This document shows positions 1-64,000 of a stretch of 64,000 nucleotides of DNA, piece by piece (the first letter of the stretch is position 1; every line of letters starts with the position of its first letter). A program made the translations under genes and the position numbers. The stretch lies in contig NZ_CAJHBI010000007.1 in NCBI RefSeq assembly GCF_904846605.1, positions 1-64,000 on the forward strand, in the 5' to 3' direction. The notes under the pieces were generated by a model. That model searched no databases. It worked only from the letters and a program-made list of their open reading frames with translations, and was not told the origin of the DNA. The stretch comes from Psychrobacter sp. 72-O-c. GTDB lineage: Bacteria > Pseudomonadota > Gammaproteobacteria > Pseudomonadales > Moraxellaceae.

Positions 1-109
1 TCGAGCCGTTAGAAGAACCTGTTGTTTCTCTAAAAAGCTTGATAATCACTTTAAAGTCTTTGATTTGGTGTTCTTTTATATCAATTATGGCTATGTCTGA
101 TGCCAGCAT
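1..109 (-). CDS. possible partial small ORF downstream of nrdB
   Basis: An open frame starts with ATG at 109 on the minus strand and runs off the window edge, giving 36 codons (MLASDIAIIDIKEHQIKDFK...). A purine-rich AAGGGTGG lies upstream but at a long distance. Many gammaproteobacteria carry a 2Fe-2S ferredoxin gene (yfaE) after nrdB, but the visible residues show no ferredoxin motif. No function is assigned, and the frame may not be a gene at all. Confidence 0.25.
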   Translation of the reverse strand, partial: MLASDIAIIDIKEHQIKDFKVIIKLFRETTGSSNGS

Positions 110-196
110 ACTTTCTGATACACCACCCTTTATTTAAAACTAAATGACCGTCTATAGACCATTACAGATTCTCATAATTCAAATTCCTATGATTCC

Positions 197-1330
197 CTAC
201 AGCTCAAAGTCATCAAAGTTACTGTCTGATAAATCCGAGTCGATTTGACCAACTAAATAAGAGCTGATTTCAGTCTCTTGCGGCGCGACCTGAACGTTAT
301 CAGACGACAGCCAAGTATTGATCCATGGAATTGGATTTGACTTAGAATTCGGGAACGCTGATGGCAAGCCAACTGCTTCCATACGCAAGTTAGTGATGTA
401 TTCTATATATTGGCAAAGAATGTCTTTATTCAGCCCAATCATCGAACCATCTTTAAATAAATAGCCTGCCCATTCTTTCTCTTGCTCAGCCGCCTTACGG
501 AATATCTCAATGCTTTCTTCATAGCAGTCATTGGCAATCTCGACCATTTCTGGATCATCTTTACCGTTACGCATGAGGTTTAGGATATGCTGCGTACCGG
601 TTAAATGTAGCGCTTCATCACGGGCGATAAGCTTGATAATCTTGGCATTACCTTCCATTAGCTTACGCTCAGCAAACGCAAACGAGCAAGCAAACGACAC
701 ATAAAAACGAATGGCTTCTAATACGTTGACCGCCATGATGCACAGATAAAGCTGCTTTTTCAGTGAAGTTAAATCAACCGTAACTTGCTTGCCATTAACC
801 GTATGCGTACCTGCGCCATATAAGTTATATAGCTGAGCATTGTAATAGAGGTCATCATAATATTTTGCAATATCAGAGGCGCGCTCTAAAATATGCTCAT
901 TAGCCATGATGTCATCGAACACGACGCCTGGATCGTTGACGATGTTACGAATGATATGGGTATAGCTGCGGGAGTGAATGGTTTCAGAAAACGTCCACGT
1001 CTCAATCCAGGTTTCAAGCTCTGGAATAGAAACCAAGGGTAGTAGCACGACGTTTGGACTGCGACCTTGAATAGAGTCGAGTAGGGTTTGGTACTTTAGG
1101 TTGCTAATAAAGATATGTTGCTCATGCGAGGATAGATTACCGTAGTCAATACGATCGCGCGAGACATCGACTTCTTCTGGACGCCAAAAAAACGACAGCT
1201 GCTTTTCAATCAATTGCTCAAAGATAGGATGCTTTTGTTGGTCATAGCGAGCAACGTTCACCGGCTGACCAAAAAACATCGGTTCTTTCATAGCGTCATT
1301 TGGCGTTTGGTTAAAAATCGAGTAAGTCAT
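197..1330 (-). CDS. nrdB: Class Ia ribonucleotide reductase, beta subunit
   Basis: Small subunit of the aerobic ribonucleotide reductase. It houses the diiron centre and tyrosyl radical used by NrdA to reduce ribonucleoside diphosphates. The 377-residue length matches the family. The segment around [12 protein letters not shown] places the radical Tyr at about residue 123, with iron ligands D85, E116 and H119 and a further ligand set in RDEALH. Its usual partner nrdA lies upstream on the same strand but is separated by about 2.8 kb of accessory genes (1359-4083), so this gene may need its own promoter. A short AAGG precedes the ATG. Confidence 0.97.
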
Positions 1331-1358
1331 GGGGGATGCCTTTTTAAATCATTCTAAA

Positions 1359-1646
1359 TTAGGGTTTACGAGTAAGTAAGCTGTCATATACTTTGTTGTT
1401 TTCTCTTTTACCTACAGCTAATACATATACAACTACGATATCATCATTCACGCTATAGATTAGTCGATAGCCTACAGAACGTAGTTTAATCTTATAAGTA
1501 TCCATGTGCCCTGACAATTGTGATGCAGGGATACAAGGATTTAATAATCGTTGCTCTAATTTCTTTTTAAACTGTTGCTTGATATTTGGTGCAAGATTTT
1601 TCCATTCTTTTAACGCTAAAGGGTGAAACTCAAGATCATAAGTCAT
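1359..1646 (-). CDS. RelE/ParE-family toxin
   Basis: A 95-residue protein with the compact RelE/StbE fold signature: an N-terminal LEFHPLALKEWKNL helix, a lysine-rich middle, then YKIKLRSVGYRLIYSV and a terminal VVVYVLAVGKREN strand. RelE toxins cleave mRNA, often on the ribosome. The gene overlaps the 3' end of the upstream antitoxin gene by 11 bases, the usual antitoxin-first arrangement that keeps the two products in balance. It sits between nrdB and nrdA within an accessory insert. Family assignment is confident; the RNase activity and its specificity are inferred. Confidence 0.88.
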   Translation of the reverse strand: MTYDLEFHPLALKEWKNLAPNIKQQFKKKLEQRLLNPCIPASQLSGHMDTYKIKLRSVGYRLIYSVNDDIVVVYVLAVGKRENNKVYDSLLTRKP

Positions 1647-1887
1647 CCAATGTTACCTTTATAGGTATTTGGCCATCATTCATTCGCTCTTTAACTGTTT
1701 GAGCTAATGCCATATCGTCCATTGCTTCCATCATACGCTCGAAGACATCTGTCGAAACCAAGTAAGCCACGGGTTTATTGTGGTTTAAAATAGCAATAGA
1801 CTCACCATCTGACTGCTTAATCAGTGCTGAAGGGTTGTTCTTTAACTCTGAAATACTGGCTGTTTGAGTCGAAAATATAGGTTGCAT
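1636..1887 (-). CDS. Phd/YefM-family antitoxin
   Basis: An 83-residue antitoxin paired with the RelE-like toxin just downstream. The N-terminus (FSTQTASISELKNNPSALIK) is the Phd/YefM DNA-binding fold. The C-terminal tail (MDDMALAQTVKERMN...) would wrap the toxin. I chose the ATG at 1887 (MQPIFST) because the conserved domain starts there; an in-frame ATG at 1938 would add 17 residues of non-conserved, hydrophobic sequence. Phd/YefM antitoxins typically repress their own operon, so the stretch just upstream is the likely operator. The tail is strikingly similar to that of the neighbouring protein at 1982-2338. Confidence 0.87.
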   Translation of the reverse strand: MQPIFSTQTASISELKNNPSALIKQSDGESIAILNHNKPVAYLVSTDVFERMMEAMDDMALAQTVKERMNDGQIPIKVTLDDL

Positions 1888-1981
1888 AGTCAATTCTCCA
1901 CTAATAATATGTCCTAAATATAGAGACAATATTAGCACGAAAATTAGGTCTTATTTGTTAAGATATTAATTGCAAAATGCG

Positions 1982-2338
1982 TTATAAGTTTTCTAAAGAT
2001 ATTTGTACAGGCACTTGTCCCTCATTCATATAAGCTTTAAATATCTCGCTTAGCTCGACATCATCTAATGCTTCTAATTCATCAAGAGCACTCTTGCGCA
2101 GCGTACCTAAACCAACGTCTTGAAGTTCTTTCGATGATTGCTTTGGCGTCTGTTTCTTCACTGTTTTTTTGAGTTGTTTTGGGGCTTGTTTCTTTGGTTC
2201 TTCGTTAGAGCTTAATTGCTCACGAACGTCTTCAATATCGACGGTTACTTGTACCATATGCGCGTGACCATCGTTTAAGTCTGAAAATACGTTAGGGATA
2301 AACAAACCACCGTCTTTGATGATTGCGGTATATTGCAC
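1982..2338 (-). CDS. orphan antitoxin-like protein with lysine-rich linker
   Basis: A 118-residue protein in three parts. The N-terminus (about 1-42) resembles small beta-strand antitoxin domains (AIIKDGGLFIPNV). The middle (about 45-78) is a K/Q/P-rich linker. The C-terminus (about 85-118, ELEALDDVELSEIFKAYMNE...) closely mirrors the toxin-binding tail of the Phd/YefM antitoxin encoded just downstream. The start is GTG at 2338, supported by a strong GGAGG eight bases upstream. No toxin gene is paired directly with it. It may bind the adjacent RelE toxin or be the remnant of a second toxin-antitoxin pair. I do not recognise it as a named family. Confidence 0.7.
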   Translation of the reverse strand: MQYTAIIKDGGLFIPNVFSDLNDGHAHMVQVTVDIEDVREQLSSNEEPKKQAPKQLKKTVKKQTPKQSSKELQDVGLGTLRKSALDELEALDDVELSEIFKAYMNEGQVPVQISLENL

Positions 2339-2429
2339 GTCTATGACCTCCGTCGTTTTTATTCTTTATATGACTTTCAATTATAGCTGTAAAGCCAAAG
2401 TGTTTTCGTTTGATAGTATGAAACTTAAG

Positions 2430-2576
2430 TAGCCAATCCCGCCTACCGCTTGTATCTGCCTAGCCGCTGGCGTGCAGTCTATCGTGTCTGGTCGCATTCC
2501 TGTTGTCTCGATACTACGCCCAGTCATGGACTGCATCGCCATCGTCGTTAGCAGGATACCGCTACAGTCGGGGCTA
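2430..2576. repeat. large imperfect palindrome (about 147 bp)
   Basis: The two halves pair over most of their length. TAGCC at 2430 faces GGCTA at 2572-2576. GTATC-TGCCTAGC faces GTTAGCAGGATAC. TGCAGTC faces GACTGCA around a loop near 2500. The patch is visibly more GC-rich than its surroundings. Such units are typically dispersed non-coding repeats or fold into a long hairpin RNA. A 53-codon frame lies inside it on the minus strand but has no ribosome binding site. Confidence 0.55.
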
Positions 2577-2628
2577 AACTACCTTGTTAGGGCGCGGCTG
2601 TTCTTTCTAAGCAAAATTATTATTTAAG

Positions 2629-2692
2629 GTAGGGTGCATTTTATGCACCTTTTAAATTCTTACATCTCATGGGTGCGCTTGGCGCACCCTAC
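2629..2692. repeat. REP-like inverted pair, GTAGGGTGC / GCACCCTAC
   Basis: Two short palindromic units lie in inverted orientation: GTAGGGTGCATTTTATGCACC at the left and GGGTGCGCTTGGCGCACCC at the right, followed by TAC. The outer arms are complementary. The layout is that of a paired REP/BIME-like element between the ATPase gene and the orphan antitoxin gene. Confidence 0.6.
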
Positions 2693-2790
2693 AATATTTG
2701 CCACCATTCTAAAGGTAAGTTGGTGTCGAAGGATTTTTTGTTATCGATTAAAACGTTGGGTGTCGGAAGTTCCATCCAACCTACGCTAGC

Positions 2791-4083
2791 TTATAGTGGA
2801 TTACTTTTTGTTTCATCGAATAGGCTGTTAAACGTTATTTTAATGAAACTTGGCATTCTAGGATCAGAAAAGCTATAGCATCCTGGCGCTGTTTTATTAA
2901 GTATATTAGTATCACCGAATTTTTCCGAGAGTCTAGAAAGCCTTCTATTAATAGTACCAGAAGGTATATTCATACCGAATAACTCGTTTAGTTTATTAAC
3001 AACTTCTTTGCTTCTAAAGTCTTTCTTATTACAGTGAGAAGTTGCTAGTAAAAGAAGCTTGTATTCGTTAGGCTTTTTTATATTTCTAAGCATATTGTCT
3101 AATGAGCTTAACAAAGTGCTCTCAGAGTCTTTTGAAGAACGAATTAATGCTTCGTTAAGTATAGGCTCTTCTATATGACTTTTGTTCTGCTCAATCGCAA
3201 TCTCAGAGCATTTTAAACATATCAAATGAGTAAAATGGGGAAAGCCAGAGCTAATGTCTACGATTTTATCTACTACCTCATCATTAGGCTTTTTACCAAT
3301 AGACTTCATACCATTTAAGACTATCTTTTTGATATCTTCATCTGACATTCTTTCTAGATGAATTTCTTTTAAGCATCTTTCAATTGACTTATGACCAGCC
3401 GTTAATTCGTTAGCTGTTTTCGCTATACCAATCAGTATTATTTTAAAACCAGAGTCAAAATCACTTAATAACTTTATTAGCTCGGCAAGTTTACGTTTAT
3501 CTTCACTATTTGATAAGGTATCAACCTCATCTAGTAAAAGAATACCATCTAAGTCTTTTAATCTATCAGCTACCCAAGATGGAGAGTCGAGATTGGTCTG
3601 GCTCCTATGGTTTATATTAGTTTCGTGTTCGCTAACCAACTCGCCTTTGGCTACAGCTATATTGGCACTTGCAGTACTAGTATGTTTTACTCTTTTATTA
3701 TCACCACTTTTAAAAATATTTACGCCAGCATCAATTAGTGGTTTGTGCAACAAAGTACTGAAAGTATCACTTCTGTCACAGCTTTTAGAGTATATCTTCC
3801 CTTTATTGAGGGCTTCATTAATTTTTCTCAGAATAAGATTACAAGTCGTTTTAGCCAATGAGGTTTTACCTACACCTCTATCTCCAAATAATAGAATATG
3901 TAGTCCAGGAGATGTTATTACTCCAATGATTCTTTTTACATCTTCATCTCGACCAAAAAAATGTTCTAACTGATTTATAGGAATATGAGGAGTAAAAACC
4001 TTTCGTACTCCACTTTTAATTATTTTAACTTCATCAGTTATACTTTGTTGAATATCAGACATCTGTGAACTCCTTGTAAACAT
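2791..4083 (-). CDS. Orc1/Cdc6-like AAA+ ATPase (accessory)
   Basis: A 430-residue P-loop ATPase. The Walker A motif GDRGVGKTS is at about 67-75 and the Walker B ILLLDEVDTL ends at about 190, followed by a sensor-like IILIGIAKT strand. The C-terminal 100 residues look like a winged helix (SGTINRRLSRLSEKFG). The overall plan is that of Orc1/Cdc6-type ATPases found in mobile and defence-related settings. It starts 9 bases after the nrdA stop, and AGGAG overlaps that stop, suggesting translational coupling. A second start at 4062 (MSDIQQ) has an equally good AAGGAG. Base composition is more AT-rich than nrdA and nrdB. The role is unknown. Confidence 0.75.
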   Translation of the reverse strand: MFTRSSQMSDIQQSITDEVKIIKSGVRKVFTPHIPINQLEHFFGRDEDVKRIIGVITSPGLHILLFGDRGVGKTSLAKTTCNLILRKINEALNKGKIYSKSCDRSDTFSTLLHKPLIDAGVNIFKSGDNKRVKHTSTASANIAVAKGELVSEHETNINHRSQTNLDSPSWVADRLKDLDGILLLDEVDTLSNSEDKRKLAELIKLLSDFDSGFKIILIGIAKTANELTAGHKSIERCLKEIHLERMSDEDIKKIVLNGMKSIGKKPNDEVVDKIVDISSGFPHFTHLICLKCSEIAIEQNKSHIEEPILNEALIRSSKDSESTLLSSLDNMLRNIKKPNEYKLLLLATSHCNKKDFRSKEVVNKLNELFGMNIPSGTINRRLSRLSEKFGDTNILNKTAPGCYSFSDPRMPSFIKITFNSLFDETKSNPL

Positions 4084-4092
4084 ATGATGCTC

Positions 4093-6369
4093 CTATATCT
4101 TACAAGCACCACCAGCACAATCATCTTCCATATCCGCTTGCGCATCATTCGCGCCATCACGAGTGTTGTGATAGTACAAGGTCTTCACGCCAAGCTTATA
4201 CGCAGTCAACAAGTCTTGTAATAGCACTTTCATCGGTACGCGCTGACCTTCAAAGCGAGTCGGGTCATAGTTAGTATTGGCAGAGATACTTTGATCGACG
4301 AACTTTTGCATGATGGCGACTAATTTTAAGTAGCCGTCATTGTTCGGCATCTGCCACAGTAGCTCGTATTGACCTCTAAGCTTATCAATCTCAGGAACCA
4401 CTTGCTTTAAGATCCCATCTTTTGACGCTTTAATAGACACCAGACCGCGTGGTGGCTCGATGCCGTTAGTAGCGTTGGCAATCTGACTAGAAGTCTCAGA
4501 CGGCATCAAGGCGGTTAGGGTTGAGTTGCGTAGACCATGAGTGGTGATGTCTGTACGCAGGGTTTCCCAATCGAGATGTAGCGGCTCTTGGCAGATTTTA
4601 TCCAAGTCCTTTTTATAAGTATCTATCGGCAAGATACCTTGCGAATAAGTGGTCTCATTAAAGGCAGGGCAGGCGCCTTGCTCTTTTGCCAGTTTATTTG
4701 ATGCTTTCAATAAATAGAATTGAAGAGCTTCAAAGGTTTGATGGGTCAGACCTAATGCTGAGCCATCTGAATAGCGCACACCATTTTTCGCAAGGTAATA
4801 CGCGTAGTTAATCACGCCTACACCCAACGTACGGCGGCGCATACTGCCATTTTCAGCCGCTTTAACCGGATAATCTTGATAGTCGAGTAGGGCATCAAGC
4901 GCACGTACGATTAGCTCAGCTGGCTCTTCGATATCGCTGACGTTATCAACTTTACCTAAGTTAACCGCAGATAGCGTACATAGCGCAATTTCGCCTTCCT
5001 CGTCATTGATATTATCAAGTGGCTTAGTCGGTAGCGCAATTTCCATACATAGGTTGGATTGGCGAATTGGCGCAACGCTTGGATCAAATGGGCTGTGAGT
5101 ATTGCAATGGTCAACGTTTTGAATATAGATACGACCAGTACTGGCACGCTCTTGCATCATCAAGCTGAATAATTCAGTCGCTGGAATTTGGCGCTGACGA
5201 ATTGATTTGTCTTGCTCGTACTTAGTATATAGCTCTTCAAACTTGTCTTGATCTTCAAAGAAAGCATCATATAAGCCAGGAACATCCGATGGTGAGAATA
5301 AAGTGATGTCTTGACCTTTAATCAAACGGCTATACAAAGTTTTATTGAGCTGAACGCCGTAGTCCATATGACGAACACGGTTGTCTTCAACACCGCGGTT
5401 ATTTTTTAGTACCAATAGCGACTCAACTTCCAAATGCCATAAAGGATAGAATAAAGTCGCTGCGCCGCCACGGACGCCGCCTTGTGAGCAGCATTTGACA
5501 GCGGTTTGGAATAGCTTATAGAAAGGAATACAGCCAGTATGCTGAGCTTCACCGCCGCGAATAGGGCTACCAAGGGCACGGATACGACCAGCATTGATAC
5601 CAATACCGGCACGCTGTGATACGTAGCGTACGATAGCGCTGGTGGTGGCGTTGATTGAATCTAGGTTGTCACCACACTCAATTAGTACGCATGAGCTAAA
5701 CTGACGCGATGGGGTACGTACACCTGACATAATCGGCGTTGGCAAAGAGATTTTAAATTGTGAAGTGGCATCATAAAAGCGTTTTACGAAATCAAGGCGT
5801 TCCGATTTATCATATTTGCTAAATAAACACATACCGACCAGCATATATAAGAACTGCGGGCTTTCATAAACTTTTTTGGCCACACGATCTTGTACCAGAT
5901 ACTTACCGGCCATTTGCTCAACGGCAGCATAGGCAAGGTTCATATCACGCCAATGATCAATATAATCGTTTAATTCATCAAACTCTTCGCGGCTATAGTC
6001 CGCTAAGATATGCTCATCGTATTTACCAGCGTCAGTTAGCTTCTGTACATGGTCAAATAGGGGCGGTGGGGTAAATCTATTGTAGGCGATTTTACGCAAA
6101 TGAAAAACAGCCAAACGTGCCGCTAAATACTGATAGTCAGGCGTATTTTCAGAGATTAAATCAGCCGCAGATTTAATAATAGTTTCGTGAATATCGCGAG
6201 TTTTGATACCTTCATAAAACTGGATGTGCGACTTAAGCTCGACTTGCGATACCGACACATTATCTAAATCGTCAGCTGCCCACGCGATGACCTTATGGAT
6301 TTTATCTAAATCGATAGGCTCTAGACGTCCGTCACGTTTGGTCACTTGAATTTTATCGATATGTGTCAT
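4093..6369 (-). CDS. nrdA: Class Ia ribonucleotide reductase, alpha subunit
   Basis: Catalytic subunit of aerobic ribonucleotide reductase, 758 residues as in E. coli NrdA. The N-terminal ATP-cone (VTKRDGRLEPIDLDKIHKVI) senses ATP/dATP. The barrel carries FSSCVLIECGD and the radical-site SNLCMEIALPT. The C-terminus ends DDCAGGACKI, with the paired cysteines that are re-reduced by thioredoxin or glutaredoxin. A GAGG lies 5 bases before the ATG. Two NrdR-like boxes at 6519-6566 lie upstream. Its natural partner nrdB is displaced by the insert at 1359-4083. Confidence 0.98.
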   Translation of the reverse strand: MTHIDKIQVTKRDGRLEPIDLDKIHKVIAWAADDLDNVSVSQVELKSHIQFYEGIKTRDIHETIIKSAADLISENTPDYQYLAARLAVFHLRKIAYNRFTPPPLFDHVQKLTDAGKYDEHILADYSREEFDELNDYIDHWRDMNLAYAAVEQMAGKYLVQDRVAKKVYESPQFLYMLVGMCLFSKYDKSERLDFVKRFYDATSQFKISLPTPIMSGVRTPSRQFSSCVLIECGDNLDSINATTSAIVRYVSQRAGIGINAGRIRALGSPIRGGEAQHTGCIPFYKLFQTAVKCCSQGGVRGGAATLFYPLWHLEVESLLVLKNNRGVEDNRVRHMDYGVQLNKTLYSRLIKGQDITLFSPSDVPGLYDAFFEDQDKFEELYTKYEQDKSIRQRQIPATELFSLMMQERASTGRIYIQNVDHCNTHSPFDPSVAPIRQSNLCMEIALPTKPLDNINDEEGEIALCTLSAVNLGKVDNVSDIEEPAELIVRALDALLDYQDYPVKAAENGSMRRRTLGVGVINYAYYLAKNGVRYSDGSALGLTHQTFEALQFYLLKASNKLAKEQGACPAFNETTYSQGILPIDTYKKDLDKICQEPLHLDWETLRTDITTHGLRNSTLTALMPSETSSQIANATNGIEPPRGLVSIKASKDGILKQVVPEIDKLRGQYELLWQMPNNDGYLKLVAIMQKFVDQSISANTNYDPTRFEGQRVPMKVLLQDLLTAYKLGVKTLYYHNTRDGANDAQADMEDDCAGGACKI

Positions 6370-6518
6370 GCTGGCCTCTACTGTTGATTGCTAATATTGA
6401 CATTGCGCAGATAAAATCTGGCAAGTATTTTTTATAAAGCTATAGCAGGTTGGTACGGGAGCTGTACTTTTTTTAAGCAAAAGGCTACCGCTGCTCATAG
6501 TGATGATAAAATCACTGA

Positions 6519-6566
6519 GCACTACATATAGCGTGTTTGTTCGTAAGTAGGCACAATATAGCCGGA
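6519..6566 (-). promoter_or_regulatory. tandem NrdR boxes upstream of nrdA
   Basis: Two boxes resemble the NrdR consensus ACACWATATATWGTGT. GCACTACATATAGCGT at 6519-6534 matches 13 of 16 positions, and GCACAATATAGCCGGA at 6551-6566 matches about 10. Their starts are 32 bp apart, the spacing NrdR uses to bind cooperatively on one DNA face. They lie 150-200 bp upstream of the nrdA start. No nrdR gene is in the window. Confidence 0.7.
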
Positions 6567-6798
6567 ATATTTTAAAAATACTATATTGATTTTATCAAAA
6601 TTATATGTTGTGAGTAGACTAGAGAGGTCTGTTTGCGGCGTAAAGAACGATGGGGTAAGGGTTAGGCGTGTTTCGCTTAAATAATAAATTTTTTGTAAAA
6701 ATCGATTATTATTTTCAGGCTACCATGCTAAATAATTTCTTATAGAAATTGCTACGGTAGTGGCAATAATTGCGGCGCTAATTGTACCTGAGACCACG

Positions 6799-6827
6799 AA
6801 AAATCGCCACCCATATGAGTGACGATT
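6799..6827 (-). terminator. Rho-independent terminator after ybeD
   Basis: On the minus strand AATCGTCACTCAT pairs with ATGGGTGGCGATT (13 bp with two G-U pairs, almost no loop), followed by a run of T. On the plus strand the same positions give C-A mismatches, so it works in the minus direction only. Confidence 0.65.
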
Positions 6828-6919
6828 GTGGTTATTATAATAGCTGTTATTCTCAATATTATAGGTGATTTGACAACGTTAGATCAGCACCGTACGTATA
6901 TTACAACGCTATAGGCAAA

Positions 6920-7279
6920 TCACAGTGCCATACGGACGGTTTTCGCATTATCAAGTGACGCATAGAGGGTATTGACTTGTTCGACTGATGTTAAATACAG
7001 ATTGACCCGTGCCGAGTGAAAACGTCCCGTTTTGGATGGTTTAACTTGGATAGAAGCCAAATCAAAATCAGGGAATTGACTGCCAAGAATCAGCTTTACT
7101 TCATTGAGTAAGCTTTCATGCTCGCCTTCATGACCGATAATGCTTAATGGATAGTCCATAGGGAAGTTCCACAGCTCAGGATTCTGAATATCGGTTTTTT
7201 TGCCTTTGATGTCATCGCTATTTAAAGAAATTTCACTGACATTGACTTCTTTTTTAGGGTCTTGTTGATTGTCACTCAT
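6920..7279 (-). CDS. ybeD: YbeD / DUF493 family protein
   Basis: A 119-residue protein whose second half (WNFPMDYPLSIIGHEG... to VRMAL) is the DUF493/YbeD ferredoxin-like fold. The family is small and cytoplasmic, often near lipoate genes (lipB), and has been proposed to be regulatory; its biochemical role is not settled. Here the first about 35 residues are a charged extension absent from E. coli YbeD. It lies between rpoD and nrdA with no lipoate gene nearby, and appears monocistronic with its own terminator near 6800. Confidence 0.8.
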   Translation of the reverse strand: MSDNQQDPKKEVNVSEISLNSDDIKGKKTDIQNPELWNFPMDYPLSIIGHEGEHESLLNEVKLILGSQFPDFDLASIQVKPSKTGRFHSARVNLYLTSVEQVNTLYASLDNAKTVRMAL

Positions 7280-7401
7280 TATAGAATCCTTAACGCTATT
7301 TGAAATTAGTTGTTTGAAAAATATGGGTTTAATTATATTTATTTGATGGTTCGATACTGCTTTGGTGGTTCAGTACTACTGTACTTAATGATAAGGCACA
7401 A

Positions 7402-7426
7402 AAAAGCTGAGACATGCTCAGCTTTT
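7402..7426 (-). terminator. terminator after rpoD
   Basis: AAAAGCTGAG pairs with CTCAGCTTTT around a 5-base loop, a GC-containing stem flanked by A and T runs on both sides. It sits about 85 bp past the rpoD stop. Confidence 0.85.
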
Positions 7427-7510
7427 AGGGTTATATCTAGTACTAGACTGAAAGGTACTGTGCTTAAAAGCTAATACCTTTATAAGGACTTAGCTCCTTA
7501 CTTTCAAGAA

Positions 7511-9388
7511 CTAGTCATTTTCAAGGAATGAACGCAAGTGCTCAGAGCGTGAAGGATGACGTAATTTACGTAGAGCTTTTGCCTCAATCTGACGAATACG
7601 CTCACGAGTCACATCGAACTGCTTGCCGACTTCCTCAAGGGTATGATCGGTTGGCATATCAATACCAAAGCGCATTTTTAGCACGCGCGCTTCACGTTCA
7701 GTCAGATTGCCAAGGACATCACGAGTCGCTTCACGCAGACCCGCTGAGGTTGCATCATCAACGGGGCTAGAGATAGTTGAATCTTCTATGAAATCGCCTA
7801 AATGTGAGTCTTCATCATCACCGATAGGAGTCTCCATAGAGATCGGCTCTTTGGCAATTTTGAGTAATTTACGGACTTTCACTTCGTCCATCTCTAAGCG
7901 TTCGCCTAACTCTTCAGGCGTGGGCTCACGTCCCATCTCTTGTAATAGCTGACGAGAAACGCGGTTAATCTTGTTGATAGTCTCAATCATATGCACTGGA
8001 ATACGGATAGTGCGCGCCTGATCTGCGATAGAGCGGGTAATCGCCTGACGAATCCACCAAGTCGCATAAGTTGAGAACTTGTAACCACGACGATATTCAA
8101 ATTTATCAACCGCTTTCATTAGACCAATATTACCTTCTTGAATAAGATCCAAGAACTGTAGGCCACGATTGGTGTATTTTTTAGCGATAGAGATAACCAA
8201 ACGCAAGTTAGCTTCGACCATTTCTTTCTTAGCGCGGCGAGCTTTCACTTCACCGATAGCCATACCACGTGCCACATCTTTCATATCATGAATTTCCATG
8301 TTGAGCTTATGCTCATAATCACGGATAGCACGTTGCAAAAGAATAACATCGTCGGTGACTTTTTCTAGCGTTGCAGCAAACGCCGGCTTACCTTTTAGAC
8401 GCTCGGTGAGCCAATCAACGTTGGTTTCGTTACTTGGGAATGTCTTACGGAACTCTTCACGCGGCATACGACCACGGCGAATAACCAAGCGCATAATTTG
8501 GCGCTCTTGTTTGCGCACATCGTCATAAACGTCATGCATAATTGCCATGACTTGATCTGACAAGCGGTTATTGAGCTTAAGCATCATAAAGCGCTCGGCA
8601 AGCTGTTTGTAAGCTTCGTCAGCTTGCGTACTACCACGACCGAAATCTAGCAAGGCTTGTTTGGCAGTAATAAATAAACCTTCAATCTCTTCTAAGCGTA
8701 CGCGCACTTCTTCTGGATCAATACCGCCGGTTTCTTCTTCCTCTTCTTCAGTGTCTTCTGCTTCGTCGTCCTCTTCAGCGTCAGCCTTAGCGGACACTTT
8801 AGGATTGACCTTTGGCTTAATAACAGGGATTTTTTCTTCTTTGGCAGCCGCTTTGTCTTCATCAGTTTCGGGATCTAAAAACCCAGTGATAACATCGGAG
8901 AGCTTTTTGTCGCCATCTAATACGCGCTGATATTCATCAAGCACATATTGCACTGTTCCTGGCCAATAAGACATCGCATGCTGAACATCACGAATACCTT
9001 CTTCGATACGCTTGGCAATGACAATCTCGCCTTCACGCGTCAGCAAATCAACCGTTCCCATCTCACGCATATACATACGCACAGGGTCAGTAGTACGACC
9101 TGGCTCGGTTTCAACAGCAGCCAATACCGCTGCTGCCTCGTCAGCCGCCGATTCATCATCACTTGAGTCATCGTTCATCAAAATGTCATCAGCATCAGGT
9201 GCGGACTCAAATATCTTAATGCCAACGTCCGTTAACATCTGGACGATATCTTCGATCTGATCGCTTTCGGTAATGGAGTCGGGCAGCTGGTCGTTCACCT
9301 CAGCATAGGTCAAATAGCCTTGCTCTTTACCCATTTGGATCAAGGTGGCCAGCTGAGACGTGGACTTAGAAACTGACTTATCGTTCAT
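7511..9388 (-). CDS. rpoD: RNA polymerase primary sigma factor (sigma-70)
   Basis: Housekeeping sigma factor, 625 residues. Region 1.1 is at the N-terminus ([20 protein letters not shown]). Region 1.2 carries [21 protein letters not shown]. An acidic non-conserved insert (about 190-225, runs of E and D) precedes regions 2-4: [33 protein letters not shown], the -10 reading helix [17 protein letters not shown], and the region 4 helix-turn-helix [29 protein letters not shown] lies 7 bases before the ATG. A terminator follows. Confidence 0.98.
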
Positions 9389-9892
9389 AAATACTCACTT
9401 TGTTTGCGTCGGACATTTTCGTGATATGACGGGCTACTGCTTGCTCAGTGCGCTGATCTAATCAACAGATTGATCACAAAAAAGCGTAGGGGTTGTCAAT
9501 AATAACAAAAATGAATTGATATGAATAAAGGTTCAAAAAACGTCAATAAAAACACTCAAAAAACGGCTAAAAATTAAAAGCCTAAAAAATATCAAAAATA
9601 ATAGGGTCTAATATTGCTGTCAATATAACCGCGGCACAGTTTAACACAGACCACAGTAATCAAGCACAATGTCACTGCTAAACGTTCAACAAGATGACTC
9701 TGACGATTGCTAACCATAATCATAAATAATGGGGTCAATATACCTTAATTTAAAGGGCGAGCACATTATAAACAAAAAGTTAACCCTAAAAAGTTAATAT
9801 TAAATATCAGTTTTTACTATTAATGAAATAAAAACTGGCAAAACGATGTAATAACATTGCTATATAGAGCTATCTACATAAAGCCATTTATA
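9389..9892. other. AT-rich spacer between dnaG and rpoD
   Basis: About 500 bp, very AT-rich, presumably holding the rpoD promoter. A weak A/T-only stem (CAGTTTTTA at 9808-9816 with TAAAAACTG at 9829-9837) lies downstream of dnaG, but it is too GC-poor to call a terminator. No gene is seen. Confidence 0.5.
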
Positions 9893-12007
9893 TTAAACAC
9901 TGATCATTTGCGCCGATTGTTCTGCTTGCTGTGCCCGTAACCAGTTGCTTAATAACTGCGCCTGAATGCGTACGATAGTTGCCTTGATATGATCAGGATT
10001 TTTTACCAGCTCTTGTATTTTTTTCTTCATGTTACGTTCTAAGAGTTGACTCACTAAATTTTCAATCTGCTCATCAAGGCTTAAAATATTCCTAGTGATA
10101 AGGGTTTTATAAAATGATCCCCAATTGCGGCTAAGTCCTTCTTGAGTTGAAGGCTTTAAGTTAGACAATACAAAATGTGCGGCGGCGTTAGCATCTGGCG
10201 GTAAATAACTTAGGCAGCGCTTAATGGTGCTGACCACATCCAGTAAGGCAGTATCTTGCAAGTCTTCCCAAGCTAATGGCCGTAAAGCATCAGGAGAGGC
10301 TTTTTGCTTGATATGCGCGGGTAGGTTCAAGCCATCAATACCAGCTTGTTGCCAAATCGACTCAATCGGATCATCCGTTAGCGCGCGCGGCTGAAACAAA
10401 AAACACAGTTGTAATTGCTGGCTGATGGTCATATCCCCATCGAAGTCTAGCAGCGCATCTTTTGCTTCAATATTTTGACTGCGCTTGCCACCCAGTTTTT
10501 GATAAATGTCATTATTGAGCAGGTAACGAAAGCTGCTACCTTTAGGTAATGAGGTCGTCAGCGTGCGCACTTGCGACATCAGCTTGGCTTTACCTTCTGC
10601 CAAAGTTAAGTCGTAGCGCTCACTTAAATAAGCAAAAATATACTGCGATAGCGGCATGGCATTGGTAATCTGCTCACGCATAGCCTCTGCGCCATGACTT
10701 TTAATAAAAGTATCTGGATCATGATTATTGGGCAGGGACAAAAACCTCAGTTCTTTATCATCACCAAGTACAGGTAGACTGACTTCAAGGGTGCGCCAAG
10801 CGGCTTTTTGTCCGGCACTATCGCCGTCGAAGCTTAAGGTCAACGTAGGATTTAGAGTCAATAGACGTGATATTTGAGCTTCATTAATGGCCGTGCCCAT
10901 TGAGGCGATCGCGCCATAGATACCAGTTTGGTATAGGGCAATCACATCCATATAACCTTCTACTACTAACCAGCTATTAGCACGCTGCTGGCGGGACTCA
11001 TAATAGCCATATAATACATGCTGCTTATGAAAAACGGGCGAGTCTGAAGAGTTAATATATTTGGGTTTTACTTCATCATCGAGCGCTCGGCCACCAAAGC
11101 CAATAGTACGACCTTGGTTATCACGAATTGGAAAGATAACCCGATCACGCAGCAAGTCATAATCACGTCCAGACTCTGATTGGCGCACCAAGCCTAAGGC
11201 TTTAAGTCCTTCTATATCTTGCGGAAATTGATGCTCAAGATGTTGCCAACCGAATGGTGCATAACCCAGCCCAAAGGTCTCTAAACTTTGCTCGGTGACA
11301 CCGCGCGTGGCAAAATAGTGCTTAGCGTGAGGATGGGTGGTTAGATTGTGCTGATAAAACTGCTGAATTTGGGTCAATAACTCATATAAATTACCGTCTC
11401 TATCGGTGGCGGCATTGTCTACATTTGAGCTTATGGATTCAGCGTCATCTGTCAGCCATGCTGGCGGACTGCTATTATGATCAGTGCCGTCATAATCAGT
11501 AGCATAAGGTATGTTAGTGGGCAGGTTGTTGTCACTGGCATTGTCATCATAGGCGTACTGATCCTCATACTGAGGATAGTCAGGCGGGTTACTGGCTGCT
11601 ATCGACTGTCCCTCTGAGGGTATAACAGGCGTTGCTGGTTTTGCTGTGGGCTTAACTATAGGTTTAGTAACCGGTTTAGGTTTGCTACGCTGATAGCTGA
11701 CATTTTGCTGTTCTTCTTGCGGTACTTCAATGCCTGTTTGCTTTGATAGCTCATTGACCGCTTCGATAAAGGTTAAGTTCTCATAGTCACGCAAAAAGCT
11801 GATGGCATTACCACCCACGCTACAGCCAAAGCAATGATAAATGTTTTTTTGTGGATTGACATAGAACGAGGGCGACTTTTCACCATGAAACGGACAGCAG
11901 CCTTTATATTCACTACCGGCGCGTTTGAGCGCGGTATGACGACCAATAATGCTGATCAGGTCAGCTTGGCTATTTAGTTGTTCAAGAATATGGTTTGGAA
12001 TGCTCAT
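9893..12007 (-). CDS. dnaG: DNA primase
   Basis: Synthesises RNA primers for replication. At 704 residues it is longer than E. coli DnaG (581). The N-terminal CHC2 zinc finger (CCPFHGEKSPSF...YHCFGC) is followed by a low-complexity, P/T/D-rich insert (about 100-200) that accounts for the extra length. The Toprim core includes LVVEGYMDVIALYQTGI and TLSFDGDSAGQKAA. The C-terminus is the DnaB-binding domain. The gene order rpoD-dnaG resembles the classic macromolecular synthesis operon, but rpsU is absent and a 500 bp gap separates the two genes. Confidence 0.96.
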   Translation of the reverse strand: MSIPNHILEQLNSQADLISIIGRHTALKRAGSEYKGCCPFHGEKSPSFYVNPQKNIYHCFGCSVGGNAISFLRDYENLTFIEAVNELSKQTGIEVPQEEQQNVSYQRSKPKPVTKPIVKPTAKPATPVIPSEGQSIAASNPPDYPQYEDQYAYDDNASDNNLPTNIPYATDYDGTDHNSSPPAWLTDDAESISSNVDNAATDRDGNLYELLTQIQQFYQHNLTTHPHAKHYFATRGVTEQSLETFGLGYAPFGWQHLEHQFPQDIEGLKALGLVRQSESGRDYDLLRDRVIFPIRDNQGRTIGFGGRALDDEVKPKYINSSDSPVFHKQHVLYGYYESRQQRANSWLVVEGYMDVIALYQTGIYGAIASMGTAINEAQISRLLTLNPTLTLSFDGDSAGQKAAWRTLEVSLPVLGDDKELRFLSLPNNHDPDTFIKSHGAEAMREQITNAMPLSQYIFAYLSERYDLTLAEGKAKLMSQVRTLTTSLPKGSSFRYLLNNDIYQKLGGKRSQNIEAKDALLDFDGDMTISQQLQLCFLFQPRALTDDPIESIWQQAGIDGLNLPAHIKQKASPDALRPLAWEDLQDTALLDVVSTIKRCLSYLPPDANAAAHFVLSNLKPSTQEGLSRNWGSFYKTLITRNILSLDEQIENLVSQLLERNMKKKIQELVKNPDHIKATIVRIQAQLLSNWLRAQQAEQSAQMISV

Positions 12008-12054
12008 GGAAAAAATATTTTACCATAGGATGCTGAGGGATACTTGAAGACAGA

Positions 12055-12088
12055 AAAATAAGGCCAACCATATCGTTGACCTTATTTT
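12055..12088 (-). terminator. terminator after bamD
   Basis: AAAATAAGGCCAAC pairs with GTTGACCTTATTTT (14 bp, one wobble on the minus strand) with a 6-base loop and a T run on the minus strand. Confidence 0.8.
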
Positions 12089-12159
12089 CTAATAGCGTTT
12101 ATTTATAATGCAGGGACTTCTTTATGAACTGCTATAGTTAACAAGCCCTAATGTTAAAA

Positions 12160-13371
12160 TTAATCATCTTCGTTCATATCGTCACTATCAGAATCAATAG
12201 GTGGCAAGGAGATGCTATCGCGGCTGTCATTAAGTAACGTAGTGCGGCGCGTAGGATTGATGTTTTGCGGATCAACCTCAGCTTCTCTAGCGGCGGCGAT
12301 GGCACTACCTTGTCCAGAGACTTGCTCGGTTGAGCTTTCAGGTAATCCTAAACCGAGATTGATGCCCCTTTGGCGGGTAGGTGTACTGCTAGCAGTGGGA
12401 GCTGCGGCATTGTCGGCAGGCAATCTAAGCTGGGTGGCGGTACGAATCATCTGCGTTTTAGTCGCACCCGTATACTGACCTGCTATGTTCGATGCATCTT
12501 GCATGCTGGAACGTCCAAGCTGACCAAAGGTCAATTTATTCAACCAAGTGCGATCGCCTTTGGTATCAAGCTTGACGCGTCCGTCATTGGTCAGCATGTT
12601 AGGATAGTTGATTTGTAGCAAGGTTTTGTACTCTTGTGCTAAATCTGTCAGCCCCAATTTTTGATGGCTATAAGCAAGGATAGCAATGGCTTCAGGCATA
12701 GAATCGCTCAACGGATAATACTGAAATACCCATTTAGCACGGTTGACAGCAGCGACATAAGCTTCACGCTCAATATACCAATTGGCCGCAGTTAGCTCAC
12801 TTTCGGCAAACTGATTATAAATAAACGTCATACGTTGGGCAGCATCTGGCGCATAAGCACTGTTTGGATATTTATTAATAAGCTCTTGGAAGTTGGCAAA
12901 GGCGATACGCAGATAAGCGGTATCACGTTCGGCCTGATTGGTCTTGAATAGTTTGATGCCTTCAGATGAGCCTTGCATATTGGCCACACCGCGTACGTAA
13001 TAGGCGTAGCTGACTTGCGGGTTAGACGGATACAGGCTGATAAATCGATCAGCGCTGGCGGCGGCCGTTTCGTAATTGCCACTTTCATATTGGGCATACA
13101 TCGTATCGAGCAGTGCTTGTTCGGCGTATTGTCCGGTAGGATAGAAGGTACGCAAGTTAGTGAGGTCTTCAATAGCTTGGGTATAACGTCCTTTATCAAT
13201 CTGAGTAATGGCGTCACTGTAGTAACCTTGCTCTGACTTCTCGGCGGTTTCAACCGCATCGACGTCTTTACCGGTCAGGTTTTTAAAGGTTTGACAGCCG
13301 ACTAGGCTTACGCTTAGCGAAAGCAGAGTTACTGAGGATAGTTTGATAAACGTGTTGCCAATAGGGCGCAT
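12160..13371 (-). CDS. bamD: Outer membrane assembly lipoprotein BamD
   Basis: Lipoprotein of the BAM complex, which folds beta-barrel proteins into the outer membrane. I start it at 13371 (MRPIGNTFIK), where GGAGAAG precedes the ATG; a frame extending to 13416 adds 15 implausible residues. The signal ends in LVGC with lipidated Cys26. TPR repeats span about 35-260 (YSDAITQIDKGRYTQAIEDL, YPNSAYAPDAAQRM). The mature protein has a long, low-complexity C-terminal tail (about 290-403) ending in acidic residues, so it is about 403 residues against about 245 in E. coli. It is divergent from rluD. Confidence 0.93.
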   Translation of the reverse strand: MRPIGNTFIKLSSVTLLSLSVSLVGCQTFKNLTGKDVDAVETAEKSEQGYYSDAITQIDKGRYTQAIEDLTNLRTFYPTGQYAEQALLDTMYAQYESGNYETAAASADRFISLYPSNPQVSYAYYVRGVANMQGSSEGIKLFKTNQAERDTAYLRIAFANFQELINKYPNSAYAPDAAQRMTFIYNQFAESELTAANWYIEREAYVAAVNRAKWVFQYYPLSDSMPEAIAILAYSHQKLGLTDLAQEYKTLLQINYPNMLTNDGRVKLDTKGDRTWLNKLTFGQLGRSSMQDASNIAGQYTGATKTQMIRTATQLRLPADNAAAPTASSTPTRQRGINLGLGLPESSTEQVSGQGSAIAAAREAEVDPQNINPTRRTTLLNDSRDSISLPPIDSDSDDMNEDD

Positions 13372-13460
13372 ACTTCTTCTCCGACACAAGACGCATAATA
13401 GCAGCGGCGCTATCACACTATATAACAGGTTAATGATAAAAAGGCGATGATCACGGTAAC

Positions 13461-13475
13461 GATAGACTGTCTATC
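13461..13475. promoter_or_regulatory. perfect 7-bp dyad near bamD
   Basis: GATAGAC-T-GTCTATC is a perfect inverted repeat about 90 bp upstream of the bamD start, suitable in size for a dimeric regulator. No binding protein is suggested by the sequence. Confidence 0.3.
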
Positions 13476-13568
13476 ATTGGGTGTGCTTATTATTACACGT
13501 GTCTATTGATTAAAAGAGTCTATTAATTATAAAATTCTATATTTGACATAAACGTAATTAAACATACT

Positions 13569-13605
13569 TTTGATTGGATTTAACTTTGAACAAATTTCAA
13601 TCAAA
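13569..13605. promoter_or_regulatory. dyad TTTGATTG / CAATCAAA
   Basis: Eight-base perfect arms with a 21-base spacer, partly extendable inward, in the bamD-rluD spacer. It could be an operator or a chance AT-rich dyad. Confidence 0.25.
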
Positions 13606-14103
13606 TACAGTGCCATAGCATACAGCAAAATCTTAACCAATTTATATAATAACTTGCGACTGGTCTACTTTTTCGTTATCTATTTTGTAGTTATCTAGCC
13701 AGCAAGTCCTCAAATTCTATAATGAGTTGAGTTTTTACGCCCCTTGCTTAAAGTAGTAGCTGCATTTTTATTAACTGACTGCTATTAATTAACTGTTATT
13801 AACTGAATAGACCGCAAGAGAGCTATTTAGCAATAAGCGAGCTGTTTAAAATAGCTGTTTGTAGTCTAGCATGGGCGGCTTCAACGGGCGATGACAAATG
13901 CCGCCAGCGTTGATAAATATACAGTAAATTAACCTCAATGTTGTATTGCAGAGAGTTAATAGCTTATCATCAGGACGCTAGATGATGAGTAACAAATGAC
14001 AGATAACGGTTAGCTACTATAGGGCTTGAGCACTTGGCATGGTACACTATAGCGACCTTAGACCTGCTTTTTTTTGGCTGTTTTTATTTTCAATAGTCAG
14101 CTA

Positions 14104-15372
14104 ATGGCCTATCTGTTTTCTTATAAAGCTCACCTTGGTGACTTTGCCACGTATGAATCTGCTATGAATAATGATGCTATGACCAAAAATTTAACGCCTA
14201 GTCCGTTGCTAGATAATGATTTATCAGCGCAAGAGTTACCCGTGCAGGATGAGTTGCTAAACGACAATGAAGCACGTGACGATGAGTTGCTTGATAGTGA
14301 CTTAATAGAAAGTGACTTAATAGAAAGTGACTTAATTGACAGTGAAGACGATGACGATGACGATAATGATGATGGTGACGATTCATCTGTAGCTGGACAA
14401 GCAGTGCCCGAAATAATTGATATGACTCATACGGTGACTGAGGAAGAATCCGGTCTACGTATCGATAAACTGGCCTCGCAAGTGTTTACGGATTTTTCAC
14501 GTGCGCAGCTACAAGGTTGGGTCAGTGATGGCAGTTTACTCTGTAACGATAACACGCAAAAGCCTAAGTACCGCGTTAAAGTCGCAGACGTTTTACATCT
14601 GTCCACGACCTTACAGCAGCATAGCGAAGATCAGCCAGAAAATATAGATATTGATGTTGTTTACGAAGACGATGCGGTATTGGTCATTAATAAACCAGTA
14701 GGCATGGTCGTGCATCCGGGTGCGGGTAATCAGACGGGCACGCTAGTTAACGCGCTGCTGTACCATTATCCGCAGCAGCATCATTTGCCACGGGCAGGCT
14801 TGGTACATCGTATTGATAAGGATACCTCGGGGCTGTTACTGATCGGTAAAACCAAACCGGCGCAGATGGCCTTGATGGCGCAGCTCAAAGATAAGTCAGT
14901 TTATCGTCACTATCAATGTGTGGTAGCAGGTGATCAGGCCAGTCTAATGCGCAATCGGCGCATCGATGCGCCGATTGGTCGCCATCGTAACCAACGCACC
15001 AAAATGACCGTAATGACCGCAGGACGTGAAGCCGTCACGCATTTGTTAGATATTACTCCGTTAAATCACAATTATTGTTTATTGGATGTGGGACTTGAAA
15101 CCGGACGGACGCATCAAATCCGTGTGCATTTGAGTCATATCAGTTATCCAATAGTGGGAGACCGTGTCTATGGCGGTCGCAGGCAGTTGCGAGCAGGGCT
15201 GACAGAAGAGCAGCGCAATGCCATTAGTAACTTTTCGCGGCAAGCGTTGCATGCTTACGCTTTAGGTTTTGTCCATCCGACGACGGGTGAGGATGTTAAA
15301 GTGACTACGCCTATTCCTGAAGATATGCAAAAGTTGATTGCGGTGTTAAATGATGGTTATTATTCTGAATAA
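14104..15372 (+). CDS. rluD: 23S rRNA pseudouridine synthase RluD
   Basis: Makes pseudouridines 1911, 1915 and 1917 in helix 69 of 23S rRNA. An S4 domain (LRIDKLASQVFTDFSRAQLQGWV) precedes the catalytic domain with HRIDKDTSGLLL (catalytic Asp) and the TGRTHQIRVH motif. The start is uncertain: ATG at 14104 or 14164 are possible, and a TTG at 14074 also keeps the frame. Before the S4 domain lies an acidic N-terminal extension of about 110 residues, partly built from a 15-bp DNA repeat. bamD next door and pgeF downstream form the usual gammaproteobacterial neighbourhood. Confidence 0.93.
   Translation: MAYLFSYKAHLGDFATYESAMNNDAMTKNLTPSPLLDNDLSAQELPVQDELLNDNEARDDELLDSDLIESDLIESDLIDSEDDDDDDNDDGDDSSVAGQAVPEIIDMTHTVTEEESGLRIDKLASQVFTDFSRAQLQGWVSDGSLLCNDNTQKPKYRVKVADVLHLSTTLQQHSEDQPENIDIDVVYEDDAVLVINKPVGMVVHPGAGNQTGTLVNALLYHYPQQHHLPRAGLVHRIDKDTSGLLLIGKTKPAQMALMAQLKDKSVYRHYQCVVAGDQASLMRNRRIDAPIGRHRNQRTKMTVMTAGREAVTHLLDITPLNHNYCLLDVGLETGRTHQIRVHLSHISYPIVGDRVYGGRRQLRAGLTEEQRNAISNFSRQALHAYALGFVHPTTGEDVKVTTPIPEDMQKLIAVLNDGYYSE
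14290..14345 (+). repeat. 15-bp tandem repeat inside rluD
   Basis: Three in-frame copies of AGTGACTTAATAGAA (the third slightly changed) encode DLIES-DLIES-DLIDS in the acidic N-terminal extension of RluD. A polymorphic length would be expected from slippage. Confidence 0.75.
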
Positions 15373-15431
15373 AAAGCGTTAAGTATAAAAAGCTAAATCA
15401 GCTGCGATGAACTAAGAGTGATGAATAAGCC

Positions 15432-16457
15432 ATGACTAATAAGCTTCCGATGACACTACTGGCACAGCTGGACGACGTAGCTGTTTTTCAAACAGCGGCT
15501 TTTGCAAGCGCTGATGTTGAAAGTTTAGATGTTGAAGGTATTGGCTTTGAAAGCATAAGTTTCAACAAGGCTGACCAGAAAATGCGTCAATCAGAGCAGG
15601 CGAGTTATGGTGAGTTGAATCTAGGTTTGCATGTCAGTGACGATACCGTGCAAGTATTAACCAATCGTATGCGTCTGTTAGCGGCTATTAATGAGCAACT
15701 AAGTGCTCAACCGCTAACGCCACAACGTGCGCCTACTACTAGCTTGCACTGGATGAATCAAGTCCATAGCAAACAAATCTATGACGTTGATAGTACGCCC
15801 TTTAGTATGCAACCCGTAGACGCTGATGCAATGATCAGTCAGCAAGGTAATCTGGGGCTAGCGGTGATGACGGCTGACTGTGTGCCTATTGTCTTATATC
15901 AACCGGCAAGTGGACAAATAGCAGCCATTCACGCTGGCTGGCAAGGGCTTGCCTGCGGCGTTATTAAAGCGACGGCTGAGCGCTTTAGTGCAACTGGGCA
16001 GATTATGGCATGGATTGGGGTCTGTGTTAGCCAAGCAAACTATGAAGTTGGCACCCATGTCCGCGACCAGCTGCTGGCTGGTTGTCAAGAAAACAAATCC
16101 TTAGCACAGTCAAATATTGATAATTTCGAGCAACTGTATGCTGTGGATTCTCAATCTGACGTTGAACCTAATGTTCAGCCTGATGATTGTATAGAGCTTG
16201 GGCACTTACATAAGACAGTTGATAAATTATCAAATATCGCTAAAGTAAGCACGAGTAAAGTAAAGCTGAACTTACCGAAGCTTGCTGTTGACCAATTGAA
16301 AAATGCAGGCATTACCGTGAATACTGCTATGCCTATAGAGTGCAGCTATGCCGATACGCGCTATTATTCGTATCGGCGTCAGACTCATTGGCAACAGCTG
16401 GCAACAGGACGGATGGCATTGATTATCGTGCGTCGTCCTTCTATAGCCGCCATTTAG
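15432..16457 (+). CDS. pgeF: Laccase-domain protein PgeF (YfiH)
   Basis: Member of the YfiH/PgeF family, reported as a peptidoglycan editing factor and purine nucleoside phosphorylase-like enzyme. Core motifs are present: LHWMNQVHSK, AVMTADCVPIVLY, AAIHAGWQGLACGVI, WIGVCVSQANYEVG and the C-terminal ECSYADTRYYSYRR. The 341 residues exceed the usual about 245; the excess is an N-terminal stretch (about 20-50) and a polar insert (about 225-275) between the core and the last motif. It lies 60 bp after rluD, as in many relatives, and is probably co-transcribed. Confidence 0.9.
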   Translation: MTNKLPMTLLAQLDDVAVFQTAAFASADVESLDVEGIGFESISFNKADQKMRQSEQASYGELNLGLHVSDDTVQVLTNRMRLLAAINEQLSAQPLTPQRAPTTSLHWMNQVHSKQIYDVDSTPFSMQPVDADAMISQQGNLGLAVMTADCVPIVLYQPASGQIAAIHAGWQGLACGVIKATAERFSATGQIMAWIGVCVSQANYEVGTHVRDQLLAGCQENKSLAQSNIDNFEQLYAVDSQSDVEPNVQPDDCIELGHLHKTVDKLSNIAKVSTSKVKLNLPKLAVDQLKNAGITVNTAMPIECSYADTRYYSYRRQTHWQQLATGRMALIIVRRPSIAAI

Positions 16458-16515
16458 ATCATTACCTTTATTTTATTAATGTTTACCGAATTAATCACCT
16501 ATTATTAGAGTTTGT

Positions 16516-17142
16516 ATGAATACATCTGTAGCGCCTTCTGTACAACCTTCTCACGTCGCAACTACTGATAACGTGCCTAGCGTAACGATAGCCGTTATTT
16601 ATCACAGCAATTATGGTCATACCAGGCGCGTTGCTGAAGCAGTAGTCAGAGGCGCACGCCAACAACTACCAGAATCTCAGGCCAAAGCGATAGACATCCA
16701 TAAGGTAGATTGGGATTTTATTGATGAAGCAGACCTACTGGTCTTTGGTAGTGCGGTATATATGGGTAGCGTGACTGCTGAATTCAAAACTTTTATGGAT
16801 GAGACCTCAAAGCGTTGGTACCAAAGGAAATGGGAAGGCAAGTGGGCGGCAGGCTTTGCCAACTCGGGCGGACTTAGTGGTGACAAACTGGCTGTCTTGC
16901 AGCAGATTTGTCTATATACTATGCAGCACGGCATGAACTGGATTGGGTTGCCGCTGATGCCTACTGGACATAATGATCATGACTTAAATCGCCTGTCCAG
17001 TTTTTTAGGACTGATGACCCAGTCAATCGACGCGCCACCTGAGGAATCGCCGGGTAAAGGAGATATCGATACCGCTATTTGGTTTGGTGATCATTTGGCT
17101 AAAACCATTATCAAGCACCAGCCAACAGTATCAGCACCGTAA
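16516..17142 (+). CDS. flavodoxin-family NAD(P)H oxidoreductase (WrbA-like)
   Basis: A 208-residue flavodoxin fold. The FMN phosphate loop is IAVIYHSNYGHTRRVAEAVV (about 25-44), followed by ADLLVFGSAVYMGSVTAEFKTFMD and GFANSGGLSGDK, the usual FMN isoalloxazine-contacting segments. Such proteins reduce quinones or act as flavodoxin-like carriers. The first about 22 residues are a polar lead. It is close behind pgeF and ends before a strong terminator at 17181, so it may close the rluD-pgeF transcription unit. The substrate is not evident. Confidence 0.85.
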   Translation: MNTSVAPSVQPSHVATTDNVPSVTIAVIYHSNYGHTRRVAEAVVRGARQQLPESQAKAIDIHKVDWDFIDEADLLVFGSAVYMGSVTAEFKTFMDETSKRWYQRKWEGKWAAGFANSGGLSGDKLAVLQQICLYTMQHGMNWIGLPLMPTGHNDHDLNRLSSFLGLMTQSIDAPPEESPGKGDIDTAIWFGDHLAKTIIKHQPTVSAP

Positions 17143-17180
17143 AAGTAAGTTCGCATTAAGCAGTTAATAAAAGTGTCATA

Positions 17181-17222
17181 AAAAAAGAGCAGATACCACT
17201 ATTGGTATCTGCTCTTTTTTTT
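17181..17222 (+). terminator. strong bidirectional terminator
   Basis: AAAAAAGAGCAGATACCA pairs perfectly with TGGTATCTGCTCTTTTTT around a 4-base loop, with a long T tract, directly after the flavodoxin gene. Confidence 0.95.
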
Positions 17223-17225
17223 GCT

Positions 17226-17292
17226 CCATACAAACCATACAAACCATACAAACCATCTATTTATCCGCAGTACTTATTATCCGCAGCACTTA
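17226..17292. repeat. short tandem repeats (9 bp x3.4, 16 bp x2)
   Basis: CCATACAAA is repeated three times plus a partial copy at about 17226-17256. TTATCCGCAGTACTTA is then repeated twice (17261-17292, one base changed). Probably slippage-prone spacer DNA. Confidence 0.8.
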
Positions 17293-17362
17293 TTCATATG
17301 AATTATCAACAGCATATTTATAAGCAGCCTTCAACGAGTATAAATAAGCTTTGAGCAAGTAT

Positions 17363-17518
17363 TATAGTCAGTTAACAATAAAAGAGAGTCGTTTATAGCA
17401 GCGTGCTACTGGTATAAATTTTTCTTGCATGCTGTTCGCAAGCGGGACAGAGGCTGCAAAACGTTTGTTGCAGTAGCATCCCAGTAGCACTGTATCGTTT
17501 TAAACTGAATAGGCTATA
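17363..17518. mobile_element. MITE-like element, copy 1
   Basis: A 156-bp non-coding unit that begins TATAGTC and ends GGCTATA, with internal inverted arms TGCTACTGG (17404) and CCAGTAGCA (17481-17489). It shares its end sequences and the internal blocks AAATTTTTCT, TGCT and CAGAGGCTGC in the same order with 53537-53684. Small size, terminal inverted repeats and absence of coding capacity fit a non-autonomous miniature transposable element. Confidence 0.65.
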
Positions 17519-17642
17519 GACTATTATTTTTGCCAGAGGGAGCCGTTACTGGAATAGGGCTATCGACAAACTGAAACAACGATTGGCAGCCTGTGAGTAG
17601 CGTCATCAGTATAAGCGCACATGTAAAAGTCAAAGTTTTCAT
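17514..17642 (-). CDS. tiny putative lipoprotein
   Basis: A 42-residue frame beginning MKTLTFTCALILMTLLTGC, a textbook lipoprotein signal with lipobox LTGC and Cys19, followed by only about 23 mature residues. I take the ATG at 17642; an upstream in-frame start at 17696 adds 18 residues before the signal. The ribosome binding site is weak (GAGAAC). Its stop codon lies inside the terminal sequence of the MITE-like repeat, so the present C-terminus may have been set by that insertion. Function unknown. Confidence 0.5.
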   Translation of the reverse strand: MKTLTFTCALILMTLLTGCQSLFQFVDSPIPVTAPSGKNNSL

Positions 17643-18085
17643 AGTTGTTCTCAGCATAGCGTCACCGACCATAAGAACTATCAATAAAACCGACAATAAA
17701 AACCGACGATAAAATAAGTTACATCATAGAGAAGATACGATGTTAAGCAATAGTACGATTATATTAATTACGAAGATATTATCCATTAGTAGTAGCGAAT
17801 ATCAGTAGCGAACTTTCCTCGATATTAATACCAAACCTTATGCTAAGTTTTAGTTTTTAGACTCTAGAGTTTGTATCTATTATGTACATAAAAAAACGCA
17901 ATACCAGCTATAAAATAATATTTTAGAGTTTTACTAACAATGCCTACTTAACAAGGCTTTAGAGCGTTTTGTTATCTTTCTAGTTTAATTACTGTTTATA
18001 AAGGGTTTATTAAATTCTACTTGTTTAATAGGTTATTAACTACAGCAAAAACTTGAAAACCGCATGCTGTTTAGGAGTTCATAGA

Positions 18086-18158
18086 GATTTTGTAAAAAAA
18101 TGGGACTGATAAGTTACTATTTGAGTAATAAGCACGAAATAGTTTTACCTTAGTAGGG
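18086..18158 (+). promoter_or_regulatory. shared upstream module, cassette 1
   Basis: GATTTTGTAAAAAAA at 18086 and AAATAGTTTTACCTTAGTAG at 18137 recur before the second cassette (22626 and 22678) with nearly the same separation (51 and 52 bases). This suggests a conserved promoter or operator. It lies about 150-220 bp upstream of the cytochrome start here. Confidence 0.5.
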
Positions 18159-18303
18159 TAGATAGACATTCTTTGGCAACTATTTGTATTAGATACTGAA
18201 AATCAGACTCAATATTTAATGTTAAATATCAAGTGCTACAAAAGCACTAGATAACAACTAAAGCACCCCAGATGCCAGCTGTAACCAGCTATAAGAGGAT
18301 ATT

Positions 18304-19773
18304 ATGAAGCCACTTTCTGTGATGTTATCAATGCTTGCTATTGGTATCACTTCCAGCGCCGCGATGGCTCAAAGCGCCAATCTCCCTAACGCCAGATTAG
18401 TCAATGCCAGCCTACCCAATGCTAGCTTACCTAATGTCAGCCCGGCCAATAGCGATTTGGTCAATCGAGGGGCGTATATCGCGCGTGCCGCTGATTGTAT
18501 GGCCTGCCATAGTGAAGATTATGCTGGCGGCTCAGCGATTGAAACCCCAATGGGAGATATTTATTCTACTAATATCACCCCATCTAAACGTTATGGCATT
18601 GGTAAATATACTCAGGCGGATCTCAAAAAGGTCTTACAACAAGGTCGCACGCCAGATCATATGCTTTACCCTGCCATGCCATATCCGTCTTATAACGGTA
18701 TGACCGATGAAGATATCAGCGCTTTGTTTGCTTATTTGCAGACAGTACCGGCAGTAGATGTTGCTCCTGACTATAAAACCGATTTACCATTTCCGTTTAA
18801 CTTTCGTAGTTTAATGCTGGGTTGGAACCTCATTAATGTACCGTCTACAGAAAACCGTGATGGTCTGACTCAAACGCAGCAGCGCGGTGAGTATCTGGTT
18901 AATAATCTAGCGCATTGCGGCACTTGTCATACCCCGCGTAATAGCACTATGGGCTTTGATAAAGACATGTATTTATCAGGTGCGCCACTGGGCAATTGGT
19001 ATGCACCTAATATTACTCCTGACGACTCTAGCGGCATCGGCAGTTGGAGTGAGCAGGATATGGTCACTTATTTGCGTACTGGTGAGCTAGATCAGCGCGC
19101 TTATGCTGGCGGGCCGATGGGTGAGGTGGTTACTCATAGTACTCGCTATCTAAAGGATGAAGACTTAGGGGCGATAGCCTCTTATCTAAAAGCCGTTCCT
19201 GCCATTCAAACGGATGACAAGGTCACTGCGGTTGATGTAGCCCGTTTACCAAGTCCAGCAAGTGAGTCGATTACTCATGACTTACTTGAGCAAAAGGACT
19301 ATTTAGCACAAGCAAAAGCCAGTGTGGGTGCGGGTAGTAACTCACCAGAAGCGCTATATCTTGCCACTTGTGGTAGCTGTCATGGTGTGGACGGCTACGC
19401 GCAGCCTGATGCTCGCTATGCGCCTATCGTTGGTTTGAGTAGCATTCGCCGTGATAAGCCTGATGCGCTGATCAATGTCATTTTGTACGGAGTAGATAGT
19501 GGCTTAAATACGGCACCTAAAATGCCTGGGTTCTCAGAAGACTTAAATAGTGAGCAAATTGCCGGTATTGCTAACTATGTGCGCGTTAATTTGGGCGGTC
19601 TGGCTAACAGTGATGTCAATGCCGATGATGTCGATCGCGTCATGACTGCGGAACCTGAAAGGCCGTTCTTGATTAAACACGCAGGCTTGCTAGCGATTAT
19701 TGGCATTATTGTTGCGATTATCATCATTGCATTCATTATTCGGGCAATCATGAGTTCGAGGCGTCGCCGTTAA
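18304..19773 (+). CDS. triheme membrane-anchored cytochrome c, cassette 1
   Basis: A 489-residue periplasmic electron carrier similar to the cytochrome subunits of membrane-bound alcohol or gluconate dehydrogenases. A Sec signal ends near AMA (residue 22). Three heme motifs are visible: CMACH (65-69), CGTCH (205-209) and CGSCH (356-360). A C-terminal transmembrane helix (about 461-481) followed by RRRR anchors it to the inner membrane. The N-terminal linker repeats NAS-LPN. AAGAGGAT precedes the ATG. With the amine oxidase and the lipoprotein cytochrome downstream it forms cassette 1. The inferred role is passing electrons from the flavoenzyme to the respiratory chain. Confidence 0.88.
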   Translation: MKPLSVMLSMLAIGITSSAAMAQSANLPNARLVNASLPNASLPNVSPANSDLVNRGAYIARAADCMACHSEDYAGGSAIETPMGDIYSTNITPSKRYGIGKYTQADLKKVLQQGRTPDHMLYPAMPYPSYNGMTDEDISALFAYLQTVPAVDVAPDYKTDLPFPFNFRSLMLGWNLINVPSTENRDGLTQTQQRGEYLVNNLAHCGTCHTPRNSTMGFDKDMYLSGAPLGNWYAPNITPDDSSGIGSWSEQDMVTYLRTGELDQRAYAGGPMGEVVTHSTRYLKDEDLGAIASYLKAVPAIQTDDKVTAVDVARLPSPASESITHDLLEQKDYLAQAKASVGAGSNSPEALYLATCGSCHGVDGYAQPDARYAPIVGLSSIRRDKPDALINVILYGVDSGLNTAPKMPGFSEDLNSEQIAGIANYVRVNLGGLANSDVNADDVDRVMTAEPERPFLIKHAGLLAIIGIIVAIIIIAFIIRAIMSSRRRR

Positions 19774-19829
19774 CTTATGCAGCTTTGATTTGAGCGTTTT
19801 AACTTATGCAGCTTTGATTTGAGCGTTTT
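19772..19829 (+). repeat. 29-bp perfect tandem duplication
   Basis: AACTTATGCAGCTTTGATTT... occurs twice in direct tandem (19772-19800 and 19801-19829), starting inside the stop codon of the triheme cytochrome gene. It is absent after the second cassette copy. Confidence 0.9.
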
Positions 19830-20047
19830 AATTTATAAGCGCTCAGATTACACGGGAATTAATCCTACGACCATTTAATAAGAGCGGGACAAACGCTTCT
19901 AACAAAATACAGGGTAATGACAAGACGATAAGAGCTGCGATTTAGTCTCATAAGCTTAGCAGCTTTAATAAAGCTAGCATATAGCTAAAATAAAGACAGT
20001 CAACGTTTATCGCCAATGCACGAACGTCATACCATAAGGACACTATT

Positions 20048-21649
20048 ATGAAAGACATGCTTCAATCACCCACGCGGCGTCAACTGCTCTCTATGATCGG
20101 TAAGACCGCTGGGGCAACCGCGATGTATCAAGCAATGACCACATTAGGATTTGCTTCAGAGTCGAGCTTTAAAGAATCAATGGATTTAAAAGGCGCGCCT
20201 GCGGGTGCCAGCATTGTCATACTTGGGGCAGGGTTAGGTGGCCTTACCGCTGCCTATGAGTTACGTAAAGCGGGATACCAGGTTAAAGTGCTTGAATTTC
20301 AAAACCGTGGCGGCGGACGCAGTTGGACGCTGAACAGTGGTGATGAATATACTGAGCTTGGTGGCGAAAAAGTGACCTGTGACTTTGAGGAAGGTAACTA
20401 CTTTAACGGTGGGCCATGGCGTCTACCAAGCCATCATTATGCAGTGTTCCATTATTGCCGAAAGTTCGGCGTTGAACTGCAGCCGTTTATCCAGACCAAT
20501 GACCGTGCTTATTTGCACCGTACTAATCATTTCGGCGGCGTACCGCAGCGTCTAGGTGATGTCAAAAACGACATACAAGGTCATGTCTCAGAGCTATTAT
20601 CAAAAGCCGTCAACGTCGGTAGTCTTGATCGCTCGGTAAATACCGAAGACAAAGAGAAGCTATTAGAAGGTTTAAAAGGTTGGGGTGTTCTTGATAACGA
20701 CTACCGTTATGTGACTAGCCACGCGACCAGTAAGCATCGTGGCTATAGTGTTTATCCCGGTGGTGGCTTGATGCCGAATTCTGAGCCATCGAGTACCTTA
20801 CCCATGGATGAGTTATTGAACTCTGGTATGTGGTCGGATATTTATAACAATTATTCGGTTCACGTACACGAACCAACGATGTTTCAGCCTGTTGGCGGTA
20901 TGGGTAAAATTGGTGATGCGTTCACTCGCGAATGTCGCGATATGATTGAATTCAATGCGAAAGTCACTAAAATTAATCAAGATGACAGCGGCGTAACCGT
21001 CGATTATGTGGATAGCAATAATCCAGACGGCGAAATCAAAACGGTTCGTGCTGATTGGTGTATTTGTACTATTCCGCTCAGTATATTGACCCAAATCGAC
21101 ATTAACGTTTCAGCCCCTATGAAAAAGGCGATGGCGGCAGTACCTTATGACACCTCTTATAAAGTAGGCTTAGAGTTTAATCGCCGCTTTTGGGAAGAGG
21201 ATGAGTGGATTTATGGTGGAGTGACTTATACGGATATGCCGATTACCCAGATTTCTTATCCTTCGCAAAATATGTTTAAAGATGGTACCGGCGTACTGCT
21301 TGGCGCATATGGCTTTGGAGCTACCTCTTATAAATTTAATACCTTAACGCCGCAAGAGCGTATCAATGTCGCGCTCGCTTATGGTAAATATATTCATCCT
21401 CAATACCCTAAAGAGTTTCGTTCAGGTACTTCGGTAGTCTGGCATCGTATCCCGTGGACACTAGGTTGCTACGGTATTTGGAGTGAGTCAAGCCGCGATC
21501 AGTATTACGATACCCTATGTAGTATCGACAATCGCATTGTGTTGGCAGGTGAGCATTGCTCGCATATTCCCGCATGGCAAGAAGGTGCGATTTTATCTGG
21601 CATGGATACCGCAAAGCGTTTACACCAAAAAGCAAAAATGCTCGGTTAA
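20048..21649 (+). CDS. Tat-exported flavin amine oxidase, cassette 1
   Basis: A 533-residue FAD enzyme. The N-terminus has a twin-arginine motif (SPTRRQLLSM, RR at 10-11), so it is likely exported folded. The Rossmann motif IVILGAGLGGLTAAYELRKAG is at about 57-76, and GGGRSW follows, as in the monoamine oxidase family. The C-terminal FAD segment is LAGEHCSHIPAWQEGAI. Cys474 in TLGCYGIW aligns by eye with the cysteine that binds FAD covalently in human MAO. AAGGA precedes the ATG. Flanking cytochromes suggest it acts as a dehydrogenase. The substrate is unknown; about 85% of positions look identical to the copy at 24176. Confidence 0.85.
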   Translation: MKDMLQSPTRRQLLSMIGKTAGATAMYQAMTTLGFASESSFKESMDLKGAPAGASIVILGAGLGGLTAAYELRKAGYQVKVLEFQNRGGGRSWTLNSGDEYTELGGEKVTCDFEEGNYFNGGPWRLPSHHYAVFHYCRKFGVELQPFIQTNDRAYLHRTNHFGGVPQRLGDVKNDIQGHVSELLSKAVNVGSLDRSVNTEDKEKLLEGLKGWGVLDNDYRYVTSHATSKHRGYSVYPGGGLMPNSEPSSTLPMDELLNSGMWSDIYNNYSVHVHEPTMFQPVGGMGKIGDAFTRECRDMIEFNAKVTKINQDDSGVTVDYVDSNNPDGEIKTVRADWCICTIPLSILTQIDINVSAPMKKAMAAVPYDTSYKVGLEFNRRFWEEDEWIYGGVTYTDMPITQISYPSQNMFKDGTGVLLGAYGFGATSYKFNTLTPQERINVALAYGKYIHPQYPKEFRSGTSVVWHRIPWTLGCYGIWSESSRDQYYDTLCSIDNRIVLAGEHCSHIPAWQEGAILSGMDTAKRLHQKAKMLG

Positions 21650-21677
21650 CCATCATAATAATAATTCAGAGGCTATC

Positions 21678-22400
21678 ATGGACAATATAATTATGAAAAA
21701 CATGACACCCAAGACGCTAGCTATGATGTTACTGAGTATCGTTGGCAGCACCGCTTTAATAGGTTGTAGTCAGCATACGGACGACAGCACAGAAACTATT
21801 GGTAGTAAGCAAGCAGCAGAACAGGTTGTTGACTATCAAGCAAGCCGTAATAACGGTGCGTGGGGCGGGGTTATTATGAGCCGCGATGAGCTCAGATCGC
21901 CACCGGCTAATATCGTTGATGCCAGCTCATTGCCAGCTATGGCAGACGATCCCAGTTTGGTAAAGTGGCGGGAAAAATTCGAAGGTATAGACGTAGAGAG
22001 CAGGTATGAAGGGGCAAACGCAGAGGCTAGATCTGCAGGTACAGATACAAGGACCGTGTTTGAAAATACAAACGGCTTTGTTACTACTAATGGTGAAAAA
22101 CTCTATCACGACTCTTGTGCTGGCTGTCATATGCATGAAGGCCAAGGTGCACAAGGCGCAGGCTATTATCCACCACTTGCTGATAACAGCAAAATGCAGT
22201 CGAAATACTATATCATAGATATTTTAATTAATGGCTTTCGCGGCATGCCATCCTTTCATAGCATGATGAATGACGAGCAGATGGCAGCGGTTACTCAGTA
22301 TGTGCATAGTGAACTGAATAACTTTACTGATACGGTGACTGCCGCTAATGTGGCACAACTACGTCACGACAATCCGCCGGGCACTGATCCTAGTGAATAA
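21678..22400 (+). CDS. monoheme cytochrome c lipoprotein, cassette 1
   Basis: A 240-residue c-type cytochrome. I start it at 21678 because CAGAGG lies just upstream; the frame extends further 5' only inside the amine oxidase gene. The signal ends in LIGC (Cys30), indicating lipidation. One heme motif CAGCH (147-151) and a later candidate Met ligand (RGMPSFHSMM) are present. It begins 28 bp after the amine oxidase stop. It carries a segment (about 103-132) missing from its paralog at 25846. The likely role is a membrane-tethered acceptor of electrons from the flavoenzyme. Confidence 0.85.
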   Translation: MDNIIMKNMTPKTLAMMLLSIVGSTALIGCSQHTDDSTETIGSKQAAEQVVDYQASRNNGAWGGVIMSRDELRSPPANIVDASSLPAMADDPSLVKWREKFEGIDVESRYEGANAEARSAGTDTRTVFENTNGFVTTNGEKLYHDSCAGCHMHEGQGAQGAGYYPPLADNSKMQSKYYIIDILINGFRGMPSFHSMMNDEQMAAVTQYVHSELNNFTDTVTAANVAQLRHDNPPGTDPSE

Positions 22401-22461
22401 ATATACAATGGCTAAGCGATAAAAATTTAATTACTCGATCAGTTTGATAAATTATATTTAT

Positions 22462-22499
22462 AAAAAAGCACTCGATATCACTATTGTGTGCTTTTTTAT
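22462..22499 (+). terminator. terminator after cassette 1
   Basis: AAAAAAGCAC pairs with GTGCTTTTTT around a 16-base loop, followed by T-rich sequence, 60 bp after the cytochrome stop. Confidence 0.75.
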
Positions 22500-22625
22500 T
22501 AGGTTCTTTATGATCAGAAATTAGCTCTTCAATAGAGATTGATAATCAAAAACGGCTTAGAATTTGCTCATAATCTAATATAAATTACCCTAATTATTTT
22601 GCTCATTTAGAATACTTCTTATTTT

Positions 22626-22700
22626 GATTTTTGTAAAAAAACGTGCATTACGAATAATTAAGCAAGCTATCTTATTCAAATAGTTTTATTTTAGTAAGGG
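22626..22700 (+). promoter_or_regulatory. shared upstream module, cassette 2
   Basis: GATTTTTGTAAAAAAAC at 22626 and AAATAGTTTTATTTTAGTAA at 22678 match the module before cassette 1 in order and spacing. Here it is closer to the start codon (about 55-130 bp), as expected for a promoter. Confidence 0.5.
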
Positions 22701-22753
22701 TGATCTAATGTTATCTGCCAGTAATCAGTTTTTGCCAGCTCTATGAGGTCTAT

Positions 22754-24085
22754 ATGAAGCCATTTTCTATACTGTTGTCAGTAATTGCATTTAGTATGGC
22801 CTCCAGTACTGTAATAGCTGATGGCGCAATCCCTCCTAATGTTAGCTTACCCAATGTCAGCCCAGCCAATAGTGATTTGGCCAATCGCGGTGCGTATATC
22901 GCTCGTACTGCTGACTGTATGGCTTGTCATCGTGAAGACTATAGTGGTGGCGTTCCCATTGAAACACCCATAGGTAATATTTATTCGACTAATATTACCC
23001 CTTCTCAACGCTATGGTATCGGCAACTATACCGAAGCCGATTTTAAAAAGGTCCTGAAAAAAGGTCGCGCGCCCAATCATCAACTTTATCCTGCCATGCC
23101 ATATCCGTCTTATCACGGTATGGTTGATGCTGATATCAGTGCATTATTTGCCTACTTTCAGACCGTACCCCCAGTAGAAGCGGCTCCTGAAAAAACCACT
23201 AAACTACCATTTCCATTAAGTATTCGTAGCTTAATGTTGGCTTGGAATGTTATCAATGTGCCCGCTACTGAAAATCGCCTAGGTCTCACCCAAACGCAGC
23301 AGCGTGGTGAATATCTGGTTAATAATTTAGAACATTGCGGCACTTGTCACACCCCGCGTAACATCACTCAGGGACTTGATAAGGACATGTACTTATCCGG
23401 TGCGCCGCTTGGTAAATGGTATGCGCCAAACATCACCCCTGATAATGACAGCGGTATCGGTCGCTGGAGCGAGCAGGATATCGTCACTTATTTGCGTACT
23501 GGAATGCTTGATAAGCGCGCTTATGCTGGAGGGCCTATGGCTGAGGCCGTCGCACACAGTACCCGTTACCTAACTGATAAAGACTTGAGCGCAATGGCCG
23601 CTTATCTAAAAGTAGTCCCTATTATCAAAACAGATGATTACCTAATACCGGTGAATGTCGCACGCTTACCAAGTCCAGTAAGTCGCTCTATTACCTATGA
23701 TTTACTTGAACAAAAAGACTATTTAGCTCAAGCGAAAGCCAACACTACTACTAACAACGGCACTGTCGATAGCAACTCGTCAAAAGCGCTATATCTCGCT
23801 AACTGTGCCAGCTGTCATGGAGTGGACGGCTACGCACAACCTGATGCTCGTTACGCGTCTATCGTTGGACTCAGTAGTATCCGCCGTGCTAAGCCTGATG
23901 CACTGATCAACGTCATTGCTTATGGGGCTAAAGGTGCTTTGAATACAGCGCCTAAAATGCCCGGCTTCTCAAAAGAGTTAAGTCCTGTGCAGATTGCCAG
24001 TATCACCAATTACGTTCGTGTCAATTTCGGTGGTCTTACTAGTAGTGATGTTAGCGCCACTGAGGTTAAACGCATACTGAAGTAA
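22754..24085 (+). CDS. triheme cytochrome c without membrane anchor, cassette 2
   Basis: A 443-residue paralog of the protein at 18304. It has a Sec signal (ends near VIA, residue 22) and the heme motifs CMACH (55-59), CGTCH and CASCH. It ends at VKRILK, about 45 residues earlier than its paralog, and so lacks the C-terminal transmembrane helix; it should be soluble in the periplasm. ATGAGG lies before the ATG. It is the first gene of cassette 2 and is followed after 90 bp by the amine oxidase. Confidence 0.87.
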   Translation: MKPFSILLSVIAFSMASSTVIADGAIPPNVSLPNVSPANSDLANRGAYIARTADCMACHREDYSGGVPIETPIGNIYSTNITPSQRYGIGNYTEADFKKVLKKGRAPNHQLYPAMPYPSYHGMVDADISALFAYFQTVPPVEAAPEKTTKLPFPLSIRSLMLAWNVINVPATENRLGLTQTQQRGEYLVNNLEHCGTCHTPRNITQGLDKDMYLSGAPLGKWYAPNITPDNDSGIGRWSEQDIVTYLRTGMLDKRAYAGGPMAEAVAHSTRYLTDKDLSAMAAYLKVVPIIKTDDYLIPVNVARLPSPVSRSITYDLLEQKDYLAQAKANTTTNNGTVDSNSSKALYLANCASCHGVDGYAQPDARYASIVGLSSIRRAKPDALINVIAYGAKGALNTAPKMPGFSKELSPVQIASITNYVRVNFGGLTSSDVSATEVKRILK

Positions 24086-24175
24086 GCGCTATTAACCCAG
24101 ATATTAACCTTAGCTATAAAAATATAAGTCACTATCTGCGGTCAGGGACGAATGCTCTATTACAAGGACAATAAA

Positions 24176-25777
24176 ATGAACGATCTATTTCAATCGCCCA
24201 CACGAAGACAGTTGCTTACGATGATTGGTAAGACCGCTGGGGCAACCGCTATGTATCAGGCGATGACCACGTTAGGGTTTGCTTCCGAGTCTAGCTTTAA
24301 ACAAGAAATGGATTTAAAGGGAGCACCTGCTGGTGCCAGTATTGTCATACTTGGGGCAGGGTTAGGCGGTCTCACCGCTGCCTATGAGCTACGCAAAGCG
24401 GGCTATAAAGTGACCGTCCTTGAGTTTCAAAATCGTGGTGGCGGACGCAGTTGGACATTGAATAGTGGTGATAAATATACCGAGCTTGGTGGCGGAGAAG
24501 TGACCTGCGACTTTGAAAAAGGTAATTATTTTAACGGTGGACCATGGCGACTACCGGTTCATCACTATGCTGTATTTCATTATTGTAAAAAGTTTGGCGT
24601 GGCATTACAGCCGTTTATACAAACCAATGATCGCGCTTATTTGCACCGTACCAATCACTTTAATGGTGCACCGCAGCGTTTAGGCGAAGTCCAAAGTGAC
24701 ATACGCGGTTATGTCTCAGAACTATTATCCAAAGCAGTTAATACAGGTGGTCTTGATACGACGGTAACTAAAGAGGATAAAGAGAAGCTGTTAGAAGGTT
24801 TAAAAGGCTGGGGCGTCCTTGATAACAATTATCGCTATGTTAAGAGCCACGAAACCAGCAAGCATCGCGGCTATAGTGTCTATCCGGGTGGAGGACTAAT
24901 GCCTGATGCTAAGCCCTCGACACCGATACCAATGAATAAACTATTGGATTCGGGCATGTGGTCGGATATTTATGCCAATTATACCGTCTACGTGCATCAA
25001 CCTGCGATGTTTCAGCCGGTCGGCGGTATGGGAAAAATCGGTGATGCATTCACTCGTGAATGCCGCGATATGATTGAATTTAATGCCAAAGTCACTAAAA
25101 TCAATCAAGACGAGACTGGTGTCACGGTCGATTATATTGATAGTAATAGTTCTGACAGTGAAACTAAAACGGTGCGCGCGGATTGGTGTATCTGCAATAT
25201 TCCACTATCAGTATTGACCCAAATTGATATTAATGTCTCAGCGCCAATGAAGCAAGCAATGGCGGCTGTCCCTTATGATACCTCTTATAAAGTGGGCTTA
25301 GAGTTTAAACGTCGGTTTTGGGAAGAAGACGAATGGATTTATGGTGGTATCAGCTATACCGATATGCCCATCTCCCAAATCTCGTATCCTTCACAAGATC
25401 TGTTCACTACTGGCTCAGGGGTGCTACTTGGTGCGTATGGATTTGGGGAATCTTCTTATAAATTTAATACGCTAAATCCAAAAGAGCGTATTAACGCGGC
25501 ACTACAGTATGGCAAACAGATTCATCCGCAGTACACCAAAGAGTTCCGTTCCGGTACTTCAGTCGCATGGCATCGTATTCCATGGTCACTGGGCTGCTAT
25601 GGTATTTGGAGTGAATCAAGCCGTGATCAATATTACGATACCTTATGTAGTATTGACCATCGTATCGTGCTGGCAGGTGAGCACTGCTCACACATTCCTG
25701 CATGGCAAGAAGGCGCGATTTTGTCAGGCATGGATGCTGCCAAGCGCTTGCATCAAAAAGCAAAAAAGCTCGGCTAG
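24176..25777 (+). CDS. Tat-exported flavin amine oxidase, cassette 2
   Basis: A 533-residue paralog of the enzyme at 20048, with the same twin-arginine signal (SPTRRQLLTM), Rossmann motif, GGGRSW and MAO-like LGCYGIW (Cys474). I start it at 24176 because AAGGACA precedes this ATG exactly as in the first copy; the frame can be extended to 24152 without support. Differences from copy 1 are scattered substitutions with no frameshift, so both copies look functional. Differences such as EVTCDFEKG versus KVTCDFEEG and SSY versus TSY could tune the substrate range. Confidence 0.85.
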   Translation: MNDLFQSPTRRQLLTMIGKTAGATAMYQAMTTLGFASESSFKQEMDLKGAPAGASIVILGAGLGGLTAAYELRKAGYKVTVLEFQNRGGGRSWTLNSGDKYTELGGGEVTCDFEKGNYFNGGPWRLPVHHYAVFHYCKKFGVALQPFIQTNDRAYLHRTNHFNGAPQRLGEVQSDIRGYVSELLSKAVNTGGLDTTVTKEDKEKLLEGLKGWGVLDNNYRYVKSHETSKHRGYSVYPGGGLMPDAKPSTPIPMNKLLDSGMWSDIYANYTVYVHQPAMFQPVGGMGKIGDAFTRECRDMIEFNAKVTKINQDETGVTVDYIDSNSSDSETKTVRADWCICNIPLSVLTQIDINVSAPMKQAMAAVPYDTSYKVGLEFKRRFWEEDEWIYGGISYTDMPISQISYPSQDLFTTGSGVLLGAYGFGESSYKFNTLNPKERINAALQYGKQIHPQYTKEFRSGTSVAWHRIPWSLGCYGIWSESSRDQYYDTLCSIDHRIVLAGEHCSHIPAWQEGAILSGMDAAKRLHQKAKKLG

Positions 25778-25845
25778 TAAGGTTAAAGATTAAGTAGAGG
25801 CAGTAACTAGTAAGAATGATAATAAATTCAGAGGCGACCATAGAG

Positions 25846-26493
25846 ATGATGAAACCAAACCTGCTTACTGTGGTAATGATGTTGAGTGTCGGAGGAACCG
25901 TTGCGCTATCGGGCTGTAGTCGCTATAACAAAGATCAAACCGCTCATACAGCAGCCACCCTTGCTAATCTACAAGCAGCGCAAGTAGTATTTGATAATCA
26001 AGCCAGCCGCAATAATGGCGCATGGGGCGCAGTCTATATGTCTAAAGAAGAACTTAGATCGCCGCAAGACAATATCGTTAATGTCAGCTCGATACCAGCC
26101 ATGGCAGAAGATGCCAGTATGCAAAAGTGGCTCGCAAAATTTGAGGGTAGCTTACAGGGTAAAACCGGATTTTTTACCACTAATGGCAAAAAGCTCTACG
26201 ATGATTCTTGTGCTGGCTGTCATATGCAAGATGGTAAAGGCGCACAAGGCGCCGGTTATTATCCACCATTAGCTGACAACAGTAAGATGCAATCAAAATA
26301 TTATATTATCAGCATTGTGATCAATGGCTTGCGCGGTATGCCCTCATTTCACAGCATGATGAATGATCAACAAATAGCGGCGGTCACCCAATATGTGCAT
26401 AGTGACCTTAATAATTTTACAGATACGGTCACGGCTGCCAATGTCGCCCAGCTTCGTCATGGCTTCCCACCAGGTTCTGATCCTAGTGAGTAA
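25846..26493 (+). CDS. monoheme cytochrome c lipoprotein, cassette 2
   Basis: A 215-residue paralog of the protein at 21678. The signal MMKPNLLTVVMMLSVGGTVA leads to the lipobox LSGC (Cys24). One CAGCH heme motif is present, with RGMPSFHSMMND downstream. The start at 25846 is chosen because GAGG lies 11 bases upstream and the paralog has the same arrangement; an in-frame ATG at 25816 would add 10 residues. It lacks the about 30-residue segment between the conserved WREKFEG region and the heme domain that the paralog has. Confidence 0.82.
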   Translation: MMKPNLLTVVMMLSVGGTVALSGCSRYNKDQTAHTAATLANLQAAQVVFDNQASRNNGAWGAVYMSKEELRSPQDNIVNVSSIPAMAEDASMQKWLAKFEGSLQGKTGFFTTNGKKLYDDSCAGCHMQDGKGAQGAGYYPPLADNSKMQSKYYIISIVINGLRGMPSFHSMMNDQQIAAVTQYVHSDLNNFTDTVTAANVAQLRHGFPPGSDPSE

Positions 26494-26567
26494 AGCTAGG
26501 ATATAGAAGCGACAAAAAATTATTTGCTTGCTTAACAATTGCTTGTTCATCAATAACTTAAAACCAT

Positions 26568-26602
26568 AAAAAAGCGCTCGATAATGATATCAAGCGCTTT
26601 TT
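26568..26602. terminator. bidirectional terminator between cassette 2 and tolB
   Basis: AAAAAAGCGCT pairs with AGCGCTTTTT. The A and T tracts on both sides can serve the plus-strand cytochrome gene and the minus-strand tolB. Confidence 0.85.
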
Positions 26603-26658
26603 GCTGTCAGTATTAACGGTTTTTCAATCGGAAAAGCTTACTTTGTAAGTTAAATAAG

Positions 26659-27951
26659 TTACTTGGGACTGGCAGACCACACTGGTGAGCGGAGAATACC
26701 TTGACCCGATTTGCCAAAGGATTCGCCACCATTCAGTGATTTAATCGTCAATACGCCTTTGCCATTTTGGGTAGACGCATAGACCACTCGTTTACCGTTG
26801 GGTGAAAAGCTTGGGGCTTCATCAATACCAGTGTTGCCAAGATTGGCCGTTACCGCGCCGCTGCTGTTCATAATGGCTGCTGAGCGCCCACTTAAGAAGG
26901 CAATTTGCGACCCATCATTACTAAACTGCGGGCTAGTCGCATAACCGCTGTTAGAGACTTTGGTAGTACGTCCTGAACCAAACTCATAACGATAAATTTG
27001 CGGCTTATTAAATCCCGCTTTATCAGAGACAAAGACAAAAGATTGGCCATCAGGTGCATAGTTTGGCTGGACTTCACTACTTGGCCAGTTGATAATCCGT
27101 CTTGGTGTGCCACCACTAGCACTCATCTCATAAATATTAGAGCTGCCTTCAAAGCTACTAGAGAATAATATCCGGCTGCCATCCGGTGAGAATGAAGGAC
27201 TTAAATTGCTACCAGGAAAGGGAGTCAAGACACTGGCACTGCCACCACTGACACTTTGTACATAAATGACCGGATATGATTTTTCACGCTGTACGGCATA
27301 GGCGATACGATTGGCATCGGGTGACCATGCTGGCGAGAATATAGATCCTGTGACCTCAGTGATAGTTCTGGCATTTTCGCCATCAGCATCCATGACTTTT
27401 AGCCGTGAGACTTTATCCTTGCCGCGTCCAATCTCTTCAATATAGGCTATACGTCCTGAGAAGTCGCCTGGAGTTCCGGTAATAAGCTCATACACTTTAT
27501 CAGCAATGACGTGACCGGCGTAGCGCATACTTTCTTTATTATTATCGGCAGTTAAGCTTTGTTTGCCTTCAATGACTAGTCCTGACTTCACATCAATCAC
27601 TTCATAATCGGTGACTATTTTACCGCGATTGGTACGAGTACTGCCGACTACTAAATAAGGAATACCCATACTTTGCCAAACTGGTAGCGTACCAGCCAGT
27701 TCGCTGCTGCTACGAGGCTGCTGTGGTAGTTTTTTGCTGGTAACGTTGAGCTCAGTTCTGCTCAAGTCATTTAGGATAATGGGCGATAATACGGAATCAC
27801 CAGCGAAAGGTACAAAGGCAACTTGATTTTGTTGTACAGGGATTTCGTAATCCAATTCTAATACCACAGGCGCAGCGAATAGACTGGGGGCGACCAGTAA
27901 ACCTGAGGCGCTGGCAAGTAGAGTAATTAATAGTTTTTTATGGGTACGCAT
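26659..27951 (-). CDS. tolB: Tol-Pal system protein TolB
   Basis: Periplasmic beta-propeller protein of the Tol-Pal envelope system, 430 residues. It has a Sec signal (LITLLASASGLLVAPSLFA), the N-terminal TolB domain (VAFVPFAG to GIPYLVVG), then WD/PD40-type repeats recognisable as the series FSPAWSPDANRIAYAV, LSPSFSPDGSRILFSS, VQPNYAPDGQSFVFVS and APSFSPNGKRVVYAS. AGGAG lies upstream of the ATG. It is the last gene of tolQ-tolR-tolA-tolB here. The usual next gene, pal, is missing from this position. Confidence 0.97.
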   Translation of the reverse strand: MRTHKKLLITLLASASGLLVAPSLFAAPVVLELDYEIPVQQNQVAFVPFAGDSVLSPIILNDLSRTELNVTSKKLPQQPRSSSELAGTLPVWQSMGIPYLVVGSTRTNRGKIVTDYEVIDVKSGLVIEGKQSLTADNNKESMRYAGHVIADKVYELITGTPGDFSGRIAYIEEIGRGKDKVSRLKVMDADGENARTITEVTGSIFSPAWSPDANRIAYAVQREKSYPVIYVQSVSGGSASVLTPFPGSNLSPSFSPDGSRILFSSSFEGSSNIYEMSASGGTPRRIINWPSSEVQPNYAPDGQSFVFVSDKAGFNKPQIYRYEFGSGRTTKVSNSGYATSPQFSNDGSQIAFLSGRSAAIMNSSGAVTANLGNTGIDEAPSFSPNGKRVVYASTQNGKGVLTIKSLNGGESFGKSGQGILRSPVWSASPK

Positions 27952-28098
27952 GACTAAATCGAACTCCTAAAATAGTGTAATAGCTGTTTTTTATAGACGA
28001 TAAGTTGGCTATTACGGTAAGACAATATTGCAGGCGGTGCAAGTTGCTTAAAGTAAAGTTAGCGGTAATAGAGTAGATAGTAGGGTTTGAGCAATTGA

Positions 28099-29127
28099 TT
28101 AGTTGCTGCCCTTAAACTGTATGGTAAAAGTAGGGTATTTAGGATCATCAGTATCAATTGGCAGATTGCGAGTGCTTAGCACCGCTTGTTTGGCCGCTTC
28201 ATTGACCACACTATCAGAGCCTGAGGCAGAGACCTTCACCACATCACCATTGGCATTGACAGTAATCGTCAAAGTGGCGCGCTGGGTCGAGCCTTTAGCC
28301 GCTATGGGTGGATTATAGTTACGTTTGATTAAGTTGATAATCTCGCTATTACTGGCCCCACTACTACCATTCGACGCAGAGCGGCTGCTACCTTTTGAGG
28401 TACTAGAAGTTGCCATGTCGCCAGATAAGGTAGATTGACCGTCTGATAAGCTATAATTTTTGCCGGCACTACCTGAGCTACCGGTATTGATTTCTATATT
28501 ACGCTGGTTGCTATTAGGACGCTCAATCTTGGGGAAAGTGTTCTGTTTAGTGCGAAACTCTTTTAGTTTTTCACGCTCTTCTTCGAGGTTGCTTTGTTTA
28601 TTTTGTTCAACGCGCTCTAGTCTTTCTAACGTTATATCATCCTGTTCTGCTGTCCACTCAGCGAGATTACGGTCATACTCTTGTGATTGCTCAGTCAGTC
28701 GTTCTTGCTGCTCTTGACTCATGAGCATAGGCTCATCAGAAGGAGCGTCTGAGCGCATAAAGACAAGGACCTGCTGGGAAGTTGAGGATGAGCTGTTGTT
28801 GGGTGCTGCGACGCTATTATCATTGGGGTTTAGTGGCTCGTTACTTATGGCACCGCTAAGGCTATCATTGGTTTCTGAGCCATTAGAAGCAGCGGCACGA
28901 TTGGCTAATATTTGTCCTTGCATCTCAGCAAGTTGCTCAGGTGATACCATAACGGTTTCAATGCTGCCAGCAGTTTCTACTTCGGTATTTTGATAAGTAT
29001 AAATCAATATCCCAATGACTAGACCATGCGCCAGCAAGCTTAATAGCGTGGGCAGCGTCAGCCCATTACCTTCAGGTTGGGTGGGCACATAGACGGCAGG
29101 AGCATTATGCATTACGTTGATACTCAT
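28099..29127 (-). CDS. tolA: Tol-Pal system protein TolA
   Basis: Inner-membrane protein that spans the periplasm and links TolQR to TolB/Pal. It has a single N-terminal transmembrane helix (LPTLLSLLAHGLVIGILIYT, about 26-45). A long charged, coiled-coil-prone middle (about 130-210, EEREKLKEFRTKQ) is followed by a Gly/Ser-rich stretch. The C-terminal TolA/TonB-type domain (LIKRNYNPPI to FTIQFKGSN, about 265-342) completes it. The 342 residues are somewhat shorter than in E. coli (421). The ribosome binding site is weak. Confidence 0.92.
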   Translation of the reverse strand: MSINVMHNAPAVYVPTQPEGNGLTLPTLLSLLAHGLVIGILIYTYQNTEVETAGSIETVMVSPEQLAEMQGQILANRAAASNGSETNDSLSGAISNEPLNPNDNSVAAPNNSSSSTSQQVLVFMRSDAPSDEPMLMSQEQQERLTEQSQEYDRNLAEWTAEQDDITLERLERVEQNKQSNLEEEREKLKEFRTKQNTFPKIERPNSNQRNIEINTGSSGSAGKNYSLSDGQSTLSGDMATSSTSKGSSRSASNGSSGASNSEIINLIKRNYNPPIAAKGSTQRATLTITVNANGDVVKVSASGSDSVVNEAAKQAVLSTRNLPIDTDDPKYPTFTIQFKGSN

Positions 29128-29232
29128 GGACGTGATTCATGGGGTTGTCTACTTTATTAAGCCAAGCTTGTCTAGTTGTCTGATGGAGCGGTACATCATT
29201 GATAGCTATGTCATCAATAGATAGATCATTCA

Positions 29233-29691
29233 TTATAATGTAGGCGTGGGTAGGGGAGCACCGGTTAATAGCCCCACCTTTTGAATGCCTGCTTGTTGCA
29301 AGTTTGCCATTAACGCCATGATGGCACCATATTGATTATTCTGATCCGCATTAATCATCACTTGTAGTGGCTGCTCACCGGTATTACTGTTTTGCGTTTG
29401 CAGGTTTGACAAAGTATTGATCAGTTCCGGTTCACTAATTGGCATGTCGATATTGTTCTCATAGCTGATAAAAATCTCGCCGCTGCCTGTTAAGGAGACA
29501 ATAACCGGCAGCTGATTTTGGCTCAAAGTGTTGGTTTGCTCTCTTGGCAAGTCCACATCGACCCCAGTCGTCAACATTGGGGTGGTCACCATAAATATCA
29601 CCAGCAGCACCAACATTACGTCGATATAAGGAACTACATTAATTTCCGCATTGAGCGATTTTTTCTCACGGCGGTAGGGACTTGGCTTCAT
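29233..29691 (-). CDS. tolR: Tol-Pal system protein TolR
   Basis: ExbD/TolR family, 152 residues. A basic N-terminus leads to one transmembrane helix ([20 protein letters not shown]) with the proton-channel Asp in PYIDVML. The periplasmic domain ends in [10 protein letters not shown]. Its start overlaps the tolQ stop by 4 bases (ATGA), showing translational coupling. Confidence 0.96.
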
Positions 29692-30431
29692 AGTCCTTGT
29701 ACCTGAGTGGTTTGTTTGCCTGCTTGACTGCCTAGGCTGGATGAGGTAGAAGCTACAGGATTATCCGTGCTGGTTTCACGCTGTAGCATACCAGTCATCT
29801 CATCACAGAATAGCGCGCGTGAATCATAAAGGCGGCTTGATTTGGCGGTAAAATGGTTATAGGCCAGTACAGCGGGAATAGCCGCAAATAATCCCATCGC
29901 CGTAGCAATTAATGCTTCAGCAATACCAGGAGCGACTGAGGCAATGGTAGCTTGTTCGGTTTGGGATAATCCCAAAAAGGCATTCATAATACCCCATACC
30001 GTACCAAATAGTCCGACATAAGGCGCTACCGAACCTATGCTGGCTAGGGTAGTCAGTCCTGATTCCAACAATAGCTGCTGGCGACCCAATCCAACCCGTA
30101 ACTTACGCTCAACGCCATCGATGATATCGTCTTTGGGTTGACGTTTTTTATGCATTCTTAAATATTCAGAAAACCCGACATAGAAAATCTGCTCAAGGCC
30201 TTGGCGTTCTGGTGAGCCTTGAATGCCTTGATATAGCTTAGATAAGTCTTCACCTGACCAGAACCAGGTTTCAAACTGTTCATCGAAGTTTCTGGCTGTA
30301 CCTAAGCGCGCGCTCATACGAAAAATAATAACCCAGCTGAGCAGCGAGGCTAATAATAATAATGCCATTACAATCTGTACCAGTAAACTGGCTTGGGTGA
30401 TAAGATCGATAATGTTTAGTGATTCAGGCAT
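29688..30431 (-). CDS. tolQ: Tol-Pal system protein TolQ
   Basis: ExbB/TolQ/MotA family, 247 residues. Three transmembrane segments are visible: about 15-35 ([20 protein letters not shown]), about 135-155 ([21 protein letters not shown]) and about 170-195 ([22 protein letters not shown]). With TolR it forms the proton-driven motor for outer-membrane invagination at division. It is first in the tol cluster; the commonly preceding ybgC is not present. Confidence 0.96.
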
Positions 30432-31134
30432 GTAATGGACTCACGGATAATTAATAACAACTAAGCTAAGCGGCACACTTAGGCCAGATAAAACCTTTCA
30501 TGGCTGATATGAACAATAAGAGCTCAAAAAGCCCATATTATAATAATAAGCATTTATACGCGTTCATAAGGTAGGCCTTTAATAATACTATATTAAAGTA
30601 CATAGGTTAAAGAAAGGATACAGAATAGCGCGGTAGGCTCACATTAACCCGCTAGTGTACTGTTAAATGATAAAAAGGTCATTTATTAATGTGTTAAATG
30701 CGCATTGAACAATCTCTTTATTAAATAAGTAATGACAACCTTCTAGATATATATTATTGTGCAATTGGTAATACAAATTGTAACTTTGTACTCACAAGGT
30801 AAGTGTAATGATTGAATTCGTAAGCTGAATTCTCTAAGATGTTAATCTTTGTTACTACAGCTTTCTAATTATAACGTTACCATTTTTTCTTCAGGTAATT
30901 TGTTCAGTATTCACAAGCTGTTTATCATTTAGCTAGAAGCATCATCTACATTCACGGTTCGGAAGCGTTATTTATAGTCGCCATTAGGAGGCGTCATTCA
31001 TATTCGCAATTTGGAAGTGTCATTTACATCCTCAATTTAAAAAGACGTTTATTTATAGCCGCAATTTGGAAGCGACATTGACTTAATGCAATTTGGAAGC
31101 GATATTTACTTAACGCAATTTGGAAGCGATATCT
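30432..31134. other. divergent tolQ-permease spacer with repeats
   Basis: About 700 bp of AT-rich DNA between divergent genes. It should carry the tolQ and permease promoters. The right 180 bp are degenerate tandem repeats, listed separately. No gene is supported. Confidence 0.6.
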
Positions 31135-31140
31135 ATGAAT
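30956..31140 (+). repeat. about seven degenerate 26-29 bp repeats carrying the permease RBS
   Basis: Units of the form GCAATTTGGAAGCGATATTT... repeat from about 30956 to the start codon. The last three copies (from about 31078) are nearly identical; the earlier ones are more diverged. The final unit supplies GGAAG as ribosome binding site and runs into the ATG at 31135. The first codons (AATGCAATTGAACGC) resemble the repeat again. Confidence 0.85.
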
Positions 31141-32430
31141 GCAATTGAACGCTATTTTGGTATTAATGGTGAAAACACCACGATCAAAACAGAAATTCTC
31201 GCTGGTGCAACCACGTTTTTAACGATGGCCTACATTATCTTTGTGAACCCTAATGTATTGGCAGAAGCTGGCATGGACAAAGGCGCGGTATTTGTCGCCA
31301 CTTGCTTAGCTGCTGCAGTGGGTTGTTTTATAATGGGTATCTACGCCCGCTTACCGGTGGCATTAGCGCCAGGCATGGGACTCAACGCTTTCTTTACTTA
31401 TGGCGTGGTTCTGGGTATGGGTTATGCGTGGGAGACCGCGCTGGGTGCCGTATTCTTATCGGGTTGTATTTTTGTACTTTTAAGCTTGTTTAAAATTCGT
31501 GAATGGATCATCAACGCTATTCCACTCGCTCTTAAACAAGGGGTTATCGCCGGTATCGGCGCGTTTTTAGCCTTCATTGCGCTGCAAAGCTCCGGTATTA
31601 TCGTCGGGCAAGACGCGACCTTGGTTGCCCTCGGTGATATGAAGTCGTTTTCACCAATGATGGCCTCTTTAGGGTTTTTTGTCATCGTCGGCTTATCCTA
31701 CAAAAAAATCCCTGGTGCGGTAACGATTGGTATTTTACTGGTTGCCTTGATTAGTCTGTTAACGGGTAATACTCAGTTTACGGGGATTATATCTACGCCG
31801 CCATCAATTGCGCCGACCTTAATGCAGCTTGATATTGCTGGCGCGTTTGACGTGGGCATGATCAGTGTCATTTTTGCCTTTCTATTCGTAGATTTATTTG
31901 ATACCGCAGGTACCTTGATGGCTACCACTAGTCAGGCCGGTCTGGTTGACAAAAACGGTAACGTTCCTAATCTAGGTAAGGCGCTGTTAGCGGATTCAAC
32001 AGCGACTGTTGCAGGCTCGTTGTTTGGTACGTCATCGACGACCAGTTATGTTGAAAGTGTAGCAGGGATCGCCTCAGGCGGCCGCACCGGACTAATGGCA
32101 GTAACGGTTGGTGTGCTATTTTTACTCAGTATTTTCTTTGCGCCATTAGCCGGTATGATTCCAGCCTATGCAACGGCTGGTGCCATCTTTTATGTGGGCG
32201 TATTAATGCTGGCTACCTTAAAAGAGGTCAACTGGGAAAATGTAACGGATGCCGCACCTGTTGCGGTAGTGCTGTTGTTTACACCGCTAACATACTCTAT
32301 CGCTGACGGTATTGCTCTTGGTTTTATTACCTTCACTGCGGTTAAATTATTGGCAGGTAAATTTTCTGAAATTACCCTTGCCGTTTGGGTATTAACGTTA
32401 ATCTTACTCGTTAAAATTATATTTTTATAA
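31135..32430 (+). CDS. NCS2/AzgA-type purine permease
   Basis: A 431-residue inner-membrane transporter of the nucleobase-cation symporter-2 family, AzgA/PbuG branch (hypoxanthine, guanine or adenine uptake). Family landmarks are ERYFGINGENTTIKTEILAG at the start, LAPGMGLNAFFTYGVV, the DLFDTAGTL motif and the SSTTSYVESVAGIASGGRTGL segment. A dozen or so hydrophobic helices are visible. I place the start at the ATG at 31135 (MNAIERYF) rather than the TTG at 31120, because GGAAG then lies at proper distance. The exact nucleobase cannot be told. A strong terminator follows. Confidence 0.93.
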   Translation: MNAIERYFGINGENTTIKTEILAGATTFLTMAYIIFVNPNVLAEAGMDKGAVFVATCLAAAVGCFIMGIYARLPVALAPGMGLNAFFTYGVVLGMGYAWETALGAVFLSGCIFVLLSLFKIREWIINAIPLALKQGVIAGIGAFLAFIALQSSGIIVGQDATLVALGDMKSFSPMMASLGFFVIVGLSYKKIPGAVTIGILLVALISLLTGNTQFTGIISTPPSIAPTLMQLDIAGAFDVGMISVIFAFLFVDLFDTAGTLMATTSQAGLVDKNGNVPNLGKALLADSTATVAGSLFGTSSTTSYVESVAGIASGGRTGLMAVTVGVLFLLSIFFAPLAGMIPAYATAGAIFYVGVLMLATLKEVNWENVTDAAPVAVVLLFTPLTYSIADGIALGFITFTAVKLLAGKFSEITLAVWVLTLILLVKIIFL

Positions 32431-32481
32431 CTGAATCCAGATAATATAAACCATACTGTATTGTTTATATTACTCATGTCT

Positions 32482-32520
32482 AAACCCTCCTTATCATTCA
32501 ATGGTAAGGAGGGTTTTTTT
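32482..32520 (+). terminator. terminator after purine permease
   Basis: AAACCCTCCTTA pairs perfectly with TAAGGAGGGTTT, loop 11, followed by seven T. Confidence 0.95.
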
Positions 32521-33140
32521 AGTGAAAAATTAGGGCGGTTTACCACTGTTAATTTAGAGCTGCTCATTCGTACAGTTATACTTAATCGTTAATAGTAAAC
32601 AAAAAACTATAACTTGAGCGTCATTGCTACGACTATTCTGTTATCCGTTTGTTTTTAAAGAGTATATTTATTCGTGCAAATGACCGATATCGTTAGTTTG
32701 AAAATTTTTTTCGTGATAACATAGCGGAGTTAAGCGCATCACCTCAATCAACGCCGTAGAGGTTTTTCTTACAGTGAATTAGCGTCATTTAAGATCACAA
32801 ATTAACGATATTAAGGCTATGCTTCACCATACCTTTATAGTTGGATAATCTACTGGTCATACTCCTTTCACTACCAACAAGAAGAAGGCACTAATGCCGC
32901 CTAACTGTTCGTTGTTGCCTTTGCATTGTTAACGTAGTTCGTTGAACGCTCGAACGACATACTTAACCGTCTCCAGCATATGCTGGATTTGCTCGTTTTG
33001 TGATGGCGCCGTTCGGTTCTTTGTTGATAGTTTTTATAAATTAACCGCTTGTGTAAATAACTGGCTTTTATAAATAGCTTTCATAAAAAGTTCCTACGCA
33101 CCATTTATTATGGTTTTTAAACGATAGTTGTGGAGTTGGT
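32521..33140. other. spacer upstream of putA
   Basis: About 620 bp without a supported gene. It presumably holds the putA promoter and includes the 16-bp palindrome at 32972. Confidence 0.5.
32972..32987. promoter_or_regulatory. perfect 16-bp palindrome upstream of putA
   Basis: TCCAGCATATGCTGGA is fully self-complementary and lies about 155 bp upstream of the putA start. It is a reasonable operator for a proline-responsive regulator, because this PutA shows no N-terminal ribbon-helix-helix domain with which to repress its own gene. The regulator is unknown. Confidence 0.4.
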
Positions 33141-36100
33141 ATGAACCCAATAGACCAGTTTGCCCCGAAAGAGCCGATTTTATTTAACCCCACCGATCTA
33201 TTGGTGCCAGAGTATATTGAGCAATCAGCAGATGAGCTGTATGCGCGTATCTCGCCATTATATAGTGTGGACGAAGACCGCTGGTTAACCGACTTGCTGC
33301 CACTTGCCAAGCCTAGTGATGAAGAGCGCGAGGCTGCTGCTCAGCAGACGCGCAAGCTAGTCGAGTATGTGCGTAATGATGGTAAAGCCGTTAAGATGGT
33401 AGATTCACTACTGCTTGAGTATAGCCTCGATACTCAAGAAGGTATTTTGCTGATGAGTCTGGCAGAAGCCTTAATTCGGGTGCCAGATAACTATACCGCC
33501 GATGCACTCATTCGCGACAAGATGAGCGTCGCAGATTGGAAAAAGCATCTTAAAGGTGACAACGGTTTTATCACTAATGCCTCGACCTGGGGCCTTATGA
33601 TGACCGGACGTGTGGTCAGTATCGATAGTGATACGACAGCGTCAGGATTTATGGATCGTATGACCAAAAAAATGGGCGAGCCGATGATTCGCGCGGCCAT
33701 GCAAAAAGCCATGCGCGTGATGGGTCATCAATTTGTATTGGGCGAAACCATTGAAGAAGCCAACAAGAACAGTCAAAGCTACCGTAATAAAGGCTATACC
33801 TATTCGTTTGATATGTTAGGTGAGGCCGCGGTTACTCATAAAGATGCTGAAAATTATTTTAACGACTATCTGCATGCGATTAAGTCTACGACCGATATCA
33901 AAGTCAAAGACGGCATGCCTAAGCCATCTGTATCTATCAAGCTATCAGCGTTGCATCCTCGCTATGAGGCGACCCAAGAAGCACAAGTTATGGGGTTACT
34001 TCGTCAACGTTGCTTACTGCTTATTGAAGCGGCACGCGAAGTCAACGTCGATCTCAGTATCGATGCTGAGGAAGCGGATCGCCTAGAGATTTCCTTAAAA
34101 TTATTTGAATCGCTATATCGTGACCCGCTAACCACTGGCTGGGATGGTCTTGGTCTGGTTGTTCAAGGCTACGCAAAACGCGCTATTGCTATTTTTGCAT
34201 GGGTGGCGCGCTTGTCTACTGAAGTCGGTGATCGTATCCCGCTACGTCTGGTAAAAGGCGCATACTGGGATACTGAAATTAAGCTGGCTCAGCAAAAAGG
34301 TCTGTCCGGCTATCCGGTATGGACGCGTAAAGAAGGCACGGATACCGCTTATCTGGCATGTGCGCGTTTCTTATTATCAGAGCATTTGCGTGGGCTGATT
34401 TGGCCGCAGTTTGCCACTCATAATGCCCACACGTTAGCGACCGTAATGACCATGAGCGCGCATAGAGACTTTGAGTTTCAACGTCTGCATGGCATGGGTG
34501 ATGCGCTTTATGATCACATTTTGCAAGCCTATAACATCCCTGTGCGCATTTATGCACCGGTTGGCGCGCATAAAGACTTGCTACCATATTTGGTGCGTCG
34601 TTTGCTTGAAAACGGTGCGAACAGCTCATTTGTCCATCAGTTATTAGATAAATCTTATCCTATTGATAAGCTGGTCGTGCATCCGTACGACAAGCTGCTG
34701 ACTAATGACACCTTACATAATCCAGATATTCCGTTGCCACTTAATATTTACGGCGATCGCCGCGCCAGTTATGGCCCCAATATATTCGTCGAGTCGCAGT
34801 GGCATCCGTTCAAAGCAGCTATCGATACTCACTTGCATAAATCATGGACAGCGGCGCCTATTATAAATGGCCAAACTATCAGCGAATATGCGGTTGATGG
34901 TGTACCTAGTAAGCTTGATAGCCACACGATACGTGCCCCTTGGAACCATGAAGTCATTGCAGGCGAAGTGTGCTATGCCAATGCGGAACTTGCTCGTCAA
35001 GCTATAGACGCAGCGGTTGCTGGGCAAGAGGCGTGGCAAGCAGTATCTGCATCTAAGCGCGCTGCGATATTGCGTAAAACAGCTGATTTATATGAAGAAA
35101 ACTACGCTGAGCTTATGGCACTATGTCAAGTTGAAGCGGGCAAGACCATTCAAGACAGTATTGATGAAATTAAAGAAGCCGTTGATTTTTGTCGCTTTTA
35201 TGCGGATGAAGCTGAGCGTCTAGACGACGTCGTTCATCAGTTTACTGATTTGACTGGCAACCAATCACGCCAAGTCTATAAGGCGCTCGGCACATTTGTC
35301 TGTATCAGTCCTTGGAACTTTCCGTTGGCCATTTATACCGGTCAAGTGGTTGCAGCATTGGCCGCTGGTAATACAGTGGTTGCAAAACCTGCCGAACAAA
35401 CCAGCTTGATTGCCCACTTTGGCGCGCAATTGATGTATCAAGCGGGCGTACCTGCCGAGGCGCTACAGTTTGTTACGGGTGCTGGCGAAGTTGGTGGTGC
35501 ACTGACCGCAGCGGATAATCTATCAGGTGTTATCTTTACTGGCTCAACCCAAACGGCTCAACGCATCAATCAAAGTCTCAATGACCATGCACAAGCCAGC
35601 GGCGAGCTACCGGTATTGATTGCTGAAACGGGCGGTCAGAATGCTATGATCGTCGACTCAACTGCTTTGCCTGAGCAAGTGGTTAAAGACGCGGTATTAT
35701 CTGCCTTTGGCTCAGCTGGTCAGCGTTGCTCGGCGTGCCGTATCTTATGTGTACAAGAAGAAGTGGCCGATGGCATCATAGAGCTACTACAAGGCAATAT
35801 GGCCGAGTTGGTCGTGGGCAATCCTATTCATGCTGCCACTGATGTGGGTCCAGTCATTGATAGTGATGCCAAGCAAGGACTTGAGGCGCACATTGAACGT
35901 ATGATTGCGGAGCCAACGGCGACTATTCTAGCGCAGACTCCTATGAGTGCTAGCTCAGTGGTCAGCGAAGACGACTCCACTTTTGTACTGCCAACGGCGA
36001 TTGAAGTACAAAGCATTGATGTGATTGGCGGTGAGCATTTTGGCCCGATATTGCATGTACTGCGTTATCAAGCGCGCGATTTAGACAAGCTTATTGACGC

Positions 36101-36386
36101 GATTAACGGGACGGGCTTTGGCTTAACCTTAGGTATTCATAGCCGTATTGAAAATATCGCTGAGCATATTGAACGTCGCGCTTTTGTGGGTAATACCTAC
36201 GTCAACCGTAACCAAATCGGTGCGGTGGTCAATGTGCAACCCTTTGGTGGTTGTGGTCTCTCTGGCACAGGTCCGAAAGCTGGTGGCCCGCATTATGTTC
36301 CACGCTTGATGCGTCTCTGTAATGCAAATGAGACTAAAGCAAGCAGTGGCACTACTCATTCATCTCTTAAAACTGACATCGCATAA
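33141..36386 (+). CDS. putA: Bifunctional proline / P5C dehydrogenase PutA
   Basis: Oxidises proline to glutamate in two steps. At 1081 residues it lacks the N-terminal ribbon-helix-helix DNA-binding domain of E. coli PutA (1320). The FAD-dependent proline dehydrogenase barrel contains RLVKGAYWDTEIKLAQQKG, FATHNAHT and YAPVGAHKDLLPYLVRRLLENG. The aldehyde dehydrogenase part contains ISPWNFPLAIYTGQVVAAL, AETGGQN and GSAGQRCSACR with catalytic Cys863. It ends soon after FGGCGLSGTGPKAGGPHY. The C-terminal aldehyde-dehydrogenase-like domain of long PutAs is encoded separately by the next gene. GGAG precedes the ATG. Confidence 0.97.
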   Translation: MNPIDQFAPKEPILFNPTDLLVPEYIEQSADELYARISPLYSVDEDRWLTDLLPLAKPSDEEREAAAQQTRKLVEYVRNDGKAVKMVDSLLLEYSLDTQEGILLMSLAEALIRVPDNYTADALIRDKMSVADWKKHLKGDNGFITNASTWGLMMTGRVVSIDSDTTASGFMDRMTKKMGEPMIRAAMQKAMRVMGHQFVLGETIEEANKNSQSYRNKGYTYSFDMLGEAAVTHKDAENYFNDYLHAIKSTTDIKVKDGMPKPSVSIKLSALHPRYEATQEAQVMGLLRQRCLLLIEAAREVNVDLSIDAEEADRLEISLKLFESLYRDPLTTGWDGLGLVVQGYAKRAIAIFAWVARLSTEVGDRIPLRLVKGAYWDTEIKLAQQKGLSGYPVWTRKEGTDTAYLACARFLLSEHLRGLIWPQFATHNAHTLATVMTMSAHRDFEFQRLHGMGDALYDHILQAYNIPVRIYAPVGAHKDLLPYLVRRLLENGANSSFVHQLLDKSYPIDKLVVHPYDKLLTNDTLHNPDIPLPLNIYGDRRASYGPNIFVESQWHPFKAAIDTHLHKSWTAAPIINGQTISEYAVDGVPSKLDSHTIRAPWNHEVIAGEVCYANAELARQAIDAAVAGQEAWQAVSASKRAAILRKTADLYEENYAELMALCQVEAGKTIQDSIDEIKEAVDFCRFYADEAERLDDVVHQFTDLTGNQSRQVYKALGTFVCISPWNFPLAIYTGQVVAALAAGNTVVAKPAEQTSLIAHFGAQLMYQAGVPAEALQFVTGAGEVGGALTAADNLSGVIFTGSTQTAQRINQSLNDHAQASGELPVLIAETGGQNAMIVDSTALPEQVVKDAVLSAFGSAGQRCSACRILCVQEEVADGIIELLQGNMAELVVGNPIHAATDVGPVIDSDAKQGLEAHIERMIAEPTATILAQTPMSASSVVSEDDSTFVLPTAIEVQSIDVIGGEHFGPILHVLRYQARDLDKLIDAINGTGFGLTLGIHSRIENIAEHIERRAFVGNTYVNRNQIGAVVNVQPFGGCGLSGTGPKAGGPHYVPRLMRLCNANETKASSGTTHSSLKTDIA

Positions 36387-36397
36387 GGAGTAGCAAT

Positions 36398-37090
36398 ATG
36401 GCGACTGAATTCAAAAAAAATCATGCCCAAGTTTGTGAAGCTTGGCGATTACTTACCGCGGTCAATCGTGCCATCTATCTTGAAGCAGCTATTCCCAAAC
36501 TGGCATTGCTTACTGGTGATGCTAATAAAGCGCGGCGCTTATTCAACCATTTATTAAGCGCAGCACCTAAGCTTGACGAAGTGCAACGTATGAACGGTGC
36601 AACTGGCGAGTCTAATGAATTGTATGTGACCGCTCGTGGCAAAACGATGGTTATCGGTGCCGAATCAGCCAGAACGATGGCAGTCCTTGGACAGCTTATC
36701 GCCGCTTTGTTGACGGGTAATGAGGTGATATTGCATTGCCCAAGCCAAGATGATATGTGCATAGAAGCCGTAAAAGTGCTTTATGAGACCGGTATCAGTG
36801 ATGATGTCATCAGTATCGCTAACGACTCACAAACGATCACTTTGTTATATATTGATCGTCTCGCGCAAGTGGCCGTTACCGGTAATAATGCTGAAGTACA
36901 AACAGTCAGTCAAGAGCTCGCCAATACGGACGGTATCTTAACGCAAGTGATTGCGGTAACCGATATGGAAGGCTTATCAGATATGCTCACACCTGATTAT
37001 CTGTATCGCTTTATCACTGAACGGGTAAGAACTATTAATACTACTGCGATCGGTGGTAATGCTAGCTTACTTGAGCTTGGTACAGAATAA
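36398..37090 (+). CDS. stand-alone PutA C-terminal domain protein
   Basis: A 230-residue protein that looks like the final domain of long PutA enzymes. It ends with RVRTINTTAIGGNASLLELG, matching the E. coli PutA terminus (...VNTAAAGGNASLMTIG) as I remember it, and its middle (NELYVTARGKTMVIGAES...) fits the preceding part of that domain. It has no catalytic cysteine motif. The gene starts 11 bases after the putA stop, in a different frame, with GGAG overlapping the putA TAA. It is therefore a genuine separate gene rather than a stop-codon break. It probably associates with PutA, perhaps covering the tunnel that channels the intermediate. Confidence 0.8.
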   Translation: MATEFKKNHAQVCEAWRLLTAVNRAIYLEAAIPKLALLTGDANKARRLFNHLLSAAPKLDEVQRMNGATGESNELYVTARGKTMVIGAESARTMAVLGQLIAALLTGNEVILHCPSQDDMCIEAVKVLYETGISDDVISIANDSQTITLLYIDRLAQVAVTGNNAEVQTVSQELANTDGILTQVIAVTDMEGLSDMLTPDYLYRFITERVRTINTTAIGGNASLLELGTE

Positions 37091-37190
37091 ATAACTTGAT
37101 ATGGATTGAATGACTATAAGATTAATAGGACGCTGTTTGGACTTGCTAGATAAGGAATGAGCAGCGTTTACTGATTAAATATTTAGTCTA

Positions 37191-37231
37191 AAAAAACCGA
37201 TATCTGGATGTATTCCGGATATCGGTTTTTT
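37191..37231. terminator. bidirectional terminator between put genes and roxA
   Basis: AAAAAACCGATATC pairs with GATATCGGTTTTTT, loop about 13; usable from both sides by the convergent genes. Confidence 0.9.
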
Positions 37232-37263
37232 ATGGCGATAATTTAAGCTAAGCTTATTAAAAA

Positions 37264-38448
37264 CTACTCAGGACAATCCATCCATATCCAACCATTCTCT
37301 AACCATTCCATCAAATCGTCTGGGTCAATGTTTGTAACATCTTTAGATTTTATATGTTCACCATTGGCTAGGCGTACCAGCAGTGCTGTGGCATGATTGT
37401 CAAGGCCATCAAGCCGCTGGCCATTGACGTATATGCTTATACCATCAGTATTCTGGTTATATAATAAACGGCCACTATAATCTGCTTGTAAGGTGGCACC
37501 TTGCGCCAAAGCTTGTATCAGCTCATCGGTATTCATCGTTTCTTCAGGAACTAGCGCATCATATTGACGCTTGCTGACCACTTCACATACTGCTTGGCGA
37601 ATAATATCAGCACCACGATCCGACTGTAGTAGCTGTAATAATTGTGCGGTGATGGCATCTATACTTTTCGCTTGTAGTTCACCTGAAGCTTGTGGCGCTT
37701 GTGGCAGAATCATCGGAATAAATAAATCACTATCGTTGGTCGCTACATCGGCAATACTGTCGATAATTTGCATTACATTAGGGCGACGGCAGCCAAATGA
37801 GAAGGTCATGCAGTCATCTTGCGCCACGCCAAAATGAGATAATTTAGGCGGCACATATAGCACATCACCAGCTTCTAAAATCTCATCAAAGATAATATCG
37901 CCCATATCATCAAAGATACGAATCGGCTCACCGACAACAAATTCAGTCTGCTCATCACAAAACTTGCCCAACTGCCAGCGCCGCTGACCATAGCCTTGTG
38001 CTAAGAACACATCATAATCATCATAATGCTTACCGACTGAACCGCCTTTAGGTGCATAAGACACCATAATGTCATCGCGCTGCCACTGCGGGATAAAGTC
38101 CAAGGCTTGCCATAATTGCCCCAGCTCAGGTGACCACTGTTCTAAATTTTGTACCAGTACCGTCCACTGCTCGGGCAAGTTGTCAAAGTCAGATTCGGTC
38201 AACGGTCCTTTTTTAAGTTGCCATTGTGGTTGGTTAGCTTGCTTGGTTGATGATTGGGTTAGTAGGCGAGTTGATGCATCCTCTTCAAGGGCAAGCCCGA
38301 GCATATCATCTGGCTCAAACATATTAATCAGCTGCGGCAAACCTTGTTTAATAAGTAGAGGCTTCTTTTGCCAGTATTCTGCTAGAAACTGTTCTGGTGT
38401 TATGGAATCGGGTAAACAAAGTCTTAAATCACTCATTGATAAATCCAT
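37264..38448 (-). CDS. roxA: Ribosomal protein uL16 arginine 3-hydroxylase (RoxA/YcfD)
   Basis: JmjC-type 2-oxoglutarate/Fe(II) oxygenase of 394 residues that hydroxylates an arginine of ribosomal protein L16. Family hallmarks are FLAEYWQKKPLLIKQ at the N-terminus, the iron-binding HYDDYDVFLAQGYGQRRW (H and D of the HxD triad), VLYVPPKLSHFGVA supplying the distal His, and a C-terminal winged-helix-like domain. The start is either 38448 or the ATG at 38436 (MSDLRL). It is convergent with the putA pair. Confidence 0.92.
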   Translation of the reverse strand: MDLSMSDLRLCLPDSITPEQFLAEYWQKKPLLIKQGLPQLINMFEPDDMLGLALEEDASTRLLTQSSTKQANQPQWQLKKGPLTESDFDNLPEQWTVLVQNLEQWSPELGQLWQALDFIPQWQRDDIMVSYAPKGGSVGKHYDDYDVFLAQGYGQRRWQLGKFCDEQTEFVVGEPIRIFDDMGDIIFDEILEAGDVLYVPPKLSHFGVAQDDCMTFSFGCRRPNVMQIIDSIADVATNDSDLFIPMILPQAPQASGELQAKSIDAITAQLLQLLQSDRGADIIRQAVCEVVSKRQYDALVPEETMNTDELIQALAQGATLQADYSGRLLYNQNTDGISIYVNGQRLDGLDNHATALLVRLANGEHIKSKDVTNIDPDDLMEWLENGWIWMDCPE

Positions 38449-38590
38449 GTCATTTAATTCATTTAAAATGGTTAGGTTGCTTTAGAAAAACAATTTAATA
38501 GTTTATGATTGCCGGTAATCTAGTTATTGATACTTAGTCATTGTTATCTCGTTGCTGTTATCAAGCCATTCAATCAGTCATAGGACAATC

Positions 38591-38788
38591 ATGAAAAAAT
38601 TACAAATTATCGCTCTACTTGCTAGCGTCTTCCTACTACAGGCCTGTGTGCACAAACTGGTTACTGTACCTGTCAAAGTTGCCTATAAAACTACCAAAGG
38701 CGTGGTCAAAGGCACGGTCGCGGTTACTAAGGCCATCATACCTGGCGACAGCGATAAGAGTGACAATGATAAAGATGATAAAGAATAA
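38591..38788 (+). CDS. small lipoprotein
   Basis: A 65-residue protein beginning MKKLQIIALLASVFLLQAC with lipobox LQAC (Cys19). The mature part has valine/lysine-rich KLVTVPVKVAYKTTKGVVKG and ends in an acidic DKSDNDKDDKE tail. AGGAC lies 6 bases before the ATG, which is why I prefer it to the in-frame ATG at 38552. Comparable short lipoproteins with this VPVKVAYKTT core occur in Moraxellaceae, but the function is unknown. Confidence 0.8.
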   Translation: MKKLQIIALLASVFLLQACVHKLVTVPVKVAYKTTKGVVKGTVAVTKAIIPGDSDKSDNDKDDKE

Positions 38789-38915
38789 ATAAAGTGTATT
38801 AAACGCTTGACCATGTCGACCATAAAAAAGATCGCTTTTTGAGCAAAGCTGTTAAATTAAGTGCGTGCAAGACGTGTTTAATATAGTTGTTTCAATACAG
38901 TCGTGTTAGATAAAT

Positions 38916-38943
38916 GAGCTTTGATATAACAGTATCAAAGCTC
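38916..38943. terminator. 11-bp perfect hairpin at the yjdF stop
   Basis: GAGCTTTGATA pairs with TATCAAAGCTC around a 6-base loop, overlapping the stop codon of the minus-strand gene. There is no clear T run, so termination is only likely. Confidence 0.45.
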
Positions 38944-39583
38944 AAGACAACTGCTGGTTTGAGCGATAATGTAGCCGTGAGTAGTACCATATCGCAGCAA
39001 TGATACCGCCAATTAATGCCAGCGCCATATCTTTGTGCGCATCCCAGATATCACCTTGCTGACCATTATAAGCTTCAGCGGCTTCAGGCGATAACGTCGT
39101 TGCAATACCCCATTCAAACAACTCATAAAGCATACTGGTAGACATATTAAGCATCAATGTTAATACTATTAGCTGCTTTGGCGACTGAATTTTTAGCAGA
39201 TGTTTTAAACTTTCAAACATCGCGCCAAACAATAACAACCCATAGCTAAAATGGACTAAGCGGTCGTACATATTACGCTGCCAGCCAAACAGTGTGCTTA
39301 ATTTTATATTAAACAACTGCTGTGTCCAGTTATCATAAGGCACATAAGAGTAGAGATAACGCGCACCAATAATATGAATAAGTAAAAATAAAGTCGCGAG
39401 CACATAGGCTCGCGAACTAATATACCAGTACCGATAAGCGCCTAACATCATTACCAAAAATATCAGCGTACCTGCTTGATGGAGCAGATAGTCTGACCAG
39501 TCTAAGGGGTCAATACTTGCCAATATCATGACAAGAACGACCCCCAAGGTGCTAATGAGAACAGGTTTGCTCAAGCGCTTCAT
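38942..39583 (-). CDS. yjdF: YjdF/DUF2238 family inner membrane protein
   Basis: A membrane protein of about 213 residues with six or so hydrophobic helices. DUF2238 signatures are RLVHFSYGLLLFG, SMLYELFEWG and GQQGDIWDAHKDMALALIGG. The role of this family is not established. I start at 39583 (MKRLSKPV), preceded by AGGA; the frame extends to 39613. It lies 50 bases downstream of purB and may share its transcript. Confidence 0.85.
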   Translation of the reverse strand: MKRLSKPVLISTLGVVLVMILASIDPLDWSDYLLHQAGTLIFLVMMLGAYRYWYISSRAYVLATLFLLIHIIGARYLYSYVPYDNWTQQLFNIKLSTLFGWQRNMYDRLVHFSYGLLLFGAMFESLKHLLKIQSPKQLIVLTLMLNMSTSMLYELFEWGIATTLSPEAAEAYNGQQGDIWDAHKDMALALIGGIIAAIWYYSRLHYRSNQQLS

Positions 39584-39631
39584 TTTTATTCCTGCTAGCA
39601 ATGAGGGCGACATAAACCTAAAGTAGGCTTA

Positions 39632-41038
<1,407 letters not shown>

Positions 41039-41153
41039 TCAAGTAGTTTTAGTAATGAAAGAAATTAAGAAATAAAAAACATTTAAAAAATTAAAATTTT
41101 TATTAAAAATCTGGCTCGAAAAGTGGATATAAAACAGTACGTTTTTTCTTTTA

Positions 41154-42401
41154 TTAAAACCCACACGGCGCATCAATAGACTCAATCACACCACCGCCTA
41201 AGCAAATCTCGTCAATATAAAATACCGCTGATTGACCAGGAGTTACTGCGCGTTGGGGCTTATCAAATACTACCCGTACTTGGCTGCCATCATTCTCATT
41301 ATTACTATTAACAGCAAATACGCGGCACGCTTGATCCGGCTGACGATAACGAGACTTTGCCATACAGCGTAGACCGTCTGAGCTAAAGATAGCAGCAGGC
41401 GGTAGACCATCGACCCAATCAAGCTTATAAGCGTGCAACTCATTGCTTAGCATCATGGGATGCTCGTGACCTTGACCGACTATTAAACGATTTTTATCTA
41501 AATCTTTTGCCAGTACAAACCAAGGCTCTTCGGGACGGTCTTTGACGCCGCCAATACCGATGCCGCCGCGCTGGCCTAAGGTATAATACATTAGCCCGTC
41601 ATGGGTGCCGATGACCTTATTATCATCAGTAATAATTTCGCCTTTTTGGGCCGGCAAGTATTGTTGTAAAAAGTCTTTGAAGCGTCGTTCACCAATAAAG
41701 CAAATGCCGGTAGAGTCTTTTTTATTAGCGGTAATTAAATCATGCTCTTCAGCAATCTGACGGACGACTGGTTTTTCTAGTTCGCCGACTGGGAAGAGAG
41801 TTTTAGCAAGTTTGTCGCCGCCAACGGCATGTAGAAAGTAACTTTGGTCTTTATTATTATCAAGGCCACGCAATAGTTGTGCGACACATACACCATCAGC
41901 GTTGGTATAGTTAACACTGCGGCGGGTATAATGACCGGTAGCGATATAGTCTGCGCCAAGCGTTAAGGCATAATCTAAAAATGCTTTAAACTTAATTTCT
42001 TTATTGCATAAAATATCAGGATTGGGCGTACGTCCCGCTTTATATTCAGCCAGAAAATGCTCAAACACGCGGTCCCAATATTCCATCGCAAAATTGGCCG
42101 TATGTAGCTTGATGCCAATTTTATCGCATACCGATTGCGCGTCTGCTAAGTCATCCATCGCGGTACAGTATTCGGTACCATCATCTTCTTCCCAGTTCTT
42201 CATAAACAGCCCTTCCACCAGAAAGCCTGCCTGCTGAAGAAGAACGGCAGATACGGAAGAGTCAACCCCACCTGACATACCGACAATCACGCGCGTAGTT
42301 GTAGGGTTGTCAATATCGGTAAGGGTCAAGGCGCGATGGGCGCTAAAAGAATCAGATAAAAGTGTGTTTGATACATCTGGCATGGCTGGCGTAGCTAACA
42401 T
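41154..42401 (-). CDS. mnmA: tRNA-specific 2-thiouridylase MnmA
   Basis: Thiolates U34 of Lys, Glu and Gln tRNAs using sulfur relayed from IscS/Tus proteins. The PP-loop [18 protein letters not shown] follows an unusual N-terminal extension of about 37 residues. Further landmarks are [23 protein letters not shown] (catalytic Cys), ATGHYTR and [15 protein letters not shown] (second catalytic Cys). The 415-residue length is above the typical about 370 because of the extension; a downstream start is possible but no ATG sits at the family-typical position. Confidence 0.95.
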
Positions 42402-42602
42402 AAAAAGTGCTCAACAACTTATGGTAAAATAAGCGTCATATTATAACAGCTAATTGAAACCGTTGGCGAGCTGCAGGCCTTTACTGATTTAAAATTTTAG
42501 ATAATAGTTATTGATAGACTTCCATTGATAGAATTTGGATAACGGTTTTCAAAACTTTCACATCACCTTTACCTCTCATCTTTAATAGCTTTTGGAATAA
42601 TC

Positions 42603-43094
42603 ATGATAAAAATTGGTCAAGGTATCGACGTTCACGCTTTTCATAATAACGGTCAGCAGCAACAGTATGTAGTGTTAGCTGGTGTACCTATTGAACACAG
42701 TCATAGCTTGCTTGCGCATTCTGATGGCGATGTGGTGTTACATGCTTTAGCGGATGCCTTACTTGGCGCACTGGCGCTAGGGGATATTGGACAGCATTTC
42801 CCTGATACTGATGCGGCAAATGCCGGTCTTGATTCGCGAGTCTTGCTGCGTTATGTTTATGGTAAAGTACAAGCGGCAGGCTATACGCTGGGCAATGCCG
42901 ACATTACCGTCATGTGTGAACGGCCAAAGCTTGCGCCCCACAGCCAAGCAATGCGTACTAATATCGCCAGCGATTTACAAACCGAAGTCAGTAATGTCAG
43001 TGTCAAAGCAACCACCACTGAAAAGCTTGGTTTTACCGGTCGCCAAGAAGGTATCATGGCCAACGCCGTGGTATTATTGGTACCTAATGGCTAA
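42603..43094 (+). CDS. ispF: 2-C-methyl-D-erythritol 2,4-cyclodiphosphate synthase
   Basis: Fifth step of the MEP isoprenoid pathway, forming the cyclodiphosphate with release of CMP. The 163 residues contain the metal ligands of GQGIDVHAF (Asp, His) and [32 protein letters not shown] (His), and the C-terminal [18 protein letters not shown] segment. It is divergent from mnmA. The usual partner ispD is not adjacent. Confidence 0.97.
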
Positions 43095-43305
43095 TAATTT
43101 TTAACGGTCAGTAATACCGAATGGCTAATACGTGACATTTAACCCTTAATAATATGTAACTGTTAATAATTAGTCTCGTATTAACCCTACTGGTTGCGCT
43201 TGTAATGTGGCGATTATCGCCCCATGTAGCAGAAGTATGCAGACCTTACTGTTTAATATTTAGTATAGTCCTCTTTAATAAATCGTTTAATCAATAGGAG
43301 CTTTT

Positions 43306-43656
43306 ATGAGTGAGCAAACCCCAAATACTGCCGCGAACGACGTTGAACAGCTGATTCGTGACCAAATTAAAGATAATAAAGTTATCTTATATATGAAAGG
43401 CACGCCGCAGTTTCCACAGTGTGGTTTTTCAGCCAAATCGATTGAAGTACTCACCCAAATTGGCCGTCCGTTTGCGTTTGTGAATATTTTAGAAAACCCA
43501 GAAATCCGTACCACCTTGCCAAAAGTTGCTAATTGGCCCACCTTTCCACAGCTATGGATCGATGGCGAATTAATGGGCGGATCAGATATTATCCTGCAAA
43601 TGTATCAGTCAGGTGAGCTTAAGCCTTTGGTTGAAGCCAATAGCCCTGCTGCTTAA
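43306..43656 (+). CDS. grxD: Monothiol glutaredoxin (Grx4 type)
   Basis: A 116-residue monothiol glutaredoxin with the CGFS active site (PQFPQCGFSAKSIEVL), the WPTFPQLWIDGELMGGSDI cis-Pro/glutathione-binding region and the ILYMKGTP start strand. The family carries a [2Fe-2S] cluster with glutathione and serves iron-sulfur cluster delivery with BolA proteins. AGGAG lies 8 bases before the ATG. A strong terminator follows about 50 bp later. Confidence 0.97.
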   Translation: MSEQTPNTAANDVEQLIRDQIKDNKVILYMKGTPQFPQCGFSAKSIEVLTQIGRPFAFVNILENPEIRTTLPKVANWPTFPQLWIDGELMGGSDIILQMYQSGELKPLVEANSPAA

Positions 43657-43705
43657 TAAAATTTTTACGTAGGTGTCTTTGATGTCTACGTAAATCAGCT
43701 TTGCA

Positions 43706-43755
43706 ACACAAAGCCCGAGTAGTCTAGCGATGACTGCTTGGGCTTTGTGGTTTTT
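43706..43755 (+). terminator. terminator after grxD
   Basis: ACAAAGCCCGAGTAGTC pairs with GACTGCTTGGGCTTTGT (17 bp with two wobbles), followed after GG by five T. Confidence 0.9.
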
Positions 43756-43857
43756 GAGCGCTGGTCTTGACCCTTTATTTGTTTTCAAATTTTTTACCCC
43801 CATATAGTGCTCATGAAAAATACCCTATAAAGACAGTTTGAATAATAAGAGAAAACT

Positions 43858-44364
43858 ATGAGTAATCAGTCAAATGAGCAACAAGCAATCGAGAAGCGCC
43901 GTGAGTGGTTAAAGCTTGAGTCAGCGCGTATCATTGATATTGCTAATAGCGAGTCGAATTCAGCGCTAAAATGCATTCATCAACTTAGTGTGGCGGGTGG
44001 CGCGACCGAAGGTACTTATATTGCTATTGAGCAACGTATTGTTGCGGATCAAGATGCCGCTGGGGCCTATCACTTGGCATTACTGGCACAAAATACGCCA
44101 GATTTACCGATTGATGCACGCCAACTTATCGAGCTGGTAGTGAATAAAGGCGATAACCAACAGCGTTTGGCATTGCTCAAAAACTTACCATTACCGCCAG
44201 TTGATACCATTAAAGAACTGATCTTGGCCAGTAATGATGGTGATGCGATTGGACAAATGAATGCTTATTTGCAAATCAATCCCGAAGGTTATGGTAGCCA
44301 GCATATGCTTGCAAGTGGTCAGGCTGATCGAATCGTACCGTTAAGCCCTGGTAATAACCGTTAA
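43858..44364 (+). CDS. hypothetical cytoplasmic protein
   Basis: A 168-residue soluble, mostly helical, acidic protein with no signal or membrane helix. It begins with a charged helix (EQQAIEKRREWLKLESARII) and contains leucine-rich helical hairpins (AYHLALLAQNTPDLPIDARQLIELV, RLALLKNLPLPPVDTIKELIL) that look like HEAT- or TPR-like packing. AGAG precedes the ATG. I do not recognise the family. It stands alone between grxD and mnmG. Confidence 0.75.
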   Translation: MSNQSNEQQAIEKRREWLKLESARIIDIANSESNSALKCIHQLSVAGGATEGTYIAIEQRIVADQDAAGAYHLALLAQNTPDLPIDARQLIELVVNKGDNQQRLALLKNLPLPPVDTIKELILASNDGDAIGQMNAYLQINPEGYGSQHMLASGQADRIVPLSPGNNR

Positions 44365-44479
44365 TAGGGGCTTGCTTAATAACAGTACTGATCATCAACG
44401 ACTAATTTCAAGATTTTTAACGCAAAGATTTTTATGCCGTGCAAAAATTGTTATAATTATCGGCTATCTATTCAGATTT

Positions 44480-44511
44480 TAGCGGCTTATCTCAGCCGTT
44501 AACCATTTTTT
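44480..44511 (+). terminator. candidate weak terminator
   Basis: TAGCGGCT pairs with AGCCGTTA (one wobble), followed by a T6 run after ACCA. It lies between the hypothetical gene and mnmG. Confidence 0.4.
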
Positions 44512-44612
44512 AAAATACGATTAACGTTTATTCGCCACCCAGTAGGTCATTGTTATCATTTTAATAAATGCCCCGTGGTCAACAGTCGCGTTATGAGTCA
44601 AGTGAGGCACAC

Positions 44613-46508
44613 ATGCAATACCCAAAAACTTACGACGTGGTGGTGATCGGCGGCGGTCATGCTGGCACAGAAGCGGCACTTTCGGCTGCACGTATGGGTG
44701 CGCAGACTTTGCTATTGACCCATAATATTGAGACGCTCGGGCAGATGAGCTGTAATCCGGCGATTGGCGGTATTGGTAAGTCGCACTTGGTGCGTGAAAT
44801 TGATGCGCTTGGCGGCGCAATGGCGCTCGCCACTGATAAAGCCGGTATTCAGTTCCGAGTATTGAACAGTCGTAAAGGCGCTGCCGTTCGAGCGACACGT
44901 GCGCAAGCGGATCGTATTCTATATAAGGCCGCTATTCGCCAAACCCTTGAAAACCAGCCCAATCTCGATATATTCCAACAAGGTGCTGACGACATCTTAG
45001 TTGAAAATGGTCGTGCCACTGCGGTGGTGACTTCTACTGGCATTGTCTTTAAAGCAGAAACGGTTGTTTTAACCACAGGAACATTCCTAGGCGGAGTCAT
45101 TCATATTGGCCTTGAGAACTCTAAAGGCGGACGGGCAGGGGATCAGCCTTCGATTAAACTTGCCGATCGTTTGCGTGAGCTTAAGCTACCGGTAGGCCGC
45201 CTAAAGACTGGCACGCCAGCACGTATTGATGCGCGTAGCGTGGACTTCAGCGTAATGACCACACAGCCGGGTGATACTCCATTGCCGGTGATGAGTTATA
45301 TGGGCAACGTTGCTATGCATCCTGAGCAAGTCAACTGTCATATCACCCATACCAATGCGCGTACCCATGACATTATCCGTGAAAATTTAGACCGCTCACC
45401 GATGTTCTCTGGCAAAATCGAAGGCGTGGGTCCGCGTTATTGTCCGTCTATTGAAGATAAAATCCATCGCTTCGCTGATAAAGACAGCCATCAAATATTC
45501 ATTGAGCCTGAAGGTTTGACCACTCATGAGCTGTACCCAAATGGTATCTCAACCAGCTTGCCGTTTGATGTGCAGCTAGAGTTTATTCATAGTATGAAAG
45601 GGCTTGAAAAAGCGCATATCACGCGTCCTGGTTATGCGATTGAATATGACTATTTTGATCCACAAAGCTTAAAGCCAACGCTTGAAACTAAGTCTATTGA
45701 TCGTTTATATTTTGCTGGTCAAATCAATGGTACCACCGGTTATGAAGAAGCGGGCGTTCAAGGTTTATTAGCAGGCATTAATGCGGCCTTGGTTACTCGA
45801 GATAATAGCGAGTTTGAAACTTGGACACCGCGCCGCGATCAAGCCTATCTTGGCGTACTTGTCGACGACTTAATCACTCACGGTACCACTGAACCATACC
45901 GGATGTTTACCAGCCGCGCTGAGTATCGTTTGCTGTTGCGTGAAGACAATGCCGATCAGCGTTTGACTGAAACCGGACGTAAACTTGGATTGGTTGATGA
46001 TGTGCGCTGGCAAGCTTATCAAGAAAAAATGGAAGCGATCAGTAAAGAGACCTCTCGTCTAAAAGACATATGGGCCACCCCAGCGAATGCTTTAGGGGCG
46101 CAAGTAACCGCACAAACCGGCGAGGTACTGTCGAAAGAATCTACTGCTTATGACTTGCTAAAACGCCCGCAGATACACTTTAATGATATTGCTGCTATTA
46201 CTGATTCACAAGTCGACCCACAAGTGGGTGAGCAGATTGAAATATCGGTCAAATATGCCGGTTACATCGACCGCCAGCAAGAAGATATCGATCAGATGAA
46301 GCGCTTAGAGAACACACCGTTACCAATAGATTTTGATTATAGTGTGATATCTGGACTATCAAATGAAATTGTCCAAAAGCTAACCCAAGTTCGTCCGGCG
46401 ACTCTGGCACAAGCTGGTCGCGTTAGCGGTGTGACACCTGCAGCGATTCAGCTATTGGCGATGACCGTCAAAAAACATAAAAAAGCGAAAGCAGCTTTAG
46501 AGTCATAA
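44613..46508 (+). CDS. mnmG: tRNA uridine 5-carboxymethylaminomethyl modification enzyme MnmG
   Basis: FAD enzyme that, with MnmE, builds the cmnm5 group on U34 of several tRNAs. The start is ATG 44613 (MQYPKTYDV), preceded by GAGG; a frame from 44568 adds 15 residues. GidA landmarks are [60 protein letters not shown], and the tRNA-binding C-terminus ([18 protein letters not shown]). MnmA, which acts on the same base, is encoded 2.2 kb away. Confidence 0.98.
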
Positions 46509-46549
46509 ATTTATGTATGATCAGGCAATAAAGATGTGAACTATAAGGA

Positions 46550-46584
46550 TGTCAGGCTGTTGACAATTTCGAAACAGCCTGACA
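46550..46584 (+). terminator. 12-bp perfect hairpin after mnmG
   Basis: TGTCAGGCTGTT pairs with AACAGCCTGACA, loop 11 bases, 40 bp after the mnmG stop. No T run follows. Confidence 0.5.
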
Positions 46585-46693
46585 CTTAGTCATTCTAGTG
46601 AATCTTTCCTAATCCAGCGCAATCTAAATCTAACGCGACCTGCAGCAATGCTGTCTTTATTAATTTAGCCACTTTGCTGACTTGAGCCTATTT

Positions 46694-47653
46694 ATGATCG
46701 AAGCTATTCTATTTGCGATTACTATTGTTTTACCCAACCTGGCTTTAATGGGGTTGGGTTTTTTTATGCAAAGACGCGGTGAAACGAGTCAAGCTTTTAT
46801 CGATCAGGCCTCAAGCTTTGTTTTTAATTACTGCTTACCTTGTTTACTGTTTTTTAGCGTGGTCGATAGTAACGTAAACTATGCCAAGCAAATAATATTA
46901 ATAATTGCCGGTATTGTAGTGACATTTATTTTATTTATTGGTTCAGAGATTTATGCCAAACGGTTTATCAGTCGACCAGCTGATCAAGGTGTGTTTGTAC
47001 AAGGAATCTTTCGCAGTAACATGGCGATTATTGGCCTTGCAACCGTTGCCAATGCTTACGGGGAGCGGGGTCTGAGTATTGGTGCCGTGTATATGGGTGT
47101 CGTGACGATATTGTTTAATATCTTAGCGGTGATTACGCTTAGCCGCGTATCCAAAAATGCTGACGATACTTGGTCTAGTCGTAGCATTATGATTATCAAA
47201 AAGCTATTTACCAATCCGCTTATCCTCGCACTGTTGGCAGCGTTTGCTTACAAAGCATTGCCACTACCACCAATCCCAAGTGTTATTAATACTACCGGCG
47301 GTTTACTCGCGGCTGTTGCATTGCCGCTGGCACTAATCTGTGCGGGTGCCAGTATTGATTTGAAATCCATGCTGAGTCCTTCGGGGTTATCGATGCAAGC
47401 CAGTATTGGCCGTATTGTTATCGCGCCATTATTAGCCATTGCGGTAGGATTGAGTTTTGGGCTGACAGGCGTGCATATGGGCGTGCTGTTTTTGATGGTG
47501 GCATCGCCAACGGCAGCAGCCAGTTATGTGATGGCAAAAGCCATGGGTGGGAATGACATATTGGCGGCCAATATTTTAGCGTTTACTACAGTAGTTGGCC
47601 TATTCGGTATGGCAATCGGGGCGGCGCTCTTACGTGGATTGGGAATGATGTAG
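46694..47653 (+). CDS. AEC-family permease (auxin efflux carrier type)
   Basis: An inner-membrane transporter of about 319 residues with roughly ten helices. Features of the AEC/PIN-like family include VLPNLALMGLGFFMQRRG at the start, FRSNMAIIGLATVANAYG and the closing segment MVASPTAAASYVMAKAMGGND. Characterised relatives export or take up organic acids such as malate; the substrate here is unknown. I prefer ATG 46694 to the TTG at 46682. It marks the left border of the Wadjet-like locus. Confidence 0.88.
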   Translation: MIEAILFAITIVLPNLALMGLGFFMQRRGETSQAFIDQASSFVFNYCLPCLLFFSVVDSNVNYAKQIILIIAGIVVTFILFIGSEIYAKRFISRPADQGVFVQGIFRSNMAIIGLATVANAYGERGLSIGAVYMGVVTILFNILAVITLSRVSKNADDTWSSRSIMIIKKLFTNPLILALLAAFAYKALPLPPIPSVINTTGGLLAAVALPLALICAGASIDLKSMLSPSGLSMQASIGRIVIAPLLAIAVGLSFGLTGVHMGVLFLMVASPTAAASYVMAKAMGGNDILAANILAFTTVVGLFGMAIGAALLRGLGMM

Positions 47654-47777
47654 TTGCTAAAAGTGAACTCTTTCATGATTACAATAATAAATGTACTGGT
47701 GTATTTATTGTTCTATCGACTTTAATTAAGATACGAAGAGCTAAATACCCTGTACTCTGTAGTAAGTACTCATCCAG

Positions 47778-48368
47778 TCATATCTCTGGACAGTCGTTTT
47801 CCTCGTCCATAAACCTATGCTTGTTTTCCATCAATTCCTCAAAAAATGCTTTGCCTGCTTCTGATAACACGTAAGACTTACTGCTTGGCTTTTCCAGCAT
47901 GATGCCTCTATCAACCAGCAGGTTCTTAACGTGACCCATTAAGCTATCTTCGCTCTTACCAGTCATTTTGGATTTTTCTAAAATTTGATCAACGTAGGGA
48001 ATATTTGCCATCTCCTTAAAATCATCAGGGGTCAGGCCACCAGTATGTGAGGTGATTTTAGTTATAGAATGCCCATTAACCGTTAGGTATTTACCTATAA
48101 TTAAAAGAAGAAAATATACTTTCATACTAATATCAGTCTTACCATCCAACCCGCCTGCATCATTTAAGTAAACGTAGGTTGGCGTTTCTATTAACTCAAA
48201 CCCGTTCATTGCGTTATTCTTACGATAGTCTGCTAGGTTATCCATGATCTCAGTGAATAGAGGGTCTGCTATTGGCTCACCACTGTTGCTTAATTTATAC
48301 TTATTGATGATACGCCCATTCATTAGCTGGTCAAATATCTCAACGCTCAACCCCATGTTTATACTCAT
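47778..48368 (-). CDS. jetB: JetB/MksE-like KITE subunit
   Basis: A 196-residue protein, last of a four-gene operon. The plan fits winged-helix KITE subunits (MksE/JetB): an N-terminal helical part, then a C-terminal winged helix (SEDSLMGHVKNLLVDRGIMLEKPSSKSYVLSEAGKAFFEEL, about 140-180). KITE proteins bind the kleisin and stabilise the SMC motor. It starts inside the last codons of the upstream gene (ATGA-type overlap of 4 bases). Assignment rests on size, fold impression and operon position. It is the weakest single homology call of the four. Confidence 0.65.
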   Translation of the reverse strand: MSINMGLSVEIFDQLMNGRIINKYKLSNSGEPIADPLFTEIMDNLADYRKNNAMNGFELIETPTYVYLNDAGGLDGKTDISMKVYFLLLIIGKYLTVNGHSITKITSHTGGLTPDDFKEMANIPYVDQILEKSKMTGKSEDSLMGHVKNLLVDRGIMLEKPSSKSYVLSEAGKAFFEELMENKHRFMDEENDCPEI

Positions 48369-49738
48369 ATTGTTTCTTCCTCACGGTAGCTTAAGACTAC
48401 GTATTCGTAAAAATATTTATCGTCACTGATCTTGTTCCTAATGTTTTGCTGTTGCAGGCCACTAGTGTTTAATAGGGGTAACAGGTATTCGATGCCATAC
48501 AGAACGTCTATAAGGCTAAAGTCAGTAAGCGCCGTGAATAAGGTCTCGTAAACAAACAAATATATATCATCAACTCTGCTTGGTACATTTACCTCACACA
48601 TCAGGTCAAATATTCCATTGTCCTTTTCGTGCTCAATAATCATATCTATTGGCAGCGGCTTTAGTTTTGATGGTACAGGCTTGATTTGCCTAGTTTCTAT
48701 CTGCTCAAACCAAACCTTAAAGGCCAACATAGAATCATCTTGCGCTAGCGGGCGATTGAGGCGTTTATAGTAGCGTTGCTTGAAAGTGAACATACCGTCG
48801 AGTGAATTTAAGTGCTGCAACACTTTACTATCAGCGGTAAGGAATTTGTTTTGTGTTCGTCCATGTTGGAGCGGCTCAATGGATTTAACAAGGTCGCTAA
48901 ACGCACGCTCTATCACCATGAAGTACTTACGGTCTTCAGCAAGGCTACTTAGATAGTGCTGCAACCTTGCAGTGACTCTATTTAAGTCTTTATAGTAGGA
49001 AGTCACTGCCGTCTTGCGATACTGAATATAAATATCATCACTAATAAGCCCTTTTTCCTCGTAAAAGGCTTGTAGATTGTTCAGTGACTCAATAAACGTA
49101 TCACCACCTTGTAGTCGCATCGCGGGATCGATAAATTGTAAGCAAGGGATTATGTTTCTTGTGTACAGCTTGTCCGCTTTTTCGTATAACTCAATGATAG
49201 ATATTTCACACAAGCCTTGCTCTTTTTGGCGATATAAGTCGGATATTTCATCCACCTTGATATTTAGTACCTCAATGTTGCTTTTGATCTCACTTAGAAT
49301 GTCATTAATAATTTTATTAAAGTGAGTATAGGCTTCCTTGTAATCGTCGCTACCGCTTGGGCTTGCCATTATATTTTTAACCGTGGCGGATATATTCTGT
49401 CTAAAGTTGGCAAACTCTATACTGCTAAATTCACGACTGCGTGATATATCTAAAAAGACTAAAAAGTCATACATGGCTTTTGATAAGCCAATCATGCCTG
49501 AGTTTTTATTATCATAGACAAAAACATCACTTTTAACGAGAGCATCTAAGCTCATGATATTCTTTAAGGCGTTATCCTTATGTACTCTAACGATTTTCTC
49601 ATAGAACGCTAAATAAAGGCGTTTAGGAAACTCTGAGGCGGTGTTGTTTTCATGGATATAATCAATAAATTTAAAAAAATCGCGCTCAAAGCCATTAGCA
49701 AATATCTCTTTTATGATGGTCTGTCTATTAATTCTCAT
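48365..49738 (-). CDS. jetA: JetA/MksF-like kleisin subunit
   Basis: A 457-residue, predominantly helical protein with no catalytic motif, matching the size and position of the kleisin of Wadjet/MksBEFG complexes. The N-terminal part (about 1-100) resembles a winged helix region. The middle has long helices (about 130-290) suited to contact the SMC neck, and the C-terminus (about 390-457) is a compact helical domain. It overlaps the ATPase gene upstream and the KITE gene downstream by 4 bases each, so the three are translationally coupled. In described Wadjet operons this gene usually comes first; here it is third. Confidence 0.68.
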   Translation of the reverse strand: MRINRQTIIKEIFANGFERDFFKFIDYIHENNTASEFPKRLYLAFYEKIVRVHKDNALKNIMSLDALVKSDVFVYDNKNSGMIGLSKAMYDFLVFLDISRSREFSSIEFANFRQNISATVKNIMASPSGSDDYKEAYTHFNKIINDILSEIKSNIEVLNIKVDEISDLYRQKEQGLCEISIIELYEKADKLYTRNIIPCLQFIDPAMRLQGGDTFIESLNNLQAFYEEKGLISDDIYIQYRKTAVTSYYKDLNRVTARLQHYLSSLAEDRKYFMVIERAFSDLVKSIEPLQHGRTQNKFLTADSKVLQHLNSLDGMFTFKQRYYKRLNRPLAQDDSMLAFKVWFEQIETRQIKPVPSKLKPLPIDMIIEHEKDNGIFDLMCEVNVPSRVDDIYLFVYETLFTALTDFSLIDVLYGIEYLLPLLNTSGLQQQNIRNKISDDKYFYEYVVLSYREEETI

Positions 49739-52653
49739 ACGACACGCTCTTCAGCTGCATTTATTTTGCCAAAAGTGTCTATGTGTTGCGGTAAGATGTG
49801 CAGCACACAGTCAGGGTGCATTAAGTCTTTATTAAATTTGCAATAATCAATATTGATGTGGTTGCCAACGTGTTTACATACCGTACTTAACCGATGCGGG
49901 GTCGCACAGAATACAGAAAAGCCTGATTGAGCGATTTGGTTAACAATGGTTTTAATGTTTTTCTTATCCATGTCAGCAATTTCATCGACGATAACCGGCA
50001 TCATAAGGGTGCTGTCTTGGGCGAAAATCTTGCTAAGCAGTATAGAGATAATAAAAGAGGTCACTGTGCTTGTGGTGCCACCAGACTGTGGTTTTGTCTC
50101 TATATGACCGGTGTCTTCAACGTACTCGTAGCTGATAGATTTAATGAGATTAACCATCTTTAGCGTACGTTTTTTACTATGGCTATTCTCTTTGATGTAG
50201 CTTATGAGCGAAGTATAAAACTCAGGCTCAAGCAAGGTATCTTGGCTTAAGTCATACTTACTGCAATTGTCTAATAGATTTCTATAGTCGGCTTGAGTGG
50301 TTAGGCGCAGGCGTACCGCATCAAAGTTAGATACTTTATGGTGGCTCAGCTCTTTGTTCATCGAGGTTATTTCTGACTGTAGCAGCCTATTTGCATTCTT
50401 AATTTCCTCAAGCATGCTGGCAAGATAGGAGTGATGCTCATAAACTTTGTGCTTATAATCCTCTTTTTTGACATTAATTCTATCAAAAGTGTTCTTGTAC
50501 AGGGCTATAATTTCGCTGTACTCATGCAGGCCAGTTATTTCTTTGTGCGGATCAAGCTCTGCAAGCGGTATGTCTTCCATAAACCGTTGTAACTTAGTTT
50601 TATACTCAGCTTTCTCGGCAGCTAGTGCTATCGCTGTATTTTGTAGCTTCTCAAAATCTTCGAGCTCTAAGACTAGCATGCCATCAAGCGCCGCTAGATA
50701 CTGATCATTATCATCAGGGATATAGGTTGCTTGAAAGTGACTGTTGCTGCGTTCAATGATTTTGTCAGTAGTATCAAAGCGACGTATGAAGCTCTCAATG
50801 TCCTCTTTTTGCTTGCTGTAGTCAATATAAGCTGCATAATAACCATTTAACTTTTCTTGCTTGCCAGCGTGCTGATCGGTTACTAGCCCATACTCTTTAA
50901 TTACTTTATTTAACGTTGCTTTACTCTCAGTAATTTGCCGTTTAATGACTGCCAAACCACCTATGTCATCGATATTTAAGCTGATTTGATTATGCTCTGT
51001 TTTTAGTTTCTTTTTACTATGATCTGCCACTGAATTATTGGCGTCAGCGATAATATTATTGAGGCTGCCAATATCCTTCCTCAATTTCTGAATATGAGCT
51101 TGATTGTTAATTATTTGCTCTACATTCTTTTTGGCCTCTGTCTCTTTATCATAAAAGACAAAATTGGTATTAGCCAGCGTTGACTCTTTAAATGTTAATA
51201 CACCTTTCTCGCTATTGAACAACTCAGCAAAGGCATTAATAGTTTGAATATCACTATCCGACAAATCACAAATTAATTCTGAAAACTCGTTATTTAAGCT
51301 GATTAAAACACTGGCACTATGTTCAGGCAATTGACTGGTCGCCAGCAGACTTAGATTATCCTTTGCGGACTCTAAGCGTGCAAGGCGTGCGGTTAGGGTA
51401 CTGATCTCATGGGTTTTGGTTGTGATAGCTGTGGTCGCCTGATCTATATTATCAATGCTTTTTAACATAACAGACAGCTCTTCAAGACGAACTCTAAGCT
51501 CATACATAACCACATCAGCAGGCTTATTAAACTCACTTAATATGGTCTCAACGGCAATCTGCTTTTGCTCGTAGGTGTTGATGCTTGTCAGAAGAGATTT
51601 ATGCTGGGTATTGAGCTCGATAAGCTGAGTCTCAAGGTTTTTAACCTCGCCTGCTAGTGGGTTTTTCTTGGCATTAATGCTATTAAGTTGCTGGGTGATA
51701 TCGCCAAGTTTATTAGCTTGCTGTTCCTGACTACGGTTTAGATAGGTCTTTAGTACTTTAAATGACAGGCTGTAATCATTAACCGATGTTAGAATCGCAT
51801 CAAACTGACCTTTTAGAGTCTCGTAAACTACCTTGTTATTTTCATACTTTTTGAGCATCATGCCTTCATTGGTCAACTTCTCATAATCATCTTGAAGGGC
51901 GCTGAAATCAGCATCCATCCGCTCTTCATCTCGGCCTCGTCTCATCTCAATTATAGTAGCTATCGCTTGGGGCAAGGTGCTTTCCTCACCTTTACCTGAG
52001 TTAAAAGCCAGCTCAAAAATATTAATAAAAGCCTCTATTGAGGACTCTCTTTGGTCTTTGAGCGGCACTAAGCAGTATTTTGCATCTGCACTGGCGAAGT
52101 TACCAAATAGAATTTTAGACAGTATGGCCTTATCGCTGACGTGTAACCCTTTATAGGTCTTTACCGCACTGAGTATCGTTTGCACGCTAAGATTGGGCGC
52201 GAAGTAGTTGTTTTCGCTATCCCAGAATAAATGGCGGATATCATCAAACGGTACAGGCAGTAGCACACGGTTATACTCATAGTTGCCTGCTCGGTATAGA
52301 ATCATGCAAAACTCACCTGACGGATTTTTACCTTCCATAATCAAAAAAGAATTGGCAGTGGGAAAATAATACTCATATGATTCGTCACGCTTGAATTTTC
52401 TGCCTGACTTGCTGACAAAGTTAAACTTACTCTCACACTTATTAAAGTTAGTTTCAGGGTAGAGTAGTAGCTTGGTTGCCGACAGGCTTGCCGTCTTACC
52501 TAAGTTATTGTCACCGAACATCGCCAGATGATGATCAAGGGCCAGCTCTGTATAAGCATGGCTCGCTGAGTTAACAAATACAATTTGCTTGAGCACATAG
52601 CTGTAATCAAACTGCTCATCGTCTAATAGCTGATTAAAAGTATCAGTCGGCAT
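49735..52653 (-). CDS. jetC: JetC/MksB-like SMC ATPase
   Basis: A 972-residue SMC-type motor. The Walker A motif GDNNLGKT is at 47-54, preceded by a basic/aromatic strand typical of MukB/MksB heads. Two long coiled-coil arms (about 285-470 and 510-800, rich in K, E, Q, L) surround a hinge-like region. The C-terminal head has the signature SGGTTSTV (857) and Walker B MMPVIVDEIADMD (Asp890, Glu891). It is a little shorter than usual JetC (about 1100). It overlaps jetD by 11 bases and jetA by 4. The inferred role is DNA loop extrusion that feeds plasmid DNA to the JetD nuclease. Confidence 0.8.
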   Translation of the reverse strand: MPTDTFNQLLDDEQFDYSYVLKQIVFVNSASHAYTELALDHHLAMFGDNNLGKTASLSATKLLLYPETNFNKCESKFNFVSKSGRKFKRDESYEYYFPTANSFLIMEGKNPSGEFCMILYRAGNYEYNRVLLPVPFDDIRHLFWDSENNYFAPNLSVQTILSAVKTYKGLHVSDKAILSKILFGNFASADAKYCLVPLKDQRESSIEAFINIFELAFNSGKGEESTLPQAIATIIEMRRGRDEERMDADFSALQDDYEKLTNEGMMLKKYENNKVVYETLKGQFDAILTSVNDYSLSFKVLKTYLNRSQEQQANKLGDITQQLNSINAKKNPLAGEVKNLETQLIELNTQHKSLLTSINTYEQKQIAVETILSEFNKPADVVMYELRVRLEELSVMLKSIDNIDQATTAITTKTHEISTLTARLARLESAKDNLSLLATSQLPEHSASVLISLNNEFSELICDLSDSDIQTINAFAELFNSEKGVLTFKESTLANTNFVFYDKETEAKKNVEQIINNQAHIQKLRKDIGSLNNIIADANNSVADHSKKKLKTEHNQISLNIDDIGGLAVIKRQITESKATLNKVIKEYGLVTDQHAGKQEKLNGYYAAYIDYSKQKEDIESFIRRFDTTDKIIERSNSHFQATYIPDDNDQYLAALDGMLVLELEDFEKLQNTAIALAAEKAEYKTKLQRFMEDIPLAELDPHKEITGLHEYSEIIALYKNTFDRINVKKEDYKHKVYEHHSYLASMLEEIKNANRLLQSEITSMNKELSHHKVSNFDAVRLRLTTQADYRNLLDNCSKYDLSQDTLLEPEFYTSLISYIKENSHSKKRTLKMVNLIKSISYEYVEDTGHIETKPQSGGTTSTVTSFIISILLSKIFAQDSTLMMPVIVDEIADMDKKNIKTIVNQIAQSGFSVFCATPHRLSTVCKHVGNHINIDYCKFNKDLMHPDCVLHILPQHIDTFGKINAAEERVV

Positions 52654-53461
52654 ATAAATAGCTCTCTTGTTCGATGAATTTCATATGGTTACGGATTATT
52701 TCGCAGATAGGTTTAAGTGGTGGGCAGTCTTGGCCAATCGTGATTACTTTGCCTAATTCTTCACTGCCAAACTTTTCTACCACGCCAGCCAGTCGCTTCT
52801 GAATATCGCTTGGGTATAAAAAAACTTTAGAATTATTCATTGATAGGTTATATAGATTCTTAGCTATAGTCAGTCCACCTAAGTCAAAATCAAACAGCAT
52901 ATATAACGTATCGTATTTACTCAATAGTTTCTTATGTAGACTATTGGATATCTCATTACCTGCACCGAATATAATATCTAATTCATTATCTTTGGGTAGG
53001 TTGCAGTGTTGATATAGGAAGGTCAGTGTTCTCTCAATATAGATAAATAGCTGACGATTTTCTATAAGAAGGGCTTGCTTGGCAGGGTGGTGGGTGTGCT
53101 GGCAGGTGTGCTGATAATTACCATCAGTATCAAACAAAATCACTGCGGGATATTCTACTGATTTGCGAATAAGGAGTATTGAGCCATCAACCTTATAGTC
53201 ATGACTTCTGTTTTGTCGCGCCCCTGATACCCTGTCTTCATCCACACCAGCGGTAAGGCGACGTAATTCACTCATGAGGTCCTCATCAACACTTTTTATA
53301 AGATAGTAACCAAGTTTTGCTGTACGACTAGCGTTAATATTAGTTGGGCTATATCTGTGAGTGAGGCTTAACTGTTCAATCATTTTTTGTAGACGGCGAA
53401 GATTGACAGGTTTGCTATTATCAATACTATTAATAAACCTTTTTAAGGTTTTCACGCTCAT
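52643..53461 (-). CDS. jetD: JetD-like Toprim (DUF2220) nuclease subunit, compact form
   Basis: A 272-residue protein with the DUF2220 Toprim layout of JetD. It has the acidic residue in LLIENRQLFIYIE (Glu134), the IIFGAGNEI turn, the metal-binding FDFDLGG (Asp191, Asp193) and the late conserved FIEQES motif (about 262-267). All catalytic acids appear intact. The N-terminal region is short compared with described JetD proteins (about 350-400 residues), so the arm domain (DUF3322) is reduced or absent. It is the first gene of the operon, with AAAGGGAT before the ATG. In known Wadjet loci it is last. Confidence 0.75.
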   Translation of the reverse strand: MSVKTLKRFINSIDNSKPVNLRRLQKMIEQLSLTHRYSPTNINASRTAKLGYYLIKSVDEDLMSELRRLTAGVDEDRVSGARQNRSHDYKVDGSILLIRKSVEYPAVILFDTDGNYQHTCQHTHHPAKQALLIENRQLFIYIERTLTFLYQHCNLPKDNELDIIFGAGNEISNSLHKKLLSKYDTLYMLFDFDLGGLTIAKNLYNLSMNNSKVFLYPSDIQKRLAGVVEKFGSEELGKVITIGQDCPPLKPICEIIRNHMKFIEQESYLYAD

Positions 53462-54019
53462 GCTATATCCCTTTGTTTTTTAGTTATATTGTTGGTCAAT
53501 CAGAACGTCTTATTGGTTAGCATTAATATATTTTGTTATAGTCAATACCAAATAAAATAGACACACACGTAATTTCGCATGGTAGGTAAAAATTTTTCTA
53601 GCTTGCTATGTGACTGTGTCACTCCAGAGGCTGCGAAAATTTCTCCCAGCCATACTGTGTTCGTTTCAAAGCGGCTCAACTATATACCTAAACTAAGGTG
53701 TGTCATCAATTAAAACATTTTTAACCCTCATAATCTAATTAATGATAAGCCCTAGAATGTTCTTAATAATAATACGTGATTATTACCCTTCAATACCCAC
53801 TTAACGCCCCTTAATACCTGCACTATTCCAACCGGAAGACTGTTTCAAAGACAGCCATAACAAAAAGTAATTAATAACAAAAAATTCTGTTAGATAGTGG
53901 TTTAATATTTATCATAATGACGTTACTATGACTTTGATATTCAAGGCTGAGATTTTAATATTCAAGACTTGGGTTTTAATATTCAGGATTCTATATTCCT
54001 ATCGTCAAAAGGATAAGCT
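53462..54019. other. divergent spacer with MITE
   Basis: About 560 bp between the divergent Wadjet-like operon and the DadA-like gene. It holds the MITE copy 2 and presumably both promoters. No gene is seen. Confidence 0.6.
53537..53684. mobile_element. MITE-like element, copy 2
   Basis: A 148-bp unit starting TATAGTC and ending AACTATA, with inner arms CATGGTAGG and CCCAGCCATAC. It shares ordered blocks AATAAAA, GGTA-AAATTTTTCT, CAGAGGCTGC and TCGTTT with 17363-17518. It contains an extra perfect dyad GTGAC-TGT-GTCAC. It lies 76 bp upstream of the jetD start. Confidence 0.65.
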
Positions 54020-55285
54020 ATGCGCTACGAAGTTATTGTTATTGGTGCGGGTATGGTTGGCACATCGATTGCTTGGCACCTACAAAAGAATAACTCTAAA
54101 GTTTTATTGTTAGACAGAAAGCTACCAGGACTCGAGACCTCATACGGTAATGCTGGGCTGATACAGCGCGAAGCGATTCACACCCATCCCTTTCCTCGAC
54201 AGCTGACGGAGCTGGTAAGAGTCATGCCCAATCGTGGCACTGATATTCGCTATCGCTTGCCAGCTATCCTGCGTTATCATCAGGCGCTCCTCCAGTATTG
54301 GAAGTATTCTACGCCAGCCTCTGTCAAAAAAATAGAAGCAGAATGGCAGACACTGATTGCGCATTGTACCAGCGAGCATCAGACCATGATTACCGCATCA
54401 AACGCTGATGAGTTGATTAGACGTGATGGTTGGCTGCAGTTACATCGTTCTGAAGATACCCTTAAGATCGCCGCTGCCTTAGCCATAAGTGACCGTGAGC
54501 AAGGGGTTGAGCATAAATTGTTGTCCGTTGAAGAGTTAAAAGTGCTTGAACCTAATGCTAATTTTGATGGTTTTGTCGGTGCGATTCATTGGTTAAATTC
54601 TTGGCAAGTTTCCAACCCAAGTATGCTAGTAAAAGCCTATGCCAAAAATTTCGAAGACATGGGTGGTACGATACAAGAAAAAAACGTAAAAGAGATCACT
54701 CCCGATGACAGTGGTGATGGTCAGGGTTGGAAGGTAGTCACTGATAATGACACCTATTATTGCGATGATTTGGTAGTCGCTGCCGGTCCTTGGTCTAATG
54801 AGTTAATCAAACCATTGGGATATAATCTACCCTTATTCCCGATGCGCGGCTATCATCAGCACTTTAAAACCACTGGTAAAAATACAATCAATCACAGTAT
54901 GTTTGATATGGATAAAGGCTTCGTCATGGGGCCTATGCAGCAAGGTATTCGCATTACTACCGGTGCTGAGATGACTACGATGGATGCGCCAAAGAACTTC
55001 GGACAGCTGAAAACAGTACTGAAGCTTGCTAGAAAAATATTGCCATTAGAGGAAGCGGTAGAATCTGAGGCGTGGGCTGGCTCGCGTCCGTGTATGCCAG
55101 ATATGAAGCCGGTCATTGGTCCTGCGCACAAACATGATAAGTTATGGTTTGCCTTTGGTCATAGCCATCAAGGTTTTACTTTAGGACCTATGACCGGGCG
55201 CATTATGGAAGAGCTGATTCATAATAAACCTGTCATCGTAGATGTAGAACCGTTTAATGCGCAGCGTTTTTCTAAGACTAAATAA
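54020..55285 (+). CDS. DadA-like FAD-dependent amino acid dehydrogenase
   Basis: A 421-residue DAO-superfamily flavoprotein. VIVIGAGMVGTSIAWHLQKN (about 5-24) binds FAD, ETSYGNAGLIQ is typical of D-amino acid dehydrogenase small subunits (DadA), and SRPCMPDMKPVIGPA plus FGHSHQGFTLGPMTGR close the FAD site. It should oxidise amino acids to imino acids and feed electrons to the respiratory chain. AGGA precedes the ATG. The ridA gene 57 bp downstream fits, because RidA hydrolyses reactive imines. The substrate and stereo-preference cannot be read from sequence. Confidence 0.88.
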   Translation: MRYEVIVIGAGMVGTSIAWHLQKNNSKVLLLDRKLPGLETSYGNAGLIQREAIHTHPFPRQLTELVRVMPNRGTDIRYRLPAILRYHQALLQYWKYSTPASVKKIEAEWQTLIAHCTSEHQTMITASNADELIRRDGWLQLHRSEDTLKIAAALAISDREQGVEHKLLSVEELKVLEPNANFDGFVGAIHWLNSWQVSNPSMLVKAYAKNFEDMGGTIQEKNVKEITPDDSGDGQGWKVVTDNDTYYCDDLVVAAGPWSNELIKPLGYNLPLFPMRGYHQHFKTTGKNTINHSMFDMDKGFVMGPMQQGIRITTGAEMTTMDAPKNFGQLKTVLKLARKILPLEEAVESEAWAGSRPCMPDMKPVIGPAHKHDKLWFAFGHSHQGFTLGPMTGRIMEELIHNKPVIVDVEPFNAQRFSKTK

Positions 55286-55342
55286 ACGGTCACTCATTTA
55301 AAACTTTTAATAAATAAGTTAGAGATATAAGGATCAACCGTC

Positions 55343-55681
55343 ATGCAAAAACTGCATAGCAATCAACGTATGAGTAAAATCGTCATCCATAACCAGACCA
55401 TTTATTTATCAGGTCAAGTGGGCAATGCTGAAGACGATATCACCGCTCAGACATTAACCTGTCTAGAGAAAATTCAAGGCTTACTAGAAGAGGTGGGCAG
55501 TGATAAGTCAAAAATCCTGTCGACAACCGTATGGATAAAAAGCATGTCAGATTTTGCCGCGATGAATGAGGTATGGGATAAGTGGTTTGAAGGTACGCCG
55601 CCGCCAGCTCGCGCCTGTGGCGAATCAGCTTTGGCGCGTCCAGAGCTATTAGTAGAAATGCTTGTCATCGCTGCTGAATAA
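55343..55681 (+). CDS. RidA-family imine deaminase
   Basis: A 112-residue YjgF/YER057c/UK114-family protein with IYLSGQVG, LEKIQGLLEEVGSDKSKILSTTVWI and the conserved Arg/Glu region PPPARACGESALARPELLVEM. The family hydrolyses enamine/imine intermediates to keto acids plus ammonia. It is the partner gene of the DadA-like oxidase upstream. AAGGA precedes the ATG. A terminator follows. Confidence 0.92.
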   Translation: MQKLHSNQRMSKIVIHNQTIYLSGQVGNAEDDITAQTLTCLEKIQGLLEEVGSDKSKILSTTVWIKSMSDFAAMNEVWDKWFEGTPPPARACGESALARPELLVEMLVIAAE

Positions 55682-55723
55682 CCGATCAGAAGTATTAAAA
55701 GCTATTTTTTATCAAAATTTAAA

Positions 55724-55757
55724 TAAAAAAACACGACATTAATGGTTGTGTTTTTTT
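55724..55757 (+). terminator. terminator after ridA
   Basis: AAAAAAACACGAC pairs with GTTGTGTTTTTTT (one mismatch) around a 7-base loop, with a T run. Confidence 0.8.
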
Positions 55758-56274
55758 ATGGGTAAAAAAGTGTTTAACAATGTCGGTCGGTCAGCATTAT
55801 TTATTATGAATGGCTATAAATTCAGTGCTTAAAGCGCTACTCATCAAGCTTTCTCTTACGTGTATAGTCTTAAATGCATAATAATAAATGAATGTATATA
55901 TTTTAATAAGTGAATGTTATAGATATTATATACAAAATAATATATTATAATTAAATATATAACGTATTTTAAATTAGTTACTTTTATATCAGGGACTTTG
56001 ATCTCAATGACTGTTATTACATTAATTATATTTAATAGTTCATTTTTGTCTTTTGGTATTTAAAGTATAACTCTCAAATATTTTAGTCATTAGCAGACCT
56101 TAATTATAAATAGGGAGTCTCTATTACCGGTGGTTATGAGGCGTGGGTTGAGGCAAGCCAACTTTGATGCCAAATGTTGGGGTTGATTTTGGTTAGTCTA
56201 TTATTTTAACGGTCAGTGTTAAAAGGTACAGATGAACAGAATCTGATATAACGATTGGCCTATAAGGACATATC
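55758..56274. other. very AT-rich spacer before the SQR gene
   Basis: About 520 bp. From 55860 to 56050 it is almost entirely A and T (runs such as ATATATTTTAATAAG and AATATATTATAATTAAATAT). No gene or clear dyad is seen; probably curved promoter DNA for the SQR gene. Confidence 0.5.
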
Positions 56275-57720
56275 ATGAAACGATCTTTGAGTAACTCGCC
56301 TCATACATCTAATCAAGGTGTTAATGCCTCTGATACTAATATTTCTAATACCAATTTTTCTATTACCGATGTTTCTAATAATAATAGCGCTGATAATGCC
56401 CTAAAGCTCAATGACTTCAAACTGTTAAACCGCCGTCAATTTATTGGTGCGGGTGTGGCGACTGGGGCAGTCATGGGGAGTATGGCACTGATCGGCTGTG
56501 CGTCTTTACCCAAACATCAAGAAAAAGCCAATATCGTTATTGTGGGTGCTGGCATTGCAGGGTTAGCGGTGGCCAATCGATTAAGCCGTCAACTGCCCAA
56601 TGCTAAGCTGACCATTCTAGACAGTCGCCAGGCGCATTACTATCAACCTGGTTACACGCTTTTAGCAACGGGGGTCTGGAATAATACTGACAAGGTCACC
56701 GATAGCAATGTTGACTTAATACCTTCGAGCATCGCCTGGGTGCAAGAAAATGCCCGTGAGTTTTTACCTGATAGTAATCAAGTGATAACCGACAGTGGTA
56801 AAAAAATTAATTATGATTATTTGGTAATAGCGACTGGATTGAGATTGGGTTTTGAGCAGATTGAGGGTTTGAGTATTGAAGATTTAGGAACTGACGGTAT
56901 TGGTAGTGTCTATCCTAGCCCAGAAATCGCCTTAAAAACCTGGCACCAAATAGATGCATTTCGCCAAAAAGGCGGTCGTGCTGTGATGACGCTAGCCCAT
57001 ACCGATATGAAATGTGCAGGTGCGCCATTAAAAATGACCTTTATGTTGCACGATAGACTCATACAAGCAGGTACTCGAAAAGATAGCGACATTCAGTTTT
57101 TTAGTCCGCATAAGACGGTGTTTAGTGTCCCTGCTGTCAATGAGAATATATTGTCACGATGGGCTGCTTACGATCCACCGATTGGGACGAATTTTGAGCA
57201 ACGCTTAACAGCAATCGATAAAGGGGCCAAAGTGGCCTATTTTACGAATGAGCAAGGCACTCAGAGTCGCCAAGATTATGATTTTATCCACGTTGTACCG
57301 CCCATGTTCGCGGTAGATAGTGTGCTAAATAGTCCATTGGCAAATAAAAAAGGCTGGCTAGATGTTGATAAATATACACTACAGCATAAGCATTATGACA
57401 ATATTTTTGGTGCTGGTGATATCAATGGGACGCCAAAAGGAAAAGCCGCTGCCACCATCAAAAATTCTGCCCCGATAGTGACGGCTAATATTATTGACGT
57501 CATACAGGGGAATGGGCCAAGCCAAAAATTTAATGGCTATACTTCTTGTCCGCTGTTAATAGAAGAAGGTAGGGCGATGCTGGTTGAGTTCGATTATGAA
57601 AATAAATTGATACCAAGCGTTCCTTTGGTTGACCCTTTAAAAGAAAGCTATTTTGCATGGTTCTTAGAAGAGATGATGCTAAAGCCTGCCTATATGGCGG
57701 TTGCCAAAGGTCGAGTTTAG
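56275..57720 (+). CDS. sulfide:quinone oxidoreductase-like flavoprotein with Tat/lipobox leader
   Basis: A 481-residue FAD protein. After a polar 50-residue lead comes a twin-arginine motif NRRQFIGAG (Arg53-54), a hydrophobic stretch and ALIGC (Cys75), i.e. a Tat-type signal with a lipobox. The FAD motif is IVIVGAGIAGLAVANRL (about 87-103). SQR cysteines are present in TDMKCAGAP (Cys247) and NGYTSCPLL (Cys425), as in mitochondrial-type SQOR, and the EFDYENK terminus also fits that branch. It should oxidise sulfide and reduce quinone. AAGGA precedes the ATG. A small membrane protein gene follows. Confidence 0.85.
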   Translation: MKRSLSNSPHTSNQGVNASDTNISNTNFSITDVSNNNSADNALKLNDFKLLNRRQFIGAGVATGAVMGSMALIGCASLPKHQEKANIVIVGAGIAGLAVANRLSRQLPNAKLTILDSRQAHYYQPGYTLLATGVWNNTDKVTDSNVDLIPSSIAWVQENAREFLPDSNQVITDSGKKINYDYLVIATGLRLGFEQIEGLSIEDLGTDGIGSVYPSPEIALKTWHQIDAFRQKGGRAVMTLAHTDMKCAGAPLKMTFMLHDRLIQAGTRKDSDIQFFSPHKTVFSVPAVNENILSRWAAYDPPIGTNFEQRLTAIDKGAKVAYFTNEQGTQSRQDYDFIHVVPPMFAVDSVLNSPLANKKGWLDVDKYTLQHKHYDNIFGAGDINGTPKGKAAATIKNSAPIVTANIIDVIQGNGPSQKFNGYTSCPLLIEEGRAMLVEFDYENKLIPSVPLVDPLKESYFAWFLEEMMLKPAYMAVAKGRV

Positions 57721-57810
57721 ATCAGCATTAAACGTTAGTATTGTTTAGACCTGTGCTTTATATTTTCTTAAACTAAGACTGCTTAGAAGAAGGTTTACAA
57801 AGGAGCGGCC

Positions 57811-58158
57811 ATGTTATTTTTAAATCAAGCGTTTATGATGTTATGGGAAGCAATACTAGAGAATGCCACGTTGGTCAGTGCATTATTACTAATATTATTA
57901 GCCGCATGGATTTACTGGGCCGTTGCAGGTAGGCATAAAAAACTGGCATATGGTCTTGCTGGCATACTGGCAAGTGCTATTGCAGTGGTCGGATTTTTTA
58001 CCTTACCACTATTTTTTAATGCCAGCTTAGGAGACCTCACCTATTGGGTAGATTGGGCGTTCCATTTGGTTATGGTAGTGGCATTGTTGGTTTATGCCTA
58101 TGTAGTAATGTTGCCACTAGTCACAGGTCTGACTGGTTCGATCAAACGTAGGGTTTAA
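57811..58158 (+). CDS. small three-helix membrane protein
   Basis: A 115-residue protein with three hydrophobic segments: about 19-38 (LVSALLLILLAAWIYWAV), about 45-70 (LAYGLAGILASAIAVVGFFT) and about 83-105 (AFHLVMVVALLVYAYVVMLP), and a basic C-terminus SIKRRV. AAAGGAG lies before the ATG. It follows the SQR gene by 90 bp and may be co-transcribed, perhaps as a membrane docking partner. I do not recognise a family. Confidence 0.78.
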   Translation: MLFLNQAFMMLWEAILENATLVSALLLILLAAWIYWAVAGRHKKLAYGLAGILASAIAVVGFFTLPLFFNASLGDLTYWVDWAFHLVMVVALLVYAYVVMLPLVTGLTGSIKRRV

Positions 58159-58393
58159 TTTATCATCATCAGCTATCTTATGATGGTAATGTATCAGCAA
58201 GGACTTCAGTGTTAATTAACCATATTGTTAACGATTGCTAAATCATAGCTGTCTACAATTTTTAATCTTGACGTTCAGCTGAAAACTTAAAACCCCAACT
58301 CTTGATCCTTGTCAGCTGGACGCAACTTCTCTTGATAACGCTTATAATAAAAACTACGATAAGAATCTGAAGCATCTGAACGGGAGAAATTCA

Positions 58394-59632
58394 TTGCGCG
58401 CTGTCCCCTATAAATATGTAGTTTATGTGGTTATTGGCATACTGCTGATGCTTGCAGCTGGTTTTGCTGTATTTCGCTGGTGGCAGGGACCGCTATTGCC
58501 GAGCTATACCGTGATTTCAAGGCCATTGGTACAAACGGTAGTGGCGACTGGGCGAGTGGTGACGGTATCACGCACTGAAGTGGGTAGTGAAATTACCGGT
58601 GTGGTACTTAAGCGCTTGGTAGAGGAAGGTGATCAAGTTGCAAAAGGCGATCTGTTGCTGGTACTGAGGTCGGATGAGGTTGCTGCCCAAGTGCGGCAAG
58701 CGGAGGCTACGCTGAGCGAGCTTGCGACCAGCACGCGTCCACAAGCGGCAGCGGATTTGGCTAATGCCAAAGTACAGTTAGCACAAGCCCGCGGTAACGT
58801 TGAGCGTAGACGTGAGTTGGCTGCGATTTCGGCAATTTCGGCTGAAGAGATGGCGCAAGCAGAGCAGGCTCAAAGTCAGGCACTGAATAATCTTGAGTCA
58901 GCACGTTTAAAAGTAGCCGCCTTGGCTGCTGGCGGGGTCGAGGAGGCTCTGCTGCGCGAGCGTTTGACTGCGCTACAAGCTCAGTTCGCTAAAACCGAAG
59001 TACGAAGCGAGGTGACAGGAACAGTGTTAACCCGTAATGTGGAGACCGGCGATCTGGTACAGCCGGGTCGGATACTGTTCACCATTGCGCTAGAGGGTAG
59101 TACGGAAATCCGAGTGCCGCTTGATGAGCGTAACTTATCACGGCTGGCGTTACAGCAAAGAGCGGTAGCTATTGCTGATGCCTACCCAGAGAGTCCTTTT
59201 CCTGCTCGTATCAGTTTTATTGCACCAAGTATTGATCCACAGCGTGGTACGGTAGAAGTTAGGCTGACTGTTGATCCTGTGCCTGAGTTTTTGCGTCAAG
59301 ATATGACAGTGTCAGTGAATATTGAAACGGATCGACGCACGCAGGCACTAGTGATCCCGAATGATGCTTTAGGCAGTGTACAAGGAGATAAGGCGGTAGT
59401 GCTGTTGCTACGTGATGGAAAAATACAACGCCAGAGAGTAACGCTTGGTTTACGGGGCTTGGCAATGTCTGAAGTAATTACGGGTTTAAGCCTAGATGAT
59501 CAGGTACTGGCCGATGCCGCATCGTCGTTAGCTAATGGTGCGCGGGTACGTATTAAGTCACAACAGCTCCCATTTATGGATAGTGTTGACGCTATAGGTC
59601 TTAGCAATGAATTACCGGAGAAAACCAATTGA
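58394..59632 (+). CDS. HlyD/MacA-type periplasmic adaptor of an ABC exporter
   Basis: A 412-residue membrane fusion protein. It has one N-terminal transmembrane helix (about 9-29), a lipoyl/barrel-sandwich half (GSEITGVVLKRLVEEGDQVAKGD), an alpha-helical hairpin (about 95-190, rich in A, Q, E), the second lipoyl half and a beta-barrel region (IPNDALGSVQGDKAVVLL). The start is TTG at 58394, supported by GGGAGAA 6-7 bases upstream and by the absence of a nearby ATG. It couples to the permease and ATPase genes that overlap downstream. Substrate unknown. Confidence 0.9.
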   Translation: MRAVPYKYVVYVVIGILLMLAAGFAVFRWWQGPLLPSYTVISRPLVQTVVATGRVVTVSRTEVGSEITGVVLKRLVEEGDQVAKGDLLLVLRSDEVAAQVRQAEATLSELATSTRPQAAADLANAKVQLAQARGNVERRRELAAISAISAEEMAQAEQAQSQALNNLESARLKVAALAAGGVEEALLRERLTALQAQFAKTEVRSEVTGTVLTRNVETGDLVQPGRILFTIALEGSTEIRVPLDERNLSRLALQQRAVAIADAYPESPFPARISFIAPSIDPQRGTVEVRLTVDPVPEFLRQDMTVSVNIETDRRTQALVIPNDALGSVQGDKAVVLLLRDGKIQRQRVTLGLRGLAMSEVITGLSLDDQVLADAASSLANGARVRIKSQQLPFMDSVDAIGLSNELPEKTN

Positions 59633-60852
59633 CTGGCTTTTTCGGGCGACTATGGATCGAGTCAACCATTGCGATGAGCTTTTTGCGCGAGGGGCGCATG
59701 CAATCGATCATGATCACCGTGGGTGTAGCAGTAGGCGTGGCAGTTATTATTTTTATTACCGCTTTAGTTCAAGGGCTACAGTCTAACCTTATCGAAAACA
59801 CCCTAGGTACTCAGGCCCATATTCGTTTATTACCACCGGATGAAATTAATATGGTACTTCCGCCTGTAGCGGGTACCGTGCAGTTGCTACAGGAAGATAA
59901 ACGGCCACAGCGGCTACGATCAATTAACAACTGGCAGCAAATTACCGCTACTTTGGATCAATTACCATTATTAACGGCCGTATCGCCAACGGTGTCAGGA
60001 CCCGCGTTTGTAAGGCGTGGTGAGGCATTGGCGTCGGTGGCGTTAGTGGGTACGGACCTTGAACGTTATCAGAAGATCATACCGCTTGAAGAGTATTTGG
60101 TCAGTGGCCAACTGCGAATGGGCGCTGACAATGTACTGATTGGCAGCCAGTTAGCTAAAGATCTAGGGGTGCAAGTAGGTAATAAGCTGCGCCTAGAAAC
60201 CGGGCAGCAGAACAGTGCAGTGGTGAATATTGCCGGTATATTTGAGCTGGGTGTGCGCGAGCTAGATGCACGCTATGTATATTTGGACTTAAAGCAGGCA
60301 CAATCGCTACTCGGTCTCCCAGGGGGTGTCACGGTGATCGATCTGACCGTAGCAGATATCTTTGAAGCAGAAAATATTGCAGCACAGGTAGGACGCTTGA
60401 CATCATTGCAAGCAGAAAGCTGGATTATGACTAACGTGCAGTTGATGAATGCGCTTTCAGCACAAAGTTTGTCTACTAATATGATAATTGTCTTTGTGGC
60501 TATTTCCGTGGCCTTTGGTATTGCTAGTGTGTTATCAGTCAGTGTCGTACAACGAACCCGAGAAATTGGTATTTTGCGGGCGACTGGCGCGACAAGGCAG
60601 CAAATCTTACGTATATTTTTGATTCAAGGTGCCGTATTTGGTCTGTTAGGTTCGGTTGTGGGTAGTGCTGCCAGTTACGTGCTGGTGTGGGTATTTAATA
60701 CTTTTGGCCCAGGGTTATTTTATATTCCAATCTCTGTAAAGCTGGTTATAGTGGCAATGTTACTGGCGACACTCACAGGCGTACTGGCTGCTGCTATACC
60801 ATCGCGCCGAGCAGCAGCACTGGATCCGGTGGAGGCCATTCGTTATGTCTGA
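59629..60852 (+). CDS. FtsX/MacB-type ABC permease
   Basis: A 407-residue permease with the MacB/FtsX plan: an N-terminal helix (about 23-48, QSIMITVGVAVGVAVIIFIT), a large periplasmic domain (about 50-275) and three C-terminal helices (about 280-400), ending in [17 protein letters not shown], the family's closing motif. The start TTG at 59629 overlaps the stop codon of the adaptor gene (TTGA), with GGAG 9 bases upstream. In MacB itself this part is fused to the ATPase; here it is separate, as in DevC- or LolC-type systems. Confidence 0.88.
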   Translation: MTGFFGRLWIESTIAMSFLREGRMQSIMITVGVAVGVAVIIFITALVQGLQSNLIENTLGTQAHIRLLPPDEINMVLPPVAGTVQLLQEDKRPQRLRSINNWQQITATLDQLPLLTAVSPTVSGPAFVRRGEALASVALVGTDLERYQKIIPLEEYLVSGQLRMGADNVLIGSQLAKDLGVQVGNKLRLETGQQNSAVVNIAGIFELGVRELDARYVYLDLKQAQSLLGLPGGVTVIDLTVADIFEAENIAAQVGRLTSLQAESWIMTNVQLMNALSAQSLSTNMIIVFVAISVAFGIASVLSVSVVQRTREIGILRATGATRQQILRIFLIQGAVFGLLGSVVGSAASYVLVWVFNTFGPGLFYIPISVKLVIVAMLLATLTGVLAAAIPSRRAAALDPVEAIRYV

Positions 60853-61552
60853 TAAGTCTCATGAAGTCCTACGCTTAGAGTCGCTGCGCAAATCTTATAA
60901 TGTTGGCCAGCCCAACGAGATTGAAGTGCTACATGGTATTGATTTGTATATTGGCAGCAATGATTTTGCGGCACTGATTGGTCCCTCTGGCTCTGGCAAA
61001 AGTACCTTATTAAATATACTCGGTTTGCTTGATAAGCCCAGTGATGGTGAGCTTTATTTGTTAGGTCAGGCCACCAGCGCTATGGAGGACGCTGGACGTA
61101 CTGCGCTGCGTGGTAATAGTATCGGTTTTGTTTTTCAGTTTCACCATCTGATCCAAGCATTTACGGCATTAGATAATGTGTTGATGCCGTTGATGCTGAC
61201 ACAGGGTAAACCAGATAAACTTGTGCTACAGCAAGCGCGTGAGTTGCTTGCTGCTGTTGGGCTGGAGAAGTTTGCTAATAGTAAGCCTAATGAACTCTCG
61301 GGAGGTCAACAACAGCGAGTAGCTATTGCCAGAGCCCTTATAACCCAGCCTGCGTTACTATTAGCCGATGAACCTACCGGCAATCTTGATACGGTTACGG
61401 CTGCTGAGGTATTTGAATTATTCCGTAAAGTTAATCGCGAGCGTGATTGTGCGGTACTGCTTGTAACTCACGATCCACGGTTGTCAGCATCCTGTGATCG
61501 CACTATTAATCTAGTTGATGGTCGTATTGAAAGTGACTCGCTAAATATATAG
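60845..61552 (+). CDS. ABC transporter ATP-binding protein (LolD/MacB type)
   Basis: A 235-residue ATPase with Walker [14 protein letters not shown]-loop [16 protein letters not shown], signature [15 protein letters not shown], Walker [13 protein letters not shown] and H-loop LLVTHDPR. It overlaps the permease gene by 8 bases. The adaptor-permease-ATPase order matches DevBCA-type exporters. No outer-membrane TolC-like gene is adjacent, so a genome-encoded one elsewhere would be needed. Confidence 0.95.
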
Positions 61553-61655
61553 CCCCACCACTTATAAAGTAGCAGGGCTATTCTTATTTGTTCACTTTAC
61601 TGGCTTATTTTATCTCGACATCAATTATATTTACAAATAGGAGATAAACCTTAAA

Positions 61656-61847
61656 TTAATCACTTAATGCTTCATCTATTAGTTTGGTATTATTGAGACG
61701 ATGCAAGTTTAGTGTTAGCAAACTTATCTCAGAAAAGCTATCGTTTATAATCAAGCTTTGGTAGTCTTTTGCCTGAAAAGCTACTCTGCTTAATAGATCT
61801 TCAGGACATCTTTCTTTAAATTTTACTATTTTATGATTTTTGAGCAA
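61656..61847 (-). CDS. possible small ORF after glycerate kinase
   Basis: A 63-codon frame beginning with TTG at 61847, 16 bases past the glycerate kinase stop, with no good ribosome binding site. The product (KERCPEDLLSRVAFQAKDYQ...) has balanced composition, so it could be a small gene or the tail of a decayed one. I recognise no family. Confidence 0.25.
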   Translation of the reverse strand: MLKNHKIVKFKERCPEDLLSRVAFQAKDYQSLIINDSFSEISLLTLNLHRLNNTKLIDEALSD

Positions 61848-61863
61848 TCAGCCACTAAAACAA

Positions 61864-63024
61864 TCATTTCATTTTCTGCCCTAGCCAAATAGCAGCGGCA
61901 ATATTTACCGCAGTGGTTTCGATATTGTCATAAGCATTTTTCAATACATTATCAATAGAATCTACTTTTTGGATACTGGGCATAACCACATCAAATTGTG
62001 TAGTGTGATCATACTTAAGACCATCCACACTACCGCAAAGGGCAATAACAGGCGTCTGACTGAGCTTAGCAAGTTGACTGATACCGGCAGCAACTTTACC
62101 CATTGAGGTTTGCGCGTCGAGCTTTCCTTCCCCTGTTATTACTAGGTCAGCATTCGCAATGTGTTGCGATAAATCGACGGCCCCAGCCACGGTATCAAAC
62201 CCTGATTGCAACTGTGCTCTGCAAAAGGTCATTAAAGCAAACCCAAGACCACCTGCGGCGCCTGCACCTGATACGTTTTGATAATTCTCATCACTATAAT
62301 AATTACCATTTTGTTTACTATGCTGACGACAAGCCGTCGCAAAGTGATTTAAAGACTTATCTAAAAGCTCAGCTTGCTCAGGGCTTGCACCTTTTTGTGG
62401 ACCAAAAATAGCACTGGCGCCTAACGGACCACATAACGGATTGGTCACATCGCAGGCCACTTCAAAGACAGTATTTAAAATATTCGGATTGAATGCTGAG
62501 CTGTCTATTTGTTGCAACTTAGTAAGTTGCTCACCGCCTTGTGTCAAAGGCTCTCCCTGCTGATCATAAAATACCATTCCTAGAGCCCTTAGCATGCCAA
62601 CACCCGCATCGTTGGTAGCACTACCTCCAAGACCGATAATAATACGTTTTGCCCCTTCGTTTAAGGCGTCTTTGATCAGTTCGCCAACTCCGTAGCTACT
62701 GGTAATAACTGGGTTGCGCTCTTCTACCGTTAATAGATGTAGACCGCAAGCCTCGGCAATTTCAATAACGGCAGTAGCATCAGGTAATAGCAAATATTTT
62801 CCAGTAATAAGTCTCATGAGCGGGTCATGTACTACCACATCTTTCCAACGTCCGCCTAGTACATAGGACAAAACAGCGGCAGTGCCTTCGCCGCCATCGG
62901 CCATTGGTAATAACGTATAGTCTGCATCCGGAAATACCTGACTAAATCCAGACTTTATAGCCTGGCAAACCTTAATAGCTTGTAAGCTTTCCTTAAACGA
63001 GTCTGGGGCGATTAAAATCTTCAT
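61864..63024 (-). CDS. Glycerate 2-kinase (GarK/GlxK family)
   Basis: Phosphorylates D-glycerate to 2-phosphoglycerate. The 386 residues begin MKILIAPDSFKESLQAIKVC, and contain PMADGGEGT, IIIGLGGSATNDAGVGMLRALG, PLCGPLGASAIFGPQKGA and VITGEGKLDAQTSMGK, all hallmarks of the family. GAGAGC precedes the ATG. No other glycerate or glyoxylate gene is visible in the window, so the pathway context remains open. Confidence 0.95.
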   Translation of the reverse strand: MKILIAPDSFKESLQAIKVCQAIKSGFSQVFPDADYTLLPMADGGEGTAAVLSYVLGGRWKDVVVHDPLMRLITGKYLLLPDATAVIEIAEACGLHLLTVEERNPVITSSYGVGELIKDALNEGAKRIIIGLGGSATNDAGVGMLRALGMVFYDQQGEPLTQGGEQLTKLQQIDSSAFNPNILNTVFEVACDVTNPLCGPLGASAIFGPQKGASPEQAELLDKSLNHFATACRQHSKQNGNYYSDENYQNVSGAGAAGGLGFALMTFCRAQLQSGFDTVAGAVDLSQHIANADLVITGEGKLDAQTSMGKVAAGISQLAKLSQTPVIALCGSVDGLKYDHTTQFDVVMPSIQKVDSIDNVLKNAYDNIETTAVNIAAAIWLGQKMK

Positions 63025-63076
63025 TGAGCTCTCTTGAAATAATAGGGACGCTAAAATATTGATGGCTTCATCGCCA

Positions 63077-63126
63077 GTATTGCTTTACTGGTGGCTGAAT
63101 GCTTGGCGCCGTGAGTAAAGCAATAC
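63077..63126. other. 13-bp perfect inverted repeat
   Basis: GTATTGCTTTACT and AGTAAAGCAATAC pair perfectly around a 24-base loop that contains GGCGCC. It lies between the enoyl-CoA hydratase gene and the glycerate kinase gene, about 50 bp upstream of the latter's start. It could be an attenuator, operator or terminator without T run. Confidence 0.45.
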
Positions 63127-63225
63127 GCTATATTTGCTCATCATTCAGTCGAGCCTAGTCATGCACGTTTGCATAAGTTATTGGATACTGAACTAGGTCA
63201 ATTTTAATTGATGGTCCTATAACCA

Positions 63226-64000
63226 TCAACGTCCTGTCCATACTGGATGTCGCTTCTCGATAAAGGCATCAATACCTTCTGCCACGTCGTCTGCCATCAT
63301 ATTAGCTACCATTACCTCACTGGCATAATCATAAGCATCTTCTAAACTCATATCCAACTGTTTATAGAACATGTTTTTGCCGGTGGTGACTGCAATAGGG
63401 GATTTAGCAGTAATGGCATCGATTAAAGACTGCAGGGTATCGTCTAATTGATCCGCTGGAGTCACACGATTAATCAATCCTTGTTGCAAGGCGGTATGCG
63501 CATCAATAAACTCACCAGTGATAAGCATCTCAAACGCCTGTTTGGAAGATAGATTGCGACTGACAGCGACGGCAGGCGTTGAACAAAACAGTCCAACATT
63601 TATCCCAGAAGTCGCAAATTTTGCGCTATCAGCGGCAACTGCCAAGTCACAGGTAGCAACGAGTTGGCAGCCTGCTGCCGTAGCAATGCCTTGTACTTTG
63701 GCAATCACAACTTGTGGCATATTATTAATAGTAAGCATCATTTGACTACATTGCTCAAATAATGATTGGTGGAATGCTTTATCTGAATTTGCTCGCATTT
63801 CTTTGAGATTATGACCGGCACAAAATGCTTTGCCATTCGCCGCAATTACCACCACTCGGACAGTGCTATCTTGGGCAATGCTATCCAGCTCTGTTTGCAT
63901 AGCAGATAGCATATCGACAGATAACGCATTAAATTGTTTAGGGCGGTTTAGAGTGAGGATAACGACACCGTTACTGTTTTCTCTTATGACCAAAGGGTCT
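63226..64000 (-). CDS. Enoyl-CoA hydratase/isomerase family protein, 5' end cut by window
   Basis: A crotonase-fold protein of at least 255 residues. VVILTLNRPKQFNALSVDML, GKAFCAGHNLKEM (oxyanion-hole region), ATAAGCQLVATCDLAVAADSAKF and NVGLFCSTPAVAVSR give the fold. The C-terminus MADDVAEGIDAFIEKRHPVW is typical. The frame stays open to the window edge; the TTG at 63993 is only the first possible start inside the window and the residues before it (DP) suggest it is internal. The CoA substrate cannot be deduced. Confidence 0.9.
   Translation of the reverse strand, partial: DPLVIRENSNGVVILTLNRPKQFNALSVDMLSAMQTELDSIAQDSTVRVVVIAANGKAFCAGHNLKEMRANSDKAFHQSLFEQCSQMMLTINNMPQVVIAKVQGIATAAGCQLVATCDLAVAADSAKFATSGINVGLFCSTPAVAVSRNLSSKQAFEMLITGEFIDAHTALQQGLINRVTPADQLDDTLQSLIDAITAKSPIAVTTGKNMFYKQLDMSLEDAYDYASEVMVANMMADDVAEGIDAFIEKRHPVWTGR

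What the first reader, a model, noticed from the sequence alone, without database searches (positions are those of the whole stretch)
47778..53461. Wadjet/MksBEFG-like SMC operon in the unusual order D-C-A-B
Four overlapping genes encode a Toprim protein, an SMC ATPase, a helical kleisin-sized protein and a winged-helix KITE-sized protein. The ATPase keeps Walker A (GDNNLGKT), signature SGG and Walker B (VDE), and the Toprim protein keeps Glu134 and DFD. Described Wadjet loci run JetA-JetB-JetC-JetD; here the order is reversed in part, with JetD first. All four proteins are shorter than the reference ones. Together this suggests a divergent or undescribed type of plasmid-restricting system.
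Basis: partly seen in the sequence, partly recalled or inferred. Interest (0 to 1): 0.85.

Follow-up and report, generated by a model that had tools for sequence, protein, structure and literature searches.

The report
Reordered Wadjet-like plasmid-defence operon
A four-gene bacterial operon encodes a small DNA-loop-pulling SMC machine joined to a DNA-cutting enzyme, related to the Wadjet/Mks systems that destroy plasmids but forming its own branch with a rearranged gene order that current defence-finding profiles miss.

Summary
Four overlapping co-directional genes (minus strand, 53461 to 47778) encode a Toprim protein (272 aa), an SMC ATPase (972), a probable kleisin (457) and an MksE-type KITE (196). 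JetD's best structural match is MksG, JetA's is MukF, JetB hits Pfam MksE, and JetC aligns nearly full length with canonical JetC. PADLOC has no Jet model that matches JetA, JetB or JetC; JetD matches JetD3 weakly. The D-C-A-B order is a conserved trait: of 22 loci examined, 17 are complete D-C-A-B operons, three are cut by contig ends and two are damaged. JetC and JetD trees both make these one clade. In 63 more distant relatives D lies downstream of C in the 46 where both were found, upstream in none. The clade is rare and patchy, found only in Pseudomonadota, sometimes on large plasmids, often beside a WYL regulator, in some loci near restriction-modification, CBASS or Qat genes. I read it as an SMC loop extruder that activates a minimal JetD nuclease on foreign circular DNA: a new variant of Wadjet/MksBEFG. 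Plasmid restriction was not tested, types II and III could not be compared by tree, and a prior survey may already list these loci unnamed.

The parts
52643..53461 (-). jetD/mksG-like gene, 272 aa Toprim nuclease, first gene of the operon; lacks about 118 N-terminal residues relative to canonical (type I-like) JetD
   Evidence: PADLOC JetD3 4.3e-6; hhalign to canonical JetD 95.4%, global alignment starts at position 119 of that profile; model best match MksG 8b7f, Z 12.6
53060..53062 (-). JetD E134, invariant Toprim glutamate
   Evidence: invariant in 20 of 20 aligned sequences; coordinate computed from residue number
52883..52891 (-). JetD D191-F-D193, Toprim DxD
   Evidence: both Asp invariant in 20 of 20
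52664..52672 (-). JetD E264-Q265-E266, invariant C-terminal EQE, candidate counterpart of the paired glutamates proposed in MksG/JetD
   Evidence: invariant in 20 of 20; the MksG E349/E351 proposal is in passages of PMC10123090; equivalence is inference
49735..52653 (-). jetC/mksB-like gene, 972 aa SMC ATPase
   Evidence: hhalign nearly full length to canonical JetC 99.1%, to short MksB sets 99.9-100%
52492..52515 (-). Walker A GDNNLGKT
   Evidence: residues 47-54; N and GK[TS] kept in 20 of 20 aligned JetC sequences
50074..50088 (-). ABC signature QSGGT
   Evidence: residues 856-860; QS kept in 20 of 20, GG varies to NG, NS or TS in divergent members
49981..49989 (-). Walker B VDE
   Evidence: residues 889-891; DE kept in 20 of 20
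48365..49738 (-). jetA/mksF-like gene, 457 aa probable kleisin: winged helix, helical middle domain, disordered linker, C-terminal winged-helix-like element
   Evidence: model, Foldseek ranks 1-6 all MukBEF/MukEF entries, VIA top MukF Z 13.8; hhalign to JetA of three short A-B-C-D operons 92.7%, but only 16-23% against subsets of them
47778..48368 (-). jetB/mksE-like gene, 196 aa KITE
   Evidence: Pfam MksE PF21980 E 3.8e-13, 50.6 bits vs cut-off 27; hhalign 94-95% to MksE-type JetB sets

Best explanation
This is a four-subunit SMC-nuclease complex of the Wadjet/MksBEFG group, in a subtype of Pseudomonadota (nearly all Gammaproteobacteria) with the operon permuted to D-C-A-B (mksG-B-F-E). Shown: the gene content, motifs, conserved order and clade, and homology of JetB, JetC and JetD. 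Supported by predicted fold: JetA as kleisin. Inferred: JetC dimers bridged by the JetA kleisin and bound by JetB entrap DNA and extrude loops with ATP; on a small circular molecule extrusion runs to completion, and the stalled motor activates the JetD dimer, whose Toprim site (E134, D191, D193, with EQE 264-266) cuts the DNA. Linear and very large circles escape. JetD's missing N-terminal arm means that its contact with, or inhibition by, the motor must differ in detail from type I. In many relatives a neighbouring WYL regulator probably represses the operon until invasion.
For: Subunit homology. Folds: JetD to MksG/topo VI-A/JetD; JetA to MukF. Catalytic and ATPase motifs invariant. Conserved order and one clade. 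Purifying selection. Defence setting: a homologous gene beside the operon in 9 of 22 loci, the three scanned being WYL proteins; in hand-picked flanks, a type III R-M pair, a CBASS cyclase plus 4TM effector, QatA and a type I HsdR-like gene. Patchy: 3 of 36 in the genus; host has its own SMC. Two copies sit on circular plasmids of 320 and 599 kb, above the 50-100 kb range that Wadjet restricts (PMC10586767 passages).
Against: No activity was measured. JetA does not match canonical JetA by profile (0.4%), nor JetB canonical JetB well (6.5%); the JetA link to short operons falls to 16-23% when those are taken apart. JetA model confidence is modest (pLDDT 74.6, pTM 0.42), and unrelated helical proteins score only about one Z unit below MukF. 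The window's own copy has no WYL neighbour and its scanned flanks are a transporter and FAD oxidoreductases. Defence neighbours were picked by eye and not tested for enrichment against random flanks; other loci have metabolic-looking flanks. The nine WYL cases are not nine independent events (L100-L102, and L010 with L110, share flanks).
Confidence: 0.8

Rival explanations
1. A second chromosomal condensin of the MksBEF kind, with the Toprim protein as a processing factor, working in chromosome organisation rather than defence.
For: Short MksFEB-like operons in which no JetD was found are among the nearest JetC relatives; P. aeruginosa MksBEF organises chromosomes (PMC10586767 passages).
Against: Present in 3 of 36 genomes of the genus while the host has a full SMC (757 bits); JetD active-site residues are invariant; plasmid-borne copies and defence neighbours.
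Confidence: 0.1
2. A derived, rearranged member of an already described Wadjet type, most likely type III, that profiles miss because of divergence.
For: Best PADLOC hit of JetD is JetD3 (4.3e-6, then 2.2e-4 for a second JetD3 model). Types differ in operon organisation (PMC12647877 passage).
Against: No PADLOC JetA, JetB or JetC model matched at E up to 1, while two control loci hit all four type I sets strongly. No type III sequence could be obtained here for a tree.
Confidence: 0.12
3. A Lamassu-like SMC defence system acting against phage rather than plasmids.
For: Weak matches of JetC to LmuB (E 0.13) and JetB to LmuC (0.014).
Against: Four-gene make-up with MukF-like protein, MksE and MksG-like nuclease; no LmuA match.
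Confidence: 0.04

Closest known systems
Wadjet type I / MksBEFG (JetABCD; C. glutamicum mksFEBG, P. aeruginosa PA14, E. coli GF4-3)
   Same: Same four kinds of subunit; JetC homology over nearly the full length; JetD Toprim with the same kind of acidic site and best fold match to MksG.
   Different: Order A-B-C-D there, D-C-A-B here; JetC about 190 aa and JetD about 135 aa shorter by median; no PADLOC match for A, B or C.
Short Mks operons of Pseudomonadota (L029, L030, L012, L017, L088, L089 here)
   Same: Nearest JetC profile match (100% and 99.9%), similar subunit sizes, MksE-type JetB in L029, L030 and L017. L030 D is DUF7281 over the cut-off and L029 D under it; L012 D keeps DYD and EQE.
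   Different: Where D was found (L029, L030, L012) it is downstream of C (A assigned by position); separate in JetC and JetD trees.
Mostly Bacteroidota Jet operons (L112-L174 here)
   Same: JetC and JetD homology (99.6% and 97.2%); JetD about 286 aa; the one scanned (L160) matches DUF7281.
   Different: JetC about 1225 aa; D directly downstream of C in 46 of 46 loci where both were found, of 63.
MukBEF
   Same: JetA predicted fold best matches MukF.
   Different: MukBEF has no nuclease subunit (PMC7617805 passages).

Membership tests
Wadjet/MksBEFG group (broad) | SMC-type ATPase with Walker A, signature and Walker B | tested here: met
   20 of 20 aligned sequences keep Walker A GK[TS] and Walker B DE; hhalign to canonical JetC 99.1%
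Wadjet/MksBEFG group (broad) | MukF-like kleisin | tested here: met
   Foldseek ranks 1-6 are MukBEF/MukEF, best E 5.6e-4; VIA top MukF Z 13.8, 235 aligned, rmsd 9.3 across domains, and 7nyw_C Z 13.6, 156 aligned, rmsd 3.2. Weaker than the other subunits: helical folds reach Z 13 by chance and the profile link depends on the set used
Wadjet/MksBEFG group (broad) | KITE subunit of MksE/MukE type | tested here: met
   Pfam MksE 3.8e-13
Wadjet/MksBEFG group (broad) | Toprim nuclease JetD/MksG with acidic metal site | tested here: met
   MksG 8b7f Z 12.6, 151 aligned, rmsd 3.1; E134, D191, D193 invariant
Wadjet/MksBEFG group (broad) | Restricts or cleaves small circular DNA | not testable with these tools
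   needs transformation or in vitro cleavage assay
Wadjet type I | All four subunits match type I models | tested here: not met
   A, B, C none; JetD1 17.2 bits; controls L065 and L066 hit all four
Wadjet type I | Order A-B-C-D | tested here: not met
   D-C-A-B; A-B-C-D in the 12 canonical loci used, two of them PADLOC-typed
Wadjet type II | Subunits match type II models | tested here: not met
   only JetD2 at E 0.01
Wadjet type III | Subunits match type III models | tested here: not met
   JetD3 4.3e-6, partial (residues 114-205); no other type III model listed
Wadjet types II and III | Gene order and tree position relative to this clade | not tested
   no type II or III sequences obtained; papers not held
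Lamassu | LmuB SMC with LmuA effector | tested here: not met
   LmuB E 0.13, LmuC 0.014, no LmuA among the four

The most novel reading that the evidence does not exclude
A fourth Wadjet type: a monophyletic SMC-nuclease system with its own D-C-A-B operon, a minimal JetD that lacks the type I N-terminal arm, frequent WYL control, and therefore possibly a different way of holding the nuclease off and a different target range (for example excluding small rivals from hosts of megaplasmids, or phage circles).
Probability: 0.5. Interest if true: 0.7.

Novelty: new variant of a known kind. Interest (0 to 1): 0.55.

Why it matters
As of a 2023 review most Wadjet work was on type I (PMC10586767 passage); a type II structure has followed (entry 9qe0; citation). 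A separate lineage with a much smaller nuclease and motor would show which parts are essential and give a compact system for structural work. PADLOC models miss three of its four proteins, and RefSeq names all eight genes of the two annotated plasmid copies hypothetical protein, so defence surveys that rely on such models would undercount SMC-based immunity.

Tried and rejected
Sequence searches of PDB with profiles of the four proteins gave no MukBEF or Jet entry; JetC drew only weak hits, mostly to coiled coils (a Rad50 and an Smc fragment among them) and PtuA at 0.085. NCBIfam gave JetC only a sub-threshold SMC match. A first genome-contig scan with the single JetC protein found nothing; the alignment scan worked, on two peptide patterns, so its counts are lower bounds. 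Viral contigs: none with the first alignment, one locus with a 1218 aa JetC of the long kind with the second. Phage records: none at 1e-5. To place the clade against type III I searched JetD3 in 114 class and 299 phylum genomes and found none, with no control ringing, so this says nothing about absence. An empty-site test was inconclusive: the transporter gene was not within the upstream flank of the oxidoreductase in any of 28 other genus loci, and in the three genomes opened (G429, G004, G442) the two flanks lie in different places; no shared direct or inverted 10-mer between the operon borders. hhalign of JetA to canonical JetA (0.4%), to Bacteroidota JetA (0.2%) and to one MksF-position gene (4.8%) failed; canonical JetA against short-operon JetA also scores only 8.2%. 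The 92.7% link of JetA to three short operons dropped to 16.3% (two of them) and 23.0% (L012 alone). A first hhalign run turned out to align globally; the local rerun is. I doubted which gene is D in L012, since a 400 aa gene had a 52-residue match; motifs and profile scores favour the 308 aa gene used. In the JetC tree the grouping of the other non-canonical sets apart from this clade is not firm (92, unstarred, midpoint root, long-branch warnings). The JetA fold rows span mainly residues 94-290, so the C-terminal winged helix was not tested by fold search. JetD residues 1-91 are outside the listed matches; no Foldseek hit for JetD reached E 0.001.
Full report
Observation. The window holds four co-directional overlapping genes on the minus strand, 53461 to 47778: 272, 972, 457 and 196 codons, overlapping by 11, 4 and 4 bases. 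A close copy in genome G002 keeps all four genes; dN/dS is 0.05 (D), 0.16 (C), 0.08 (A) and 0 (B), so they are under purifying selection.

Subunit identity. In PADLOC, JetD matches JetD3 at 4.3e-6, with weaker JetD1 and JetD2 hits; JetA, JetB and JetC match no Jet model at E up to 1. Pfam gives JetB as MksE at 3.8e-13, over its cut-off. NCBIfam gives no Jet or Mks name, only a sub-threshold SMC match for JetC. As a positive control, the eight proteins of two canonical loci (L065, L066) hit type I models strongly. Family alignments compared by hhalign link JetC to canonical JetC (99.1%, nearly full length), JetD to canonical JetD (95.4%), JetB to MksE-type JetB of short operons (94.0 and 94.8%) and JetA to the gene in the JetA position of three short A-B-C-D operons (92.7%); 18 mismatched subunit pairs scored at most 2.4%. 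Against these: JetA to canonical JetA gave 0.4%, JetB to canonical JetB 6.5%, and the JetA link fell to 16-23% when the three short operons were split. JetA therefore rests mainly on its fold and its place in the operon.

Folds. The JetD model (pLDDT 88.8) has as its best match MksG of C. glutamicum (8b7f, Foldseek E 1.6e-3; VIA Z 12.6, 151 aligned, rmsd 3.1), then by VIA topoisomerase VI-A, Spo11 and P. aeruginosa JetD. Aligned globally, it starts at position 119 of the canonical JetD profile, so it lacks that N-terminal arm. The JetA model (pLDDT 74.6, pTM 0.42) reads as N-terminal winged helix, long helical middle domain, disordered linker and a C-terminal winged-helix-like element; Foldseek ranks 1-6 are all MukBEF or MukEF entries, and the best six VIA rows are MukF or Muk complexes too (Z 13.8 to 13.1), with an unrelated syntaxin at 12.7 next. 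Long helical proteins can reach Z 13 by chance, so I lean on the agreement of both programs and on coverage of the N-terminal domain.

Order and clade. A pattern scan of the genome collection found 255 relatives of JetC, of which the best 80 were kept. The best 17 (L095-L111) are all Pseudomonadota and stand apart from the rest by E-value (2e-61 or better against 3e-13 or worse). With the window, two plasmid copies and two further genomes this gives 22 loci. Seventeen are complete D-C-A-B operons, one of them (Photobacterium, L011) with two extra genes between C and A, and one (L098) with D starting at the very end of its contig. Three are cut by contig ends but fit the order (L105 and L108: D, C and an A frame that runs off; L111: C, A and a B frame that runs off). 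Two are damaged (L110: jetC broken, A and B gone; L106: jetC short and no A in the remaining 500 bases). Independent of position, D is directly upstream of C in 16 of the 17 scan loci (the other, L111, starts in C) and directly downstream of C in 46 of the other 63, upstream in none; 17 of the 63 could not be called. The D-C-A-B loci form one clade in a JetC tree of 48 rows (SH-aLRT 99), in a careful JetC tree of 31 rows (100/99) and in a JetD tree of 44 rows (98/97). One origin of the permuted order, with C and D inherited together, is the simplest reading; trees of A and B were not made.

Distribution. With the JetC profile, 6 of 369 class genomes matched at 1e-10 or better; four are of this clade (G000, G288, G168, G273, G168 being the damaged L106) and two are short A-B-C-D operons. 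In the genus, 3 of 36 genomes have it. The two Psychrobacter forms (window and G012) share only 34% JetC identity, whereas a neighbouring chromosomal gene is 84% identical in DNA, and they sit at different places, which points to separate acquisition. Copies occur on circular plasmids of 320 kb (Methylophaga) and 599 kb (Photobacterium); the eight jet genes there are annotated as hypothetical. No phage record holds a relative at 1e-5.

Setting. A homologous gene of about 274 aa lies beside the operon in 9 of 22 loci, divergent in eight and co-directional in L099; the three members scanned are WYL proteins. WYL regulators of the BrxR/CapW kind sit with and control defence systems (PMC9122601, abstract and passages; PMC9122588, start of abstract in the listing). 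Of ten flank proteins picked by eye, seven matched PADLOC models other than WYL: a type III R-M pair (L097), a CBASS cyclase with a 4TM effector (L102; homologous neighbours in L100 and L101 by clustering), QatA (L107), a type I HsdR-like gene and a candidate-defence gene (L103); two matched none and one was the WYL protein. L110 has an Mrr-NACHT protein nearby. Other loci, such as L095 and L096, have metabolic or transporter-like flanks by eye, and so does the window. Enrichment was not tested. The host has its own full SMC.

Mechanism. The known systems entrap DNA, extrude loops and cut once a small circle is fully extruded; circles above about 50-100 kb and linear DNA escape (PMC10586767 and PMC12287153, passages). 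The parts needed for this are present here with intact motifs, so I infer the same mechanism. The plasmid-borne copies, on replicons above that size, fit. What differs, by inference, is nuclease control, because the JetD arm is missing.

Comparison and novelty. It meets the structural features of the Wadjet/MksBEFG group that I could test, JetA least firmly, and fits no PADLOC type. PMC10123090 (passages) describes mksFEBG as the conserved order. PMC7617805 (passages) surveyed 254,733 bacterial genomes for consecutive MksB, F, E with an optional flanking MksG; the sizes here meet its limits, so these loci may be in its Data S1, which I could not open. Searches of the held library for a named fourth type or this order and for DUF7281 found nothing; most subscription papers are not held. 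I file it as a new variant of a known kind.

Noticed in passing
L112-L174 (for example L121:7235-13514): A widespread, mostly Bacteroidota operon family with JetC of about 1225 aa and D of about 286 aa downstream (a DUF7281 match in the one scanned, L160); I found no paper naming DUF7281 in the held library.
   Followed up: partly
L011:10929-11703: In the Photobacterium plasmid copy two extra small genes (a DUF5406 protein and an unknown 153 aa protein) sit between jetC and jetA.
   Followed up: no
L010:12932-17032 and L104:14573-17839: Large proteins with a PIN-TPR-GreABC domain follow the operon in Methylophaga and, two small genes later, in Shewanella; possibly another defence module.
   Followed up: partly
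L110:7672-9273 and L106:8938-11598: Two damaged copies: in L110 jetC is broken after about 533 codons and jetA and jetB are missing; in L106 jetC is short and no jetA follows within the remaining 500 bases of the contig.
   Followed up: partly
L012:5172-11737: Megaplasmid pMPPla107 carries a short A-B-C-D Mks-like operon; the 308 aa gene in the D position has DYD and EQE motifs but no Pfam match.
   Followed up: partly
window 46682-54020: The operon sits between mnmG/transporter and an oxidoreductase/RidA pair that lie apart in the three other genus genomes opened, so the window lineage has a rearrangement at this junction.
   Followed up: partly
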